Under the pieces are notes generated by a model, which was given only the letters and a program-made list of their open reading frames with translations, searched no databases and was not told where the DNA came from. From NCBI RefSeq assembly GCF_002754375.1, contig NZ_PEFF01000001.1:1860001-1924000 (forward strand): a stretch of DNA of 64,000 nucleotides, written 5' to 3'. This document shows, in pieces, positions 1-64,000 of this stretch. Source of the DNA: Variovorax sp. 54 (lineage in GTDB: Bacteria; Pseudomonadota; Gammaproteobacteria; Burkholderiales; Burkholderiaceae_C). A program made the position numbers and the translations under genes. Positions within the stretch are counted from its first letter, which is position 1, and every line of letters starts with the position of its first letter.

Positions 1-1
1 G

Positions 2-769
2 GCCATTCCCGACGAGGCGCCCACCGAGCTGCAGCGCAAGTTCACGCCGCTGGGCGACTACCTGAAGAAGGAAACCGGCATGGACGTGCAGTTCACGCCC
101 GTGACCGACTACGCCGCCGTGGTCGAGGGCCTGGCGACGAACAAGATCGACATGGCCTGGCTCGGCGGCTTCACCTTCGTGCAGGCGCGCATCCGCACCA
201 ACGGCGGTGCGGTGCCGATCGTGCAGCGCGCGGAAGACGAGGTGTTCACCAGCAAGTTCATCGTGCCGATCGACAGCCCTGCCAAGACCCTGGCCGACCT
301 GAAGGGCAAGACCTTCGCCTTCGGCGCGCCCTCGTCCACCTCGGGCAGCCTGATGCCGCGCTACTTTTTGCTGCAGGCCGGCATCAACCCCGAGAAGGAC
401 TTCAAGACCGTCGCGTTCTCGGGCGCACACGACGCCACCGTGGCCTTCGTGGCCGCCTCGCGTGCCGAAGCCGGCGTGCTCAACGCGTCGGTGTGGGACA
501 AGCTGGTCGAGTCGAAGAACCCCAACGCCGCCAAGGTGCGCGTGCTCGCGACCACGCCGACCTACTACGACTACAACTGGACGGTGCGCCCGGGCATGGA
601 CGCGGCACTGCAGAAGAAGCTGACCGACGCCTTCCTGAAGCTCGACCCGGCCAACCCGGCGCACAAGGAGATCATGGCGCTGCAGCGCGCGAGCAAGTTC
701 ATCCCCACCAAGTCGTCGAACTACGACGGCATCGAGACGGCGGGCAAGTCGGCAGGCCTGATCAAGTGA
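2..769 (+). CDS. Substrate-binding protein of a phosphonate/selenate-type ABC transporter (5' end missing)
   Basis: This is the periplasmic receptor of an ABC importer of the PhnD type. The open frame runs in from the left window edge, so the signal peptide and N-terminus are not visible; the first visible codons read AIPDEAPTEL. The body has the PhnD-like layout: a DYAAVVEGL segment, a MAWLGGF strand, a FAFGAPSSTSG ligand-loop region and a C-terminal helical part. The three genes after it complete a transporter and are followed by mnmH, which makes 2-selenouridine. That context fits the PhnD-like subfamily annotated as a putative selenate receptor better than a phosphonate system, since no phn lyase genes are present. 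The substrate is therefore an inference. The ATG at 80 is internal and not a convincing start. Confidence 0.85.
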   Translation, partial: AIPDEAPTELQRKFTPLGDYLKKETGMDVQFTPVTDYAAVVEGLATNKIDMAWLGGFTFVQARIRTNGGAVPIVQRAEDEVFTSKFIVPIDSPAKTLADLKGKTFAFGAPSSTSGSLMPRYFLLQAGINPEKDFKTVAFSGAHDATVAFVAASRAEAGVLNASVWDKLVESKNPNAAKVRVLATTPTYYDYNWTVRPGMDAALQKKLTDAFLKLDPANPAHKEIMALQRASKFIPTKSSNYDGIETAGKSAGLIK

Positions 770-792
770 CTTTGATGCGTGTGGGGGGTTCA

Positions 793-890
793 CCCTCACC
801 CCAACCCTCTCCCGCCAGCGGGAGAGGGGGCCAACAGCCGGGCCCCGCTTTGCTCCCTCTCCCGCTGGCGGGAGAGGGCCGGGGTGAGGG
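793..890. repeat. Nested palindromic intergenic element (two hairpins inside an outer stem)
   Basis: Two near-identical perfect hairpins lie side by side: arms 805-815/818-828 and 855-865/868-878, each with an 11-bp arm of sequence CCCTCTCCCGC and a 2-base centre. An outer pair CCCTCACCCC (793-802) and GGGGTGAGGG (881-890) encloses both. The element sits between the receptor and ATPase genes of one transporter. It has the look of a REP/MITE-like dispersed element and could form an mRNA structure that lowers expression of the downstream genes relative to the receptor. No transposase accompanies it. Confidence 0.75.
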
Positions 891-914
891 AACGGCGCCC
901 GAAAGACCTGCAGC

Positions 915-1727
915 GTGAGCTTCTCCCTCGAAGCCATCGGCGTCGTCCACCCCAACGGCCAGCGCGCGCTGTCCGGCGTGACGCTGGCCGCGCACAACGG
1001 CGAGCGCATCGCCGTCATCGGGCCTTCGGGCGCGGGCAAGACCACGCTGCTGCGTGTGCTCGGCGCGGCGCTGCGGCCCGGCGAGGGCGAGGTGCAGGCG
1101 CTGGGCCAGCACCCGTGGCGGTTGTCGGCGCGTGCGCTCAAGCAGCTGCGCGCGCGCATCGGCACCGTGCACCAGGCGCCGCCGATCGCGCCACGCCTGC
1201 GCGTGGTCACGGCCGTGCTCGCGGGCCGGCTCGGCCAGTGGTCGGTGCCGCGCGCGCTGGGTTCGCTTTTCTATCCGTCCGACATCGCAGGCGCGCACGA
1301 GGCGCTGACCCGGCTCGCGCTCGAAGACCGGCTGTTCGACCGCTGCGACCGCCTCTCGGGCGGCCAGCTGCAGCGCGTGGGCATCGCGCGCGTGCTGTAC
1401 CAGCGCCCCGCGCTGCTGCTGGCGGACGAGCCGGTGTCGGCGCTCGACCCCACGCTGTCGCACGCGGCCGTGGGCCAGCTGGTCGCACAGAGCGAATCGA
1501 CCGGCGCCACGCTGGTCGCGTCGCTGCACGCAGTCGATCTGGCGCTGCGCTGGTTTCCACGCATCGTGGGCATGCGCGACGGGCAGGTCGCCTTCGACCT
1601 GCCGGCCGCCGAGGTGACGCCGGCGCTGCTCGAGGCGCTCTATGCGAGCGAAGGCGGCGTGGCGACGCAGGGGCCGCTGCCGGTCGGCACCGCCGAGCCC
1701 GCCTTCCATAGGCCGGACTGCCCGTGA
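915..1727 (+). CDS. ABC transporter ATP-binding protein, phosphonate/selenate type
   Basis: This is the cytoplasmic ATPase that powers the importer begun by the preceding receptor. It is 270 residues from a GTG start at 915. The Walker A motif GPSGAGKTT is at residues 36-44, the Q-loop glutamine at about 87, the signature LSGGQLQR at about 148, and Walker B LLLADE at about 167-172. The length and the compact layout fit the PhnC family. The stop codon overlaps the next ATG by one base (TGATG at 1725-1729), so translation of ATPase and permease is probably coupled. The substrate cannot be read from this subunit; mnmH downstream suggests a selenium oxyanion. Confidence 0.9.
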
Positions 1728-2566
1728 TGGCGACGACGACGCTTTCTTCTCCCGCCCTGCGCGATCCGCAGGCGGGCCGCCGCCTGGCCGGCTGGCTTGC
1801 GGCGCTGGTCGTCGCATGGCCGATGCTGGCGCTCTCCGAATTCAAGCCGTGGGCGCTGTTCGGCAGCGGCAACCTTGCGGTGATCGGCGGTTTTCTCGCA
1901 GGCTTCTTTCCGCCCGACAGCTCGCCAGCTTTTCTCGCGCTGCTCGCCAAGGCCACGCTCGAGACGCTGGCCATGGCCACGGCCGGCACCGCCATGGCGC
2001 TGCTGATCGGCGCGCCGCTGGGCTTCGTGACCACGCGCGCGCTCTCCATCTCGCGCATCGGACCCGGCCCTGGCCGGCTGCAGGCCGGCATCGTCCGCCA
2101 GGCAGCGCGCTGGCTGCTGATGGTGCTGCGCGCCATTCCCGAGATCGTGTGGGCGCTGCTGTTCGTGCGCGCGCTCGGGCTCGGCCCCGCGGCCGGCGTG
2201 CTGGCGCTGGCCATCACCTACGGCGGCATGCTCGGCAAGGTCTACGCCGAAATCCTCGAATCGACCGACACGCGCCCCGCGCGCGCGCTGCTCGAAAGCG
2301 GCAGCGGCCGGCTCGCGGCGCTGTGCTATGGCCTGCTGCCGCACACGGCGCAGGAGCTGGCCTCGTACACCGTGTACCGCTGGGAATGCGCGGTGCGCGC
2401 CTCGGTGGTGATGGGTTTCGTGGGCGCAGGCGGCCTCGGGCAGCTGATGGACCAGTCGATGAAGATGCTCAACGGCGGCGAAGCCAGCAGCATCCTGCTC
2501 GTGTTCCTCGCGCTCGTGCTGCTGGCCGACATGCTCAGCAACGCGCTGCGAAAGCTCCTGGCATGA
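1727..2566 (+). CDS. ABC transporter permease, PhnE type (first)
   Basis: This is an inner-membrane permease of 279 residues with about six hydrophobic segments and the conserved coupling region where binding-protein-dependent permeases meet their ATPase (VIMGF/GAGGLGQL-like stretch near residue 235). The start is taken as the ATG that overlaps the ATPase stop; a GTG one codon earlier is also possible. It ends in an ATGA overlap with the second permease. It resembles the neighbouring permease, for instance both carry a FFPPD segment and a GGLGQL segment. The pair therefore arose by duplication and probably forms a heterodimeric channel. Confidence 0.88.
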   Translation: MATTTLSSPALRDPQAGRRLAGWLAALVVAWPMLALSEFKPWALFGSGNLAVIGGFLAGFFPPDSSPAFLALLAKATLETLAMATAGTAMALLIGAPLGFVTTRALSISRIGPGPGRLQAGIVRQAARWLLMVLRAIPEIVWALLFVRALGLGPAAGVLALAITYGGMLGKVYAEILESTDTRPARALLESGSGRLAALCYGLLPHTAQELASYTVYRWECAVRASVVMGFVGAGGLGQLMDQSMKMLNGGEASSILLVFLALVLLADMLSNALRKLLA

Positions 2567-3360
2567 CGACGCTGCCGCCACGCCCTCCTCTGTGCCTGCG
2601 CTGCTGGCTCGCAGTGGCGCTGATCGCCGCCGCGGTGGTCGCGAGCTTCGTCTACCTGGGCATCGACTACGGCGCGCTGGGCTCGGCCGAATCGCTCCGG
2701 CTGATGGGCAAGTTCATCGCGGAGTTCTTCCCGCCCGACGTATCGCCAGACTTCCTCGCCAAGGTCGGCCACGGCGCGCTGCAGACGCTGGCCGTGTCGG
2801 CGCTGGGCACTGTGCTGGCCGCCGTAGCCGGTGCCGTGCTCGCGCTGCCGGCCTCGGGCCGCACCGGCGCGCCGCTGCGCCATGGCGCGCGCTTCGTGCT
2901 CAACTTCTTGCGCAGCGTGCCCGAGCTGGTGTGGGCCGCGCTCATGGTGCTGGCCGCCGGCATCGGGCCGTTCGCGGGCGCGCTGGCATTGGCGCTGCAC
3001 ACCACGGGCGTGCTCGGCCGTCTCTTTGCCGAGGCGCTGGAGAACGCACCGCGCGAGCCCGAGCAGGCCTTGGCGCTATCCGGCGCCGGCCCGGTCGCCG
3101 CCTTCAGCTACGCCAGCCTGCCGATCGTGCTGCCGCAGTGGGTGGCCTACACGCTCTACCGCTGGGAAATGAACATCCGCATGGCGGCCGTGCTGGGCTT
3201 TGTCGGCGGCGGCGGGCTGGGGCAGCTGCTGTACTTCCACCTGTCGATCTTCCAGCAGCAGCAGGCGATGACGGTGCTGATCGCGATGTTCGTTCTGGTC
3301 ACCTTTGTCGACTTGGCGAGTGCTCGCTTGCGCAGAGGCCTCGGCCCCGCCTACGCCTGA
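2563..3360 (+). CDS. ABC transporter permease, PhnE type (second)
   Basis: This is the second inner-membrane permease of the importer, 265 residues. The ATG at 2563 overlaps the first permease stop by four bases (ATGA). The protein shares FFPPD, LRSVPELVWA and GGGGLGQLL motifs with its neighbour, as expected of a duplicated PhnE pair. Together with the receptor and ATPase it gives a complete importer. mnmH follows after 39 bases on the same strand, so the transporter and the selenium-using enzyme may be co-transcribed. Confidence 0.88.
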   Translation: MTTLPPRPPLCLRCWLAVALIAAAVVASFVYLGIDYGALGSAESLRLMGKFIAEFFPPDVSPDFLAKVGHGALQTLAVSALGTVLAAVAGAVLALPASGRTGAPLRHGARFVLNFLRSVPELVWAALMVLAAGIGPFAGALALALHTTGVLGRLFAEALENAPREPEQALALSGAGPVAAFSYASLPIVLPQWVAYTLYRWEMNIRMAAVLGFVGGGGLGQLLYFHLSIFQQQQAMTVLIAMFVLVTFVDLASARLRRGLGPAYA

Positions 3361-3399
3361 GCCCTGCGGCGACAATCGGGGGATGAGGTCCCTCCCGCC

Positions 3400-4479
3400 A
3401 TGAGTCATCGCCAGCCCGTTCGGGTGGCCGATCGCCACGCCTTCGATTCGATCATCGACGCCCGCTCGCCGGCCGAGTTCGCGCTCGACCACATCCCCGG
3501 CGCCATCAACTGCCCGGTGCTCAACGACGAGGAGCGCCACATCGTCGGCACCGTCTACGTGCAGACCGGCGCCTTCGAGGCACGCCGCATCGGCGGCGCG
3601 ATGGTGGCGGCCAACATCGCGACGCATCTGCGCGACACGCTCGCCGACCGGCCCGAGAAGTGGAAGCCGCTGGTCTACTGCTGGCGCGGCGGCATGCGCA
3701 GCGGCTCGATGGTCACGTGGCTGCGGCTCGTGGGCTGGGACGCGCAGCAACTCGCGGGCGGCTACAAGAGCTTTCGCCGGCACGTGATCTCGCAGATCGA
3801 TGCGCTGACGCCGCAGCTCGACCTGCGCGTGGTCTGCGGTGCCACCGGCAGCGCCAAGACGCGCGTGCTGCACGCGCTGGCCGAGCGCGGCGCGCAGGTG
3901 CTCGACCTGGAAGACTTCGCCAACCACAAGGGCTCGCTGCTCGGCGCGCTGCCGGGCGTGCCGCAGCCTTCGCAAAAGCACTTCGAGACGCGCATCGCGA
4001 CCGTGCTCGAAGCCATCGACCTCTCGCGCCCGCTGTATGTCGAGGGCGAGAGCGTGCGCATCGGGCGGCTGTCGCTGCCGCTGGCGCTGGTGGCGCAGAT
4101 GCGCGCCGCGCCGTGCATCGAGGTGGCCGCCACGCCCGAGGCGCGCCTGAGCTACCTGCTGCGCGACTACGCCTACCTGGGCGACGACCGCGCGGCGCTC
4201 GCCGAAAAGATGGGCGTGCTGAAGGAAATGCAGGGCAAGGAAACGGTGACGCGCTGGCAGCAGTGGGCGCACGACGCCGACCTGCCGCACCTGTTCGCCG
4301 AACTCATGTCGCTGCACTACGACCCGCACTACGAGAAGTCGCAGGAGACGCACTTTCGCGCGTGGGCCAGGCGCCAGCGCGTGGCGGCGTCCGACCTGTC
4401 GGATCAGGGCATCGAGGCCGTGGCCGACGCGGTGCTGGCGCTCGCCAATCCACCCGTCGCACCCAGCCCGTCGGCATAG
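3400..4479 (+). CDS. mnmH: tRNA 2-selenouridine synthase (selenophosphate-dependent)
   Basis: MnmH (SelU/YbbB) replaces sulfur by selenium at the wobble uridine of tRNAs, by way of a geranylated intermediate, using selenophosphate. The 359-residue protein has an N-terminal rhodanese domain with the catalytic cysteine Cys94 in CWRGGMRS and a central P-loop GATGSAKT at residues 147-154, both typical of the family. Its length is normal. It follows a transporter of the putative selenate class. The partner gene selD (selenophosphate synthase) is not in this window and must lie elsewhere if the enzyme uses selenium here. The 3' end overlaps the convergent fdhD gene by 76 bases. Confidence 0.93.
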   Translation: MSHRQPVRVADRHAFDSIIDARSPAEFALDHIPGAINCPVLNDEERHIVGTVYVQTGAFEARRIGGAMVAANIATHLRDTLADRPEKWKPLVYCWRGGMRSGSMVTWLRLVGWDAQQLAGGYKSFRRHVISQIDALTPQLDLRVVCGATGSAKTRVLHALAERGAQVLDLEDFANHKGSLLGALPGVPQPSQKHFETRIATVLEAIDLSRPLYVEGESVRIGRLSLPLALVAQMRAAPCIEVAATPEARLSYLLRDYAYLGDDRAALAEKMGVLKEMQGKETVTRWQQWAHDADLPHLFAELMSLHYDPHYEKSQETHFRAWARRQRVAASDLSDQGIEAVADAVLALANPPVAPSPSA

Positions 4480-5333
4480 AGCACGCCGCGCGGCGCGCGG
4501 CACAGCCCCCAGAAACGCAGGCCGCTGAGCTCGGCCATGCGCACGCCCATCGCGGTCGGCGCCGAGATGGTCGCCATCGCCGCGATGCCCAGGCGCGCGC
4601 ACTTGCGCACCAGCTCGTGGCTGCCGCGGCTGGACATCAGCACGAAGCCCGGCTCCTGCAGCCGATTCGCACGCGCGAGCTTCCCGAGCAGCTTGTCGAG
4701 CGCGTTGTGGCGGCCGACGTCTTCCATCAGGTCGGTGAGTTCGCCGTCGACCGTGGCCCAGCCCGCGGCGTGAATCGCGCCGGCTTCGGCATTGAGCACC
4801 TGGCGCGGCGACATGGCCGCGAAGGCGCGCAGCACGGTGGCCAGGTCGATGCGTTCGATCCAGTCGCGCGGCGGCACGCGCTGCGGCGACAGGTCGAGCC
4901 CCGCGAAGCTTTCGACGCCGCACACGCCACAGCCCGTACGGCCCGCGAGGCTGCGGCGCCGGTCCTTCAGGCGCTCGAAGCTGCGCGTGGCAATGTCGAG
5001 CTGCACCTCGATGCCGGGCATGCCCTCGGGCAGGCCGGCGTCGGAAGCATCGACCACCTGCACGTCGATGCCGCGGCAATCGGCGGCGCTGTCGAGGATG
5101 CCTTCGCTCAGCGCAAAGCCGAGCGCGAAGGCTTCCAGGTCTTGCGGCGTGGCCATCATCACCGCGTGCGAGACGCCGTTGAACACCAGCGCCACCGGCA
5201 CCTCGGCGGCCAGCGTGTCGTCGCGCACCACGCCCTCGGGCGCAAGGCCGCGCTCGCCGAAGACGTGCACGGCATGCCGCGCGAGCGGCGGCAGGGAGTC
5301 AGGTTCGGGGGTGTTTTCCATGGCCGCGGCCAT
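4404..5333 (-). CDS. fdhD: Formate dehydrogenase accessory sulfurtransferase FdhD
   Basis: FdhD passes sulfur from a cysteine desulfurase to the molybdenum cofactor of formate dehydrogenases, a step needed for activity. The sequence contains the two essential cysteines in GCGVCG (Cys135 and Cys138 from the start at 5333). Near the C-terminus are the conserved EDVGRHNALDK and SSRGSHELV segments. Two in-frame ATGs, at 5333 and 5321, are both plausible; the second gives a length nearer the family norm. The gene lies 7 bases after the winged-helix gene and completes an operon headed by the molybdopterin oxidoreductase. Its tail runs convergently into mnmH. Confidence 0.93.
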   Translation of the reverse strand: MAAAMENTPEPDSLPPLARHAVHVFGERGLAPEGVVRDDTLAAEVPVALVFNGVSHAVMMATPQDLEAFALGFALSEGILDSAADCRGIDVQVVDASDAGLPEGMPGIEVQLDIATRSFERLKDRRRSLAGRTGCGVCGVESFAGLDLSPQRVPPRDWIERIDLATVLRAFAAMSPRQVLNAEAGAIHAAGWATVDGELTDLMEDVGRHNALDKLLGKLARANRLQEPGFVLMSSRGSHELVRKCARLGIAAMATISAPTAMGVRMAELSGLRFWGLCRAPRGVLYADGLGATGGLASASTASATASMP

Positions 5334-5340
5334 TGTCCGC

Positions 5341-5627
5341 TCAGCCGGGGTTTTCGTCAGCCGGCAGGCCGGCGACCAGCGCGCGCCCGGCGTCGGTGAG
5401 GTGCGCGACCCAGCGGTCGTCCAACTGCACCACGCGCACCCAGCCGGGCCCGCGCACGCCGCCGAGGGTGGCATCGCCCATCCGCGTGAGCTGGCGCATG
5501 ACCACGCTCGCGCCCTGCCCGAGCCGCTTGCCCAGGCGCGGCAGCGACATGCCGCCCTCGCCCGGTGCTTCGGCAAGCGCGCGCAGGATCGCTATGGAGA
5601 AAGCGTCGGCGTCGAACCCGGAATCGC

Positions 5628-5631
<4 letters not shown>
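5341..5631 (-). CDS. Small winged-helix protein between formate dehydrogenase-like gene and fdhD
   Basis: This is a 96-residue protein with no Cys motif or membrane segment. Its layout looks like a winged helix-turn-helix of the ArsR/MarR size class: a helical start (DADAFSIAILRALAE), a recognition-helix-like part (SVVMRQLTRMGDA) and a wing (WVRVVQLDDRWVAHLT). The ATG at 5631 overlaps the oxidoreductase stop by four bases, so the two are translationally coupled. Placement inside the fdh operon makes autoregulation plausible, and a perfect inverted repeat sits just upstream of the operon at 8007-8032. DNA binding is inferred, not shown; an assembly role is the alternative. Confidence 0.7.
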
Positions 5632-7970
<2,339 letters not shown>

Positions 7971-8006
7971 GGCGGCAGTGTTGGCTGGTGGGGGCGCGGC
8001 GTCAAA

Positions 8007-8032
8007 TTGAATCGGGACATGCGGCGATTCAA
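8007..8032. promoter_or_regulatory. Perfect inverted repeat upstream of the fdh-like operon (candidate operator)
   Basis: TTGAATCG at 8007-8014 and CGATTCAA at 8025-8032 form a perfect 8-bp inverted repeat with a 10-bp spacer. It lies 37 bases upstream of the oxidoreductase start at 7970, in the 90-base gap after modC. It is not followed by a T-run and so does not look like a terminator. The winged-helix protein encoded in the same operon is the natural candidate to bind it. Confidence 0.5.
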
Positions 8033-8060
8033 AATGGAAATGAAGGGGGAGGAAAGCCGC

Positions 8061-8852
8061 TCAGGCCTCGCGCGCACCACCCATCAGCAACCCCCGCAGC
8101 TTGCTGCGCAGCGGCGTCTCCTCGACCTCCTGCACACCCGCAGTCTCGCGCAGCGCGAAGTCGCGGCTGTCGGCGTTGTGCAGGTCGATCTCACGTACCA
8201 CCTGACCGTCCTTGTAGACGAAGGCCACGTCGGCCAGGGCGAGCACGTCCTCGATGTCGTGCGTGATCATCAACACCGGAATGCCCCACTGCTTGCGCAC
8301 CTGCGCCAGCTCGTTGCGCAGTTCGGCGCGCAGCATCGGGTTGAGCGCGGCAAAAGGCTCGTCGAGCAGCAGCACCTGCGGCTCGCAGGCCAGCGCACGG
8401 GCCAGCGCCACGCGCTGCTGCTGGCCGCCCGAGAGTTTCTGCGGCCGGCTGTCGGCCAGCGCGGCGAGGCCGAAGCTGGCCAGCAGCGCCTGCACGCGCT
8501 CGGCGTCGCGCGCCGGCAGCGTGCGGCGGTGCCACGCCGTGAGCCCGAAGGCCACGTTCTCGCGCACCGTGAGGTGCGGGAACAGCGCGTAGTTCTGGAA
8601 CAGGTAGCCGATGCGGCGCGCCGGCGCGGGCACGTCGATGCGCTGCGCTGCGTCGTACAGCGTGCGGCCGTCGAGCCGCACATGGCCCGCCGTCGGATGC
8701 AGCAGGCCGGCGATGGCCTGCAGGGTCAGCGACTTGCCGGCCCCCGAGGGGCCGTAGAGCGCAGCAAAGGGAACGTCGGTCTGGAAGCGCACGGCGAGGT
8801 CGAAGCGCCGGGCCCCGTCCTTCACCGTGAGCTGCAGATCGACATCGATCAT
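8061..8852 (-). CDS. modC: Molybdate ABC transporter ATP-binding protein (short, no TOBE domain)
   Basis: This is the ATPase of the molybdate importer. It has Walker A GPSGAGKS at residues 34-41, a LSGGQQQR signature, Walker B LLLDEP and an H-loop in MITHDIEDVL. At 263 residues it ends soon after the ATPase core, whereas typical ModC is about 350 residues and carries a C-terminal molybdate-sensing TOBE/MOP domain. That domain is absent here. The start overlaps the modA stop by four bases, so it is the last gene of a modB-modA-modC operon. The assignment to molybdate rests on the ModA neighbour. Confidence 0.9.
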   Translation of the reverse strand: MIDVDLQLTVKDGARRFDLAVRFQTDVPFAALYGPSGAGKSLTLQAIAGLLHPTAGHVRLDGRTLYDAAQRIDVPAPARRIGYLFQNYALFPHLTVRENVAFGLTAWHRRTLPARDAERVQALLASFGLAALADSRPQKLSGGQQQRVALARALACEPQVLLLDEPFAALNPMLRAELRNELAQVRKQWGIPVLMITHDIEDVLALADVAFVYKDGQVVREIDLHNADSRDFALRETAGVQEVEETPLRSKLRGLLMGGAREA

Positions 8853-9598
8853 GGCTTGCCGAAACCGTAGCGCGTGAGCACTTCCTGGGCGGCGGGCGTC
8901 GACAGGAAGGCGATGAAGTCGCCGGCCAGCGCCTTCTGCTTGCTGTCGGCCACCACGGCGATCGGGTACGTCACGGGCGTGTGGCCGGTGGGTGTGAAGG
9001 CGACCTTGACCTTGTCGCCGGCCACGGCCGCGTCGGTGCGGTAGACAAAGCCGGCCTCGACCTCGCCGCGGCTCACGTAGTCGAGCACTTGGCGCACGCT
9101 GTCGGCCTGCACGAACTTAGGTTCGAGCGCGGTCCACAGGTTGGCGTTGTCCAGCACCTGCTTGGTGTAGCGGCCGACCGGCACGGTGGCGGTCTTGCCG
9201 ACGGCGATCCGCTTCACGCTGGCTCCGCTCAGGTCTTGCAGCGACTTCAGGCCGACGGCGCCCTGCGCAGGCTCGACCAGCACCAGGCTGTTGGTGACGA
9301 AGTCCTTGCGGGTGGCGGTGTCGATGAGCTTCTGGTCGTTGCCGCGGTTCATCGTTTCCTGGTCGGCGCTCGCGAACACGTCGACCGGCGCGCCCTGGCC
9401 GATCTGCTGCAGCAGCACGCCCGAGGCGGCGAAGTTGAAGCGCACGGTGCTGCCCGCCTTGGCGGCTTCGAACTTGGGACCGATTTCCTTGAACGCGTCG
9501 GTCAGGCTCGCAGCAGCGGACACGGTGATCTGCTGCGCGGCGGCCGCGAACGGCAGGGCCAGGGCGAGCACGAGGGACAAGAGGCGGAACGGACGCAT
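8849..9598 (-). CDS. modA: Molybdate-binding periplasmic protein
   Basis: This is the receptor that delivers molybdate or tungstate to the ModB channel. From the ATG at 9598 it has 249 residues and a clear signal peptide (MRPFRLLSLVLALALPFAAA, cut near residue 21). That start is preceded by an AGGAGA ribosome-binding site; the longer open frame to 9670 would bury the signal peptide. The mature part begins ITVSAAASLTDAFKEIG, the usual ModA opening with the ligand serines, and contains GAPVDVFASAD and GEVEAGFVYRTDA as in the family. Confidence 0.94.
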   Translation of the reverse strand: MRPFRLLSLVLALALPFAAAAQQITVSAAASLTDAFKEIGPKFEAAKAGSTVRFNFAASGVLLQQIGQGAPVDVFASADQETMNRGNDQKLIDTATRKDFVTNSLVLVEPAQGAVGLKSLQDLSGASVKRIAVGKTATVPVGRYTKQVLDNANLWTALEPKFVQADSVRQVLDYVSRGEVEAGFVYRTDAAVAGDKVKVAFTPTGHTPVTYPIAVVADSKQKALAGDFIAFLSTPAAQEVLTRYGFGKP

Positions 9599-9626
9599 GG
9601 CAAGAGTCTCCTGGAAAAAGTGGAAA

Positions 9627-10313
9627 TCAACGAAGCGAAAAGAATCGGTTGGACACGACCAGCACGGCAATCGACAGCACCGACGTGACGACGACCAGCA
9701 GCAGCGCCAGGTCGTCGTGGCCGGCCTGCACGGCGTCGTAGATGGCCATCGACAGGGTCTGGGTCTGCTTGGGAATGGAGCCGGCCACCATCAGCGAGGC
9801 ACCGAACTCGCCCATGGCGCGCGCGAACGCGAGCAGCGTGCCGGCCAGGATGCCGGGCCAGGCCAGCGGCAGCGTGACGCGCAGGAACACCGAGAACGGC
9901 GACTGGCGCAAGGTGCTCGCGGCGGCTTCGAGCGAGCGGTCGACGTTCGAGAACGCCGCGCTGGCCGACTTGAGCACCAGCGGCAGCGCAACCACGGCCG
10001 AGGCCACCACGGCGCCGTGCCAGCTGAAGATGATGGTGTAGTCGAAGTGCTCGCGCAGCCACGCGCCGAGCGGGCTGCGCCGCCCCGCCGCCACCAGGAT
10101 GGCGTAGCCGATCACCGTGGGCGGCAGCACCAGCGGCAGCATGAACACGGCCTCGAGCACGCCCGAGCCGACGAACTGCTTGCGCGCGAACACCCAGCCC
10201 AGCGCCACGCCCGCGATCAGCGCCAACAAGGTCGCGACCGCCGCGACCTGCAGCGACAGGACCAGCGGAGACCAGTCGGTGGTGGCGATGAGCGAAGCGG
10301 TCGTCGTGTTCAT
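9627..10313 (-). CDS. modB: Molybdate ABC transporter permease
   Basis: This is the inner-membrane channel subunit, 228 residues with about five to six hydrophobic segments. It contains MLPLVLPPTVIGY and the permease signature region ending GEFGASLMVAGS, both highly typical of ModB. It is the first gene of the operon, so the order is modB-modA-modC rather than the common modABC. The promoter must lie between 10314 and the divergent small gene at 10429, where a ModE-box-like palindrome is visible (10381-10404). Confidence 0.94.
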   Translation of the reverse strand: MNTTTASLIATTDWSPLVLSLQVAAVATLLALIAGVALGWVFARKQFVGSGVLEAVFMLPLVLPPTVIGYAILVAAGRRSPLGAWLREHFDYTIIFSWHGAVVASAVVALPLVLKSASAAFSNVDRSLEAAASTLRQSPFSVFLRVTLPLAWPGILAGTLLAFARAMGEFGASLMVAGSIPKQTQTLSMAIYDAVQAGHDDLALLLVVVTSVLSIAVLVVSNRFFSLR

Positions 10314-10380
10314 TGAGATACGGCGTAATTGTTACATGAGGCGCCTTCTGGTTCACACGGGGATGCACGGAGGCGCGGGT

Positions 10381-10404
10381 CTTCATATACTGGCGAATAC
10401 AGCG
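10381..10404. promoter_or_regulatory. ModE-box-like palindrome between modB and a divergent gene
   Basis: The 24-bp site has half-sites CTTCATAT and, on the other strand, CGCTGTAT, separated by 8 bases. Each agrees with the enterobacterial ModE half-site CGTTATAT at 6 of 8 positions, and the overall 24-bp geometry is the same. It lies 68 bases upstream of modB, and a ModE-like regulator is encoded 1.4 kb away. The match is imperfect, so this is a candidate only. Confidence 0.35.
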
Positions 10405-10428
10405 TTGGAGACTTTGTCGATCCGCCCC

Positions 10429-10668
10429 ATGCGCCCTTCCGTTCACGACACCGTTGTCCGTTCGACCTCCGGCAGGCCCGAGCTGCGCCATGTGACGCAG
10501 GTGCACGAATGGCGCATCGAACGCACGCTGGACGCCGGCGGCTTCGTGCTGTCGATCATCGCGCCGGGCGGCGAGAGCCAGTCGTTTCTGGTCGCGCCGG
10601 GCGACGCGCAGGACATCGGCGAGGTGCTGCGCCGCAGTGCCGCGTGGACCGACCGGCGCGAGCAATGA
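10429..10668 (+). CDS. Small protein of unknown function
   Basis: I do not recognise this 79-residue protein. From the ATG at 10429 it is hydrophilic, without signal peptide or membrane segment. It appears to be mostly beta (HEWRIERTLDAGGFVLSII), followed by a short acidic-to-basic C-terminal helix (DAQDIGEVLRRSAAW). An earlier in-frame ATG at 10336 is possible but would place the ModE-like site inside the gene. It is divergent from modB and overlaps the nitroreductase start by four bases (ATGA), so the two are probably made together. A flavin- or redox-linked role would be a guess from this coupling only. Confidence 0.6.
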   Translation: MRPSVHDTVVRSTSGRPELRHVTQVHEWRIERTLDAGGFVLSIIAPGGESQSFLVAPGDAQDIGEVLRRSAAWTDRREQ

Positions 10669-11354
10669 CCACCCAGTGGCACCACATGACGGGTGCGGAA
10701 CGCATCCTCGAAGTGCTGCTGACGCGGCGCTCGGTCTCGCCGCGGCGCCTGCAATCGCCCGGCCCGAACCCCGACGAACTCGACGCCATCCTGCAGGCCG
10801 GCCTGCGCGCGCCCGACCATGGCGGGCTGCATCCGTGGCGCGTGATCGAGTTCCGTCCGCAGAACCGCGAGGCGCTGGCTTGGTGCTTCGAACAGGAAAA
10901 GCTGCGGCGCGATCCGCTCGCCAGCCCCACCGACCTGCGGCGCGCCCGCGAGCACGCCACGCGTCCGCCGCTGCTGCTGGGCTTCGTGGTGTCGCCGCGC
11001 GAGCGCAGCAAGATCCCGGCGCGCGAACAGTGGCTGGGCGCCGGCGCGGCGCTGGGCAACCTGCTGGCCGCCGCCCATCAGCTGGGCTACGGTGCCATCG
11101 TGCTCAGCGGCGAGCGCTGCTTCGACGAAACGCTGGTGCGCCAGGTCGGCGTGCAACCGGGCGAGTACCTGGCGGGCTTCATCAGCATGGGCACGGTCCG
11201 CGAGGCGCCGCCGCAGGCGCGCGAGACGCTGTCGCAGGACGTGTGGTCGTGCTGGCAAGGCGACCTGCTGCCGGGCGTGGCCGGCGATGCGTCAACCGAC
11301 GACAACGGGGCAGGTCAGTCCATCCGGCCGTCGGAGCGCGTGCGCGGCAGCTGA
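10665..11354 (+). CDS. Nitroreductase family protein (YdjA-like)
   Basis: This is an FMN-dependent NAD(P)H oxidoreductase of the nitroreductase fold, 229 residues from the ATG that overlaps the preceding stop. The N-terminal LLTRRSVSPRRL supplies the FMN-phosphate arginines, followed by LRAPDHGGLHPWR, which is the YdjA-type signature; the central GAGAALGNLLAAAHQLGYG helix is also typical. The physiological substrate is unknown for this subfamily. The 3' end overlaps the convergent trmO gene by 40 bases. Confidence 0.88.
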   Translation: MTTQWHHMTGAERILEVLLTRRSVSPRRLQSPGPNPDELDAILQAGLRAPDHGGLHPWRVIEFRPQNREALAWCFEQEKLRRDPLASPTDLRRAREHATRPPLLLGFVVSPRERSKIPAREQWLGAGAALGNLLAAAHQLGYGAIVLSGERCFDETLVRQVGVQPGEYLAGFISMGTVREAPPQARETLSQDVWSCWQGDLLPGVAGDASTDDNGAGQSIRPSERVRGS

Positions 11355-11812
11355 TCGAGCCGCGCGCCGAACCAGCCCACGCGCTCGGTCTCGCGCACGT
11401 CGAAGCGCGGCACGTAGGGCTTGATGTCGAGCACGGGCGTGCCGTCGAGCATGTCGTTGCCGCTGAAGTGCAGCGTGCTGCCTTCCACCGCCGTGAGCCG
11501 CACGATCGACAGGCCCAGCCGGTTGGGCCGCGCGGGCGCGCGCGTGGCGAACACGCCGTGCGTGGCGTCGTCGAGAAAGGGCACCACCTCGAGCCGTTCG
11601 TGTGCGCAGCGGTGCAGGTGCGTCACGAGGATCAGGTAGTCGAAGCCTTCGATGTCGCGCAGCCCCGATGCGAACTCGGCGAACACCTCGAGGCTGCCCG
11701 TTTCCTCGGGCGCGCCGGCCGTCTGGATGGGCATGCCCGAGGTCTCGGTGAAGCGGCTGCGCACGATGCCGATCGGGCGGCTGACGACGGGGTCGATGTC
11801 GGCGGCGTTCAT
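11315..11812 (-). CDS. trmO: tRNA (N6-threonylcarbamoyladenosine37-N6)-methyltransferase TrmO-like
   Basis: This 165-residue protein belongs to the TsaA/TrmO (YaeB) family, a single beta-barrel domain that uses S-adenosylmethionine to methylate t6A37 in tRNA. It begins VVSRPIGIVRSRF, then shows GLRDIEGFDYLILVTHLH, GVFATRAPARPNRLGLSIVRL and VLDIKPYVPRFD, all family landmarks. It is shorter than E. coli TrmO (235 residues), which has an extra C-terminal domain. The start overlaps the ModE-like stop by four bases, so it belongs to a modE-trmO unit. Its link to molybdenum genes may be only transcriptional. Confidence 0.85.
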   Translation of the reverse strand: MNAADIDPVVSRPIGIVRSRFTETSGMPIQTAGAPEETGSLEVFAEFASGLRDIEGFDYLILVTHLHRCAHERLEVVPFLDDATHGVFATRAPARPNRLGLSIVRLTAVEGSTLHFSGNDMLDGTPVLDIKPYVPRFDVRETERVGWFGARLDQLPRTRSDGRMD

Positions 11813-12156
11813 GGCGCGAGCAGCCGCGTGAGCGCGCGAACGTCGGCCGCGGTCGCGAGGCGCGCAGCGTTCTCGATGGCGCGGTAGCGCTTCACGATGT
11901 CCTCGCCCACCGGCGTGAGCGCCGTGCCGCCGCCGCGCGAGCCGCCGGCTGCCGTGTTCACGGCCGGCGAAGCCAGCGTCTGGTTCATTTCGTCGATCAG
12001 CATCCACGCGCGGCGGTACGACATGCCGAGCAGGCGGGCCGCCGCCGAGATCGAGCCGGTCTCGGCCACGGCTTCGAGCACGGCGATCTTGCCGGGGCCG
12101 ATGGCGATGGTGTCGTCCCGGTAGATGCGCAGGCGGAACTGGGCTTTGGATTTCAT
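11809..12156 (-). CDS. ModE-like one-domain winged-helix regulator (no molybdate-binding domain)
   Basis: This protein matches the N-terminal DNA-binding half of ModE. It has 115 residues from the ATG at 12156 and contains GPGKIAVLEAVAETGSISA, then AARLLGMSYRRAWMLIDEMN (recognition helix) and GGGTALTPVGEDIVKRY. Full ModE carries a second half with two MOP domains that sense molybdate; that half is missing and no separate molbindin gene is visible. It probably acts on the nearby mod or fdh genes. It lies between a LysR gene and trmO on one strand with a four-base overlap to trmO. Confidence 0.85.
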   Translation of the reverse strand: MKSKAQFRLRIYRDDTIAIGPGKIAVLEAVAETGSISAAARLLGMSYRRAWMLIDEMNQTLASPAVNTAAGGSRGGGTALTPVGEDIVKRYRAIENAARLATAADVRALTRLLAP

Positions 12157-12200
12157 GATGGCGCGAAGGGTAAACCATCCGGGTGCCATCGGGCACCCAG

Positions 12201-13151
12201 CTACGCAGCGTCGAGCGCGCCGCTGTGCTCACGCGCCTGCGCCTGCCACTCGGGCGTCAGAAGGAAGGCCAGCGCGGCATCGAGCGCACGCGCGGGCCGC
12301 ACGCCCTCCTGCGTCATGAAGCCGATGGGCGTGCGCACCTCGGGCGACACCAGCGGCAGCGCCTCCAGTTCGCGGTGGCTGCGCACGGCCGCGACCATGG
12401 CGCCGGGCAGCACGCTGCTGACGGTGCCCACGCTCACGGCCAGCGCGAGCGTGAGCACGGAATTGGTTTCGATGGCGGGCGCCACCGCGGCCACACCGGC
12501 GTCGCGCAGGGCCTGGTCGATGATGGCGCGGTTGTGCATGTCGGGCGTGAGCAGGCACAGCGGCAGCTTGCCGGCTTCGGCCCAGGGGATCGGGCGGCCG
12601 ATGCGCAGCCGGTCGGCCGAGGGCTTCTTGGCGCGCCGCAGCAGGAAGTAATGTTCGATGCTCTGCGGCCAGGCCTTGAGCTTGACGCCCGGCAGGTGCA
12701 TGCGCTCGGTGTAGCCCAAGGCGAGGTCGACTGAGAGGTTCTCGAGGCCTGTTTCCAGCTCCTGCGAACTCATGGAGAGCACGGCCGGCACGATGCCGGG
12801 GTGGCGTTGCTGCAGCATCGCGGCAAAGCGCGACAGCATCGGGATCGCGGTGGGCACGGCGGCCATGCGCAGGCGCCCGCGCGGGTCGTCAGCCTCGCTG
12901 CGCAGCTCCTGCAACAGCACCTCGTTGTCGCGCAGCATGCGCTGCGCCGTGGCCAGCACGCGCTCGCCTTCGTGCGTGAGGCCCACGTACACGCGGGAGC
13001 GCTTGACGATGACGACGCCGAACTCGCCTTCCAGCGCGCGCAGCGCGTTCGAAAGCGCCGGCTGCGTGATGTGGCAGGCCTGGGCGGCGCGGCCGAAATG
13101 CTTGTGCTCGCTGAGTGCGACGAGGTAGCGCATGGAGGCGAGAAGGTTCAT
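12201..13151 (-). CDS. LysR-family transcriptional regulator
   Basis: This is a 316-residue LysR activator/repressor with an N-terminal HTH (SEHKHFGRAAQACHITQPAL, then SNALRALE) and a C-terminal effector-binding domain from about residue 90. The sequence resembles the FdsR-type regulators that stand next to formate dehydrogenase genes in Burkholderiales, and the whole neighbourhood concerns molybdenum and formate. I therefore suspect control of formate metabolism, although no fdsGBACD genes are in this window. It is 44 bases upstream of the ModE-like gene on the same strand. Confidence 0.88.
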   Translation of the reverse strand: MNLLASMRYLVALSEHKHFGRAAQACHITQPALSNALRALEGEFGVVIVKRSRVYVGLTHEGERVLATAQRMLRDNEVLLQELRSEADDPRGRLRMAAVPTAIPMLSRFAAMLQQRHPGIVPAVLSMSSQELETGLENLSVDLALGYTERMHLPGVKLKAWPQSIEHYFLLRRAKKPSADRLRIGRPIPWAEAGKLPLCLLTPDMHNRAIIDQALRDAGVAAVAPAIETNSVLTLALAVSVGTVSSVLPGAMVAAVRSHRELEALPLVSPEVRTPIGFMTQEGVRPARALDAALAFLLTPEWQAQAREHSGALDAA

Positions 13152-13199
13152 CTCGTTGCCTTTCCGTCGGCGCTCCGCCTGCCCGACGCCGCCATGCCG

Positions 13200-14291
13200 T
13201 CAGGTATTTTTGCTGATCGAAATCGTCGGGAACTTCGCCGAGAAGTCCTTCGCCTTCTCCGCAATCCCCACCGCCACGCGGCGCGCCACAGCCTTGTAGA
13301 GCCCGGCCACTTCGCCCTCGGGATCGGACACCACGGTCGGCGCCCCGCTGTCCGCCTGCAGCCGGATGTTGATGTCCAGCGGCAGCGCGCCCAGGTATTC
13401 CATCTGGTACTCCGCCGCCATGTTCTTGCCGCCGTCCGCGCCGAAGATGTGCTCCGCATGGCCGCAGTTCGAGCAGATGTGCACCGCCATGTTTTCCACG
13501 ATGCCCAGGATCGGCACGCCGACCTTCTCGAACATCTTGATGCCCTTGCGCGCGTCGAGCAGCGCGATGTCCTGCGGCGTGGTGACGATCACCGCGCCGG
13601 TCATCGGCACGCGCTGGCTCAGCGTGAGCTGGATGTCGCCGGTGCCCGGCGGCATGTCGACGATCAGGTAGTCGAGGTCTTTCCAGTTGGTCTGGCGCAG
13701 CAGCTGCTCCAGCGCCTGCGTGGCCATGGGGCCGCGCCAGATCATGGCCTGGTCGGCATCGACCAGGAAGCCGATCGACATCACCTGCACGCCATGGCGC
13801 TCCTTGGGCTCCATGGTCTTGCCGTCGAGGCTCTCGGGCTTGCCCTCCAGGCCCATCATCATGGGCTGGCTCGGGCCGTAGATGTCGGCGTCGAGCAGGC
13901 CCACGGTGGCGCCCTCGGCGGCCAGCGCCAGCGCCAGGTTGGCGGCCGTGGTGCTCTTGCCCACGCCGCCCTTGCCCGAGGCCACGGCCACGATGTTGCG
14001 CACGTTGGGCATCAGCTGCACGCCGCGCTGCACCGCATGGCTGATGACCTTGGTGACGATGTTGACCGACACGTTCTCCACGCCCGGCACCGCCTTGGCC
14101 GCGGCCACGAGCGACTTGCGGATGGCCGCGTGCTGGCTCTTGGCGGGATAGCCCAGTTCGAGCTCGAACGAGACATCGCCCTCGGATATCTGCAGGTTTT
14201 TGAGCGAGCGCGTCGCTGCGAATTCTTTGCCGGTGTTAGGGTCCGTGACGCTCTTGAGCGCGTCCATGAGCCCGTCGGGGGTGAGTGCCAT
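13200..14291 (-). CDS. apbC: Iron-sulfur cluster carrier ATPase ApbC/Mrp
   Basis: This P-loop ATPase binds and hands on [4Fe-4S] clusters to apoproteins in the cytoplasm. It has 363 residues: an N-terminal MIP18-like domain (about residues 1-90), the deviant Walker A GKGGVGKST at 106-114 and the cluster-binding pair Cys273 and Cys276 in HICSNCGH. These are the standard features of bacterial Mrp/ApbC. It is transcribed divergently from the patatin gene with 94 bases between them. Supply of Fe-S clusters fits the neighbouring molybdopterin enzyme, but this is a housekeeping gene. Confidence 0.95.
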   Translation of the reverse strand: MALTPDGLMDALKSVTDPNTGKEFAATRSLKNLQISEGDVSFELELGYPAKSQHAAIRKSLVAAAKAVPGVENVSVNIVTKVISHAVQRGVQLMPNVRNIVAVASGKGGVGKSTTAANLALALAAEGATVGLLDADIYGPSQPMMMGLEGKPESLDGKTMEPKERHGVQVMSIGFLVDADQAMIWRGPMATQALEQLLRQTNWKDLDYLIVDMPPGTGDIQLTLSQRVPMTGAVIVTTPQDIALLDARKGIKMFEKVGVPILGIVENMAVHICSNCGHAEHIFGADGGKNMAAEYQMEYLGALPLDINIRLQADSGAPTVVSDPEGEVAGLYKAVARRVAVGIAEKAKDFSAKFPTISISKNT

Positions 14292-14385
14292 TGATCAAAC
14301 TCCTGAATGGCGGGTAGTCTATTCCGCCTGCCAAGCCCGTACCGGACCGCGCTCAATACCCGAAAACCCAGACGCCAAAAAAAGA

Positions 14386-15591
14386 ATGCCCGAGACAAGC
14401 CCCGCCACCGGCCTGCTGCTGACAGGCGGCGGCGCCCGCGCCGCCTACCAGGTCGGCGTGCTCGAAGCCATCGCCGAGATCCGGCGCGACGCCCTGGCGG
14501 CCGGCGCGGCCGTTGGCAGCGGCAACCCGTTCCAGGTCATCACCGGCACCTCGGCCGGCGCCATCAACGCCGCCGCGCTGGCCTGCGGTTCCGACGACTT
14601 CGACCGCGTGGTCGCGCACATCGCGCAGGTGTGGGGCAACTTCCGCGCCGAGCAGGTCTACCGCGCCGACTCGCTCTCGGTGCTCGGCAGTGGCGCGCGC
14701 TGGCGCATGCTGCTCGGCCTGGGCCGTTTTGCGGCCAACTGGATGCGCATCAAGCCGAAGTCGCTGCTCGACAACGCGCCGCTGGCCGAATTGCTCGCAC
14801 GCCTGGTGCCGCTGGACCGGCTGCCGCAGCTCATGCGGCAGGGACACGTGCAGGCGCTGGCCGTCACGGCGTCCAGCTACAGCTCGGGCGAGCACGTCAC
14901 CTTCTTCGAAGCGGCCGTACCGATGGAACCCTGGGTGCGCTCGCAGCGCCTGTCGGTGCGCGACCGCATCACGCATGCGCACCTGATGGCATCGTCGGCC
15001 ATTCCCTTTGTGTTCCCGGCCACCGCGCTGCCCATGCCGCCGGGCCACACCGAGTACTTCGGCGACGGCTCGATGCGCCAGTCGGCGCCCATCGCGGCGG
15101 CGATTCATCTGGGCGCGCAGCGCATCGTGGTGATCGGCGCGGGCCGCATGCACGAGCCGCGCGACGAGGCCGGGCCCAACACCCACAGCGGCTACCCGAC
15201 CATGGCGCAGATCGCGGGCCATGCGCTGTCGAGCATCTTTCTCGATGCGCTCGCGGTCGACATCGAACGCCTGCGCCGCATCAACCACACGCTGGGCCTG
15301 ATCCCCGAAGAGGCGCGCGCCGCCAGCACGCTGCGCCCGCTCGACCTGCTGGTGATCTCGCCGTCGGAGCGCATCGACATGATCGCGGCGCGCCACGTCG
15401 ATGCATTGCCGGGTGCGGTGCGGCATCTGCTGGGCGGCTCGAAGGTCGCGGCCGATGTGAAGGGCGGCGCGCTCGCGAGCTACCTGCTGTTCGAGTCGGG
15501 CTACACACGCGAGCTGATGGCGCTCGGGCGCGCGGATGCGATGCGGCAGCGGGACGAGGTGCTGCGGTTCTTCGGGTGGGAGCTGGCGTGA
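14386..15591 (+). CDS. Patatin-like phospholipase
   Basis: This is a 401-residue serine lipase of the patatin family. The oxyanion loop TGGGARAAYQVG is at about residues 13-24, the nucleophile Ser56 lies in GTSAG (54-58), and the catalytic aspartate lies in FGDGSMRQ at about residue 227, so the dyad is complete. No signal peptide is seen, so it probably acts on membrane lipids from inside the cell. The ATG at 14386 gives the glycine loop near the N-terminus as is usual; longer open frames upstream lack support. Its physiological substrate is not known. Confidence 0.92.
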   Translation: MPETSPATGLLLTGGGARAAYQVGVLEAIAEIRRDALAAGAAVGSGNPFQVITGTSAGAINAAALACGSDDFDRVVAHIAQVWGNFRAEQVYRADSLSVLGSGARWRMLLGLGRFAANWMRIKPKSLLDNAPLAELLARLVPLDRLPQLMRQGHVQALAVTASSYSSGEHVTFFEAAVPMEPWVRSQRLSVRDRITHAHLMASSAIPFVFPATALPMPPGHTEYFGDGSMRQSAPIAAAIHLGAQRIVVIGAGRMHEPRDEAGPNTHSGYPTMAQIAGHALSSIFLDALAVDIERLRRINHTLGLIPEEARAASTLRPLDLLVISPSERIDMIAARHVDALPGAVRHLLGGSKVAADVKGGALASYLLFESGYTRELMALGRADAMRQRDEVLRFFGWELA

Positions 15592-15622
15592 TGGCGCAGG
15601 CGGTCGACTGACATCCCGCCGC

Positions 15623-18067
15623 TCACCCCGCTTCGTCCACCAACCCCAGAACCACATCCATCAGCACATTCGCGCCCTGCACCAGGTCGGCGCTCGCCGT
15701 GTGCTCTTTCGGGTTGTGGCTGATGCCGCGCACGCTCGGCACGAAGATCATGGCGGCGGGCGCGATGCGCGCCATCATCTGCGCGTCGTGGCCCGCACCT
15801 GAGGTCATGCGGCGGTGGCTCAGGCCGCGTGCATGCGCACTGGCTTCGATGACGCGCACCAGCCGCTCGTCGAAGGGCACTGGCTCGAAGCGCGCCAGCG
15901 TGCGGGCTTCGACGGTCACGCCTTCGGTCGCTTCGAGTTGCCGCAGGTAGTTCGCGAGTTCGCCTTCGGCCGCCTGCAGCATCGCCTCGTCGGTGTTGCG
16001 CAGGTCGACCGTGAGTGTGGCGCGCGCCGCGATCACGTTGATGAGGTTGGGGTGCAGGTCGATCGCACCGACGGTTGCGACCTGGCTGCCGCCGTAGCGT
16101 CGCGCCAGCTCGCGCACGAACACCGCGATGGCGGCGGCGCAGTAGCCGGCGTCGTGGCGCAGGCGCATCGGCGTGGTGCCCGCGTGGTTCGACTGGCCGG
16201 TGACGACGATCTCCTGCCATGAGATGCCCTGCAGGTCGGCCACCGCGCCGATGGTGATGCCTTCGGCCTCCAGCACCGGGCCCTGCTCGATGTGCAGCTC
16301 GACAAACGCATGCGGCACCAGCGTGCCGCAGGGCATGTCGCCCGCGTAGCCGATGCGCGCGAGTTCGTCGCCCAGCCGCGCGCCGTCGGTGGCGACGGTG
16401 TCGAGCGCGGCATCGAGCGCCAGGCCGCCCGCATGCACCAGCGAGCCCAGCATGTCGGGCATGAAGCGCACGCCCTCCTCGTTGGTGAAGGCGGCGACCA
16501 CGAAGGGGCGCAGCGTCTGGCGCTGGCGTTCGTTGAGCCAGCGCACCACCTCGAGGCCGGCCATCACGCCGTAGTTGCCGTCGTAGCGCCCGCCCGTGGC
16601 GACGGTGTCGATGTGCGAGCCGGTCATCACAGGTTTTGCACCGGGCCGTTGGCCGGGGCGGATGCCGAAGATGTTGCCGATGCGGTCGATGCGCACCGTG
16701 AGGCCCAGGTCTCGCATCCACTGCACGAGCTGGTCGCGGCCTGCGCGGTCGGCGTCGGTGAGTGCGATGCGGCAGACGCCGCCTTGCGCGGTCGCGCCGA
16801 TGGCGGCATGGTCGTCGATGCGCGCCATCAGCGCCGCTTCAGCGATGCCTTCGCGTTGCAGCCATTGCGTCTGCGCCGTCACGACTTCTTCGCCCCAGCG
16901 ACCGGTCAGCGCGCGGTACACGCCGGGCGCGGTCGCGCCCTCGGTGCTGAACAGCAGCACGCGCGAGCTGGCGTCGAGGCCGGCGGTGCGCGCCAGTTCG
17001 GGATCGGCCGCGAGCACCTGCAGCGCAGCCAAGCCTGCAGCGCCGGATTCGCCGACCAGCACGGGCACGTCGCCCGCCTCGCCGGTGGCGAAGGTGCGCA
17101 TGGCGTGTTCAGCGTCGGCATCGGTGACGGTCATGAAGAGGTCGACGGAGGGCTGCAGAAAGCGCCACGCGAGCGGTGAGGTCTCGCCGCAGGCCAGCCC
17201 GGCCATCACGGAGTCGACGCTGCCGGTGGCGCGGTCGGGGCGGCCGCTGCGCGCGCTTTGCAGCAGGCAGTCGGCCTGCTCGGGCTCGACGACGATGAGC
17301 GTCGGGCGCGCGGCGCCGTAGCGCTCCCAGACATGGCTGGCCACGCCGGCTGCGAGCCCGCCGACGCCGCCTTGCACGATGACGTGGGTGAAGGGGCACG
17401 GCGCGCCGGGCGCGGTGTTCTCCAGCAGCTCGTCGACGAGGATGCCGTAGCCCTGCATCACGTCGCGCGGAATCTCTTCGTAGCCTTCGTAGGAGGTGTC
17501 GGAGACCACCTCCCAGCCATTCGCCTGAGCCAGGCGCGCGGCCTCCTCCACCGAGGCGTCGTAGTTGCCGGCGATGCGCACGATCTCGGCGCCGAGCGCG
17601 GCGATGGGCGCCTCGCGCTCTTCGCTGACCTGGGCGTGCAGCACGATCACGCAGCGGCAGCCCATGCTCTGCGCGGCCGCGGCCAGTGCGCGGCCATGGT
17701 TGCCGTCGGTCGCGCTGATGACGACGAAGTCGCGCAGCGCTGCGGCGTGCCGGCCCGCGAACAGGTCGGCCGGCGTCCAGCCCCGGTCGGGCCAGCGGCG
17801 CAGCACCAGGCGCAGCAAGGCCACCGGCGCGCCGAGCACCTTGAAGCTGCCGAGCGCGGAGCGGCGCGATTCGTCTTTCACGACGACCTGCGCGATGCCC
17901 AGTTGTGCCGCGAGCCGGGGCAAGCGCCACGCGGGTGTCGGCTGCGGCGCGAGCCGGTCCCAGGTGGACAGCCACTGGCGGCTCTCGCGGCCGCGTGCGA
18001 TGTTCATGACGGCCTGCAGGGCCGCGTCGTAGCCGCGCCGTTGCGCGTGAGGGTTGGCGAAGAGCAT
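15623..18067 (-). CDS. Fusion of diaminopropionate ammonia-lyase and hydantoinase/carbamoylase-type hydrolase
   Basis: One uninterrupted 814-residue frame joins two enzymes. Residues 1-390 are a fold-type II PLP enzyme of the diaminopropionate ammonia-lyase type, with Lys76 in ALGSFKVLG as PLP anchor, SATDGNHGRAL and a phosphate loop QGGVGGLA. Residues about 405-814 are an M20-family Zn amidohydrolase of the allantoate/ureidopropionase/carbamoylase group, with metal residues His485 (GSHIDT), Asp496 (GRYDGNYG), Glu530/531, His592 (LHIEQGP) and a late His in SGAGHDA, all intact. The linker is only about 15 residues. E. coli keeps separate ygeX (lyase) and ygeY (hydrolase) side by side, so the fusion follows a known neighbourhood. 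A start inside the linker (16828) could also yield the hydrolase alone. Confidence 0.9.
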   Translation of the reverse strand: MLFANPHAQRRGYDAALQAVMNIARGRESRQWLSTWDRLAPQPTPAWRLPRLAAQLGIAQVVVKDESRRSALGSFKVLGAPVALLRLVLRRWPDRGWTPADLFAGRHAAALRDFVVISATDGNHGRALAAAAQSMGCRCVIVLHAQVSEEREAPIAALGAEIVRIAGNYDASVEEAARLAQANGWEVVSDTSYEGYEEIPRDVMQGYGILVDELLENTAPGAPCPFTHVIVQGGVGGLAAGVASHVWERYGAARPTLIVVEPEQADCLLQSARSGRPDRATGSVDSVMAGLACGETSPLAWRFLQPSVDLFMTVTDADAEHAMRTFATGEAGDVPVLVGESGAAGLAALQVLAADPELARTAGLDASSRVLLFSTEGATAPGVYRALTGRWGEEVVTAQTQWLQREGIAEAALMARIDDHAAIGATAQGGVCRIALTDADRAGRDQLVQWMRDLGLTVRIDRIGNIFGIRPGQRPGAKPVMTGSHIDTVATGGRYDGNYGVMAGLEVVRWLNERQRQTLRPFVVAAFTNEEGVRFMPDMLGSLVHAGGLALDAALDTVATDGARLGDELARIGYAGDMPCGTLVPHAFVELHIEQGPVLEAEGITIGAVADLQGISWQEIVVTGQSNHAGTTPMRLRHDAGYCAAAIAVFVRELARRYGGSQVATVGAIDLHPNLINVIAARATLTVDLRNTDEAMLQAAEGELANYLRQLEATEGVTVEARTLARFEPVPFDERLVRVIEASAHARGLSHRRMTSGAGHDAQMMARIAPAAMIFVPSVRGISHNPKEHTASADLVQGANVLMDVVLGLVDEAG

Positions 18068-18095
18068 GGGAAGAAAACCGGAAAAGAAAAATGGA

Positions 18096-19277
18096 TCAGG
18101 CGGCGGTGCGCACGGGAAGCCGCAGCCGCACGATCTCCGCGAAATAGCGCGCGCCCGTGGTCAGCACCGCGTCGTTGAAGTCGTAGCGGCCGTTGTGCAG
18201 CGGCGTGCCGCCGGGCTCGCCCTCGGCGCCGTTGCCCAGGAAGACGAAGGCGCCCGGCACGGCGCGCAGGAAGGCGCCGAAGTCTTCCGAGATCATCATC
18301 GGCGCGACGTTGGCATCGACCTTCTCTGCGCCCACCACGGCCGTGGCGGCGGCCACCGCGGTCGGCACGCATTCGGCCCAGTTCACGGTGGGCGCGAACT
18401 CGTGCGTGTAGCTGAACGTGCAGTCCGCACCGTGCATGCGGCAGATGCTTTCGCTGATCTCGCGCATGCGCGCCTCCAGCATGCGCTGCACGGCGGGGTC
18501 GTAGCTGCGCGTGTCGCCCTTGATGACCACGTTCGACGGAATCGCGTTGCGGATGCCGTCGGTGATGAACTCGGTGCACGACACCACGGCCTGCGCGCCG
18601 GGATCGAGCGTGCGTGAGACGATGGTCTGCAGCGCCAGCACGATCTGCGCGCCGATCACGATCGGGTCGATGCCCATGTGCGGTCGCGCGGCGTGCGTGC
18701 CCCGGCCGTGGATGTGGATGACGAAGTTGTCTTCGCTCGCCATCAGGCCACCCGCGCGCGTGGCGAAGGTGCCGGCAGGCAGGCCGGGCATGTTGTGCAG
18801 GCCGTAGATCTCGTCGGCCGGAAAGCGCGTGAACAGGCCGTCTTCCATCATCGCGCGGGCGCCGCGGCCGTGCTCTTCGGCGGGCTGGAAGATGAAGCGC
18901 ACGGTGCCGTCGAAATCGCGCCGCTCGCGCAGCAGCTGCGCCGCGCCGAGCACCATCGCCATGTGACCGTCGTGGCCGCAGGCGTGCATGCGCCCGGGCG
19001 TGCCGGAAGCGTAGGGCCGCTCGGTTGCCAGCTCGGTGATGGCGAGCGCGTCCATCTCGGCGCGCAGGCCGATCACGCCCGTTCCGCTGCCCACCGTGAG
19101 GCTGGCGACCAGCCCGGTGCCGCCGATGCCGGTGTGCACCTCGAGCCCCAGCGCCCGCAGCGCGTTGGCAATGAAGGCCGAGGTTTTTGCTTCCTCGAAG
19201 CCGGTCTCGGGCATCGCATGCAGCTGGTGCCGCCAACCGGCCAGCTGGTCGCGCAGGGGGTGGTCTGGAAACTTCAT
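18096..19277 (-). CDS. M20 aminoacylase/amidohydrolase
   Basis: This is a 393-residue Zn-dependent amidohydrolase of the hippurate hydrolase/N-acyl amino acid hydrolase type. Metal and catalytic residues are present: Cys100 in HACGHDGH, the Glu pair in QPAEEHGRG at about 133-136, and the C-terminal SEDFGAFL. A dimerisation lid (FVIHIHGRGTHAARPHMG) lies in the middle. It is 28 bases upstream of the fusion gene on the same strand, so the two form one operon. That pairing suggests removal of an acyl group followed by deamination or decarbamoylation of an amino-acid-like compound. The exact substrate is unknown. Confidence 0.92.
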   Translation of the reverse strand: MKFPDHPLRDQLAGWRHQLHAMPETGFEEAKTSAFIANALRALGLEVHTGIGGTGLVASLTVGSGTGVIGLRAEMDALAITELATERPYASGTPGRMHACGHDGHMAMVLGAAQLLRERRDFDGTVRFIFQPAEEHGRGARAMMEDGLFTRFPADEIYGLHNMPGLPAGTFATRAGGLMASEDNFVIHIHGRGTHAARPHMGIDPIVIGAQIVLALQTIVSRTLDPGAQAVVSCTEFITDGIRNAIPSNVVIKGDTRSYDPAVQRMLEARMREISESICRMHGADCTFSYTHEFAPTVNWAECVPTAVAAATAVVGAEKVDANVAPMMISEDFGAFLRAVPGAFVFLGNGAEGEPGGTPLHNGRYDFNDAVLTTGARYFAEIVRLRLPVRTAA

Positions 19278-19330
19278 GGCGAGATGCTATTGACAACGCG
19301 GCGGGACAGGTGCGCAAAATGAGCCGCCGC

Positions 19331-19349
19331 CACGCAACGTTTTTGCGTG
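19331..19349. promoter_or_regulatory. Perfect inverted repeat in the Lrp/aminoacylase divergent region
   Basis: CACGCAA (19331-19337) and TTGCGTG (19343-19349) form a perfect 7-bp inverted repeat with a 5-bp spacer. It lies 16 bases before the chosen lrp start and 54 bases upstream of the aminoacylase start. Position and symmetry fit an operator for the Lrp-type regulator acting on itself and on the divergent operon. Confidence 0.5.
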
Positions 19350-19364
19350 AAGCCTTTTCTTTTC

Positions 19365-19838
19365 ATGACGCCCCTCGACGCCCTCGACCTGCACCTGCTG
19401 GAACTGATCCAGGCCGACAGCCGCCTCTCGCAGGGCGAACTCGGCGAGCGCATCCACCTGTCGACGGCGGCGGTGAACCGCCGGCTCAAGCGCCTGCGCG
19501 ACGAGGGCGTGATCCAGCGCCACGGCGCCGTGCTGTCGCCGGCCGCGCTCGGGCACCCACTCACCATCGTGGTCGAGGTCGAGGCCGAGAGCGAGCAGAT
19601 CGAACGGCTCGACGCCATGAAGCAGAGCTTTCGCGACTGCCCACAGGTGCAGCAGTGCTACTACGTGACGGGCGAGTGGGACTTCATCCTCGTGTGCGTG
19701 GTGCGCGACATGGCGCAGTACACGGCACTCACCCGCCAGCTGTTTTTCCAGAGCAACAACGTCAAGCGCTTTCGCACGCTGGTGACGATGGACCCGGTGA
19801 AGGTGAGCCTGGATGTGCCGGTGTCGGTGGGGGGCTGA
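19365..19838 (+). CDS. Lrp/AsnC-family transcriptional regulator
   Basis: This regulator has 157 residues from the ATG at 19365; a GTG at 19347 would add six residues but lies within a palindrome. It has the typical HTH (LDLHLLELIQADSRLSQGEL, with recognition helix in TAAVNRRLKRLRDEGVI) and a C-terminal RAM ligand-binding domain (PLTIVVEVEAESEQIERLDA). Lrp-like regulators usually sense an amino acid and control adjacent catabolic genes. It is divergent from the aminoacylase and lyase-hydrolase fusion operon, so it most likely controls their induction. Confidence 0.9.
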   Translation: MTPLDALDLHLLELIQADSRLSQGELGERIHLSTAAVNRRLKRLRDEGVIQRHGAVLSPAALGHPLTIVVEVEAESEQIERLDAMKQSFRDCPQVQQCYYVTGEWDFILVCVVRDMAQYTALTRQLFFQSNNVKRFRTLVTMDPVKVSLDVPVSVGG

Positions 19839-19848
19839 GGGCGCGGGC

Positions 19849-20304
19849 TCAGCGCACCGGCAGCATCGATCGCAGCATCAGCAGCACCGCGCCGACGATC
19901 GGGGCCATGGCCAGCAGCCGGCCGGGTTCGAAGGCCAGCCCTGCGACGGCGCCGAGGAAGCAGCCGACCTTGATCCACGTCGGCACCGCGCCCCAGCCGC
20001 GCCGATGGGTCACGGCGAATGCGGTCAACGCGACCCAGCCGAATGCGCCGCCAATGACCGACAGCGTCCAGCTCAGCAGGTAGAACGCCGAATCCGCGTC
20101 GCGGAACGCGAGGGCCGTGCCCAGGCCGCACCAGGTGTGCCACCAGCCGTCGAACAGCAGGAAACCGGTGGCCGAGGCGGCCCACCAGAAGAAGGCGTAG
20201 AGGCTGGCAATGCCGGCGAGGGCCGCCAGGCCGCCCAGCAGGCGGCGGGTGATGTCGTCGAAGGGCGTGTGGTCGCGCCAGGCTGCTGTCTGTCCGTGGT
20301 CCAT
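19849..20304 (-). CDS. Hypothetical four-helix inner-membrane protein
   Basis: This is a 151-residue protein with about four hydrophobic segments (near residues 22-45, 52-68, 74-100 and 111-145) separated by short polar loops. The first 20 residues are hydrophilic. I recognise no domain. It is convergent with the lrp gene, with only 10 bases between the stops, and is not obviously part of an operon. It could be a small integral membrane protein of the Comamonadaceae; no function is proposed. Confidence 0.7.
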   Translation of the reverse strand: MDHGQTAAWRDHTPFDDITRRLLGGLAALAGIASLYAFFWWAASATGFLLFDGWWHTWCGLGTALAFRDADSAFYLLSWTLSVIGGAFGWVALTAFAVTHRRGWGAVPTWIKVGCFLGAVAGLAFEPGRLLAMAPIVGAVLLMLRSMLPVR

Positions 20305-20389
20305 GGTCGGAGCTCCATTGGGTTCGCAATGGGTCCGACGGTAGGCGGCGAATGTGCGGGCTGGATGAAGCCTTTGTGAAGCGGGGGGA

Positions 20390-21103
20390 TCAGGCCTCGG
20401 GTGCTTCTGGCGTGGCTGGTGCGTCAGGGGAAATGCCCAGCTCCGAGCACACGCGCCCCAGCAGCGCCTTCAGCGACGCCACCTCGGTCTCGAGCCGCGC
20501 CACGTTGGCCTTGAGCGCCGCGACCTCGCCGAGCGAATCGCCGTGCGTGGCAAAGGCGCCATCGCCCGATGCGCCCGGCCCCGCCACCTCTTCCGCCGGC
20601 GGCCCGCTCAGCAGGTGCGCCCAGCGGCTTTCGCGCGCGCCGGGCAGGCGCGCCAGCTTCACCACCAGCGCGCCGGCGGGGCGCTCGGACAGCTCGTTGA
20701 GGAAGCCTTCGACCGACGAGATGTCGGCGAAGTTGTGCATGCGGTCGCAGGCGATGCGCAGTTCGCCGGCCGTCTGCGGGCCACGCAGCATCAGCACGGT
20801 GAGCAGGATGACCGACTGCGACGGAATGCGCAGCACGCGGTCGGCGTTGTGTTCGTAGCGGAAGGCGCGCCCGCCGCTGGTTTCGGCCACGAGGCTGTAG
20901 CCCTTCAGGCTCTCGATGGCGGCTTGCACCTGCGACTCGCTGAGTTCGAGCACCGGGTTGCGGCTGGTCTTCTGGTTGCAGCCCGACACCAGCGAATTGA
21001 GCGTGAGCGGGTAGCTGTCGGGCACGGTGCGCTGCTTTTCGGCCAGCACCCCGAGCACGCGGGTTTCGAGGAGGGACAGGACGGGCAGCGGTGTGGTGGA
21101 CAT
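20390..21103 (-). CDS. YceH/UPF0502 (DUF480) family protein
   Basis: This 237-residue protein consists of two winged-helix repeats, as in YceH. It opens with LSLLETRVLGVLAEKQRTVP, followed by DSYPLTLNSLVSGCNQKTSR, the hallmark of the family, and then ELRIACDRMHNFADISSVEG. A C-terminal coiled-coil (EVAALKANVARLETEVASLK) is present, also usual. The start at 21103 is the ATG just before this conserved opening. The molecular function of YceH is not established; a DNA-binding role is likely from the fold. Confidence 0.9.
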   Translation of the reverse strand: MSTTPLPVLSLLETRVLGVLAEKQRTVPDSYPLTLNSLVSGCNQKTSRNPVLELSESQVQAAIESLKGYSLVAETSGGRAFRYEHNADRVLRIPSQSVILLTVLMLRGPQTAGELRIACDRMHNFADISSVEGFLNELSERPAGALVVKLARLPGARESRWAHLLSGPPAEEVAGPGASGDGAFATHGDSLGEVAALKANVARLETEVASLKALLGRVCSELGISPDAPATPEAPEA

Positions 21104-21150
21104 GGCTCGGGAAGAAGGGACGACAGAAGTGAAAAGGGCACGCACGCGCC

Positions 21151-21873
21151 TCAGGGCGCCACCACGGCCAGCATCGGCCCGAGGTCGCGCACGAAGTCGT
21201 TGCGCTGCAGTGTCTTCGAGTAGATCGCCGACACGGTGCCGTCGAGGTACAGCGCGTCGCGGCAATGCAGCACATCGCGGAAGTAGAGCGCGAAATCGTA
21301 GAAATTCACCGGCGTTTCGGCAAAGACGAAGACGGCCGTCGGGCCCGACACGCACACGCCGTTGCGGGTCTTGCGCGAATCCGAATTGGGAATGAGCGCC
21401 GGATGCACCGCGCCGTGGCGCAGCAGCAGCGGGCCCGACTGGGTTGCCAGCTGCACGCCGCCCTTCGCAACCACCGCCGGGTACTCCGACGCCTCGACGA
21501 TGCGCGGCCCCTCGGCCGTCACCAGGAACACGCCGTTGGGCTTGCGAAAGAAATTGCCGACACCGTCGGCCAAATTCAAAGGCGCTTCCTCGCGGCCTTC
21601 GCGCACCAGCAGGCCGACCGGTGCAAAGTCGGCGTGGTACATGCCGGCGTTCACCGCGAACAGCAAGTGCTTGTGGCGCGCCTTCAACCAGGCCTCGAGC
21701 CGGTCGAAGCGCTTGAAGGCGGCGCCCGTGTCGTCGTTCAGGAACAGCGCGAGCCGCTCGGTGCGAAGGTCGACCTTCACGACGGTGTAGCGCGGCGCGT
21801 CTGCGGCCCCGGCGGCGGACCACGCCAGGCCGGCGAGCAGGAAGACCAGCGCAGGCAGCAGCAGTTTTTTCAT
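21151..21873 (-). CDS. Secreted phosphodiester glycosidase (NAGPA)-domain protein
   Basis: This is a 240-residue exported protein with a signal peptide (MKKLLLPALVFLLAGLAW, cut near residue 23). The mature part carries the NAGPA/phosphodiester glycosidase domain: FAVNAGMYHADFAPVGLLV, then NGVFLVT, RNGVCVSGPTAVFVF and CRDALYLDGTVSAIY, as in predicted periplasmic proteins of the YigE/COG3698 kind. The family removes covering sugars from phosphodiesters, but the bacterial substrate is unknown. It sits 29 bases downstream of the dehydrogenase gene across a run of eight A (minus strand). Confidence 0.82.
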   Translation of the reverse strand: MKKLLLPALVFLLAGLAWSAAGAADAPRYTVVKVDLRTERLALFLNDDTGAAFKRFDRLEAWLKARHKHLLFAVNAGMYHADFAPVGLLVREGREEAPLNLADGVGNFFRKPNGVFLVTAEGPRIVEASEYPAVVAKGGVQLATQSGPLLLRHGAVHPALIPNSDSRKTRNGVCVSGPTAVFVFAETPVNFYDFALYFRDVLHCRDALYLDGTVSAIYSKTLQRNDFVRDLGPMLAVVAP

Positions 21874-21902
21874 GCGACGACCTGCGCTGCCGTTTTTTTT
21901 GC

Positions 21903-22934
21903 TCAACCGCCGTGGATGCGCGCGACCAGCGCCTTGGTGAAGGCCGCCGTGCCGGCCGTGCCGCCGAGGTCGCCGGTGCGCACGTTGTCCAGGTTGAGCG
22001 TCTGGTCGATGGCGGTGCGCAGGCGCGTGGCCAGCTCGGGCCGCTTGACGTGGTCGAGCATGAGCGCGGCGGCCAGCAGCAGCGCGGTCGGGTTGGCGAT
22101 GCCCTTGCCGGCGATGTCGGGCGCCGAGCCGTGCACGGCCTCGAAGATCGCGGCGTCGGTGCCGATGTTGGCGCCGGGCGCCATGCCCAGGCCGCCGACC
22201 AGCCCGGCCACGAGGTCCGAGAGGATGTCGCCGAACAGGTTGGTGGTCACCAGCATGTCGAACTGCCAGGGGTTGAGCACCAGCTTCATCGCGCAGGCGT
22301 CGATGATCACGGTGTCGAGCTCGAACTGGCCCTTGTACTTCTCTTCGTACAGGTCGAGGCCGGTCTCCAGGAAGAGGCCCGTGAGCGCCTTCATGATGTT
22401 GGCCTTGTGGACCAGCGTGACCTTCTTGCGGCCGGTGGCCACGGCGGTGTCGAACGCGTATTCGAGCAGGCGGCGGCTGCCCTTGCGGGTGTTGACGCCG
22501 GTGGCCATGGCCACGGCATGCGGGTCGCCGTCGATGGGCACGTAGTGCTCGTGGCCGATGTACAGGCCTTCGAGGTTCTCGCGCACGACCACGAGGTCGA
22601 TCTTGTCGTAGCGACCGCCCGGGATGATGGTGCGCGCGGGGCGCAGGTTGGCGTACAGCTGGAACTCCTCGCGCAGCCGCACGTTCGACGAGCGGTAGCC
22701 GCCGCCCGAGGGAGTTTCGAGCGGGCCCTTGAGGGCGAGCCGGGTGCTGCGGATGCTGTCGAGCGTGGCCTTGGGCAGCGGGTCGCCCGAGGCCTTGACG
22801 CCGCCCAGGCCGGCGATCTGGGTGTCCCACACGAAAGGCGCCTTCAGCGCATCGAGCGCGGCCAGGGTCGCGTCGACGATTTCAGGGCCGATGCCGTCGC
22901 CGGGGATCAGGGTTGCGGGAATGGAAGTGGTCAT
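21903..22934 (-). CDS. NAD-dependent isocitrate/isopropylmalate dehydrogenase family protein
   Basis: This is a 343-residue beta-decarboxylating dehydrogenase. The substrate arginines are in SSNVRLREEFQLYANLRP, the catalytic Tyr in EGLYIGHEHYV, the Lys in VHKANIMK and the metal aspartates in NLFGDILSD. The cofactor loop HGSAPDIAGKG ends without the NADP-specific residues, so NAD is expected. The layout resembles bacterial homologues of NAD-isocitrate dehydrogenase more than LeuB, and no leu genes are nearby. Tartrate or a homologous 3-hydroxy acid cannot be excluded as substrate. Confidence 0.88.
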   Translation of the reverse strand: MTTSIPATLIPGDGIGPEIVDATLAALDALKAPFVWDTQIAGLGGVKASGDPLPKATLDSIRSTRLALKGPLETPSGGGYRSSNVRLREEFQLYANLRPARTIIPGGRYDKIDLVVVRENLEGLYIGHEHYVPIDGDPHAVAMATGVNTRKGSRRLLEYAFDTAVATGRKKVTLVHKANIMKALTGLFLETGLDLYEEKYKGQFELDTVIIDACAMKLVLNPWQFDMLVTTNLFGDILSDLVAGLVGGLGMAPGANIGTDAAIFEAVHGSAPDIAGKGIANPTALLLAAALMLDHVKRPELATRLRTAIDQTLNLDNVRTGDLGGTAGTAAFTKALVARIHGG

Positions 22935-23086
22935 GGAATGGGCGCTCAGGTCGGTTGGCGAAATGGCTGGCGGGCATCATCCCACGGTGTGCCTGCGCGG
23001 CAGGCCCAAGACCGTATGCCCCCAGGGACGTACAGGAAGAACGGGAAGTGGCGTCCGATTTTCCAGTCGACCTTCCCGCCCGCGCC

Positions 23087-23758
23087 TCAACGTTCTTCCA
23101 GGCCGTCGAGTTCGTAGCTGAAGAGCGCCTCGCCCTTGGCGGTCTTCACCTGCATCTTGATGACGCCGTACTCCGGTGCGTACCAGGAGTCGACCGCGTT
23201 GTCTTCGCCGCGGGAGCGCATGTGGCAGACGTTTTCGAAAGTGCGGGCGTTGTAGTTCGGCTTCAGTTCCAGGTTCTCGAAGCCCACGAAAACGAGGTCC
23301 GCCTGGTACTTCTTGCCGAAGTCGAACGGCTCATTGCCCGCGCTCGTCGTCTTCACGCCCTTGCCGGCCAGCTTGAAGCTGGCACCCGGCTTGACGTCGG
23401 CCGGCACCTCGGGGAACGGGGCCGCAAAGACTTCCTTGATGACCACCTTGCTGGCGTTTCCGCCGAGCGCCGCGATGCCGTACTGCTCGGAACCCAGCCG
23501 CTGGCGGCCGGTTTCGTCGAAGAAATTGACCGTCTTGACGCCGCCGTCGGTGCTGACCACGCCCATGGCGGCCTTGCCCGCGAACTGGGACTTGATGATC
23601 TGGACCTTCGAGCGGTCGCTCAGCGTGTAGGCCACGCCGGGCTTGAGCTTGAAGCAATCGGCAAAAGACGGTGCGGCGGCGATGGCGCTGGTGGTTGCCG
23701 CGGCCGCGATGGCGGCGCCCAGAATTGCCTTGAATGCAAGTGACTTGGTGTTGTGCAT
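23087..23758 (-). CDS. Hypothetical secreted protein
   Basis: This is a 223-residue protein with a signal peptide (hydrophobic core AILGAAIAAAATTSAIAAA, cut near residue 28). The mature part begins with FADCFKLKPGVAYTLSD, has two cysteines that could form a disulfide and is rich in beta-forming segments. I recognise no known domain. It stands alone, with 152 bases to the dehydrogenase gene and 268 bases to metG. A periplasmic or exported location is the only inference I make. Confidence 0.65.
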   Translation of the reverse strand: MHNTKSLAFKAILGAAIAAAATTSAIAAAPSFADCFKLKPGVAYTLSDRSKVQIIKSQFAGKAAMGVVSTDGGVKTVNFFDETGRQRLGSEQYGIAALGGNASKVVIKEVFAAPFPEVPADVKPGASFKLAGKGVKTTSAGNEPFDFGKKYQADLVFVGFENLELKPNYNARTFENVCHMRSRGEDNAVDSWYAPEYGVIKMQVKTAKGEALFSYELDGLEER

Positions 23759-23911
23759 TGAATCCTCCCAGTGGTTCGAGCGGGGATGATGCCATGCACT
23801 TTTCGCCGATTTTTCGGCTCAATGTGGGTCGTCGGGCAGCGCCTGATCGAGCAGCGAAGCGCGCGGCGAATCCGGCGATGCAAGCACGGAGATCGATGGC
23901 GTGGGGCATAG

Positions 23912-23938
23912 GGGACATGCGGGACATGCGGGACATGG
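23912..23938. repeat. Short tandem repeat, three 9-bp units
   Basis: Three consecutive units of GGGACATGC (the last ending in G) occupy this stretch in the 268-base gap between the secreted-protein gene and metG. The rest of this gap shows no gene; a TAAAAT hexamer at 23980-23985 could be the metG -10 element but lacks a convincing -35 partner. Confidence 0.7.
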
Positions 23939-24026
23939 GGGTTGATGCGTCACCGAACCCACCGGCGGACGCCGCCACCTAAAATGCCCGGTTCCGTCCG
24001 TACCACTCCCGAAAGCGCCCTCCCCG

Positions 24027-26126
24027 ATGTCCGCCCCGCGCAAGCTCTTCGTTACCACCGCCCTGCCGTATGCCAACGGCAAGTTCCACATCGGCCACAT
24101 GATGGAATACATCCAGGCCGACATCTGGGTGCGGAACCAGCGAATGAATGGCGCCGAGGTCAACTTCGTGTGCGCCGACGACGCACACGGCGCGGCCATC
24201 ACCATCGCGGCCGACAAGGCCGGCGTGACGCCGCAGGCCTTCGTGGCCGAAATCGCCGCGGGCCGCAAGCCCTACCTGGACGGCTACCACATCGCCTTCG
24301 ACAACTGGCACTCGACCGACGCGCCCGAGAACCATCAGCTCGCACAAGACATCTACCGCGACCTGCGCACCGCCGGCCTCATCGAGACCAAGAGCGTCGA
24401 GCAGTTCTACGACCCGGCCAAGGGCATGTTCCTGGCCGACCGCTTCATCAAGGGCGAGTGCCCCAACTGCCACGCGAAAGACCAGTACGGCGACAACTGC
24501 GAGGTGTGCGGCGCCGTGTACGCGCCCACCGAGCTGATCAACCCGTACTCGGCGCTGTCGGGCGCCAAGCCCGAGCTGCGCAGCTCGGAGCACTTCTTCT
24601 TCAAGCTGTCGGACCCGCGCTGCGAGGCCTACCTGAAGGAATGGACCGCCGCCCCGGGCCACGTGCAGTCCGAAGTGCAGAACAAGATCCGCGAGTGGCT
24701 CTACAAGGACGACGAAGGCAAGGGCGGCCTGGGCGACTGGGACATCAGCCGCGACGCGCCCTACTTCGGCATCGAGATCCCCGATGCGCCGGGCAAGTAC
24801 TTCTACGTGTGGATGGACGCACCCGTGGGCTACCTGGCCTCGCTGAAGAACCTGCTGGACAAGCGCTGCATCGAGCTGGGCGGCGACGGCATCTCGTACA
24901 CCGAGTACATGGCCGACCCCGAGCTGGAGCAGGTGCACTTCATCGGCAAGGACATCATCACCTTCCACACGCTGTTCTGGCCCGCGATGCTGCATTTCAG
25001 CGGCCGCAAGGCGCCCAACGCCATCTACGTGCACGGCCACCTGACGGTGAGCGGCGAGAAGATGAGCAAGAGCCGCGGCACCGGCATCGACCCGCTGAAG
25101 TACCTGTCGATCGGGCTCGACCCCGAATGGCTGCGCTACTACATCGCCGCCAAGCTCAACGGCCGCAACGAGGACATCGACTTCAACCCCGACGACTTCG
25201 TGGCGCGCGTCAACAGCGACCTCGTGGGCAAGTACATCAACATCGCCAGCCGCGCGGCCGGCTTCATCGGCAAGCGCTTCGGCGGCCAACTGGGCGCGGT
25301 GTCGGCCGACGGCGACACGCTGCTGTCCACGCTGCGTGCTGCGGCCACGCAGGTGCAGTCGCTGTACGACGGCCGCGACTACGCCCGCGCGCTGCGCGAG
25401 GTGATGGCGCTGGCCGACAAGGTGAACGAGTACGTCGACCAGAACAAGCCCTGGGAACTGGCCAAGAAGGAAGGTGCCGAGGCGCGCCTGCACGACGTGT
25501 GCACGGTGTGCATCGAAGCTTTCCGCCTGCTCACGCTGTACCTGAAGCCGGTGCTGCCGGCGCTGGCCGTGAACGTCGAGGCCTTCCTGAAGATCGCGCC
25601 GCTGACCTGGGCCGACGCCGCGCAAGCGCTGCCGGCCGGCCACGCCATCGGCGACTACAAGCACCTGATGCAGCGTGCCGATGCCAAGGTGGTCGACAAG
25701 CTGTTCGACGTGCCGGAAGCCGCCGCAGCCGCCGCGCCCGTCGCCGTGGAAGCACAAGACCTGCCGGGCGGCGAAGCCATCGCGCCGACCATCACGATCG
25801 ACGACTTCGTGAAGATCGATCTGCGCCTCGCGAAGATCGTGGCCTGCGAGAAGGTCGAGGGCTCGACCAAGCTGCTGCGCCTGACGCTCGACGCGGGCGA
25901 AGGCAAGACGCGCAATGTGTTCAGCGGCATCGCCTCGGCCTACCAGCCGGAGCAGCTCGTGGGCAAGCTCACGGTGCTGGTCGCCAACCTCGCGCCGCGC
26001 AAGATGAAGTTCGGCATCAGCGAAGGCATGGTGCTGGCCGCGAGCCATGGCGACGAAAAGGCCCACCCGGGCATCCACGTGCTCGAGCCCTGGGCGGGCG
26101 CGACGCCGGGCATGCGCGTGCGCTGA
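24027..26126 (+). CDS. metG: Methionyl-tRNA synthetase
   Basis: This enzyme charges initiator and elongator tRNA(Met) with methionine. It has 699 residues: the class I HIGH motif at 21-24 ([10 protein letters not shown]), a zinc-binding knuckle with two cysteine pairs (CPNCHAK and CEVCG), the KMSKS loop at about residue 345 ([11 protein letters not shown]), an anticodon-binding helical domain, and a C-terminal EMAP/Arc1p-like tRNA-binding domain from about residue 590 ([15 protein letters not shown]). This is the full-length MetG1-type architecture. The antisense frames across the gene are codon artefacts. Confidence 0.97.
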
Positions 26127-26146
26127 CCCGACGTCGAAAAGAAGAA

Positions 26147-26818
26147 CTAGCCGAACTTGTTGTTCAGCACGAGGTCGGCAAACACCTTGCCGCCCACCGA
26201 GATGTGGTCGCGCATCGCCTCCGCGGCGTTGTCCGCGTGGCCTTTGAGAATCCACTCGACCACCCGTTCGTGCTCCCGCTGTGAAGCGGCGAGCCGTCCG
26301 GGCTTCTCGAACATCCGGCCGCGGTAGGCCGCGATGCGCAGGCGCACGGTCTGCGCCTGTTCCACGATGAAGGGGTTGCCGCTGGCGCGGTAGATCACGC
26401 CGTGCAGCGCGGCGTTGGCCTGCTGGTAGGCCTCGGCGTCGTCTGCCTGCGCCTGTGCGGCGGTGTCGGCCAGGGCGCGCAGCAACTCGTCGCGCAGTGC
26501 CGGGCCGATGCGCAGCGCCGCCAGCCGCGCCAGCACGCCTTCGAGCTCGCCGAGCGCTTCCATCATCGCGACCAGTTCGTTCGCCCGCAGCTGGCGCACG
26601 TAGATGCCGGTGCGCGGAACGATGTCGACGAGCCCCCGCGCACTGAGCAGCAGCAGCGCCTCGCGCACCGGCGTGCGCGAGGTGTTGAAGCTCAGGGCCA
26701 GCGCCTTTTCGTCGATGGGCATGCCGGGCGACAGCACGCCGCCCAGGATGTCTTGTTCGAGCCGGGCGCGGATGCGGTCCTGCAGGCTGTGGGTGTCGAG
26801 GGTTTTCGCGGGTTGCAT
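26147..26818 (-). CDS. GntR-family (FCD) transcriptional regulator
   Basis: This is a 223-residue regulator with an N-terminal winged helix (QDRIRARLEQDILGG...TSRTPVREALLLL) and an all-helical FCD ligand-binding domain from about residue 85, including the metal-site type segment AALHGVIYRASGNPF and a REHERVVEWI helix. FCD regulators usually repress genes for breakdown of an organic acid. It is divergent from the crotonase-Bug-CoA transferase operon, with 58 bases between the start codons. An AT-rich palindrome lies in that gap and a better copy lies inside the first operon gene. Confidence 0.92.
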   Translation of the reverse strand: MQPAKTLDTHSLQDRIRARLEQDILGGVLSPGMPIDEKALALSFNTSRTPVREALLLLSARGLVDIVPRTGIYVRQLRANELVAMMEALGELEGVLARLAALRIGPALRDELLRALADTAAQAQADDAEAYQQANAALHGVIYRASGNPFIVEQAQTVRLRIAAYRGRMFEKPGRLAASQREHERVVEWILKGHADNAAEAMRDHISVGGKVFADLVLNNKFG

Positions 26819-26846
26819 GGCAATCTGGATATTAGCTAACCTTACA

Positions 26847-26854
26847 GATATATC
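26847..26854. promoter_or_regulatory. AT-rich palindrome GATATATC in the gntR/crotonase gap (candidate operator)
   Basis: GATATATC forms the core of the longer CAGATATATCAA (26845-26856), which on the other strand reads TTGATATATCTG. It lies in the 58-base divergent region where the GntR protein is expected to bind and strongly contrasts with the GC-rich surroundings. It matches the intragenic site at 27062-27071 at all but one of twelve positions. Confidence 0.45.
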
Positions 26855-26876
26855 AATTCATCTGTTTGGTACATCA

Positions 26877-27632
26877 ATGTCTCCCACCCTTGCGATCGAC
26901 GGCCACGTCGCCTACCTGACGCTGCACCGCCCCCAGGCCGCCAACAAGCTCACGCCGGAGGACTTGCCCGTGCTGATCCAGCATGTGGACACGGTGAACC
27001 GCACGCCCGAGGTGCTGGTGCTGGTCCTGCGCGCCGAGGGTAAGTACTTTTGCAGCGGGTTTGATATATCAGAAGTAGCCACCCAGAGCCAGACCGAGGG
27101 CCGCAGCTTCGGCGAGATGGTCGATGTGTTCGAAAACTGCCGCGCGGTCACCATCGCGGCGGTGCACGGCGGCGTCTACGGCGGCGCGACCGACCTCGTG
27201 CTGGCCTGCGACTTCCGCGTGGGCGCCCGCGCCGCCGAGATGTTCATGCCGGCCGCCCGGCTCGGCCTGCACTACTACCAGAGCGGCATGGAGCGCTACG
27301 TATCGCGGCTGGGGCTGGACACGGCCAAGCGGCTGTTCCTCACCGCCGAGAAGCTCGACGGCGCCGCCATGCGCGACTGCGGCTTCCTCACGCAACTGGT
27401 CGAGGACGCCGCAGCGCTGGACACCGAGGTGCAGCGCCTGCGCACCGTGCTTGCCGGCATGGCGCCGCTGGCGCTGCTGGGCATGAAGAAGCACCTGAAC
27501 CAGATCGCACGCGGCACTGCCGATGCCGCCTCCATCGCACGCGAGGTGCAGCGCACCGTCGCGTCCGAAGACCTCGCCGAGGGCGGCCGGGCCTGGCGCG
27601 AGAAGCGCACGCCGGTGTTCCAGGGCCGCTGA
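26877..27632 (+). CDS. Crotonase-fold protein (enoyl-CoA hydratase/isomerase family) with changed catalytic residues
   Basis: This 251-residue protein has the crotonase fold: oxyanion-hole regions CSGFDISEVAT and HGGVYGGATDL, followed by VLACDFRVGARAA. Against classical enoyl-CoA hydratase, the two catalytic glutamates (144 and 164 of the rat enzyme) are replaced, by Asp106 in GGATDL and Ala126 in MPAARLG. Simple hydration of an enoyl-CoA is therefore unlikely, and another reaction of the superfamily or a narrow isomerase role is more probable. It heads an operon with a Bug receptor and a class III CoA transferase. The ATG at 26877 is the first fitting start. Confidence 0.88.
   Translation: MSPTLAIDGHVAYLTLHRPQAANKLTPEDLPVLIQHVDTVNRTPEVLVLVLRAEGKYFCSGFDISEVATQSQTEGRSFGEMVDVFENCRAVTIAAVHGGVYGGATDLVLACDFRVGARAAEMFMPAARLGLHYYQSGMERYVSRLGLDTAKRLFLTAEKLDGAAMRDCGFLTQLVEDAAALDTEVQRLRTVLAGMAPLALLGMKKHLNQIARGTADAASIAREVQRTVASEDLAEGGRAWREKRTPVFQGR
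27062..27071. promoter_or_regulatory. Intragenic perfect palindrome TGATATATCA (candidate second GntR operator)
   Basis: This perfect 10-bp palindrome lies within the crotonase gene about 216 bp downstream of the intergenic copy. The codons that build it (GAT ATA TCA, followed by GAA GTA) include ATA, TCA and GTA, which are uncommon choices in DNA this GC-rich. That suggests the DNA sequence itself is conserved, as in repressors that loop DNA between an upstream and an intragenic operator. Confidence 0.4.
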
Positions 27633-27673
27633 GCGCGCCCGCCCTTCCCTACACAAGACTCAGGAGACAACCC

Positions 27674-28648
27674 ATGAAGCAAGAACTGCGAGCCCTCTCG
27701 TTCGCGGCCGCCGCGCTGCTGGCCTCGGCCGGCGCGCTGGCCGACACCTACCCCTCGCGGCCGATCACGCTGGTGGTGGGCTTCCCCGCCGGCGGCGGTG
27801 CCGACACCGTGGCACGCATCGTGAGCGACAAGATGGCCAAGCTGCTCGGCCAGCCGATCGTCATCGACAACAAGCCGGGCGCCGGCACCACCATCGCATC
27901 CGACCAGGTCGCGCGCGCCGCGCCCGACGGCTACACGCTGCTGCTGGGCAGCGCCAACCTCTACGGCAGCGACAAGCTGCTCTACAAGAGCGTGAAGTAC
28001 GACGGCGCGAAAAGCTTCGTGCCGATCTCGCGCTGGAGCTCCGCGCCGATGCTGCTGGCCGTCAACAAGGACGTGAGCGCGAAGACCGTGCAGGCGCTGA
28101 TCGCCGAGGCGCGGCAGAACCCCGGCAAGCTGGCGTATTCGTCGTCGGGCGCCGGCGTGGTCACGCACCTGGCCGGCCTGTCGTTCGAGAAGGCAGCCGG
28201 CGTGCAGATGCTGCATGTGCCGTACAAGGGCGGCGCCCCGTCGATCCAGGCCGTGGCCGCGGGCGACGTGCAGCTCACCTTCGGCACGCCGCCCTCGGTG
28301 CTGCCGATGGCGCAGGGCCAGAAGCTGCGCGTGCTGGCCGTCACCTCGGGCCAACGCTCGCCGCTCTTTCCCGACGTGCCCAGCGTGGCCGAGGCCGGCG
28401 TGAAGGGCTACGACTACACCTTCTGGTTCGGCCTCTTCGCACCCGCAGGCCTGCCGCCGGAGGTGACGCAGAAGCTGTTCGACGCCAGCGTGGCGGCGCT
28501 CAACGACCCCGAGGTGAAGGCGCGACTGGAGAAGTCGGGCAACGAGTCGGCGCCCTCGAAGTCGCTGGCCGAATTCCGTGCCTGGGCCCTGGCCGAAGGC
28601 GCGAAGTCGAAGGAACTCACCGCGCGCTCCGGCGCGAGCATCGAATGA
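27674..28648 (+). CDS. Bug-family (TctC) tripartite tricarboxylate transporter receptor
   Basis: This is a periplasmic solute receptor of 324 residues with a signal peptide (hydrophobic SFAAAALLASAGALA, cut before DTYPSRP). The mature part has the Bug landmarks: YPSRPITLVVGFPAGGGADT, then IDNKPGAGTTIASDQVARA and VPYKGGAPSIQAVAAGDVQL. Receptors of this group bind carboxylic acids and are very numerous in Burkholderiales, often without dedicated permease genes, as here. It is 41 bases after the crotonase gene and overlaps the CoA transferase by four bases. It probably captures the acid that the operon activates and degrades. Confidence 0.93.
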   Translation: MKQELRALSFAAAALLASAGALADTYPSRPITLVVGFPAGGGADTVARIVSDKMAKLLGQPIVIDNKPGAGTTIASDQVARAAPDGYTLLLGSANLYGSDKLLYKSVKYDGAKSFVPISRWSSAPMLLAVNKDVSAKTVQALIAEARQNPGKLAYSSSGAGVVTHLAGLSFEKAAGVQMLHVPYKGGAPSIQAVAAGDVQLTFGTPPSVLPMAQGQKLRVLAVTSGQRSPLFPDVPSVAEAGVKGYDYTFWFGLFAPAGLPPEVTQKLFDASVAALNDPEVKARLEKSGNESAPSKSLAEFRAWALAEGAKSKELTARSGASIE

Positions 28649-29808
28649 CGACCGACGCAACCAAGGCGGGCCCGCTGCAGGGCTTCACCGTCATCGACCT
28701 GACCCGCGTGCTCGCAGGCCCGTACTGCACGATGCTGCTCGCCGACCTGGGCGCGCGCGTCATCAAGGTGGAGCAGCCCGGCCTGGGCGACGACGCGCGG
28801 CAGATCGGCCCCTTCGTCGAGGGCGACTCGGCCTACTTCATGTCGGTCAACCGCAACAAGGAGTCGATTGCGCTCGACCTGAAGGCGCCGGCCGACCGCG
28901 CGGTCTTCGAACAGCTGCTGGCCACGGCCGACGTGCTGGTCGAGAACTTCCGGCCCGGCACGATGGAAAAGCTGGGCTACGACTGGCCGACGCTGCGGGC
29001 GCGCTTTCCCCAACTGGTGTTCACCTCGGTCTCGGGCTTCGGCCAGACCGGGCCGTACAGCAAGCGCCCCGCCTACGACATGGTGGTGCAGGCAATGGGC
29101 GGCATCATGAGCCTCACCGGCCACCCGGGCGCGCCGCCGACGCGCGTGGGCGTGTCGATCGGCGACCTCGGCGCGGGCCTGTACGCGGCCATCGGCACGC
29201 AGGCCGCGCTGCTGCAGCGCGGTCGCACGGGCCGGGGCGACCGGGTCGACGTGGCGATGCTCGACTGCCAGGTCGCGCTGCTCGAGAACGCGATCTCGCG
29301 CATGGAGGCGGAAGGCCGCGCGCCGGGGCCGATCGGCTCGCGGCACCCGTCGATCACGCCCTTCGACGTGTTCCGCGCAGCCGACGGCTGGTTCGTGATC
29401 GCGGCGGGCAACGACGCGCTGTTCCAGCGCCTGTGCACTGCCCTCGACCTGCCCGCGCTCGCCGAGGACGCGCGCTTTGCCACCAACGCGGCACGCTGCC
29501 AGCACCACGAGGCGCTGAAGCAATTGCTCGAAGAGCGCCTGTCGACCGCGCCCTGCGCACACTGGCAGGCGCTGCTGATGCAGCACAACATTCCCACCGG
29601 CGACTACAACGACGTGGCGGCGGTGGTGAAAGACCCGCAGGTGCAGGCGCGCGAGATGCTGGTGCAGGTGCGCACGCAGGGCGGCCAGTCGCTCACGGTG
29701 GCGGGCAACCCGGTGCATGTCGGCGGGCTGCGCACGCAGGTGCGGCGGCAGCCGCCGCGGCTGGACCAGGACCGGAAAGCCATCCTGGCGTCACTCGCGC
29801 AGGCTTGA
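28645..29808 (+). CDS. Class III CoA transferase (CaiB/BaiF family)
   Basis: This enzyme moves CoA between carboxylic acids. It has 387 residues from an ATG that overlaps the Bug gene stop (ATGA). It shows the family opening GFTVIDLTRVLAGPYCTMLL, the segment VENFRPGTMEKLGYD and the catalytic aspartate Asp174 in SIGDLGAGLY. With the crotonase-fold protein and the acid receptor it makes a compact uptake and CoA-activation route. The acid cannot be named from sequence. It is the last gene before a small lipoprotein gene 34 bases on. Confidence 0.93.
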   Translation: MTTDATKAGPLQGFTVIDLTRVLAGPYCTMLLADLGARVIKVEQPGLGDDARQIGPFVEGDSAYFMSVNRNKESIALDLKAPADRAVFEQLLATADVLVENFRPGTMEKLGYDWPTLRARFPQLVFTSVSGFGQTGPYSKRPAYDMVVQAMGGIMSLTGHPGAPPTRVGVSIGDLGAGLYAAIGTQAALLQRGRTGRGDRVDVAMLDCQVALLENAISRMEAEGRAPGPIGSRHPSITPFDVFRAADGWFVIAAGNDALFQRLCTALDLPALAEDARFATNAARCQHHEALKQLLEERLSTAPCAHWQALLMQHNIPTGDYNDVAAVVKDPQVQAREMLVQVRTQGGQSLTVAGNPVHVGGLRTQVRRQPPRLDQDRKAILASLAQA

Positions 29809-29842
29809 GCAGGACGGGGCCGGCAGGTGCAGAATCCGGCCC

Positions 29843-30067
29843 ATGCAACGCAGTGACCGCCTCCGCCCCTTCGTCCTTTCCGCGCTCGGCCTCGCGGGTG
29901 CGCTGCTGCTGAGCGGCTGCGCGGTGGTCAGCGTCGCGAGCACCGCCGTGAGCGTGGGCGCCGGCGCAGTCGGCCTCGCGGCCGATGCCGCCATCGGCAC
30001 CGCGCGTATCACCGGCAAGGTGGTGGGTGCGGCGGCCGACGCGGTGATTCCCGACAGCAAGGACTGA
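29843..30067 (+). CDS. Small lipoprotein of unknown function
   Basis: This 74-residue protein has a lipoprotein signal with lipobox LLSGC (Cys at about residue 26) and a mature part of only about 48 residues. It consists of an Ala/Gly/Val-rich helix (VSVASTAVSVGAGAVGLAAD, and on to VVGAAADAVIPD), with no cysteine other than the anchor. Ala at +2 after the cysteine would allow sorting to the outer membrane. Proteins like this are common in Burkholderiales and have no assigned role. It is convergent with the HoxX-like gene, with 13 bases between stops. Confidence 0.72.
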   Translation: MQRSDRLRPFVLSALGLAGALLLSGCAVVSVASTAVSVGAGAVGLAADAAIGTARITGKVVGAAADAVIPDSKD

Positions 30068-30080
30068 TCCGCTTCCCGCC

Positions 30081-31793
30081 TCAGCGCGGCAGGCCCAGCG
30101 CCGCGAGGTGCGCGGGCGTGTGCTGCGCCTTCTCCTTGCGCACGAAGGCCGAACGCAGCGCCGCGTGCGGCTCGGCCGGATCGAAGAAATTGCGCCGCAT
30201 GTGCGCCAGCTCCTCGTCGCGATACGCCTGCAGCGGCTTGGCCGCTTCGTCGCGGGCGCGCACCGCCTGCTTCTGCGCAACGCGCGCAGCCAGGTCCGGC
30301 GATGCCGCCAGTTGCGCGGCCAGCCGGCCAACCTCGTCACCCAGCTCCTCCGGCGCCGCCTGCAGCACGCGCTGCGCCAGGCCCAGCGCCACCGCGCGTT
30401 TCGCGCTCACGGGCAACGCCGACTGCGTGAGCCGCTCGGCCTCGTCGGCGCCCACGCGGCGCGGCAGGCTGTAGGTCCAGTATTCGGAGCCGTGCAGGCC
30501 CATCAACGTGTAGTGCGGGTTGAGCACCACGCCGTCGCGGCACCACACCTCGTCGGCCGCAAGCGCGAGCATCACGCCGCCCGCCGCGGCATTGCCGCCC
30601 AGCGCGGCCACGGTGAGGCGGTCGGTGGTGGTGAGCACGGCCTCGACCAGGTCGTTCATCGCGTGGATGTTCGCCCACGATTCCTCCGCCGGATCGGCCG
30701 CCGCCTCGATCACGTTCAGGTGGATGCCGTTGGAGAAGAAGTCGCGCAGCCCGCCGAGCACCAGCACCGACGTCGGGCGGGTGCAGGCGAAGCGGTAGGC
30801 AACCAGCAGACGCCGGCATTGCGCGGTGCTCATGGCGCCGCCCGCGAACGAGAAGTTCAGCACGCCGACAGCGCCGTGCTCGCTGTAGCGCATGTCGGTC
30901 CAGGTGCGGCGGCCAGCGGGCAACTCGAGCGGCGCGGGCACCTCGGGCAGCCCCGCAGGCAGCCGCGCACCCAGTGCTTCGACCGCCGGCAGCTTGTAGC
31001 TCGGCAGGCCCGAACCCGGCTCGCGCCAAGGCCGCAGTTGCGTGAGCCAGACCGCGCCGTCTACCGTGGCGCGGCAGACCGCACCGGTGCGCGTGGCGAT
31101 CAGTTCGCCGGGCGTGCCGCGCAGTTCGTCTTCGGCATGGCCGCCGTGCAGGTACCACGGCGCGCCCAGCAGTTCGTCGAGTACGCCGGGCTGCGAATCG
31201 GCCGCGCGCAGGTGCTGCAGCACCGAGTCGGTGGTCTGCGTGGCCCAGTCGATGCGGCGCTCGGCCTGCTTCATGAAGGGCCGCCAACCGGCGGCGAGGT
31301 CGGCCGCCTTCTGCCGCTTCGGCTTGTACGTGCCCGAGGCGAAACGCTCGACCGCCAGCAGCACCGCATCGACGGCGGCATCGGCCACCTCGCCGCGGTA
31401 CAGGTCGCTCTTGCCGGCCTGCGGCGGCACCTTCAGCGGCGACCAGGCCCAGACATCGCCGGCGTCCATCTCGGCCACGGCCTCGAGCACGGTGACGCCC
31501 CAGCTGGCAACGCCGCCCTGCAGCGTCCGGTCGAGCGACGACGGGCCCCGGTCGCCGGGCGGGCCCGGGTGCACGATCAGGCAGGTGTGGACGCGCCAGA
31601 CATCCTCGGGAATCGCCGTGGTCAGCATCGGCGCGACGACGAGCGCGGGCGCGTGCTGGCGCACCGCCTCACGCAGCGCCTCGTCATCGCCGAGCGCCAG
31701 CACGATGCCTGCTGTGTGACCCCGGTCCTGGAGTTCGGCCAGCACGCGCTGCGTGAGGCTGTTGAAGGCGCTCGTGACGAGCAGGATGTGCAT
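30081..31793 (-). CDS. hoxX: HoxX-like hydrogenase maturation/formyl-transfer protein (orphan)
   Basis: The 570-residue protein joins two domains: an N-terminal formyltransferase-like domain with IVHPGPPGDRGPSSLD and VLEAVAEMDAGDVWAWS, and a C-terminal crotonase-like domain with LGGLRDFFSNGIHLN and LGGNAAAGGVMLALAADEVW. This is the HoxX architecture. HoxX takes formyl-tetrahydrofolate and, through a formyl-CoA-type intermediate, makes the CO ligand for [NiFe]-hydrogenase in air. No hydrogenase or hyp genes are visible in the window. The ATG at 31793 has a GAGG site upstream; the ATG at 31805 has none and would sit within a palindrome. Confidence 0.9.
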   Translation of the reverse strand: MHILLVTSAFNSLTQRVLAELQDRGHTAGIVLALGDDEALREAVRQHAPALVVAPMLTTAIPEDVWRVHTCLIVHPGPPGDRGPSSLDRTLQGGVASWGVTVLEAVAEMDAGDVWAWSPLKVPPQAGKSDLYRGEVADAAVDAVLLAVERFASGTYKPKRQKAADLAAGWRPFMKQAERRIDWATQTTDSVLQHLRAADSQPGVLDELLGAPWYLHGGHAEDELRGTPGELIATRTGAVCRATVDGAVWLTQLRPWREPGSGLPSYKLPAVEALGARLPAGLPEVPAPLELPAGRRTWTDMRYSEHGAVGVLNFSFAGGAMSTAQCRRLLVAYRFACTRPTSVLVLGGLRDFFSNGIHLNVIEAAADPAEESWANIHAMNDLVEAVLTTTDRLTVAALGGNAAAGGVMLALAADEVWCRDGVVLNPHYTLMGLHGSEYWTYSLPRRVGADEAERLTQSALPVSAKRAVALGLAQRVLQAAPEELGDEVGRLAAQLAASPDLAARVAQKQAVRARDEAAKPLQAYRDEELAHMRRNFFDPAEPHAALRSAFVRKEKAQHTPAHLAALGLPR

Positions 31794-31804
31794 GGGCGGC
31801 CTCA

Positions 31805-31828
31805 TTGACGTTTGTTTCTAAACGTCAA
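31805..31828. promoter_or_regulatory. Perfect inverted repeat upstream of hoxX (candidate operator)
   Basis: TTGACGTTT (31805-31813) and AAACGTCAA (31820-31828) are perfect 9-bp arms around a 6-bp spacer. The site begins 12 bases upstream of the chosen hoxX start, where it would block or recruit transcription of hoxX and perhaps of the divergent sulP gene. Confidence 0.55.
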
Positions 31829-31836
31829 AAATGTAT

Positions 31837-31870
31837 CTTTCAGCCTCGCCGCCGATAAGCTGGCTGAAAG
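31837..31870. promoter_or_regulatory. Second perfect inverted repeat in the hoxX/sulP gap
   Basis: CTTTCAGCC (31837-31845) and GGCTGAAAG (31862-31870) are perfect 9-bp arms with a 16-base spacer. It lies 56 bases before the sulP start. It could be an operator or, if transcribed, a hairpin in the sulP leader. Confidence 0.5.
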
Positions 31871-31926
31871 TACTCACCCCGGGAAATCGCGGGCCCGCCG
31901 CGACGGCCGGGCCACAATGACCGCAC

Positions 31927-33606
31927 ATGTCGTCACCGCTGAACCTCACCCGCTTCCGACCCCGCCTGATGGACACGATGGCGGGCTACGACCGGGGGCG
32001 GTTCCTGAGGGACCTGGGCGCGGGCGCCACGGTGGGCATCGTGGCGCTGCCGCTGGCCATGGCCTTTGCCATCGCCTCGGGGCTCAAGCCCGAGGCCGGC
32101 ATCTGGACCGCGATCATCGCGGGCTTCCTGATCTCATTCCTGGGCGGCTCGGCCGTGCAGATCGGCGGGCCGGCGGGCGCGTTCATCGTGATCGTCTACG
32201 GCATCGTCGAGCGCTATGGCGTGGCCAACCTGCTGATCGCCACCGCCTGCGCGGGCGTGCTGCTGTTCATGGCGGGGCTGTTCGGGCTCGGGCGACTGGT
32301 GCGCTTCGTGCCGCTGTCGATCGTGGTCGGCTTCACCAACGGCATCGCGGTGCTGATCCTGCTGTCGCAGCTCAAGGATTTGCTCGGCCTCACGGTGGAG
32401 CGCATGCCGGCTGACGTGTTCTCGCAGCTGCACGCGATGGCGCTGCGGCTGGACACCTTCAACCCGCAGGCCTTCGCGCTCGGGCTGGCCTGCGTGCTCG
32501 GCCTGCTGGCGTGGTCGCGGCTGTTTCGCGGCGACTCGGCGCTGGCGCGTGCGGTGCAGCGCGTGGGCGGGCGGTGGGTGCAGACGCGCCCGGTGCAGAT
32601 CGTCGGGCGCATCCCGGGGCCGATCGTCGCGCTGGTGTCGCTCACGCTGGTGTCGTGGGGCTTCGCGCTGCCAGTAGAGACCATCGGCACGCGCTTCGGC
32701 GGCATTCCCGAGGGCGTGCCGGCCTTCGCGCTGCCCGACTTTTCGTGGGAGACCGTCAAGCAACTGGTGACGCCGACGCTCACCATCGCGCTGCTCGGCG
32801 CCATCGAGTCGCTGCTGTGCGCGCGCGTGGCCGACCAGGTCAGCGGCCAGCCGCGCCACGACCCCAACCAGGAGCTGATGGCGCAGGGCATCGCGAACAT
32901 CGTCACGCCCTTTTTCGGCGGCATGCCGGCCACGGGCACCATCGCGCGCACCGTGACCAACATCCGCTCGGGCGGCAGCTCGCCCATTGCGGGCATCGTG
33001 CATGCGGTCACGCTGCTGCTCGTGGTGCTGCTGGCGGCGCCGCTGGCGCGCCACGTGCCACTCGCGGTGCTGGCGGGCATCCTGGTGTTCGTGGGGCTGA
33101 ACATGGGCGAATGGCGCGAGTTCACGCCCGGCCAGCTGCGCCACTTCAGCCGCCACTACCGGCTGCTGATGCTCGGCACCTTCTTACTCACCGTGGTGTT
33201 CGACCTCACGGTGGCGGTGCAGGTGGGCATCGTGCTGGCGTGTGCGCTCTTCATCCGGCGCATGAGCGGGCTGTTCAGCGTCGAGCTCGTGACCTTGCAG
33301 CCGCCGGTGCTCACCTACCGGCTGTACGGCGCGATGTTCTTCGGCGCGGCGGCCAAGCTCGACGAAGCAGTGAACGCCGCTGAGCGCGCACCGCGCGGCA
33401 TGACGGTGGTGCTGGACGCCACGCACCTGATCTACATCGATGCCACCGGCGTCGATGCGCTGCGGCAGCTGCACCGGGCGGTGCTGGCGCGCGACGGGCT
33501 GTTGCGCATCGAGTCGCTGCAACCGCAGCCGCTGGAGGTGCTGGAGCGTTCAGGCTTCGCCGAGGAGCTGACGACGGGCCAGCCCGGCGCGTCGCACAGC
33601 GCCTGA
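31927..33606 (+). CDS. SulP-family inorganic anion transporter with STAS domain
   Basis: This is an inner-membrane anion carrier of 559 residues. The membrane part (about residues 25-425) has some 10-14 hydrophobic segments and conserved SulP stretches such as GATVGIVALPLAMAFAIASG, IGGPAGAFIVIV and FGGMPATGTIARTVTNIRSG. The C-terminal STAS domain (about 440-545) is present, with VVLDATHLIYIDATGVDAL. Family members carry sulfate, bicarbonate or dicarboxylates; the sequence does not decide among them. The GATG-type start at 31927 gives a normal N-terminus. It is divergent from hoxX. Confidence 0.93.
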   Translation: MSSPLNLTRFRPRLMDTMAGYDRGRFLRDLGAGATVGIVALPLAMAFAIASGLKPEAGIWTAIIAGFLISFLGGSAVQIGGPAGAFIVIVYGIVERYGVANLLIATACAGVLLFMAGLFGLGRLVRFVPLSIVVGFTNGIAVLILLSQLKDLLGLTVERMPADVFSQLHAMALRLDTFNPQAFALGLACVLGLLAWSRLFRGDSALARAVQRVGGRWVQTRPVQIVGRIPGPIVALVSLTLVSWGFALPVETIGTRFGGIPEGVPAFALPDFSWETVKQLVTPTLTIALLGAIESLLCARVADQVSGQPRHDPNQELMAQGIANIVTPFFGGMPATGTIARTVTNIRSGGSSPIAGIVHAVTLLLVVLLAAPLARHVPLAVLAGILVFVGLNMGEWREFTPGQLRHFSRHYRLLMLGTFLLTVVFDLTVAVQVGIVLACALFIRRMSGLFSVELVTLQPPVLTYRLYGAMFFGAAAKLDEAVNAAERAPRGMTVVLDATHLIYIDATGVDALRQLHRAVLARDGLLRIESLQPQPLEVLERSGFAEELTTGQPGASHSA

Positions 33607-33614
33607 TTGCCGCG

Positions 33615-34118
33615 CTACGGCGCCTCGGTGCCCCGGTCGGGCGACGACCCGCTGCGCACCACGCGCTGGTCGTCGTTCAGCGTGGCCGTGAACACCATCG
33701 ACGAGTTCGGCGGCTGCACCCAGCGCCATTCCCATTCGGTCTCGCGCTTGAGCGCATAGGGCGTGACCTTGGCCGGCTTGCCGAGCAGCTTGCGCAGGTC
33801 TTCCATCATCATGCCGGGCTGCACCTTGGCGAAGTTCTCGGGCGTGAGCACCTGGCGCAGCGCGCTCATCTTGCCGTCGGCGCCGATGGTGATCATGTAG
33901 TTCTTCTGGCCCTGCGGCTGGCGGTTGAACTCCAGCACGCGGCCGTTGGGCACGTCCCAGACGTTCTCGGGTTCGCCGAAACGCGCGCGCACGTCGGCCT
34001 CGGTCGAGACGCCTTCTTCGAGCTCGCTGATGCGCTGCGGATCGCAGCCGGCGAGCCCGATGAGCCCCGCCAGCAGAGCCGCTGCAAGGCCGATCCGGCC
34101 CTTCTGAAATCGTTGCAT
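33615..34118 (-). CDS. Lipoprotein with BamE (SmpA/OmlA)-like domain
   Basis: This 167-residue protein has a lipoprotein signal ending LIGLAGC (Cys25) and then a BamE-type fold: VSTEADVRARFGEPENVWDV, followed later by a second half with VQPGMMMEDLRKLLGKPAKV. BamE supports outer-membrane protein assembly. The residue after the lipid cysteine is Asp, which in E. coli keeps a lipoprotein in the inner membrane, so a true BamE role is doubtful. The duplicated BamE-like half is also unlike BamE itself. It is convergent with sulP, with 8 bases between the stops. Confidence 0.82.
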   Translation of the reverse strand: MQRFQKGRIGLAAALLAGLIGLAGCDPQRISELEEGVSTEADVRARFGEPENVWDVPNGRVLEFNRQPQGQKNYMITIGADGKMSALRQVLTPENFAKVQPGMMMEDLRKLLGKPAKVTPYALKRETEWEWRWVQPPNSSMVFTATLNDDQRVVRSGSSPDRGTEAP

Positions 34119-34157
34119 GCCGTCCCCGGTAAAATTCGAGCGATAAAGGTCCAGTCT

Positions 34158-34364
34158 ATGTCTATCTTCCGCCGCCCCCACTACACCTCCGAGATCACGA
34201 ACTTCATCGAGGAGATGAAGGAAAAGAAGCCGACGCTGGAAGCCGAACAGCGCGCCGGCCGCGCCCTGCTCTGGGACAAGCACCTCGACCGCAGCCTGCT
34301 CGAGGAGTACAGCGAAGCCCGCGTGCCGATGCAGCCGTACGTCTACCAGACCCAACCCAAGTGA
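34158..34364 (+). CDS. DUF3460 family protein
   Basis: This is a 68-residue protein that matches the small DUF3460 family of betaproteobacteria (FRRPHYTSEITNFIEEMKEK...QRAGRALLWDK). It is hydrophilic, mostly helical and without signal or membrane segment. A TAAAAT hexamer 28 bases upstream of the start could serve as -10 element. In related genomes it stands next to scpA, as it does here. Its function is unknown. Confidence 0.85.
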   Translation: MSIFRRPHYTSEITNFIEEMKEKKPTLEAEQRAGRALLWDKHLDRSLLEEYSEARVPMQPYVYQTQPK

Positions 34365-34406
34365 ATGGTGCCCACCCGGCATCCCGCCGCCCCGCGTGCG
34401 CGCACA

Positions 34407-34423
34407 GCTATTAAGTTGATAGC
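34407..34423. repeat. GCTAT..ATAGC palindromic motif (17 bp)
   Basis: GCTATTAAGTTGATAGC is an imperfect palindrome in the gap between the DUF3460 gene and scpA, AT-rich in a GC-rich context. A second, more degenerate copy lies at 60201-60217. I associate this motif type with intergenic regions of Comamonadaceae; its role is not known. Confidence 0.55.
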
Positions 34424-34432
34424 AACCGCCTC

Positions 34433-35269
34433 ATGAGCGCAGACGAGGACAACGGCACGATCGTGGCCAGCATGCCCGAGGTCGTCGACCAGGTCGCCCT
34501 GGCCCGGCTCTACGGCGAGCCGCTGTTCGCGATGCCGAAAGACCTGTACATCCCGCCCGAGGCGCTGCAGGTTTTTCTGGAGGCCTTCGAGGGCCCGCTC
34601 GACCTGTTGCTGTACCTGATCCGCAAGCAGAACTTCAACATCCTCGACATCCCGATGGCGGGACTCACGCGGCAGTACCTGAGCTACGTCGACGAAATTC
34701 GCCAGACCAACCTCGAACTCGCGGCCGAATACCTGCTGATGGCCGCGATGCTGATCGAGATCAAGTCGCGCATGCTGCTGCCGCCCAAGAAGGTGGCCGA
34801 CGGCGAAGAAGCCGAAGACCCGCGCGCCGAACTGGTTCGCCGGCTCATGGAGTACGAGCAGACCAAGCTGCAGGCCGCCGCCATCAGCGCGCTGCCCACC
34901 TACGGGCGCGACTTCTGGAAGGCGCAGGTCTACATCGAGCAGTCGATCAAGCCGCGCTTCCCCGACGTCGACGTGGTCGAGCTGCGCGATGCCTGGGCCG
35001 ACATCATGAAGCGCGCCAAGCTCGTGCAGCACCACAAGATCTCACGCGAAGAACTCAACGTGCGCGAGCACATGAGCATCGTGCTGCGCCACCTGCAGGG
35101 CCAGCGTTTCGTCGAGTTCGAAAAGCTCTTCGATGTTTCGCGCGGCGTGCCCGTGCTGATCGTCACCTTCATCGCGATGCTCGAGCTCGCGAAAGAAACG
35201 CTGATCGACATCACGCAGGCCGAGGCCTTCGCCCCTATTTACGTCCGACTGGCCTACTCGCCGGCCTGA
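34433..35269 (+). CDS. scpA: Segregation and condensation protein A
   Basis: ScpA is the kleisin subunit that, with ScpB, bridges the SMC heads to compact and separate chromosomes. The 278-residue sequence has the kleisin N-terminal region (FEGPLDLLLYLIRKQNFNIL, then DIPMAGLTRQYLSYVDEI), the helix AAEYLLMAAMLIEIKSRMLL and the C-terminal winged helix that contacts SMC (FVTFIAMLELAKETLIDITQ-like). scpB is not adjacent. It is followed after 20 bases by nadB. Confidence 0.95.
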   Translation: MSADEDNGTIVASMPEVVDQVALARLYGEPLFAMPKDLYIPPEALQVFLEAFEGPLDLLLYLIRKQNFNILDIPMAGLTRQYLSYVDEIRQTNLELAAEYLLMAAMLIEIKSRMLLPPKKVADGEEAEDPRAELVRRLMEYEQTKLQAAAISALPTYGRDFWKAQVYIEQSIKPRFPDVDVVELRDAWADIMKRAKLVQHHKISREELNVREHMSIVLRHLQGQRFVEFEKLFDVSRGVPVLIVTFIAMLELAKETLIDITQAEAFAPIYVRLAYSPA

Positions 35270-35289
35270 CCCTACCGGTTCCCACGCCT

Positions 35290-36873
35290 GTGACTTCCGC
35301 CGTTCGCGACTTCGACGTCCTCATTGTCGGCAGCGGCCTCGCAGGCCTCTCCGCCGCACTGCACCTGGCCCCCACGCACCGCGTGGCCGTGCTTACCAAG
35401 CGCGCGCTCAACGACGGCTCCAGCGCCTGGGCGCAAGGCGGCATCGCGGCCGTGCTGGCGGCGGGCGACAGCTTCGACGCCCACGTGGAAGACACGCTGG
35501 TGGCCGGTGCCGGCCTGTGCGACCCCGAGGCCACGCGCTTCGTGGTCGAAGGCGCGCCGCAGGCCATCGGCTGGTTGCGCGAACTGGGCGTGCCCTTCTC
35601 GGAAGAAGGCGGCGACCTGCACCTGACGCGCGAAGGCGGCCACAGCCAGCGCCGCATCGTGCACGTGACCGACGCCACGGGCGCGGCCGTGCAGCAGGTG
35701 CTGATCGAGCGGGTGCGCCGCACGCCCAACATCACGCTGTTCGAGCACCACACGCTGGTCGACCTGGTCACCGGCACCAAGCTCGGCCTGGCCGATCCGT
35801 CGTGCCAGGGCCTGTACGCGCTGGACGGCGAGACCGACGAGGTGCTGGCCTTCCGCGCGCCGCACACCATCCTGGCGACCGGCGGCGCAGGCAAGGTGTA
35901 CCTGTACACCACCAACCCCGACACCGCCACCGGCGACGGCATTGCCGCCGCCTGGCGCGCGGGCTGCCGGGTGTCGAACCTGGAGTTCATCCAGTTCCAC
36001 CCGACCTGCCTGTACCACCCGCACGCGAAGTCGTTCCTGATCAGCGAGGCGGTGCGTGGTGAGGGCGGCCTGCTGAAGCTGCCCGACGGCACGCGCTTCA
36101 TGCCCACGCACGACGAGCGCGCCGAACTCGCGCCGCGCGACGTGGTGGCCCGCGCCATCGACTTCGAGATGAAGAAGCACGGGCTCGATTGCGTGTACCT
36201 CGACATCTCGCACCAGCCGCCCGCGTTCCTGAAAGAACACTTCCCCAACATCCTGGCGCGCTGCCTGGAGCTGGGCATCGACATCACGCGCGAGCCGATT
36301 CCCGTGGTGCCCGCCGCGCACTACACCTGCGGCGGCGTGCTCAGCGACCTGGCCGGTCGCACCGACATCCCGGGCCTGTACGCCATCGGCGAAACCGCCT
36401 GCACCGGCCTGCACGGCGCCAACCGGCTGGCCAGCAACTCGCTGGTCGAGTGCATGGTGTTCGCGCGCGCCGCGGCCGATGCCATTGCGCAGGCCCCGTC
36501 GCGCGAACGCGCCGCGCTGCCCGCCTGGGACGAAAGCCGCGTCACCGACGCCGACGAAGCCGTGGTCATCTCCCACAACTGGGACGAGCTGCGCCGCTTC
36601 ATGTGGGACTACGTCGGCATCGTACGCACCAACAAGCGCCTGGAGCGTGCGAGCCACCGCATCGCGCTGCTGCAGGCCGAGATCCAGGAGTTCTACGCGA
36701 ACTTCCACGTCACGCGCGACCTGCTCGAACTGCGCAACCTGGTGCAGGTGGCCGAGCTGATCGTGCGTTCCGCGCAGGCCCGCCACGAGAGCCGTGGCCT
36801 GCATTTCAGTCGCGATTACCCTTCGCTGGCCGAGCCCACCGCACCCACCGTGCTGGTGCCGCCGGTCGACTGA
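35290..36873 (+). CDS. nadB: L-aspartate oxidase
   Basis: NadB oxidises L-aspartate to iminoaspartate, the first step of NAD synthesis, with FAD as cofactor. The protein has 527 residues from a GTG start, the FAD-binding DVLIVGSGLAGLSAALHL near the N-terminus, GDGIAAAWRAGCRVSNLEF, the active-site region HPTCLYHPHAKSFLISEAVR and the succinate-dehydrogenase-like C-terminal helical domain. The partner genes nadA and nadC lie about 5 kb downstream on the other strand. Confidence 0.96.
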   Translation: MTSAVRDFDVLIVGSGLAGLSAALHLAPTHRVAVLTKRALNDGSSAWAQGGIAAVLAAGDSFDAHVEDTLVAGAGLCDPEATRFVVEGAPQAIGWLRELGVPFSEEGGDLHLTREGGHSQRRIVHVTDATGAAVQQVLIERVRRTPNITLFEHHTLVDLVTGTKLGLADPSCQGLYALDGETDEVLAFRAPHTILATGGAGKVYLYTTNPDTATGDGIAAAWRAGCRVSNLEFIQFHPTCLYHPHAKSFLISEAVRGEGGLLKLPDGTRFMPTHDERAELAPRDVVARAIDFEMKKHGLDCVYLDISHQPPAFLKEHFPNILARCLELGIDITREPIPVVPAAHYTCGGVLSDLAGRTDIPGLYAIGETACTGLHGANRLASNSLVECMVFARAAADAIAQAPSRERAALPAWDESRVTDADEAVVISHNWDELRRFMWDYVGIVRTNKRLERASHRIALLQAEIQEFYANFHVTRDLLELRNLVQVAELIVRSAQARHESRGLHFSRDYPSLAEPTAPTVLVPPVD

Positions 36874-36945
36874 GCCCACCCTTCGTCACCTTTCGATCAC
36901 CCTCAGGATGCCCGGCCACCGACGCCCGCAGGGAGAAAGCCAACC

Positions 36946-39360
<2,415 letters not shown>

Positions 39361-39411
39361 CGCGGCGGCCTCCTTCTTTTTCCTTCATTTCCGAGTTTCT
39401 TTTTTCTGACG

Positions 39412-39774
39412 ATGCGCTTCACCATCAGCCAACGCTTCTTCTTCGACGCCGCCCACACGCTCAAACGCGAGATCGAAGTCGAAGGCAGCCGCCGCATTCA
39501 CGGCCACACGTATCACGCAGAGGTGTGGCTTGCGGGCGAGCGCGACCCGGTGACGGGCATGGTGATCGACCTGGGCCTGCTGCGCCGACGGCTCGAGGAT
39601 GTGCGCGAACAGCTCGACCACCATCTGCTGGACGACGTGCCGGGGCTGCATCCGCCGACGCTGGAGAACCTGTGTGTGTTCATTGCGGAGGCGCTGCCGG
39701 ATCTGCGGGCCTCGCTGGCGCGCGTGCGCGTGTGGCGCGAGGCGCTGGGCGATTCCTGCACGGTGGAGTTCTAG
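39412..39774 (+). CDS. queD: 6-carboxytetrahydropterin synthase-like protein (QueD family), catalytic cysteine replaced
   Basis: This is a 120-residue member of the PTPS/QueD family, which turns dihydroneopterin triphosphate into 6-carboxytetrahydropterin. The zinc histidines His15 (FDAAHTL), His30 and His32 (RIHGHTY) are present, and so is the Asp/His pair in QLDHHLLDD (69-71). In E. coli QueD the catalytic Cys27 lies four residues before the HGH motif; here that position is Ser26 (EGSRRIHGH). Placement after queE argues that it serves queuosine synthesis, so a different residue may do the job. A pyrimidine-rich leader without a clear ribosome-binding site precedes it. Confidence 0.85.
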   Translation: MRFTISQRFFFDAAHTLKREIEVEGSRRIHGHTYHAEVWLAGERDPVTGMVIDLGLLRRRLEDVREQLDHHLLDDVPGLHPPTLENLCVFIAEALPDLRASLARVRVWREALGDSCTVEF

Positions 39775-39807
39775 AAGCAGGCCACCTGGCGCCGTGCCGG
39801 GCGGGGA

Positions 39808-41175
39808 CTATGAACCAGCGTCTTGCTGCAGCCAACGCGCCACGGCCAGCGGCGTTCGGTCTTCGAAGCGGGGTCCGATGATCTGCAGCCCGACGGGTAA
39901 CTGCTGAACGGTCTTTCCCACCGGCACCACCGTGGCCGGCAGGCCCGCCAGCGTGGCGAGACCCGACCAGGCCAACTGATCGCGATAGAACGTGGGTTCG
40001 CCGTCGATGTTCAGGGTGGTGTGCGCCCAGTCGGGCGCATCCATGTGCGCGAAGGCTGTCGTGCCGAAGACCGGTGCGATGACGACGTCGAAGCTTTCGA
40101 ACAACCGCTGCCAGTCCCGCTGCAGGCTCATGCGCCGATCGAGCAGCCGCAGCCACTCGTGTGCCGGGATCGACGGCGGGGGATTCGGGCCACCGCGCGT
40201 GGTGATGGTGCGCAGGATGCTCACGTAGTCCCCCTGGATGGCCGCCAGGTCGGGCAGCAACGCGCTGGCGCGCTCGACACGTGCGCCAGCCGCAGCAAGG
40301 TTGCGCGACACCTCGTCGACCGCATGGCGCACCTGCGCACTGGTACGTGCCGAAGGATGTTCGCCAAGGGCCAGCACGCGCAGGCCACGTGCGCCAGCGT
40401 GCCGGGCGCGCGGCAGCGCCAGTTGGAAAGCGCGGGCTTCGTCGCCGTCAGGGCCGGCCAGCACGTCCAGCGCCAGTTCGAGGTCGCCCGCGCTGCGTGC
40501 CATCGGTCCGATGACCGACAGGATGTCGGGGGCCGCCTGGTAGCCGCCGGGGAAGTCGTGGCCGCGCACAGGCAGCAATCCGTGCGTCGGCTTGTGACCG
40601 CAGACCCCGCAGAAATGAGCGGGCACCCGGATCGAACCGCCGACGTCCGAGCCCAACTCCAGCGAGACCATGCCGGCCGCCAGCGCCGCGGCCGAGCCGC
40701 CAGAGGAACCACCGGGTGTGCGCCCCGCGTCCAGCGGATGCAGGGTGCGGCCGTAGACCGGGTTGTTGCTCTCGTAGTCGCCGAGCCCGAGCGCGAGGTT
40801 GGTCTTGCCGAGGATCACCGCGCCTGCGGCCTTCAGGCGACACACGGCGACCGCATCCTGGGCCGCCGGCGGCAGCGAGCGCGCGAACTCGAAACCCCAG
40901 GTCGTCGGCAGGCCCGCCACGTTGAACGACTCCTTCACGGTCATCGGCAATCCGAGCAACGGATGCCGCTCTCCTCGGGCCAGGGCAGCGTCCGCGGCAC
41001 GCGCCTGCTCGCGTGCGCGCTCGAAGTTGCGAACGACCACAGCGTTGACTTGCGGGTCGCGGGCCTCGATGCGCGCGATGGCCGCGTCGCAGGCTTCGAG
41101 CGCACCGATCTGTCGTGCGGCGAGTGCCTGAACCAGCTGGCTGGCCGTCTGGCGTTCGGGGGGGAATGAGGACAT
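39808..41175 (-). CDS. Amidase (amidase signature family)
   Basis: This is a 455-residue hydrolase with the Ser-cisSer-Lys triad of the amidase signature family: Lys81 in MTVKESFNV, cis-Ser157 in GGSSGGSAAA and nucleophile Ser181 in GSDVGGSIRVPA. The spacing of 24 between the two serines is standard. No signal peptide is seen, so it is cytoplasmic. It is 8 bases after an AraC-type regulator on the same strand, so it is likely in the same operon. The substrate amide is unknown; it is not GatA, which would be accompanied by gatB and gatC. Confidence 0.92.
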   Translation of the reverse strand: MSSFPPERQTASQLVQALAARQIGALEACDAAIARIEARDPQVNAVVVRNFERAREQARAADAALARGERHPLLGLPMTVKESFNVAGLPTTWGFEFARSLPPAAQDAVAVCRLKAAGAVILGKTNLALGLGDYESNNPVYGRTLHPLDAGRTPGGSSGGSAAALAAGMVSLELGSDVGGSIRVPAHFCGVCGHKPTHGLLPVRGHDFPGGYQAAPDILSVIGPMARSAGDLELALDVLAGPDGDEARAFQLALPRARHAGARGLRVLALGEHPSARTSAQVRHAVDEVSRNLAAAGARVERASALLPDLAAIQGDYVSILRTITTRGGPNPPPSIPAHEWLRLLDRRMSLQRDWQRLFESFDVVIAPVFGTTAFAHMDAPDWAHTTLNIDGEPTFYRDQLAWSGLATLAGLPATVVPVGKTVQQLPVGLQIIGPRFEDRTPLAVARWLQQDAGS

Positions 41176-41183
41176 GAGCGGTC

Positions 41184-42128
41184 TTACTGCAGCGGGAGAT
41201 AGAGGTGGGTGCGCCATGCGTCGCCGAGCGGCTCGCGTGGATCGTTGACGTAGTGGATGAAGCAGGGCACGTCGCGCAGCGCGTACCCGGTGGCCGGCAG
41301 CCAGTCGCGGTAGATGGCGGTCCACGCGGCGTGCAGCAAGGTGTGCGCGCCTCGGTGCGTGAACACGGCGCAGCGGCCCGCGGGCAGATGGCACCATTCG
41401 AGGCTGCCGGCCAGCGACAACGCCGGCTGATCGGGGGTGCCGGTGCGTTCCGCCAGCGAGTGATCGAAGAGGATGCCGCACAGCATGCGCGCCTCCTGGT
41501 CGTCCGGGCCTTGCGGCTCGTCGGGAAATACGGCGACCCAGCTGCGCGCACGCGGGAGCAGGCCCGCCGCGCGCACCGCGGGCACCAGCTCTTCGAATGC
41601 GCGCTGCGCCGCGCCCGTGCGCACGCCGTCCTTCATGCCACGCGCGGTGGCCGTCAGCACCGCAAGTGCGGGCACATCCAGCATCTGCGGTCGCAGCACC
41701 GGGTCCTGGTGCACTGCGTCGGGATCGGGCGAGGGACGCCGGTCGAACAACTGCTGCCAGCGTGGCGCTTCACCCGCGCGCACTGCCATCGGCGTGGTAT
41801 CGAGTTCGCGGCGCATGGCCTTGGCCAGCGCCTGCGCCGACTCGTAGCCGACCTGCAAGGCCACATCGGTCACTGAGACCGGGTTGTCGGCGAGCAGCTC
41901 GCAGGCGCGTTGCAGGCGCCGCCAGGTGACATAGCCCCCGACCGTGATGCCGAAGTAGGCGCGGAAGATTCGGTGGAAGTGGTAGCGCGACATGGCGGCC
42001 ATGTCAGCCAGCAGGGCCCCATCCAGCGATTCACCGAGGTGAGCGTCGATATGGGCGGCTGCGCGCGAAAGCAGCTCGAGGTAGCGCACGGTCTGCGTGC
42101 GGTGGTTGGCGAAGGCATCGAGGGTCAT
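41184..42128 (-). CDS. AraC-family regulator with GyrI-like effector domain
   Basis: This 314-residue protein has an N-terminal pair of HTH motifs (ADMAAMSRYHFHRIFRAYFG and VTDVALQVGYESAQALAKAM) and a C-terminal GyrI-like ligand-binding domain from about residue 150 (VPALAVLTATARG...HLPAGRCAVFTHRGAHT). This is the Rob/SoxS-type reversed arrangement found in drug- or stress-responsive regulators. The ATG at 42128 is the first start that fits the helical N-terminus. The amidase gene directly follows. Confidence 0.92.
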   Translation of the reverse strand: MTLDAFANHRTQTVRYLELLSRAAAHIDAHLGESLDGALLADMAAMSRYHFHRIFRAYFGITVGGYVTWRRLQRACELLADNPVSVTDVALQVGYESAQALAKAMRRELDTTPMAVRAGEAPRWQQLFDRRPSPDPDAVHQDPVLRPQMLDVPALAVLTATARGMKDGVRTGAAQRAFEELVPAVRAAGLLPRARSWVAVFPDEPQGPDDQEARMLCGILFDHSLAERTGTPDQPALSLAGSLEWCHLPAGRCAVFTHRGAHTLLHAAWTAIYRDWLPATGYALRDVPCFIHYVNDPREPLGDAWRTHLYLPLQ

Positions 42129-42205
42129 GGACCCGGCGATTGTTTCGCGGACGGCGCGGTGCGGCGTGTCCCGGCTTGCTCGATAGCGCTGTGACCCGTG
42201 CCCGC

Positions 42206-42232
42206 CACTCCCTCCCCCAAAGGGAAGGAGTG
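42206..42232. terminator. Hairpin downstream of nadA
   Basis: CACTCCCTCCC (42206-42216) and GGGAAGGAGTG (42222-42232) form an 11-bp stem with one mismatch and a 5-base loop. It lies just after the nadA stop and before the AraC gene, where transcription of the nadC-nadA operon should end. There is no T-run, so intrinsic termination would be weak. Confidence 0.4.
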
Positions 42233-42243
42233 AGGACAAGGCC

Positions 42244-43359
42244 TCAGGCGGCGCCGATGCCGGCGACCAGACTGCCCGGCGCCTGCCCGTTCTTCAGCCC
42301 AGCCGTGAACGCCAGCATCCGATCGATCGGCACCCGCGCGCGCACGCCCAGTGCCGGATCGACGTGAATCTCGCCCGCGCCGGTTTCCAGCGCATTCGCC
42401 AGTTCGACCAGCCCGTTCATCGCCATCCACGGGCAATGCGCGCAGCTCTTGCAGGTGCCGCCGTTGCCCGCCGTGGGCGCTTCGATGAAGGTCTTGCCGG
42501 GGTTCAGCGTGCGCAGCTTGTGCAGCATGCCGGTGTCGGTCGCGACGATGAACTCGGTCGCGTCGAAGCGCTGTGCCGCGTTCAGGATGGCCGAGGTGGA
42601 ACCCACCGCATGCGCCAGCGCGATCACGTCCGACGGCGACTCGGGGTGCACCAGCACCTTGGCCTTCGGGTACTCCTTCATCAGCAGCTCGAGTTCGAGC
42701 GCCTTGAATTCGTCGTGCACGATGCACGCACCGTTCCAGCTGACCATGTCGGCGCCGGTCTGGCGGCGGATGTAGTCACCCAGGTGGCGGTCGGGGCCCC
42801 AGAGGATCTTCTGGCCGGCCGCGTGCAGCGCGTTCACCACGTCGAGCGCGCAGCTGGAGGTGACGAGCCAGTCGGCGCGCGCCTTCACGGCCGCGCTGGT
42901 GTTGGCGTAGACGACCACGGTGCGGTCGGGGTGCGCATCGCAGAAGGCGCTGAATTCGTCGACCGGGCAGCCCAGGTCGAGCGAGCAGTTCGCGTCGAGG
43001 TCGGGCATCAGCACGCGCTTCTCGGGCGAGAGGATCTTCGAGGTCTCGCCCATGAAGCGCACGCCCGACACCACCAGCGTAGTGGCGGCGTGATCGCGGC
43101 CGAAGCGCGCCATCTCGAGCGAATCGCTCACGATGCCGCCGGTTTCCTCGGCCAGGTCCTGCAGGTCGGGGTGCACGTAGAAGTGCGACACCATCACCGC
43201 GTTGCGTTCGCGCAGCAGCCGGCGGATGCGGTCCTTCAGCGCGATGCGTTCATCGGGCGAAGGCTCGGGGGGCACGCGGGCCCAGGCGTGGCGCGTGTCG
43301 CAAACCGAACCCTCCGCGGGCTGTTCGTAGTCGACATCGATGACGGAAGCGGTCCTCAT
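42244..43359 (-). CDS. nadA: Quinolinate synthase
   Basis: NadA condenses iminoaspartate with dihydroxyacetone phosphate to quinolinate at a [4Fe-4S] cluster. It is 371 residues with [57 protein letters not shown] and the cluster region [12 protein letters not shown]. Three conserved cysteines are present as expected. It is the last gene of a minus-strand operon directly after nadC (6 bases). Confidence 0.95.
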
Positions 43360-43365
43360 GGCGGT

Positions 43366-44244
43366 TCAGTGGTTCAGGAAGCGCATCGAGTAGTCGATGG
43401 CCTTCACGTCCTTGGTCAACGCGCCGATCGAGATCCGGTCGACACCGGTCTCGGCCAGGGCGCGCAGGCCGTCCAGCGTGACGCCGCCCGAGATCTCGAG
43501 CACGGCCTTGCGATCGGCGCCCACGGCGTCGTTCAGGCGCACGGCCTCGCGCAGCGTGGGCAGGTCCATGTTGTCGAGCAGCACCATGCGGGCGCCGGCG
43601 TCCAGCGCTTCCTGCAGCTGGGCCAGGGTCTCGACCTCGACCTCGACAAACGCGGCCTGCGCGGCCACGGGCGCCACCGCGCGCAGGGCGGCGGCCACGC
43701 CACCGGCCGCGGCGATGTGGTTTTCCTTGATGAGCACCGCGTCGTACAGGCCGATGCGGTGGTTCAGCCCGCCGCCGGTGCGCACGGCGTACTTCTGCGC
43801 CAGGCGCAGGCCCGGCAGGGTCTTGCGGGTGTCGACGATGCGCGCGCGCGTGCCCTTCACGGCATCGGCGTACAGCGCGGTCTTGGTGGCGACGGCGCTC
43901 AGCAGCTGCAGAAAGTTGAGCGCGGTGCGCTCGGCCGTCAGCAGCGCACGGGCGCCACCCTGGATTTCGAGCACGGGCTGGTCGGCGGCGCAGCGTTCGC
44001 CCTCGCCGCACAACCAGGTGATGCGCGCCTGCGGATCGAGCCGCCGCACGGTGGCCTCGACCCAGGGCGCACCGCAGACCACGGCGGTTTCGCGCGCGAG
44101 CACGCGGGCATGGGCCGTGCGGGAAGCGTCGACCAGCGAGGCGGTCAAGTCGCCGTCGGCGACGTCTTCCTGCAGGGCGCGGGCGACGTCGGACTCGGCC
44201 AGCGCGGCGACGGCCGACGCCGAGAAATCAAAGCGAAGGCTCAT
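43366..44244 (-). CDS. nadC: Nicotinate-nucleotide pyrophosphorylase (carboxylating)
   Basis: NadC turns quinolinate and PRPP into nicotinate mononucleotide. The 292-residue sequence starts at the ATG at 44244 and has the landmarks ALQEDVADGDLTASLV, ERTALNFLQLLSAVATKTAL, IVDTRKTLPGLRLAQKYAVR, GGGLNHRIGLYDAVLIKENH and LEISGGVTLD. All substrate-binding basic residues are in place. It follows gpsA by 20 bases and leads into nadA. Confidence 0.95.
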   Translation of the reverse strand: MSLRFDFSASAVAALAESDVARALQEDVADGDLTASLVDASRTAHARVLARETAVVCGAPWVEATVRRLDPQARITWLCGEGERCAADQPVLEIQGGARALLTAERTALNFLQLLSAVATKTALYADAVKGTRARIVDTRKTLPGLRLAQKYAVRTGGGLNHRIGLYDAVLIKENHIAAAGGVAAALRAVAPVAAQAAFVEVEVETLAQLQEALDAGARMVLLDNMDLPTLREAVRLNDAVGADRKAVLEISGGVTLDGLRALAETGVDRISIGALTKDVKAIDYSMRFLNH

Positions 44245-44264
44245 GTCTCTGGAATCTCTAATTT

Positions 44265-45299
44265 TCAGGAGGAGTGGCGGGGGACCGAACCGGCTTGTAC
44301 CGATTCCGGCACCGGGTCGCGCCCGGTCAGCGCCGCGACGGCATCGCGCGGGCTCACCTGGCCGTCGAGCAGCGCGACCACGCCTTCGGCGATGGGCATC
44401 TCGATGCCCAGGCCGCGCGCGCGCTGCACCACGGTGCGGGCGCAGTACACGCCCTCGGCCACGTGGCCCAGCGAATCGACGGCCTGCGCGAGCGTGCGGC
44501 CCTGGGCCAGCAGCAGCCCGACCTTGCGGTTGCGCGAGAGGTCGCCGGTGGAAGTCAGCACGAGGTCGCCCAGGCCCGACAGGCCCATGAAGGTGTCGGC
44601 GCGGGCGCCGAGCGCCAGGCCGAAGCGGGTCATTTCGGCCAGGCCGCGGGTGATCAGCGCCGCGCGGGCGTTGAGCCCGAGCGCGAGGCCGTCGCACAGC
44701 CCGGTGGCGATGGCGAGCACGTTCTTCACGGCGCCGCCGACTTCGACGCCGACGATGTCGTCGTTGGCGTACACGCGCAGGGCCGGGCCGTGGAAGGCGT
44801 CGACCAGTGCATCGCGCACGCCGGCGTGCGGGCTGGCGGCCACCAGCGCGGTCGGGCGCCCTTCGGCGACCTCCTGCGCAAAGCTGGGGCCGCTGAGTAC
44901 GCCCGCCTTCAGTTCAGGCGCAACCTGCGCCCAGATTTCATGGGCGAGCAGGCCGAAGGCGGTGGGAGAGGTATCGCGCGCGGGCTCGACGCCCTTGCAC
45001 AGCCACGCCACCGGCACTGTGGTGCCGCGCAGGGCGATCAGCTGTTCGCGCAGGGCGGCCATCGGCGTGGCGACGATGACGAGGTCGGCCCCGGCCTGCG
45101 CCTGGGCGATGTCGCCCGCGCGCACGGTCAGCGAGGCCGGCAGGGCCAGTCCGGGAAGGTAGCGGGTGTTTTCACGCGCGGCCGACATGGCGTCGGCCTG
45201 GGCGGCGTCGCGCGCCCACAGCGTGACCTCGTGGCGGGCCGCCGCGTTGACTGCGACGGCCGTGCCCCAGGCACCGGCGCCATGAACGCAGATCTTCAT
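44265..45299 (-). CDS. gpsA: Glycerol-3-phosphate dehydrogenase (NAD(P)+)
   Basis: GpsA reduces dihydroxyacetone phosphate to sn-glycerol 3-phosphate for phospholipid synthesis. The 344-residue protein has the nucleotide-binding [28 protein letters not shown], the substrate-binding [20 protein letters not shown] with the catalytic lysine, and [20 protein letters not shown]. The gene follows secB in the same direction after 28 bases, the same order as in E. coli. Confidence 0.96.
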
Positions 45300-45327
45300 C
45301 GTGCGCTGGCGGCGTCGTGCGGCCTGT

Positions 45328-45792
45328 TTACTGGGCCAGGGTGGGTGCAGCCTGGCCGGCGGCCTGGGCTTGCTGCTGCTCGTACATGGCCTGGAAGTTG
45401 ATTTCAGCCAGGTGCACGGGCGGGAAGCCGCCGCGCTGGATCACGTCGGCGACGTTGCCGCGCAGGTACGGGTAGACGATCTGCGGGCAGGCGATGCCCA
45501 GGATCGGGCCCATCTGGTCTTCCGGCAGGTTGCGGATCTCGAAGATGCCGGCTTGCTTGGCTTCGACCAGGAACACGGTGCGGTCGTCGATCTTGGTCTG
45601 CACGGTGGCCGACACGGTGATCTCGAAAATGCCGTCGGCCACGGGCTGGGCGTCCACGCCGAGCTGGATGTCGACGGTGGGCTGCGTCTGCTCCAGCAGG
45701 ATCGCGGGCGAGTTGGGTTGTTCGAGCGACAGGTCCTTGAGGTAGACGCGCTGGATCTGGAACACGGGATCTTGGGCTTGCTGGTCGGCCAT
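45328..45792 (-). CDS. secB: Protein-export chaperone SecB
   Basis: SecB keeps exported proteins unfolded and hands them to SecA. The sequence of 154 residues begins [20 protein letters not shown] and has EVTVSATV-like strand [20 protein letters not shown] and [20 protein letters not shown], then the C-terminal SecA-interaction helix with [15 protein letters not shown]. The ATG at 45792 is used because it precedes the conserved N-terminus. It lies between grxC and gpsA. Confidence 0.96.
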
Positions 45793-45920
45793 GGCTGAAC
45801 TTTCGAGGATCAAAACAATGCCCGCCGGGGAGAGGGTCCCGCAGCGGGCTGCAGATGAGGGAACAAACGATTATCGCCCGACGGCCCGCGCACTTTCGTG
45901 ACGCCCGGCCGCGGTGGGCT

Positions 45921-46181
45921 TCAGGCGCCCTGCAACAGCGGAACGAGGCCGCCTCGGCTGTCCAGGGCCTGCAGGTCGTCGCAGCCGCCCACGTGGGTGT
46001 CGCCGATGAAGATCTGCGGCACCGTGCGGCGCTGGGTAATCTCCATCATGGTGTTGCGGGCCTGCGGGTCGGTGTCGATGCGGATCTCTTCGATCTGCTC
46101 GACGCCCTTGGCCTTGAGGATCTGCTTCGCACGCGTGCAGTACGGGCAGACGGCGGTGGTGTACATCTTGACGGCTTGCAT
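45921..46181 (-). CDS. grxC: Glutaredoxin 3
   Basis: This is an 86-residue dithiol glutaredoxin that reduces disulfides and glutathione adducts with glutathione. The active site CPYC has Cys12 and Cys15; [18 protein letters not shown] carries the cis-proline and the glutathione-binding GG-D motif. It follows the rhodanese gene by 20 bases and is 128 bases upstream of secB. Confidence 0.96.
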
Positions 46182-46201
46182 GCGCTCTACCTTGGGAAGA
46201 A

Positions 46202-46618
46202 TCAGGCTTTTTCAACCGGCAGGTTAGCCTCTTTCCAGGCCTTCAGCCCGCCGGCGACGGCTTGGGCCTGCTCGTAGCCGAGCTTCTTGGCCGTGGCCAC
46301 GGCGCGCTGGGCGCGGGCGCCGGTGGCGCACACCAGCAGCAGCGGCACGTTCTTGTTCTTGACCGTGCCAGCCAGTTTTTCCTCGAGCAGCTTCAGGGGC
46401 ACGTTCTTGGCGCCGATCATGTGGCCGGTCGCAAACTCTTCGGGTTCGCGCACGTCGACCAGCACGGCGCGTTCGCGGTTGATGAGCTGCACGGCGCCCT
46501 GGGCCGTGAGCGTGCCTCCGCCCGCACCCCGGAGCATCGGCCAGGCCAGCATGCCGCCCGAAGTGAGCGCCATCAGGATCAGCATCCAGTTCGCGGTGAC
46601 GAATTCGATCAATTTCAC
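46202..46618 (-). CDS. Membrane-anchored rhodanese-like protein (YibN type)
   Basis: This is a 138-residue protein with one N-terminal membrane segment (residues about 9-28) and one cytoplasmic rhodanese domain. The catalytic Cys97 lies in [11 protein letters not shown] and is present, so sulfur transfer is possible. The order rhodanese-grxC-secB-gpsA is the same as in E. coli (yibN). It is divergent from gpmA, with 72 bases between the starts. Confidence 0.93.
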
Positions 46619-46627
46619 GGGGGTTCC

Positions 46628-46655
46628 TTGGATGGCAAACCCGGGATTTTAGAAT
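46628..46655 (+). promoter_or_regulatory. Candidate promoter of gpmA
   Basis: TTGGAT (46628-46633) and TAGAAT (46650-46655) are spaced by 16 bases and lie 36 bases upstream of the gpmA ATG. They agree with the sigma-70 hexamers at 4 and 5 of 6 positions. Placement in the divergent gap with the rhodanese gene supports it. Confidence 0.4.
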
Positions 46656-46690
46656 GCTGGTTTTCCCACGCGCTTCCAAAGGCCTCCGAC

Positions 46691-47434
46691 ATGCACAAAC
46701 TGGTACTGATCCGCCACGGCGAATCGACCTGGAACCTCGAAAACCGCTTCACCGGCTGGACCGACGTCGACCTGACCGAGACCGGCGTCGAGCAGGCCAA
46801 GCAGGCCGGCCGGCTGCTCAAGGCCGAGGGTTACGACTTCGACGTGGCCTACACCAGCGTGCTCAAGCGCGCCACCCGCACCCTCTGGCACACGCTCGAC
46901 GAACTCGACCGCACCTGGCTGCCCGTGGTGCACTCCTGGCGCCTCAACGAACGCCACTACGGCGGCCTGCAGGGCCTGAACAAGGCCGAAACCGCCAAGA
47001 AGTACGGCGACGAGCAGGTGCTGGTCTGGCGCCGCAGCTACAGCACCCCGCCGCCGCCGCTGGAAGCCGACGACCCGCGCAGCGAGCGCTCCGACGTGCG
47101 CTACGCCAAGCTGTCGCCCGAGCAGATTCCGCTGACCGAGTGCCTGAAGGACACGGTGGCGCGCGTGCTGCCGTTCTGGAACGAGTCGATGGCCCCGGCC
47201 ATCCGCACCGGTCGCCGGCTGGTGGTGGCCGCGCACGGCAATTCGATCCGCGCGCTGGTGAAGTACCTGGACGGCATCTCGGACGACGCCATCGTCGGCC
47301 TGAACATCCCGAACGGCATTCCGCTGGTCTACGAGCTCGACGACGACCTCAAGCCCCTGCGCCACTACTACCTGGGCGATGCCGCCGCCGCCGAAAAGGC
47401 CGCCGCCGCGGTGGCGTCGCAAGGCAAGGGCTGA
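46691..47434 (+). CDS. gpmA: 2,3-bisphosphoglycerate-dependent phosphoglycerate mutase
   Basis: GpmA interconverts 3- and 2-phosphoglycerate in glycolysis through a phosphohistidine. The 247-residue sequence has [10 protein letters not shown] with the phosphorylated His9, the conserved [30 protein letters not shown] and [16 protein letters not shown] with the second active-site histidine. The C-terminal tail is a short Ala-rich extension ([13 protein letters not shown]). ctpA and moeB follow on the same strand. Confidence 0.96.
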
Positions 47435-47554
47435 AGACGTAAGCAAAAGAAGAAAACCCGGCTTGCCGGTCCCTCCGTGGAACCCCGGCAGGCAATTTGC
47501 TTCCAAGCTGTGTATATTGGTTCGACAGCCGTCGACATACAGGACATTTCACTC

Positions 47555-49000
47555 ATGATGGGCCAGAAACTGAAGATCACCGGCTGGGTCGCCGCCGGCG
47601 CCGTTGCTGGCGTCCTGACCACCGTCTCGTTGCAGACGGTCGCGCGAGGTTCGCTCGCGCCGCTCCCGCTCGAGGAGTTGCAGCAGCTCGCGGCCGTCTT
47701 CGGGATGGTCAAGAGCGACTATGTCGAACCGGTCGACGAGAAGAAACTCATCTCGGACGCCATCTCGGGCATGGTCGCCGGGCTCGATCCGCACTCGCAG
47801 TACTTCGACAAGAAGTCCTTCAAGGAATTCCGCGAGGGCACCACGGGCCGTTTCGTGGGCGTGGGCATCGAGATCTCGCAGGAAGACGGCCTCATCAAGG
47901 TCGTCTCCCCCATCGAGGGCTCGCCGGCCTTCCGCGCCGGCCTCAAGCCGAACGACCTGATCACCAAGATCGACGACACCGCCGTGCGCGGCCTGTCGCT
48001 CAATGAAGCCGTCAAGCGCATGCGCGGCGAGGCCAACACCAAGGTGCTGCTGACCATCTTCCGCAAGGACGAGAGCCGCACCTTCCCGGTCACGATCACG
48101 CGCGAGGAAATCCGTACCCAGTCGGTGCGCGGCAAGATGATCGAGCCAGGCTACGGCTGGATCCGCCTGTCGCAGTTCCAGGAGCGCACGGTCGACGACT
48201 TCGTCAAGAAGATCGAAGAGCTCTACAAGGAAGACCCGAACCTCAAGGGCCTGGTGCTCGACCTGCGCAACGACCCGGGCGGCCTGCTCGATGCGGCGGT
48301 GGCGGTGTCGGCGGCCTTCCTGCCCGAGAACGTCACGGTGGTCACCACCGACGGCCAGCTGGCCGAAAGCAAGTCGATCTACAAGGCGGCGCCCGAGTAC
48401 TACCAGCGCCGTTCGGGCAGCGACCCGCTGCGCAACCTGCCGGCCGCACTCAAGAACGTGCCGCTGGTGGTGCTGGTGAACGAAGGCTCGGCCTCGGCCA
48501 GCGAGATCGTGGCCGGCGCGCTGCAGGACCACAAGCGCGCCACCATCATGGGCAGCCAGACCTTCGGCAAGGGCTCCGTGCAGACGGTGCGCCCGCTCGG
48601 CCCGGACACCGGCCTGAAGATCACCACCGCGCGCTACTACACGCCCAGCGGCACCTCGATCCAGGCCAAGGGCATCGTGCCCAACGTGCTGGTCGACGAA
48701 AGCGCCGAGGGCAGCCCGTTTGCCGCCCTGCGCATGCGCGAGGCCGACCTCGAGAAGCACCTGGCCAGCGGCCAGGGCCCCGAGGTGAAGGACCCCGAGC
48801 GTGAAAAGGCCCGCGACGAAGCCCGCAAGCGCCTCGAGGAAGAAGCCAAGAAGCCGCCGCAGGACCGCAAGGTGCCCGAGTTCGGCACCGACAAGGACTT
48901 CCCGCTGGTGCAGGCGCTCAACCGCCTGAAGGGCCAGCCGGTGCTCGTGAGCAAGACGCAGGTCATCGTCGACAACAAGGACGAGAAGAAGGAAAACTGA
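47555..49000 (+). CDS. ctpA: S41-family carboxyl-terminal processing protease
   Basis: This periplasmic serine protease of 481 residues trims or degrades proteins from their C-termini. It has an N-terminal membrane anchor or signal (WVAAGAVAGVLTTVSLQ), a PDZ domain (about residues 100-175, FVGVGIEISQEDGLIKVVSP), and a catalytic core with Ser at about 312 in NEGSASASEIVAGAL and Lys at about 337 in FGKGSVQTV. The C-terminal 70 residues are charged and coiled-coil-like (EREKARDEARKRLEEEAKK). ATGs at 47555 and 47558 are equivalent candidate starts. The gap before it contains an inverted repeat but no clear promoter. Confidence 0.95.
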   Translation: MMGQKLKITGWVAAGAVAGVLTTVSLQTVARGSLAPLPLEELQQLAAVFGMVKSDYVEPVDEKKLISDAISGMVAGLDPHSQYFDKKSFKEFREGTTGRFVGVGIEISQEDGLIKVVSPIEGSPAFRAGLKPNDLITKIDDTAVRGLSLNEAVKRMRGEANTKVLLTIFRKDESRTFPVTITREEIRTQSVRGKMIEPGYGWIRLSQFQERTVDDFVKKIEELYKEDPNLKGLVLDLRNDPGGLLDAAVAVSAAFLPENVTVVTTDGQLAESKSIYKAAPEYYQRRSGSDPLRNLPAALKNVPLVVLVNEGSASASEIVAGALQDHKRATIMGSQTFGKGSVQTVRPLGPDTGLKITTARYYTPSGTSIQAKGIVPNVLVDESAEGSPFAALRMREADLEKHLASGQGPEVKDPEREKARDEARKRLEEEAKKPPQDRKVPEFGTDKDFPLVQALNRLKGQPVLVSKTQVIVDNKDEKKEN

Positions 49001-49082
49001 TCCCGGCGAGCGGGCCGCACGCACCGTGCGGTTCGCGCCACCGGCGGTTTTTCTTCCTCCGCAACGGCCCAGGCAGGCGCGC

Positions 49083-49847
49083 ATGGACGACCACGACCTG
49101 CTGCGCTATTCGCGGCACATCCTCCTCGAAGAATTCGGCATCGACGGCCAGGCGCGCGTCGGTGCCGGCCGGGTGCTCGTCATCGGCGCCGGTGGGCTGG
49201 GCTCGCCGGTGGCCCTGTACCTCGCGGCAGCCGGGGTCGGCCACATCGTGCTGGTCGACGACGACGAGGTCGATCTCACCAATCTCCAGCGGCAGGTCGC
49301 CCACACGCATGCGCGGGTCGGTCAGTCCAAGGTCGCATCCGCCGCGCAGGCCATGCGCGACATCAACCCCGACATCGCCATCGAGACCCACGCGGTGCGC
49401 GCCGACGAGGCGCTGCTGTCGCAGCTCGTGGCCGGCGCCGACGTGGTGGTCGATTGCTGCGACAACTTCGCCACCCGGCAGGCCGTGAACCGCGCCTGCG
49501 TGGCGCACGCCAAGCCGCTGGTGGCGGGCGCAGCGATCCGCTTCGACGGGCAGTTGAGCGTGTACGACACGCGCGACGCCGCCTGCCCCTGCTACGCCTG
49601 CCTGTTCCCGCCCGAAGCCAGCTTCGAAGAAACGCGCTGCGCGGTGCTCGGCGTGTTCGGTCCGGTCGTCGGCACCATCGGCACACTGCAGGCCAGCGAG
49701 GCGCTCAAGCTGCTGGCGGGCATCGGGCCGTCGCTGGCGGGCAAGCTGCTGATGTTCGACGGGCGCAGCACCAGCTTCGACACGCTGCGTGTCTCGCGCG
49801 ACCCGCACTGCAGCGTCTGCGCGCAGCGGCCCTCAACAGGCGCCTGA
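49083..49847 (+). CDS. moeB: ThiF/MoeB-family adenylyltransferase
   Basis: This E1-like enzyme adenylates the C-terminus of a sulfur-carrier protein (MoaD or ThiS). It has 254 residues with the nucleotide loop VLVIGAGGLGSPVALYLAAA, DDDEVDLTNLQRQ, the catalytic DNFATRQAVNRAC region and two zinc cysteine pairs (CPCYAC and CSVC). The ATG at 49083 follows an in-frame leader that lacks conservation. MoeB and ThiF cannot be separated with certainty by sequence; moeB is used because the ThiF C-terminal differs. Its product would feed molybdopterin synthesis for the oxidoreductase. Confidence 0.9.
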   Translation: MDDHDLLRYSRHILLEEFGIDGQARVGAGRVLVIGAGGLGSPVALYLAAAGVGHIVLVDDDEVDLTNLQRQVAHTHARVGQSKVASAAQAMRDINPDIAIETHAVRADEALLSQLVAGADVVVDCCDNFATRQAVNRACVAHAKPLVAGAAIRFDGQLSVYDTRDAACPCYACLFPPEASFEETRCAVLGVFGPVVGTIGTLQASEALKLLAGIGPSLAGKLLMFDGRSTSFDTLRVSRDPHCSVCAQRPSTGA

Positions 49848-49866
49848 GCGCCCACCCTCTTCTCTT

Positions 49867-51888
49867 TTAAGGCTGGCGAGCCCCCTTGGCCCGCGCGGCG
49901 CCGCGCGACGCCGCCCCGGCCGTGGGCCGGTTCGCCTGCGCCAGCACGCCCGTGCAGTCGGCGTTCTCGCCGGGGCCGGTCTCGATGGTCGCGGCCAGCG
50001 CCAGCAGCGGGTTGATGGCGCCGAGCGCCAGCGCTGCCAGCCCACGGCCGGCCAGTGGCGCGATCTCGACGCCGCCCTTGGGTGCGCCAAAGGTGCCGCT
50101 CACGACCAGCGGCGTGCGCAGCGAGAGGAAGCTCGCGCTCTTGGGCTCGGGGCGGATCACGAAGTCGAGCGACTCGGTCGCGAGGTTGGCCTGGCCGGTG
50201 GCGGTGAAGACGGCGTTGGTGGTGTCCAGCACCAGCGTGCGCCCGCTCATCACGCCCTTGTTCACGTCGAAGGCCAGCGCCGCGCAGCGCAGCTCCACAT
50301 CGCGGTCGCCGCGCAGCAGGAACTTGAGGATGTCGCCGCCCACCAGCGTCGCGAACACCGGCATCAGGTTGCCGAACTGGCCGCGCCCCGACAGCACCGC
50401 CATGTCGCCCGACGCACCGCCGAGCCAGCTGGCCACCGAATTGCCGGCGCCCGACAGATTGATGCGCCCGTCGAGCTGGCCGACGCTGTTGCCCGAGCTT
50501 TCCAGCTTGGGAATCAGCCGCGCGAGCTTCAGGCCGCGCACGTCGAGCGACACGCGGATGTCGGTCGGCGTCTTGCCGGCGTCGATGCGCACCGCGCCCA
50601 CCAGCTTGCCGCTGGCCACGCCGAGGTCGAGCGGATCGAGCGACAACACGCCGTCGGTCAGCTTGATCTGGACGCTGCCACGGTCCAGCGGCACCTCGCG
50701 CACGTTGCGGATGCGCTCGGCGGTGTAGCCCACGTCGGCGTTCATGGCGTGAAGCCGCCCGAAGTCGAAGGGCGTGGTCGGCAGCACCTTGCCGCCGGGC
50801 GGGCGCTTGGGTTGGGCCGAGGCGACCGGCGTCACGCCTTCCACCGCGTTGGCCGAGCGCGCCGTGGGCGGCAGGCCGATCAGCGGACCCAGGTCGTCCA
50901 TGTCCATCACGCGCGAGCGCAGCGTGCCCGACAGGCGCGGCACCTTGTCGGCCTGGTCGAAGCGCATGTCGCCGCCGATGTCCGACAGGCCCAGCCGGCC
51001 GTTGAGCCCCGCCGCCGCCCAGAGCTTGCCGCGCTTGCTCAGGCTGCCGCTCAGCGCATAGGGCGGGGTCTGCGGCAGCACGACGCCGGTCAGCGGGAAC
51101 AGCGCGCTCAGCGTCTGGCCCTTGACCTGGAACGTGGCGTCGATGCCGTCGAAGCCCGCGAGCTGGGCCACCGTGCCGCTGGCCTTGAGCTTCGTCTGGC
51201 CGGCGGCAGCATTGATCTCGAGCGGGAACGGCGGCGCGCCCGCGGCGTTGATCTGCAGCACGTCGCCCGTGCGCCCGTCGGCCGTGAGCGGCTGGCCCTT
51301 GTAGCGGCCTTTGATGCGGTAGTGCAGCGGCAGCTCGCCGCGGGTGCTGTCGTAGTCGAGGTCGGCATGCACGTCGACGCCCAGGTGCGTAGCCAGGAAG
51401 TCGACGGCGCCCTTGTCGACCTGGATCAGGCCGATGGTCGGCACGGTGCCGGTGTCCGAGGTGTCCTTGCCGAAGGCCCAGGTGCGGCGCCCGTCGGCCT
51501 CCATCTGCAGCCCCACTGTGGGCCCGGACAGCGCCAGGCGCGGAATGACCACTTGCTTGTCGATGAGCGGCCAGAGCCGGATCTCGAAGCTCGCGCGCTC
51601 GGCCTTCACCAGGTAGGGGTCGCGCGCCCAGTCGGGGTTGGCGAACGCGATGCCGTCGAAGGTCACGGTGGCGGCTTTCCAGCCCAGGTCGACATCGAGC
51701 CGGCGGGTGATCTCGAACTTGCGCCCGGTCTTCTCGCTCACGAAACGGTTGAGCGGCTCGCGCAGCGTGTCCCACGGAAAGAAGGCGACGAGGAGCGCGA
51801 ATGCGGCCAGCAGGACGGCGACCAGCAGCACGAAGGCCGCCAGCAGCTTCTGCCAGCGCGGCCGGGCGCGAAGGGATTGGGTTGCCAT
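49867..51888 (-). CDS. AsmA-family protein
   Basis: This is a 673-residue envelope protein with an N-terminal membrane anchor (about residues 14-37, LLAAFVLLVAVLLAAFALLV) followed by an AsmA-type beta-rich chain. The opening EKTGRKFEITRRLDVDLGWK, then ASFEIRLWPLIDKQVVIPRL is typical, as is the C-terminal AsmA_2-like part with GQFGNLMPVFATLVGGDILK. Such proteins bridge the envelope and are thought to move phospholipids or support outer-membrane assembly. The last 30 residues are low-complexity and basic. It is convergent with moeB, 19 bases apart. Confidence 0.9.
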   Translation of the reverse strand: MATQSLRARPRWQKLLAAFVLLVAVLLAAFALLVAFFPWDTLREPLNRFVSEKTGRKFEITRRLDVDLGWKAATVTFDGIAFANPDWARDPYLVKAERASFEIRLWPLIDKQVVIPRLALSGPTVGLQMEADGRRTWAFGKDTSDTGTVPTIGLIQVDKGAVDFLATHLGVDVHADLDYDSTRGELPLHYRIKGRYKGQPLTADGRTGDVLQINAAGAPPFPLEINAAAGQTKLKASGTVAQLAGFDGIDATFQVKGQTLSALFPLTGVVLPQTPPYALSGSLSKRGKLWAAAGLNGRLGLSDIGGDMRFDQADKVPRLSGTLRSRVMDMDDLGPLIGLPPTARSANAVEGVTPVASAQPKRPPGGKVLPTTPFDFGRLHAMNADVGYTAERIRNVREVPLDRGSVQIKLTDGVLSLDPLDLGVASGKLVGAVRIDAGKTPTDIRVSLDVRGLKLARLIPKLESSGNSVGQLDGRINLSGAGNSVASWLGGASGDMAVLSGRGQFGNLMPVFATLVGGDILKFLLRGDRDVELRCAALAFDVNKGVMSGRTLVLDTTNAVFTATGQANLATESLDFVIRPEPKSASFLSLRTPLVVSGTFGAPKGGVEIAPLAGRGLAALALGAINPLLALAATIETGPGENADCTGVLAQANRPTAGAASRGAARAKGARQP

Positions 51889-52127
51889 GCTCGATTCTTA
51901 CCCGGATGACCGCCCCCGCCGGGTCGGCGGCGGGCCGCAGACCCCGTGCGGCATGGCCTACGGCGGCGACGGCGCGACCGTGCGTCGGAACCCGCCTACA
52001 ACACGCGGCCCTCGAACCCTGCATGATCGGACGCGGGGAGGCCTCAATGTGTGCACGGGCAGACGCTCCCCTTCGCGGGACGCTTCAGGACACGAGCACC
52101 TGCCCACCTCGGAGGAAGCGGCTCGGC

Positions 52128-52532
52128 ATGGATTCCAGATTGCAGACCTACGTCGTCGAAGACAACCCCACGATCCGTGAAAACCTCATCGGCACTCTGG
52201 AGGAGCTCGCCTGCGCGACGGTCGTCGGCTTTGCCGAGACCGAGCAGCATGCGCGCGAATGGCTGCACGGCCACACCGACGAATGGCACCTGGCCATCGT
52301 CGATCTCTTTCTGAAGCAAGGCAGTGGCCTGGGCATCCTTCAGGCCTGCCAGTCGCGCAAGCCTGGCCAGAAGGTGGTGGTGCTCAGCAACTATGCGACG
52401 CCCGACATCCGGCGCCGCTGCGCCGAGTTCGGGGTCGACGCGGTGTTCGACAAATCCAACGAGATCGACGCGCTGGTCGACTTCTGCCTGGCGCAGGCCG
52501 GAAGCATGCATGCCGCGCCCGATGCGAACTGA
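52128..52532 (+). CDS. Stand-alone response-regulator receiver domain
   Basis: This 134-residue CheY-like protein has a receiver domain only. The acidic pair is in VVEDNPTIREN, the phosphorylated Asp59 in LAIVDLFLKQG, the switch residue in VVLSNYATPD and Lys109 in FDKSNE, so phosphorylation should be possible. No output domain follows. The ATG at 52128 is preceded by GGAGGAAG. It is next to a NarL-type regulator and a CHASE3 histidine kinase and may act as a phosphate sink or competitor for the kinase. The 239 bases before it show no gene. Confidence 0.9.
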   Translation: MDSRLQTYVVEDNPTIRENLIGTLEELACATVVGFAETEQHAREWLHGHTDEWHLAIVDLFLKQGSGLGILQACQSRKPGQKVVVLSNYATPDIRRRCAEFGVDAVFDKSNEIDALVDFCLAQAGSMHAAPDAN

Positions 52533-52587
52533 ACGCAGGCCAGCACGGGCACGCGCCCCGGCCGCCGGCCCCCATGCGGGAGCACGC

Positions 52588-53220
52588 TCAATCGATGAGC
52601 TTGTTCTTCAGCGCGTAGTAGGTCAGGTCGCTGTTGGACGACAGATTCATCTTCTCCATCAGCCGCGTGCGGTAGGTGCTCACCGTCTTCACCGACAGCG
52701 ACAGCGTCTTGGCGATGTCGCCGGCGGTCTCGCCCTTGGCCAGCTTCAGGAACACCTGGAACTCGCGCTCCGAGAGCTGCTCGTGCGGCGCCGCGTCGTC
52801 CTTGCGGTCGAGCTGGCGGGCCAGCAGTTCGGCCACGGCGGGCGTGATGTAGCGCCGGCCCAGCGAGATGGTGCGAATGGCGTTCACGATCTCGATGGGA
52901 TCGCATTCCTTGTTGAGGTAGCCGCTCGCGCCCTGACGGATCAGGTTCATCGCGTAGTGCTCCTCGGGGTAGCCGCTGAGGATGAGGATGCCCACGTCCG
53001 GCGCCTTGGCGCGGATCATGGCCAGTGCATCGATGCCGCTTTGTCCCGGCATGGAGAGATCCATCACCAGCACGTCCAGTTCGGTGGTGCGTACCAGCTC
53101 GATGGCTTCGCGGCCGCTCGCTGCCTCGCCCGCCACGCGCAGGTCCACGTGCTCGGAGAAGAACTGCCGGAGGCCCGATCGCACGATGGCGTGGTCGTCC
53201 ACAATTCCAATTTTGATCAT
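52588..53220 (-). CDS. NarL/FixJ-family response regulator
   Basis: This is a 210-residue two-domain regulator. The receiver carries Asp8/Asp9, phosphorylated Asp54 in LVMDLSMPG and a conserved Lys in YLNKE. The C-terminal LuxR-type HTH is complete (LSEREFQVFLKLAKGETAGD, followed by IAKTLSLSVKTVSTYRTRL). It is divergent from the histidine kinase gene with 106 bases between starts and is the likely partner. Targets may be the envelope/stress genes downstream of the kinase, an inference from position only. Confidence 0.95.
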   Translation of the reverse strand: MIKIGIVDDHAIVRSGLRQFFSEHVDLRVAGEAASGREAIELVRTTELDVLVMDLSMPGQSGIDALAMIRAKAPDVGILILSGYPEEHYAMNLIRQGASGYLNKECDPIEIVNAIRTISLGRRYITPAVAELLARQLDRKDDAAPHEQLSEREFQVFLKLAKGETAGDIAKTLSLSVKTVSTYRTRLMEKMNLSSNSDLTYYALKNKLID

Positions 53221-53326
53221 CTGTTACTTTCGTCGTTGTGCTGCGGACTTGGAAGCCGAAGCATGCCGGTCCCTGATTGTTATCAATTATTCACGAAGTT
53301 GCATTGAATGCGACCTTAAAGGTGAC

Positions 53327-54706
53327 ATGCACTGGTTAGCCCCTCCAAAAATGGCCGTCAGCCTGCTGCTCGCGGCGCTGGCTGCATTGGCCCTCGTGGG
53401 CATCAACGAGGCAGGGTACAGGCAATCGAGCCGGGCCCTGGCGGACATCGACGAGGCACAGCAGATCCGCGGCACGCTCAACCAGATCCTGCAGAACATG
53501 CTGGACGCAGAAACCGGCCAGCGCGGCTTCCTGCTCACGGGCGAAGCCGCCTACCGCCAGCCCTACGACGTGGCCGTGAAGCAGGTCGACGGCAACCTGG
53601 CCACGCTGCGCCAGCTGTACGCCGAACGCCCGGCCGAGCGCACCCAGCTGACCGAGCTGTCCAAGCACGTGCTGCGCAAGATCGCCGAGATGGACATGAG
53701 CGTGCGGCTGCGCCACGAGGGCAACGAGGACGCCTGGAAGTTCGTCATGACCACCGACGTCGGGCGCGAGGAGATGGAGGCCATCCGCGCCACCGCCAGC
53801 GAGCTGGTGAAAGCCAGCAACCAGACACTGCGCGCCAGTCAGCAGCAGGTGATGAAGTCGCTGCAGCTGGCGCGCATCGGCACCGGCATCGTGGCGCTGG
53901 CCGCGCTGATCGCCTTCTTTCTGTACCTGCGCCAGACGCATGCGCTGCGCTCGGTGGGCGAGCGCCAGCAGGAGGTGCTGCAGCGCGAGCGCAATGCGCT
54001 GGAAGACGAGGTGCGCGAGCGCACCGCCTCGCTGGCCGAGCTCGCCACCCACCTGCAGGACGTGCGCGAGACCGAGCGCGGCTACCTGGCGCGCGAGCTG
54101 CACGACGAGCTGGGCTCGCTGCTCACCGCCGCCAAGCTCGACGTGGCGCGGCTGAAGTCGCGGCTGGCCGACGCGCCCGACGCGATCCAGCGGCTGCAGC
54201 ATCTGACCGAGCTGCTCAACAGCGGCATCGCACTGAAGCGCCGCATCATCGAGGACCTGCGGCCTTCGTCGCTCTCCAACCTCGGGCTGGTCGCCTCGCT
54301 GGAAATTCTGGGGCGCGAGTTCGGAGAACGCTCGGGGCTGGCGATCGAGATGGCGCTGGAGCCCGTGAGCATGGACGAGTCGCGCCAGCTCACGATCTAC
54401 CGCATGGTGCAGGAGAGCCTGACCAACATCGGCAAGTACGCCGAGGCCAGCGAAGCCACCATCGTGCTGAAGAACTACGCCAACCACGTGATCGTGGAAG
54501 TGACCGACAACGGCAAGGGCTTCGATGCACAACGCGTGCGCCCGTCGACGCACGGCCTGGCGGGCATGCGCCACCGCGTCGAGGCGGCACGCGGCAAGCT
54601 CACCATCACCTCCACGCCCGGACAGGGCACGCGGCTCACCGCGATGCTGCCGGTGGTGAAGCCGGCGAGCCCCGACACCACCGCGCCGCGCGCGGCCTCG
54701 GCCTGA
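53327..54706 (+). CDS. CHASE3-domain sensor histidine kinase (HisKA_3 type)
   Basis: This is an inner-membrane kinase of 459 residues: a membrane segment (about 8-27), a CHASE3 sensor domain outside the membrane (about 35-180, with NMLDAETGQRGFLLTGEAAY), a second membrane segment (about 185-205), a coiled-coil linker, the HisKA_3 phosphoacceptor His259 in ARELHDELGSLLTAAK and a HATPase domain (VQESLTNIGKYAEASEATIV, DNGKGFD, GLAGMRHRVEAARG). This is the NarX/DegS-like class that pairs with NarL-type regulators such as the neighbour. A AAAGGTG site lies before the ATG at 53327. Confidence 0.94.
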   Translation: MHWLAPPKMAVSLLLAALAALALVGINEAGYRQSSRALADIDEAQQIRGTLNQILQNMLDAETGQRGFLLTGEAAYRQPYDVAVKQVDGNLATLRQLYAERPAERTQLTELSKHVLRKIAEMDMSVRLRHEGNEDAWKFVMTTDVGREEMEAIRATASELVKASNQTLRASQQQVMKSLQLARIGTGIVALAALIAFFLYLRQTHALRSVGERQQEVLQRERNALEDEVRERTASLAELATHLQDVRETERGYLARELHDELGSLLTAAKLDVARLKSRLADAPDAIQRLQHLTELLNSGIALKRRIIEDLRPSSLSNLGLVASLEILGREFGERSGLAIEMALEPVSMDESRQLTIYRMVQESLTNIGKYAEASEATIVLKNYANHVIVEVTDNGKGFDAQRVRPSTHGLAGMRHRVEAARGKLTITSTPGQGTRLTAMLPVVKPASPDTTAPRAASA

Positions 54707-54782
54707 GGGGCCGTGGCATTTCTTCACGCCACCGCCTGCAGCGACTCGGTCGCCTCCTACGCGCCCCCGCCCCGGTCGCTGA

Positions 54783-54801
54783 CAGGGCCCCTGCGGCCCT
54801 G
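54783..54801. terminator. Hairpin downstream of the kinase gene
   Basis: CAGGGCC (54783-54789) and GGCCCTG (54795-54801) make a perfect 7-bp stem with a 5-base loop, 77 bases after the kinase stop. No T-run follows. The 202-base gap also contains an 11-bp palindrome GGTTTCAAACC (54867-54877) shortly before the DUF1328 gene, otherwise nothing recognisable. Confidence 0.3.
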
Positions 54802-54908
54802 CCCTTAAGGTGGGTCCTGTGTCATCCGGTGCGGCATCGCTTCTTCGGCGCTGCTGTCGGATGCACGGTTTCAAACCATAAAAGAGGGAAGCCTCGAAGG
54901 AGTTCCGC

Positions 54909-55073
54909 ATGCTGCACTACGCCGTGGTATTTCTGGTCATCGCACTCATCGCCGCCGTGTTCGGCTTCGGCGGCATCGCCGCCAGCGCGGTGGGTATCGC
55001 CAAGGTCCTTTTCATCATCTTTGCCGTGCTTGCCATCGCCAGCTTCCTGGCCGGCTTGCTACGACGCAAGTAG
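54909..55073 (+). CDS. DUF1328 small membrane protein (YtjA type)
   Basis: This 54-residue protein is almost wholly hydrophobic, with two membrane helices ([20 protein letters not shown] and [20 protein letters not shown]) and a short basic tail ending LLRRK. This is the DUF1328/YtjA pattern. A strong AAGGAG site (54897-54902) precedes the ATG. It is the first gene of a run of small envelope proteins that are usually induced by stress in Proteobacteria. It is too short to be found by ordinary length cut-offs. Confidence 0.88.
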
Positions 55074-55127
55074 CGTAGTTACGATCCATAGGCTCCCGCA
55101 TTTCATCTTCCCGGAAAGGACTCCCCC

Positions 55128-55502
55128 ATGAACACGACCAAGACCCCTTCGCAACTCGCCGACGACGTGCGCCAGACCGCCCAGGAAGCGGCGGAAACCA
55201 CCCGCGCCTACGCTCAGAACGCGGTGAATGCGGCGGGTGAAAAGGTCCGCGAACTGCGCCGCGACGCCGAACCGGGTGTCGAGCAGTTGGCCGCACGCGT
55301 GCAGCAAGCAGTGCAGCGCGGCCTCGACGCCGCCTCGACCACCGGCGCCCGCGCGCACCGCCGCATCGAACAGGCCGCCGACGTGACGGGCCGCTACATC
55401 TCGGACCAGCCCGTGCGCTCGGTGCTGCTGGCCGCCGCTGCCGGTGCCGCCATCACGGCGCTGATCGTGCTGGCCAGCCGCCGCAGCCGCGACGACTACT
55501 GA
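55128..55502 (+). CDS. DUF883 (ElaB/YqjD) family protein
   Basis: This is a 124-residue protein with a long amphipathic helix rich in Ala, Glu, Gln and Arg (residues 1-95) and a C-terminal membrane helix (SVLLAAAAGAAITALIVLAS) followed by RRSRDDY. That is the ElaB/YqjD/DUF883 layout; E. coli homologues are C-tail-anchored inner-membrane proteins linked to stationary-phase ribosome binding. It is 54 bases downstream of the DUF1328 gene and 52 bases upstream of a holin-like gene, matching the yqjDE pairing. Confidence 0.9.
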   Translation: MNTTKTPSQLADDVRQTAQEAAETTRAYAQNAVNAAGEKVRELRRDAEPGVEQLAARVQQAVQRGLDAASTTGARAHRRIEQAADVTGRYISDQPVRSVLLAAAAGAAITALIVLASRRSRDDY

Positions 55503-55554
55503 TCCGTCGATCCGCCGTCACTGACCGACCGACCCCGCCCGACCACCCTCGCAC

Positions 55555-55938
55555 ATGCTTCATCCGATCTTCTCGACGGTGCTCGGGCACCCGGAACTCA
55601 TTGCCGATCACATCGCCAACTACGCGGCCCTGGCCCGGCAGGAGAGTGCCGTGGCGGGGCGCGGCCTCGTCGCCCGACTGGTCGCGGGCGTCCTGGCCGT
55701 GGCCACCGCCGTGTTGGCGCTCGGGCTGATCGGCGTGGCCGTGCTGCTAGGCGTGCTGCACGGCAGCTTCCACTGGGTGCTGGTGGCCGTGCCGGCCGTG
55801 GCGGTGCTGATTGCGGCGATCTGCACCTGGATCGCCACCCGCCCGAGTCCGAACTACGGCTTCGACGATCTGCGCGCCCAGCTGGCCGCGGACCTCGACG
55901 CGCTGCACGCCGCCGGAGCCCGCCATGAGCAGCCCTGA
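55555..55938 (+). CDS. Phage-holin-superfamily membrane protein (YqjE type)
   Basis: This is a 127-residue protein with two central membrane helices (LVAGVLAVATAVLALGLIGV and WVLVAVPAVAVLIAAICTWI) between hydrophilic ends. It matches the YqjE/holin-III superfamily that regularly follows DUF883 genes. No phage genes are near, so it is not a lysis holin. The 3' end overlaps the next gene by 14 bases. Confidence 0.85.
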   Translation: MLHPIFSTVLGHPELIADHIANYAALARQESAVAGRGLVARLVAGVLAVATAVLALGLIGVAVLLGVLHGSFHWVLVAVPAVAVLIAAICTWIATRPSPNYGFDDLRAQLAADLDALHAAGARHEQP

Positions 55939-56434
55939 TCCCCGCCGCCCTGCCGCATCGCAGCTGACGCCGCAGCAGCGGCTGGCCATTTCGCGCCGCG
56001 CGCTCGTGCGGCAACTGAACGGCGGCGAGCCCGACGCACCGGCGCCCCACCGCGCCTTTGGCGCCGGCGAGGCCGACGACGATCTCGAATACGCACACAC
56101 CGACGCCGATGCGCCACCCGCCTCGCCGGGGCGCCGTCACGGCGTCTGGAGCGGCATGGCGCGCGGCGTGGTGCAGCGCTGGTGGCGCCGCCATCCCGCG
56201 CACGCGGCGGGCCAGCTGGCCCGCCCCCTGCTCGAGCACTACGCCCGCACGGAGCCCGTCAAGCTCATGGCCGCCGCAGCAGCCACGGGCTCGCTGCTGG
56301 TGCTCGTGCGGCCCTGGCGGCTGATCTCGGCCACGGCCGTGATCGCGGCGGTGCTCAAGACCTCCGACGTGGCCGATCTGGTCAACACGCTGATGCAGAA
56401 GCCCGCGCGGCCACCACGGCAAGACCCGCCCTGA
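55925..56434 (+). CDS. Hypothetical protein of the YqjK-like position
   Basis: This 169-residue protein has a proline-rich acidic N-terminal half, a basic middle (RGVVQRWWRRHPAHAAGQLA) and a moderately hydrophobic C-terminal segment (VKLMAAAAATGSLLVLVRPW, then LISATAVIAAVL) that may touch the membrane. I recognise no family. It overlaps the holin-like gene by 14 bases and so is translated from the same message. Its place matches that of yqjK in the yqjDEK cluster of E. coli, although the sequence is not clearly related. Confidence 0.7.
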   Translation: MSSPDPRRPAASQLTPQQRLAISRRALVRQLNGGEPDAPAPHRAFGAGEADDDLEYAHTDADAPPASPGRRHGVWSGMARGVVQRWWRRHPAHAAGQLARPLLEHYARTEPVKLMAAAAATGSLLVLVRPWRLISATAVIAAVLKTSDVADLVNTLMQKPARPPRQDPP

Positions 56435-56466
56435 CATCACGCCCGCGCGTACTTTGCGCACCCAAG

Positions 56467-56492
56467 AAAAAGCCCTCGCGAAGGGGGTTTTT
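56467..56492. terminator. Bidirectional intrinsic terminator
   Basis: AAAAAGCCCT, a CGCG loop and AAGGGGGTTTTT form a GC stem flanked by an A-run on one side and a T-run on the other. It lies between the convergent ends of the small-protein operon (stop 56434) and the BON lipoprotein gene (stop 56514) and should stop transcription from both sides. It is the clearest intrinsic terminator in the window. Confidence 0.82.
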
Positions 56493-56513
56493 CTGTTTCT
56501 GGCGGAGGGCCGA

Positions 56514-57017
56514 TCAGCCCTTCACTTCGAGCTGGTTGTCCACCGACTTCACACCCTGCACCGCCTTGGCGATCTCTTCGGCGCGCGACTTGGCGGCGGC
56601 TGTCGGTGCCGGGCCCTTGAGGCTCACGGCGCCGCCCTTGGTGTCGACGTCGATCTTGATCGCACTCAGGTCCGGGTCCTTGGCCAGGCCGGCCGAGACC
56701 GAGGCGGTGATCGCGGCGTCGTCGACCGTGGCGGTCACGGCGGCGGTGGCGTCCTTGGTCGCTTCCTTCACATCGGCCACGGCGCCGGCCATGCCGGTCT
56801 TCGCATCGGCTGCGGCCTGTTCGGTCTTCGCCTTGGCATCGGAGGCCGCCTGCTCGGTCTTGGCGACCGCGCTGTCGAGCTTCTCGCCGGCCGTCTGATT
56901 GGCCGGCTTGTCGCAGGCGGCCAGGGTCAGTGCGGCGCCAGCCGCCAGCACGGCGAGCCAGGTGCGCGACGAGGCGAACGGGGCAAAGGAAGCGAGGGAA
57001 CGGTTCGATGTTGTCAT
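56514..57017 (-). CDS. BON-domain lipoprotein
   Basis: This is a 167-residue lipoprotein. From the ATG at 57017, preceded by an AGGAGGATTT ribosome-binding site, it has a signal ending in the lipobox LTLAAC. Next comes a repetitive helical stretch with repeated TEQAA-DAKAK units and then a C-terminal BON domain (DDAAITASVSAGLAKDPDLS...VDTKGGAVSLKGPAP). BON proteins bind membranes and respond to osmotic or envelope stress. Asp follows the lipid cysteine, an inner-membrane retention signal in E. coli. It is convergent with the DUF1328-DUF883 operon across a terminator. Confidence 0.9.
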   Translation of the reverse strand: MTTSNRSLASFAPFASSRTWLAVLAAGAALTLAACDKPANQTAGEKLDSAVAKTEQAASDAKAKTEQAAADAKTGMAGAVADVKEATKDATAAVTATVDDAAITASVSAGLAKDPDLSAIKIDVDTKGGAVSLKGPAPTAAAKSRAEEIAKAVQGVKSVDNQLEVKG

Positions 57018-57153
57018 GCGGAAATCCTCCTGCGGTCGGAATGAATGCATGGACCGGCTTGGTCCACGACGATCAATCTAGCGCCCGCGGCCTGCGCACG
57101 GGTGTCGCCGCAGGCCCGAAGCGCTGTAGGACAAGCAAGCGACGGCAGGCGGC

Positions 57154-57975
57154 TCAGGCGCTGACGATCCAGCCTTCGAGCGGGTCCATGGCCTGCGGCA
57201 ATCCGTAGCCGGGCCCCGGGCTGTCGGCGCGCTGGCGGGCCCAGGCGGCCTGCAGCAGGCACAGCACCGCATCGAGTTCATCGCCCTTCGCATCGGCCCT
57301 CAGCGCGTCGCGCTGCGCGGCTGTGAGGTCGAGCCGCAAACCGAGCCGCGTCTGTCCGGCCTCGAGCGCGGCCAGCAGGTCGGCGCGCGCGATCTCGCGC
57401 TCGGGCGACTGGCGCGCGAGGTCGTCGCTCTTGTAGCTGCGCCGGCCGATGAGTTCGCGCGCCAGCAGGCCCGGGTAGGCCTCCAGTGCGATGCGGTCCT
57501 TGTGGGTGCCCGTGTGCAGGCCCGGCAATGTCGCACCCGCCGCGAGCAGGCGCGGCACGCCAGCGTGCAGCATGTAGGCGACGGGTGGGTTCACCCATTT
57601 CATCGACGGACTCGAGCCAGCCGGTGCGTCGGTCGCACGGTGCGCGAACTTGCCGCCGACCGGGCGCGCCGCACAGAAGGCGGCGAAGGTGTCGCGGATC
57701 TCGGCACGGCTCAGGGCGGCGTAACGGGCGATCAGCGCGCTCCATGCCGTGGGCCATTGCAGGTGCTCGACCAGCTCGCGCGGCAGGCCAAAAGGAAAAT
57801 CGAAGCCACCGACCCAGGCGGGCGTGCCACGCAGCCAGTCGCCCCACGTCTCCAGCGAGGAGAAGCGATGCAGACCCGTGAGCACGACCCTGTGCGTGTC
57901 GGCCATCTCGCCGACGGCCACGACGATGGGTTTGCGGGCCGTCGGTGCGCTCGAGAAATCGCAGCCGAAGAGCAT
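57154..57975 (-). CDS. DUF429-domain protein
   Basis: This is a 273-residue protein with the opening GCDFSSAPTARKPIVVAVGE and VGGFDFPFGLPRELVEHL, matching DUF429, an RNase-H-like fold with acidic residues that could bind a metal. An ALEAYPGLLARELIG segment and a C-terminal DELDAVLCLLQAAWA helix complete the pattern. Nuclease activity is possible from the fold but not shown. It is 13 bases after the DMT transporter gene on the same strand. Confidence 0.85.
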   Translation of the reverse strand: MLFGCDFSSAPTARKPIVVAVGEMADTHRVVLTGLHRFSSLETWGDWLRGTPAWVGGFDFPFGLPRELVEHLQWPTAWSALIARYAALSRAEIRDTFAAFCAARPVGGKFAHRATDAPAGSSPSMKWVNPPVAYMLHAGVPRLLAAGATLPGLHTGTHKDRIALEAYPGLLARELIGRRSYKSDDLARQSPEREIARADLLAALEAGQTRLGLRLDLTAAQRDALRADAKGDELDAVLCLLQAAWARQRADSPGPGYGLPQAMDPLEGWIVSA

Positions 57976-57988
57976 CGCCCGCTTTCGG

Positions 57989-58870
57989 TCAGCCCAGTGC
58001 GAGCGCGATCACACCGGCCGCGATGAACAGCGCGCCCAGCAGCCTCAGCATGCGATCACCTTCGCGCAGGAGGTGCCCGCCGATCAGCGCGGCGAACAGC
58101 ATCGACACCTCGCGCGCCGGCGCGACGTGCGAAATGGGCGCCTGCTGCACCGCGTACAGCACGAGCACGTACGAGACGGGGCTGATCGCCGCCACCAGCA
58201 GCGCGTACTTCCACTGCTCGCGCCACATGCGCGCGGTGGTCGCGCGGTCTTGCAGCGCGGCGGGCAGCAGCAGCACGAGGCGCACGAAGTTGCTCATGTA
58301 GTCGAGCAGGATCGGCGACATCGCGAGGAACTTGACGGCGTAGCTGTCGGTGATCGTGTAGGCCGCGATGAAGGCGCCGGTCAGCACGCCGTAGCGCATG
58401 CCCTTTTGCACGCGCTCGCGCTGCACCGGGTCGTGCTTCTTGTGAAAGAGGCGCGGGCCACCGGCCACCAGGAACACACCGAGCACCACGCCGAAGATGC
58501 CGGCCACGCCGACGAGACTGATCTTCTCGCCGAGGAACAGGATCGCGACCAGCGACGAGAGCAGCGGCCCTGAGCCGCGTGCCAGCGGGTAGACCACGGT
58601 GAGATCGGACTTGCGGTAGCCGCGCAGCAGCACGACGTAATAGAAGACGTGCAGCACGCCGCTCAGCACGATGAAGGCCCACTCCTTCGAGCCCCAGGTC
58701 GGCACGACGCTCCAGCCGAGCGTGATGCCCACGGGCGCCCACACCACGGCCATGAACACGCCGCTCTGGAACGCAAAGCGCGAGTCGCCGTTCGCCTTCT
58801 TGGCGGCGATGTTCCAGCTGGCGTGAATGACCCCGGCCAGGAGGATCAGTGCAAAGGCGGAAAGCGGCAC
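57989..58870 (-). CDS. DMT-superfamily (EamA) transporter
   Basis: This is a 293-residue inner-membrane protein with about ten hydrophobic segments arranged as two EamA repeats of five helices. Landmarks are ASWNIAAKKANGDSRFAFQS near the N-terminus, YPLARGSGPLLSSLVAILFL in the first repeat and GGHLLREGDRMLRLLGALFI in the second. EamA exporters move amino acids, sugars or other metabolites; the substrate is unknown. It is followed by the DUF429 gene and preceded by a dispersed repeat that separates it from the BLUF gene. Confidence 0.9.
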   Translation of the reverse strand: MPLSAFALILLAGVIHASWNIAAKKANGDSRFAFQSGVFMAVVWAPVGITLGWSVVPTWGSKEWAFIVLSGVLHVFYYVVLLRGYRKSDLTVVYPLARGSGPLLSSLVAILFLGEKISLVGVAGIFGVVLGVFLVAGGPRLFHKKHDPVQRERVQKGMRYGVLTGAFIAAYTITDSYAVKFLAMSPILLDYMSNFVRLVLLLPAALQDRATTARMWREQWKYALLVAAISPVSYVLVLYAVQQAPISHVAPAREVSMLFAALIGGHLLREGDRMLRLLGALFIAAGVIALALG

Positions 58871-58900
58871 CTCGAGTCAGGCGAACCCGAGCGCCGCCGG

Positions 58901-58970
58901 GCCGCCCCAAGGCGCGAGCGGCCCCCTCGGGGGGCAGCGAGGACACGAAGTGCCGAGCGTGGGGGCCACG
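58901..58970. repeat. Dispersed intergenic repeat with strong hairpin
   Basis: This 70-base stretch, beginning GCCGCCCCAAGGCGCGAGCG and including the hairpin GCCCCCTCGGGGGGC (58921-58935), fills almost the whole gap between the BLUF and DMT transporter genes. I recognise the sequence type as one repeated in intergenic regions of Variovorax and relatives. The hairpin may act as a terminator after the folE-BLUF pair. Confidence 0.55.
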
Positions 58971-58973
58971 TGC

Positions 58974-59396
58974 TCAGTGGCGGCCGACGATGGCGGCGGT
59001 GGCCATCAGTTCTTCGAGCAGCGCGAGCGAGACCTTGCCCGATACCTTGTACGGGTCGAGTTCGGGCTTCTCGGAGTACTTGAGCAAGGTCGAGGCGTTG
59101 AGCTTCGAGAGGTTGACCTGCCCCATCGTCCAGCCGCCGAAACGGCGTTCGGAGATTTCTTCGTAGTGCAGCAGCACCACGTCCTTGTGGCGCGCATCGC
59201 GCTGGATATGGCCGTAGAGATCGCTGATGGCTTCGCGCCCGCCCTCGATCGCCTGCAGGAAGGTGCCCGCGCCGTAGCAGAGGATGCCGGTGATGCCGCA
59301 GGCCGGGTTGTGCATGCGCGATTTCGTGAGGATCGCCTCGATGGCCTCGGGGCTGGTATCGACGGCACGGCTGGCGTAAAGAAGACGGACCAGCAT
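58974..59396 (-). CDS. BLUF-domain blue-light photoreceptor protein
   Basis: This 140-residue protein is a short BLUF protein with a FAD-binding photosensor domain and a C-terminal helix pair. The residues of the light reaction are all present at the right spacing: Tyr7 (RLLYASRA), Asn30 (HNPACGITG), Gln48 (FLQAIEGG), Trp89 and Met91 (FGGWTMG). No output enzyme domain is attached, so it must signal by binding a partner. It lies 3 bases after folE on the same strand and is surely co-transcribed with it. Confidence 0.92.
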   Translation of the reverse strand: MLVRLLYASRAVDTSPEAIEAILTKSRMHNPACGITGILCYGAGTFLQAIEGGREAISDLYGHIQRDARHKDVVLLHYEEISERRFGGWTMGQVNLSKLNASTLLKYSEKPELDPYKVSGKVSLALLEELMATAAIVGRH

Positions 59397-59399
59397 GGC

Positions 59400-60131
59400 T
59401 CAGCTCTTTCGTGGCAAGAGGGAAAGGAATTCGCGGCGCAGGCTCGGGTCCTTGAGGAACACGCCGCGCATGACGGAGTTGATCATCTTGCTGTCCATTT
59501 CCTTCACGCCGCGCCAGGCCATGCAGAAGTGCTCGGCTTCCATGACCAGCGCAAGGCCGTCGGGCTGCGTCTTTTCCTGGATCAGGTCGGCCAGCTGCAC
59601 CACGGCTTCTTCCTGGATCTGCGGACGGCCCATGACCCATTCGGCCAGGCGCGCGTACTTCGACAGGCCGATCACGTTCGTGTGCTCGTTGGGCATCACG
59701 CCGATCCAGAGCTTGCCGATGATCGGGCAGAAGTGGTGCGAGCAGGCGCTGCGCACGGTGATCGGGCCGACGATCATCAGCTCGTTCAAGTGCTCGGCGT
59801 TGGGAAACTCGGTGAGCGGCGGCGGCGGCACGTAGCGGCCGCGGAACACCTCGTTGAGGTACATCTTGGCCACGCGGCGCGCGGTGTTGTCGGTGTTGTG
59901 GTCGTTCTCGACGTCGATGACCAGGCTCTCGAGCACGCCCTTCATCTTGACCTCGACCTCGTCGAGCAGTGACTCCAGCTCGCCGGGTTGAATGAACTCG
60001 GCGATGTTGTCGTTGGCGTTGAAACGCTTGCGCGCTGCATTCAGTCGCTCGCGGATCTTGACGGAGACGGGGGTGCCCTCGTCATCGTCTTTTCGATCGG
60101 GAAGCGGTTCGACGTCGGTTTTCCTCAGCAT
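59400..60131 (-). CDS. folE: GTP cyclohydrolase I
   Basis: FolE turns GTP into dihydroneopterin triphosphate, the first step of folate and queuosine precursor synthesis. The 243-residue sequence has the zinc ligands in CSHHFCPIIGKLWIG and HFCMAWRGV, the catalytic LSKYARLAEW and EHFC regions, and ends LLPRKS. The ATG at 60131 is preferred over 60161, since the extra ten residues are not conserved. Its product also feeds the QueD-like protein. It is followed after 3 bases by a BLUF gene. Confidence 0.94.
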   Translation of the reverse strand: MLRKTDVEPLPDRKDDDEGTPVSVKIRERLNAARKRFNANDNIAEFIQPGELESLLDEVEVKMKGVLESLVIDVENDHNTDNTARRVAKMYLNEVFRGRYVPPPPLTEFPNAEHLNELMIVGPITVRSACSHHFCPIIGKLWIGVMPNEHTNVIGLSKYARLAEWVMGRPQIQEEAVVQLADLIQEKTQPDGLALVMEAEHFCMAWRGVKEMDSKMINSVMRGVFLKDPSLRREFLSLLPRKS

Positions 60132-60200
60132 GGCGGGGATCGTACCAGTGAATGGCTCCAAGGGATTCGGGCTGCAACGCCCGCCCCTTCTCGGAGCAAT

Positions 60201-60217
60201 GCTATCAATTAGGTAGC
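60201..60217. repeat. Second GCTAT..-type motif, overlapping a stop codon
   Basis: GCTATCAATTAGGTAGC resembles the motif at 34407-34423. It contains the stop codon of the endonuclease/phosphatase-fold gene (60205-60207) and lies in the 73-base gap before folE. The match between copies is partial, so common origin is suggested, not certain. Confidence 0.4.
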
Positions 60218-60975
60218 GCGAAGTCGGCTACCAGCGGAAGGTGATCGGACATTCGGGCCCAGATCGGGCCGCGCGGCACCGAGCAAGCCAGCGGCTCAAG
60301 CTTGCGGCCGTAGACGAAATCGAGCTGCGCCACCGGCAGCCGCGACGGATACGTGAGCGTGCGGGGGCCGCGCAGGTCGCTGGTGTCGCGCAGGCCCATG
60401 GCGTTCATGGCGTAGCGCATGCGCGCGCCCCAGTCGTTGAAATCGCCGGCCACCACCACGGCCTCGTCGGCCGGCACCTCGCGCTCGATGAACTCGCGCA
60501 GTCGGGCCACCTGCCGCACGCGGCTGCCCTTGATGAGCCCCAGGTGCACCACGATGGCGTGGATCGGGCGGCCCTCCACCTCGATCACTGCGTGCAGCAG
60601 GCCGCGCTGTTCGAAACGGTGGTCGGAGATGTCCTGGTGGCTGGTGCGGATCACCGGCCAGCGCGTGAGCAGCGCGTTGCCGTGCTCGCCATGGCGCGTG
60701 ACGGCGTTGGTCTCGTAGACGGCCGTGTAGCCCTCGGGCGCGAGAAAGTCGGCCTGCGGCAACTCGGGCCAGCGCGGAAAGCGGGCGGCGGCCTGGCGGT
60801 TCATCTTGCGCACTTCCTGCAGGCAGACGATGTCGGCATCGAGCTGCTCGATGGCGTGGCCCAGGTTGTGGATTTCAAGCCGCCGCGCCGGCCCGATCCC
60901 CTGCACACCCTTGTGGATGTTGTAGGTCGCGACCCGGAGGTTGTGCGTTGCTGCTGCGGCTGCCGGTGGGTTCAT
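60205..60975 (-). CDS. Endonuclease/exonuclease/phosphatase-family protein
   Basis: This 256-residue protein has the EEP fold: RVATYNIHKGVQG, then VCLQEVRKMN with the metal-binding Glu, VVAGDFNDWG with the catalytic Asp/Asn pair and MSDHLPLVADF at the end. All metal and catalytic residues are present. Members cleave DNA, RNA or phosphodiesters in lipids; no signal peptide is seen. Its start overlaps the nudB stop by four bases (60972-60975), so it is co-translated with nudB. Confidence 0.92.
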   Translation of the reverse strand: MNPPAAAAATHNLRVATYNIHKGVQGIGPARRLEIHNLGHAIEQLDADIVCLQEVRKMNRQAAARFPRWPELPQADFLAPEGYTAVYETNAVTRHGEHGNALLTRWPVIRTSHQDISDHRFEQRGLLHAVIEVEGRPIHAIVVHLGLIKGSRVRQVARLREFIEREVPADEAVVVAGDFNDWGARMRYAMNAMGLRDTSDLRGPRTLTYPSRLPVAQLDFVYGRKLEPLACSVPRGPIWARMSDHLPLVADFALPN

Positions 60976-61445
60976 CGCGCAAATTCTGGCAGCAACAGAA
61001 TGGCTTCGGCGTTCGACGGGGAAAAGCAGGCGTCGGCCGCCTCCTGGTACGGCAGCCACTTCCAGTCGGTGTGCTCGCGCGCGGCGAGCACGGGCGTCAG
61101 GCGCTCGGGCACGCACAGGCCGAACAGGTGCTCGGTGTTGTGGGTGATGCCGGGTTCGTAGCGCGCGCGCCAGCCGGGGTAGATCTCGTAGATGTTGCGC
61201 AGCTGCCAGTCGACCAGTTGCAACGCCAGCGGCGCGCCCTCGCCGCACTGGATGCCGGTTTCTTCGGCGACTTCGCGCGCCGCGGTGAGCATGAGCGGCT
61301 CGTCGAGGGCATCCTTGCTGCCGGTGACCGATTGCCAGAACTCATGGGCATCGGCGCGCCGGATCAGCAGCACGTCGAGCGCGGGCGTGTGGATCACGAC
61401 CAGCACCGACTCGGGGATCTTGAAGGGACGCGTATCAGAAGCCAC
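60972..61445 (-). CDS. nudB: Dihydroneopterin triphosphate diphosphatase (Nudix)
   Basis: NudB removes pyrophosphate from dihydroneopterin triphosphate in folate synthesis. The Nudix box is complete (AREVAEETGIQ, preceded by GSKDALDEP). A GTG at 61445 gives 157 residues, close to the 150 of E. coli NudB, and starts just before the conserved IPESVLVVIHT; an ATG at 61478 is the alternative. Either overlaps the CcdB-like gene. In many Proteobacteria nudB directly follows aspS; here a toxin-antitoxin pair lies between. The endonuclease-like gene overlaps its end. Confidence 0.88.
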   Translation of the reverse strand: MASDTRPFKIPESVLVVIHTPALDVLLIRRADAHEFWQSVTGSKDALDEPLMLTAAREVAEETGIQCGEGAPLALQLVDWQLRNIYEIYPGWRARYEPGITHNTEHLFGLCVPERLTPVLAAREHTDWKWLPYQEAADACFSPSNAEAILLLPEFAR

Positions 61446-61746
61446 TGAGCACAGCGTCCAATGCGGCTGCCACCTCACCGGCCCGGGGAGCGAGCGAGGC
61501 GACCGGCTTCTTGAGAAGTCTTGCTGAAAGAGGGGCCGCCAGATGCGGCATCAAGGACAAGGTTTCCCCGTCCATTTCCACGGTCGGGCACAAGTTGACC
61601 GGTGCCTGGCGCGCTCCAACGCGAAACACAGGAACGACAAGGCGGGTCGACAAGTGATCGAGCAGGCCGCTTTGCACGTCAACGACGTAGGGAACCGTCC
61701 GGCGCGCCTCAAGCCGAGGGTTCTCGTAGATGTCGAACTGTGCCAT
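61435..61746 (-). CDS. CcdB-family toxin homologue
   Basis: This 103-residue protein resembles CcdB, the gyrase poison of plasmid F: a FDIYENPRLEARRTVPYVVD start, DVQSGLLDHLSTRLVVPV strands and LCPTVEMDGETLSLMPHLAA. In CcdB the last three residues Trp-Gly-Ile are needed to trap gyrase; here the chain ends Ser-Gly-Phe, so the key tryptophan is missing. It directly follows the antitoxin gene (starts on the base after its stop) and overlaps nudB. Toxicity by gyrase poisoning is therefore uncertain. Confidence 0.88.
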   Translation of the reverse strand: MAQFDIYENPRLEARRTVPYVVDVQSGLLDHLSTRLVVPVFRVGARQAPVNLCPTVEMDGETLSLMPHLAAPLSARLLKKPVASLAPRAGEVAAALDAVLSGF

Positions 61747-62028
61747 TCAAGGCGCGTCCTGCCAGGCCACCATGCCCTCGCACCACAGCCCGTGCTTCTC
61801 CACCAGTTCGTTCTGTGCGGCGATCCAGTCCTTGTATTCCGCATTGAACTCGCGCTTGCGCTGCGCCATCGATTTCTTTTGCTCCAGCGCCTCGAGTTCC
61901 GCAAAGCGCGCCGCAGAAACAAGAACGACCGCCACGCGGTCGTTCTTCATCACGTGCACCGGTTCGCGCTCGGCTTGGCCGAGGTAGTAGCCGAATCGGT
62001 TCTTGGCTTCGGTGGCGGTGATCTGCAT
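61747..62028 (-). CDS. Phd/YefM-family antitoxin
   Basis: This is a 93-residue antitoxin. Its N-terminal half is a Phd/YefM DNA-binding domain (MQITATEAKNRFGYYLGQAE...VHVMKNDRVAVVLVS) and its C-terminal half is a charged helix (ELEALEQKKSMAQRKREFNA) that would wrap the toxin. The ATG at 62028 has a GGAG site; a longer frame begins further up but would cover the promoter. CcdB toxins usually pair with CcdA; here the partner is of the Phd class. It should repress its own operon through the palindromic region at 62044-62068. Confidence 0.88.
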   Translation of the reverse strand: MQITATEAKNRFGYYLGQAEREPVHVMKNDRVAVVLVSAARFAELEALEQKKSMAQRKREFNAEYKDWIAAQNELVEKHGLWCEGMVAWQDAP

Positions 62029-62043
62029 GGCTGGCTCCGGGGA

Positions 62044-62082
62044 GTGATTAGCCATTTTAGCCAATCACCCTGCCCGTGCCAA
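62044..62082 (-). promoter_or_regulatory. Promoter and operator region of the toxin-antitoxin operon
   Basis: Read on the minus strand, TTGGCA (62077-62082) and TAAAAT (62054-62059) are spaced by exactly 17 bases, a good sigma-70 promoter with the start codon 26 bases after the -10. The -10 lies within GTGATT...AATCAC (62044-62068), an imperfect inverted repeat that also contains GGCTAA twice. This is where the Phd-type antitoxin would bind to shut off the operon. Confidence 0.6.
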
Positions 62083-62092
62083 CCGACCGGCC

Positions 62093-63901
62093 TCAGGCCG
62101 CGGCTTGCGGCGTGTTGCGCAGCTTGATGTGCAGTTCGCGCAGCTGCTTCTCGTCGACCGGGCTCGGCGCCTGCGTCAGCAGGTCTTGCGCGCGCTGGGT
62201 CTTGGGGAAGGCGATCACGTCGCGGATCGACTCGGCGCCGGTCATGAGCATGACGAGACGGTCCAGGCCGATGGCGATGCCGCCGTGCGGCGGGGCGCCG
62301 TACTGCAGCGCGTCCAGCAGGAAGCCGAACTTGAGCTGCGCGTCTTCGGCGCTGATCTTCAGCGCGCGGAACACCTTGCTCTGCACTTCCTCGCGGTGGA
62401 TACGCACCGAGCCGCCCCCCATCTCGATGCCGTTGAGCACCATGTCGTAGGCCTTGGCAATGCACTTCTCGGGCGCGGTGTCCATGAGGTCTTCATGGCC
62501 GTCCTTCGGTGCGGTGAACGGGTGGTGCACGGCGCTCCAGCGCTGGCCTTCCTCGTCGAACTCGAACATCGGGAAGTCGACCACCCACAGCGGGGCCCAG
62601 CGGTCCTCGAAGAGGCCGGCCTTCTTGCCGAAGGCGCTGTGGCCGATCTTCACGCGCAGCGCGCCGATGGCGTCGTTGACGACCTTTTCCTTGTCGGCGC
62701 CGAAGAACAGGATGTCGCCGTTGCGGGCGCCGGTGCGGGCGATGATCTCGGCCAGCGTGGCGTCGTCGAGGTTCTTGACGATCGGGCTTTGCAGGCCTTC
62801 GCGGCCGGCGGCTGCGTCGTTGACCTTGATGTAGGCCAGGCCCTTGGCGCCGTAGATCTTCACGAACTCCTGGTACGCGTCGATCTCGCCGCGCGACAGG
62901 CCGCCCTCGGCACCGCCGCCGGGCACGCGCAGTGCGACGACGCGGCCGCCGGTCATGGTGGCGGCATTCGAGAACACCTTGAACTCGACGCGCTTCATCA
63001 GCTCGGTGAGTTCGGTGAATTCGAGCTTCACGCGCAGGTCGGGCTTGTCCGAGCCGTACTTGAACATCGCGTCGGCGTAGCTCATGGTCGGGAACACCGG
63101 CAGGTCGATGTCCGCGGCGTTGCGGAACATGGTGCGGACCATGCCTTCGAACATCTCGCGGATTTCTTCTTCGGCGAGGAACGAGGTCTCGATGTCGATC
63201 TGCGTGAACTCAGGCTGGCGGTCGGCGCGCAGGTCTTCGTCGCGGAAGCACTTCACGATCTGGTAGTAGCGGTCGTAGCCGGCCACCATCAGGAGCTGCT
63301 TGAAGAGCTGGGGTGACTGCGGCAGCGCGAAGAAGCTGCCGTCGTGCACGCGGCTGGGCACGAGGTAGTCGCGCGCGCCTTCGGGCGTGGACTTGCCGAG
63401 CATCGGCGTCTCGATGTCGATGAAGCCGTTGGCGTCGAGGAACTTGCGCGTTTCCATCGTCACCTTGTAGCGCAGCATCATGTTGCGCTGCATAGCCGGG
63501 CGACGCAGGTCGAGCACGCGGTGCGTGAGGCGGGTGGTTTCCGACAGGTTGTCGTCGTCCAGCAGGAACGGGGGCGTGACCGAGGGGTTCAGCACCTTCA
63601 GTTCGTGGCACAGCACTTCGATCTTGCCGCTCTTGAGGCTGTCGTTGGTCGTGCCTTCGGGGCGCGAACGCACCAAGCCGGTGATCTGCACGCAGAACTC
63701 GTTGCGCAGGTTCTCGGCCACGGCGAAGGTCGAGGCGCGGTCGGGGTCGCACACCACCTGCACGTAGCCTTCGCGGTCGCGCACATCGATGAAGATCACG
63801 CCGCCGTGGTCACGGCGACGGTTGACCCACCCGCACAGGGTGACGGTCTGGCCCAACAGGGCTTCGGTCACAAGACCGCAATAGTGAGTACGCATGGCCA
63901 T
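62093..63901 (-). CDS. aspS: Aspartyl-tRNA synthetase
   Basis: This class II synthetase charges tRNA(Asp). It has 602 residues: an OB-fold anticodon domain ([20 protein letters not shown]), the class II catalytic core ([33 protein letters not shown]) and a C-terminal motif 3 ([20 protein letters not shown]). The His in RRRDHGG stands where E. coli has Leu; this residue marks non-discriminating AspRS that also make Asp-tRNA(Asn). ATGs at 63901 and 63895 are both possible starts. The 99 bases after 63901 show no gene. Confidence 0.96.
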
Positions 63902-64000
63902 AGGAAGGACTTCCGGCGCCGTCGTGGCGCGTTCGTTTTTTATGAGTTGGATGGCTTCACCGTCACCGCGGGGGGGCTGCCTGGAACGACCACCCCCATC

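What the first reader, a model, noticed from the sequence alone, without database searches (positions are those of the whole stretch)
15623..18067. Natural fusion of diaminopropionate ammonia-lyase with a carbamoylase-type M20 hydrolase
A single uninterrupted frame of 814 residues contains a full PLP lyase (Lys76, SATDGNHG, QGGVGGLA) and a full Zn hydrolase (His485, Asp496, Glu530/531, His592) with only a short linker. All catalytic residues seem intact in both halves. E. coli has the two as neighbours (ygeX, ygeY) in a purine/amino-acid catabolic cluster, so fusion implies a shared pathway and perhaps passage of an intermediate from one active site to the other. The adjoining M20 aminoacylase and Lrp regulator point to breakdown of an acylated or carbamoylated amino acid.
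Basis: partly seen in the sequence, partly recalled or inferred. Interest (0 to 1): 0.75.

Follow-up and report, generated by a model that had tools for sequence, protein, structure and literature searches.

The report
Fused carbamoylase and diaminopropionate lyase enzyme
A soil bacterium carries one gene that joins two normally separate enzymes, one that probably strips a urea-type group off a small amino acid and one that then breaks the product, diaminopropionate, down to pyruvate and ammonia; the fusion is real and shared by many relatives but its substrate has not been tested.

Summary
Confirmed: the minus-strand ORF 15623-18067 (814 aa) is a true fusion, diaminopropionate ammonia-lyase (DAPAL) then an M20 carbamoylase-family hydrolase, with the catalytic residues intact. 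It is no artefact: 25 of 80 related loci are fused and the 120 database proteins listed carry both domains. I saw it only in Burkholderiales-type lineages and, as a probable second origin, in Acrocarpospora; elsewhere the genes are often neighbours, in either order. Correction: the hydrolase is not YgeY but the AllC/beta-ureidopropionase/L-carbamoylase kind, so it parallels E. coli YgeY-YgeX with a different hydrolase. The fused clade tends to lie with an M20 N-acyl-amino-acid deacylase and an Lrp regulator, as here; a neighbouring hydrolase clade lies with an N-carbamoyl-D-amino-acid hydrolase and sometimes purine-type genes. Best reading: a carbamoyl-diaminopropionate (albizziin or isomer) is hydrolysed to diaminopropionate, which the lyase turns into pyruvate and ammonia; the deacylase feeds the same pool. 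Substrate and channelling are inferred. Against fixed coupling: four genomes with an unfused lyase of this clade lack a close carbamoylase, and six of eight genomes tested have the hydrolase without a DAPAL over cut-off. A new variant of known enzymes.

The parts
15623..18067 (-). Fused gene, 814 aa: DAPAL domain then M20 carbamoylase-family domain
   Evidence: found as one frame in relatives
16898..18061 (-). DAPAL domain, residues 3-390; PLP lysine K76, aspartates D121 and D190
   Evidence: NF006058 477.8 bits over cut-off 276; K76, D121, D190 in 39 of 39
16847..16897 (-). Linker, residues 391-407; Y384 to L413 is 30 residues in 32 of 36 Burkholderiales-type fusions aligned, 14-19 in the three Acrocarpospora fusions
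15641..16846 (-). M20 hydantoinase/carbamoylase-family hydrolase domain, residues 408-809; H485, D496, E530, E531, H592, H628, N677, R690, H760, H784; subfamily mark D538
   Evidence: TIGR01879 402.2 bits over 204, PRK09290.1-3 469.1 over 452; residues in 38 or 39 of 39; D538 in 85 of 85
18096..19277 (-). M20 N-acyl-amino-acid deacylase (YxeP/ILR1-like), 393 aa, 28 bases upstream of the fused gene, probably same operon
   Evidence: TIGR01891 342.7 bits over 153.75; PDB 1ysj YxeP 227 bits, 6slf aminoacylase 169 bits; spacing
19347..19838 (+). Lrp/AsnC-family regulator, divergent from the deacylase-fusion pair
   Evidence: PF01037 and PF13412

Best explanation
The gene encodes one bifunctional catabolic enzyme. 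The C-terminal M20 domain removes the carbamoyl group of an N-carbamoyl-2,3-diaminopropionate, most likely the 3-ureido group of albizziin (2-amino-3-ureidopropionate), giving CO2, ammonia and 2,3-diaminopropionate. The N-terminal PLP domain cleaves diaminopropionate to pyruvate and two ammonia. The co-directional M20 deacylase supplies the same pool from N-acyl derivatives, and the divergent Lrp-type protein controls the operon. Joining the two keeps free diaminopropionate low. Shown: the fusion, the domains, the conserved catalytic residues, the recurring gene partners. Inferred: the substrate, its stereochemistry, the operon, the regulation, any benefit from proximity.
For: Both domains score over curated cut-offs, with catalytic residues conserved in 38 or 39 of 39 fusions. 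The genes are often adjacent where not fused, in both orders: 25 of 80 loci lyase-then-hydrolase (15 with a 4-base overlap), four of 80 hydrolase-then-lyase; order also varies on plasmids. The same hydrolase clade sits beside at least three lyase lineages, one of them a long branch. A second fusion in the same domain order in Acrocarpospora. A deacylase orthologue in 16 of 18 family genomes with a lyase at least 62% identical, against 1 of the other 182; within 265 bases of it in 14. A neighbouring hydrolase clade sits with an N-carbamoyl-D-amino-acid-hydrolase family (one member tested) in 32 of 39 mapped loci, and in one plasmid with a dihydropyrimidinase, as expected for stepwise removal of two ureido groups. 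Purified E. coli YgeY plus YgeX turn albizziin into pyruvate (PMC12507026, first part of the results read), so the chemistry exists. A 44%-identical paralogue in this genome lies beside a D-hydantoinase-model gene, near a partial YgfK-model match that I take for a pyrimidine cluster, so beta-ureido cleavage fits the fold.
Against: I found no measured activity for any close member. Four genomes with an unfused lyase of this clade lack a close carbamoylase (best 44% or less), so diaminopropionate also arises otherwise. Hydrolases about 60-63% identical occur without a DAPAL over cut-off in 5 of 5 Acidimicrobiales-type genomes, and likewise in that of L044; these are small or draft genomes of unknown completeness. 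The stricter DAPAL models TIGR03528 (291 of 532 bits) and TIGR01747 (263 of 274) are not met. The best hydrolase subfamily model is named 'allantoate amidohydrolase'.
Confidence: 0.55

Rival explanations
1. The hydrolase domain removes another N-substituent of diaminopropionate, for instance the oxalyl group of plant beta-ODAP or an N-acetyl group, rather than a carbamoyl group; the rest of the scheme holds.
For: In the same family of genomes the steadier partner of the lyase is a deacylase. The domain carries D538, which is absent from AllC, from three paralogues of this genome and from the five PDB matches shown, so its substrate may differ from theirs.
Against: Among the rows shown, the relatives with a specific name (8c46, 8apz, 3n5f, beta-alanine synthases, allantoate and ureidoglycolate hydrolases, ErtE) act on carbamoyl or ureido compounds; others are unspecific 'deacylase', 'amidase' or 'Zn-dependent hydrolase'.
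Confidence: 0.2
2. The enzyme is the last part of a reductive urate (purine) pathway like that of E. coli, acting on 2,3-diureidopropionate and its products.
For: Hydrolases of the neighbouring clade lie with N-carbamoyl-D-amino-acid hydrolase, XdhD-like, SsnA-like and F420-reductase genes; a rhizobial plasmid adds dihydropyrimidinase. This genome has two D-hydantoinase genes over cut-off.
Against: This genome has no SsnA over cut-off (152.6 of 455.5 bits), no YgfK over cut-off (194.2 of 835.3) and no close D-carbamoylase (best 58 bits). 0 of 31 mapped clade-A loci have the D-carbamoylase neighbour.
Confidence: 0.1
3. The hydrolase is an allantoate or general L-carbamoyl-amino-acid amidohydrolase, and the fusion only co-regulates two nitrogen-scavenging enzymes without a common intermediate.
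For: PRK09290.1-3 'allantoate amidohydrolase' subfamily is met (469.1 of 452 bits); lyase and hydrolase occur apart in some genomes.
Against: Repeated adjacency in different orders, association with several lyase lineages and two probable fusion origins would be odd for unrelated functions; the AllC equivalog TIGR03176 is not met (294.3 of 597.75 bits).
Confidence: 0.14
4. The single frame is a sequencing or assembly error joining two genes.
For: Many relatives have two genes with a 4-base overlap.
Against: Single frames over both domains in 25 loci from other records, two of them cut by a contig end, in nine other genomes of the 200 of the family, and both domains in the 120 proteins listed, with a nearly fixed linker length.
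Confidence: 0.01

Closest known systems
E. coli YgeX (diaminopropionate ammonia-lyase) with YgeY (peptidase-like hydrolase), reductive urate pathway
   Same: Same pair of reactions proposed: a hydrolase frees diaminopropionate, a PLP lyase makes pyruvate; lyase homologous (alignment; PDB 4d9g match 213 bits).
   Different: Hydrolase from a different M20 branch (26 bits to YgeY); fused; no SsnA or YgfK over cut-off and no close D-carbamoylase in this genome.
M20 hydantoinase/carbamoylase family (AllC, beta-ureidopropionase, L-N-carbamoylase)
   Same: Whole-domain match and metal/substrate residues; PDB 8c46 N-carbamoyl-beta-alanine amidohydrolase 312 bits, 8apz L-carbamoylase 299 bits, 1z2l AllC 229 bits.
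   Different: C-terminal to a lyase; D538 instead of Ala, Val or Thr in the relatives compared.
PRK13799 (NF010373), 'unknown domain/N-carbamoyl-L-amino acid hydrolase fusion protein'
   Same: A precedent for this M20 domain fused behind another domain; the hydrolase part matches at 229 bits.
   Different: Far under its cut-off of 1087 bits; its N-terminal domain is not matched here (match starts at profile position 190).
Unfused lyase-carbamoylase-deacylase-Lrp operons of rhizobia, Shinella, Burkholderia vietnamiensis and a Pseudomonas plasmid
   Same: Same four gene types.
   Different: Two separate genes, varying order.
Acrocarpospora DAPAL-M20 fusions (766-788 aa)
   Same: Same domain order.
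   Different: 43-45% identical, shorter linker, separate place in both trees.

Membership tests
Diaminopropionate ammonia-lyase (NF006058) | Curated HMM cut-off | tested here: met
   477.8 bits, cut-off 276
Diaminopropionate ammonia-lyase, equivalog TIGR03528 and subfamily TIGR01747 | Curated HMM cut-offs 532.25 and 274 bits | tested here: not met
   291.2 and 263.0 bits
Diaminopropionate ammonia-lyase | PLP lysine and the two active-site aspartates (roles recalled) | tested here: met
   K76, D121, D190 aligned to YgeX, identical in 39 of 39
Diaminopropionate ammonia-lyase | Pyruvate from D- or L-diaminopropionate | not testable with these tools
   needs enzyme assay
M20 hydantoinase/carbamoylase family (TIGR01879) | Curated HMM cut-off and metal ligands (ligand roles recalled) | tested here: met
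   402.2 bits, cut-off 204; H485, D496, E530, E531, H592 in 39 of 39, H784 in 38 of 39
Allantoate amidohydrolase AllC equivalog (TIGR03176) | Curated HMM cut-off 597.75 | tested here: not met
   294.3 bits
YgeY hydrolase family (NF009555, TIGR03526) | Homology to YgeY | tested here: not met
   not among the best 25 of 57 families shown; BLASTP 26 bits, E 0.001; E. coli YgeY itself scores 713.6 and 721.6
Reductive urate pathway | SsnA and YgfK in the same genome | tested here: not met
   152.6 of 455.5 bits; 194.2 of 835.3 bits
M20 N-acyl-amino-acid deacylase (TIGR01891), upstream gene | Curated HMM cut-off | tested here: met
   342.7 bits, cut-off 153.75
DoeB2 N2-acetyl-diaminobutanoate deacetylase (NF038260), upstream gene | Curated HMM cut-off 550 | tested here: not met
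   309.3 bits

The most novel reading that the evidence does not exclude
An oxygen-breathing soil lineage has its own albizziin-degrading enzyme: a carbamoylase of another branch than YgeY has been fused, at least twice in evolution, to a diaminopropionate lyase, so that the toxic diamino acid is consumed on the protein that makes it; the operon lets plant-associated bacteria use ureido- and acyl-diaminopropionates from plants or purines as nitrogen source.
Probability: 0.35. Interest if true: 0.62.

Novelty: new variant of a known kind. Interest (0 to 1): 0.45.

Why it matters
As far as I know, the physiological source of diaminopropionate for most bacterial DAPALs is unknown; the worked-out case that I found is the reductive urate pathway of gut bacteria published in 2025. 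A natural fusion that appears in two phyla names a likely immediate precursor (a carbamoylated diaminopropionate) for soil and plant-associated bacteria, and gives a single protein with which to test it and to test whether proximity protects the cell from diaminopropionate and 2-aminoacrylate.

Tried and rejected
YgeY-type hydrolase: rejected. Full reductive urate pathway in this genome: rejected on SsnA and YgfK under cut-off and no close D-carbamoylase; I had first expected it because hydrolases of the neighbouring clade lie in purine-like clusters, but the five such genomes searched have no DAPAL over cut-off. Obligatory carbamoylase-lyase coupling: rejected by lone-lyase genomes. Internal start for a separate hydrolase: ATG codon 414 exists but I see no ribosome-binding sequence at the usual spacing by eye. 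Lrp operator: only 7-base inverted repeats between the divergent genes, nothing to claim. Legume-host link of the plasmid hits (one search lists isolates from Mimosa, Leucaena and Calliandra, but also Trifolium, Phaseolus and soil): not pursued, sampling bias. D538 as a mark of the fused enzyme only: rejected, it is also in clade B and in 116 of 118 unfused hydrolases listed for the Acrocarpospora query. Q613 and I615 as subfamily marks: dropped, since Q613 is shared by the five PDB matches shown and I615 by one. An earlier count said the linker is 30 residues in 31 of 36; the right count is 32 of 36.
Full report
OBSERVATION. The frame lies on the minus strand of 15623-18067: 814 codons from ATG to stop (the plus strand holds stops). 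Residues 3-390 match the DAPAL model NF006058 at 477.8 bits (cut-off 276); residues 413-807 match the hydantoinase/carbamoylase model TIGR01879 at 402.2 (cut-off 204), and residues 408-808 the subfamily PRK09290.1-3 at 469.1 (cut-off 452). Stricter models are not met: TIGR03528 (291 of 532), TIGR01747 (263 of 274), AllC TIGR03176 (294 of 598). Pfam agrees. In an alignment of 39 fused proteins (the window's, 35 of the 120 listed, and three from Acrocarpospora), K76, D121, D190, H485, D487, D496, E530, E531, H592, H628 and N677 are identical in 39 of 39, R690, H760 and H784 in 38 of 39. Alignment with E. coli YgeX and AllC puts the PLP lysine and two aspartates, and the M20 metal and substrate residues, at equivalent places; the roles of these residues are recalled from the literature of the two families. 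The genome is a Variovorax by its nearest relatives (V. boronicumulans 96% identical over this protein).

HOW COMMON. The search of the large protein set scored 8000 candidates; 4214 pass E 1e-3 and the 120 listed all carry both Pfam domains. In genome contigs, 526 stretches encode a relative and the 80 best became loci: 25 fused (24 of the Burkholderiales type, some only titled Proteobacteria, and Acrocarpospora; two are cut by a contig end), 25 with lyase then hydrolase as neighbours on one strand (15 of them overlapping by 4 bases), 7 in other arrangements (four of these hydrolase-then-lyase neighbours, two lyase-then-hydrolase with broken or over-long frames, one on opposite strands), 19 hydrolase only, 4 lyase only. 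Because only the 80 best of 526 were kept, these shares describe the near relatives. Of 200 genomes of the same family, 10 hold the fusion, the own included. Of 300 genomes of the order only the window's own is fused, and of 398 of the phylum only the own and one of the same genus; the latter two used E 1e-110, share genomes with the first sample, and would miss weak cases. On plasmids, 58 records cover at least 80% of the query in one place; the 40 rows listed consist of two or three pieces each, so none of them is one uninterrupted match.

ORIGINS. In the lyase tree 24 Burkholderiales-type fused rows form one clade with 12 unfused ones (SH-aLRT 100), while the three Acrocarpospora fusions group with an unfused Streptomyces pair far away (100). 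In the hydrolase tree all 25 Burkholderiales-type fused rows fall in clade A (41 rows, SH-aLRT 96) together with unfused pairs of rhizobia, pseudomonads, Burkholderia and others; clade B (40 rows, 91) holds no fusion; Acrocarpospora is separate again (100). These are quick trees without bootstrap and with long branches flagged, so detail inside clades is unsure, and one gain plus later splits cannot be told from several gains inside Burkholderiales. The Acrocarpospora fusion is best read as a second event. Clade A hydrolases sit beside at least three lyase lineages (Burkholderiales type, rhizobial type, and that of Pantoea, L035, a long branch near YgeX), which speaks for a functional tie rather than mere inheritance.

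NEIGHBOURS. The window's set, Lrp | deacylase, fusion, recurs with the fused genes split: Lrp | lyase, carbamoylase, M20 aminoacylase in Shinella and rhizobia; Lrp | lyase, deacylase, carbamoylase with amino-acid transporters in B. vietnamiensis; Lrp | carbamoylase, lyase, an amino-acid symporter, YxeP-like deacylase in a Pseudomonas plasmid. Two plasmids have lyase, carbamoylase and an Lrp gene but no deacylase listed in the stretch read (the plasmid gene tables are incomplete). Of 31 mapped clade-A loci (the other 10 rows are the query and plasmid stretches), 18 have the deacylase family and 17 the Lrp family in the neighbourhood and 0 the D-carbamoylase family; six have none of the three, two of them on short contigs. 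Of 39 mapped clade-B loci, 32 have the D-carbamoylase family, 0 the deacylase or that Lrp family, seven have none. The families are single-linkage BLAST groups. The D-carbamoylase name rests on one member, L057, with a 408-bit match to a solved N-carbamoyl-D-amino-acid hydrolase, and on the depositor's name in L091; in NCBIfam the members tested reach only 100-119 bits to N-carbamoylputrescine amidase, under its cut-off. In the 200 family genomes an orthologue of the window's deacylase (E 1e-130) occurs in 16 of 18 with a lyase at least 62% identical and in 1 of the other 182 (Fisher 1.5e-20, not corrected for kinship), and lies within 265 bases of it in 14. I set the 62% line from the list; the next lyase, 57% in an incomplete genome, has no such deacylase, and counting it makes 16 of 19. 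Two of the deacylase matches hold one stop. The deacylase is nearest to YxeP, the plant IAA-amino-acid hydrolase homologue and an N-alpha-acyl-glutamine aminoacylase among solved structures. A table in the Neorhizobium galegae paper PMC4417242 (one passage seen) lists a DAPAL close to a hippurate hydrolase and an endoribonuclease L-PSP gene; tables in PMC8407117 (two passages seen) list a DAPAL among genes associated with nodule competitiveness of Sinorhizobium meliloti.

MECHANISM. Li et al. (PMC12507026; abstract and outline, first of three parts of the results, and discussion read) show that purified E. coli YgeY and YgeX convert albizziin to pyruvate at the end of urate reduction, and Percudani's commentary (PMC12990295, first of two parts read) notes that it is open whether the 2- or the 3-ureido group leaves first. 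The fused protein has the second enzyme of that pair and, instead of YgeY, an enzyme of the branch that cleaves ureido groups of allantoate, carbamoyl-beta-alanine and carbamoyl amino acids (names). Albizziin is carbamoyl-beta-alanine with an alpha-amino group, so the step is a small change of substrate; a 44%-identical paralogue in the same genome (2014425-2015597) lies directly after a dihydropyrimidinase-model gene and near a match to part of the YgfK model, which I take to be a reductive pyrimidine cluster (inference). Residues D538, Q613, I615 and A683 are each in 85 of 85 hydrolases of clades A, B and the actinobacterial group and absent from AllC and the three paralogues; of these D538 also differs from the five PDB matches shown, whereas Q613 does not. 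D538 lies just after the metal-binding glutamates and could hold the alpha-amino group, but that is a guess, and it is equally present in 116 of 118 unfused hydrolases listed for the Acrocarpospora query. DAPAL of Salmonella releases 2-aminoacrylate, a reactive enamine (passage of PMC9127364), and the title of a paper cited there says that diaminopropionate stresses Salmonella; keeping both steps on one protein would limit exposure. That benefit is inference.

LIMITS AND CONTRARY RESULTS. Four genomes with an unfused lyase of this clade (L038, L039, L040, L042) hold no close carbamoylase: best M20 relatives 44%, 39%, none at E 1e-60, and 41% identical. So the lyase also works without it, perhaps behind the deacylase, which is beside it in L040 and in the same stretch in L039, but not seen in L038 or L042. 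Conversely, of eight genomes chosen because no lyase lay beside the hydrolase, two have a DAPAL over cut-off (L055, L063) and six have none: five Acidimicrobiales-type genomes with hydrolases about 60-63% identical, and that of L044 (completeness not given). Carbamoylase and deacylase thus look like two optional entrances into a diaminopropionate pool rather than a fixed chain, and the hydrolase family may serve other substrates too. This genome has no SsnA or YgfK over cut-off and no close D-carbamoylase, so urate is an unlikely source here; plant ureido or acyl amino acids are more likely, without direct evidence. No structure model was obtained.

LITERATURE. No paper in the held library combines 'diaminopropionate ammonia' with 'carbamoylase' (0). 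'Diaminopropionate ammonia-lyase' occurs in 22 papers (listing read) and albizziin with bacteria in 18 (listing read); from these listings, and from those (12 of 23 shown; 9 of 10; 12 of 56; 6), I saw no description of the natural fusion. Subscription journals are mostly not held, so this is not proof of absence. Where a source names the listed proteins, it is after one half: allantoate amidohydrolase, N-carbamoyl-L-amino-acid hydrolase, beta-ureidopropionase or diaminopropionate ammonia-lyase.

VERDICT. A real, conserved bifunctional gene made of known parts, not described in the papers I could search: a new variant of a known kind.

Noticed in passing
L074 2342-13188 (same gene families in the same order in L070, L075-L078; partly in L072, L073, L079, L083): Acidimicrobiales-type cluster. 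In L074: xanthine dehydrogenase subunits (pucD 860 bits over cut-off), M20 carbamoylase, D-carbamoylase family, a protein close to the Se-dependent XDH model (809 of 830 bits), an SsnA-like amidohydrolase (268 of 444 bits), a mer-like F420 reductase and the start of an 8-oxoguanine deaminase. It looks like an F420-type reductive purine pathway with two ureido hydrolases, but five such genomes searched have no DAPAL over cut-off, so its end product is open.
   Followed up: partly
L091 2554-12352: Rhizobium plasmid: dihydropyrimidinase and ABC transporter divergent from DAPAL, M20 carbamoylase and a gene named N-carbamoyl-D-amino-acid hydrolase, a candidate aerobic diureidopropionate pathway.
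   Followed up: partly
L057 4202-5662 and the same family in L026, L030, L052, L054, L060, L062, L064: An amidohydrolase resembling D-aminoacylases by eye (L057 member: NF006560, 179 bits, under cut-off 340) beside the DAPAL-carbamoylase genes, with the D-carbamoylase family too in 7 of the 8, recalling UacY of C. difficile urate clusters.
   Followed up: no
genome positions G000:C1 2008694-2015597 (outside the window): Apparent reductive pyrimidine cluster: match to part of the YgfK model (probably dihydropyrimidine dehydrogenase), D-hydantoinase-model gene and an M20 carbamoylase paralogue 44% identical to the fused hydrolase.
   Followed up: partly
L088 3891-6398: Streptomyces shenzhenensis has the two domains as neighbouring frames 111 bases apart although it groups inside the fused Acrocarpospora clade: a later split, or a broken frame.
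   Followed up: no
window 8061-10313 and 11809-12189: By eye, genes resembling a molybdate ABC transporter (ATPase, binding protein, permease) and a ModE-like regulator; names recalled, no family search made.
   Followed up: no
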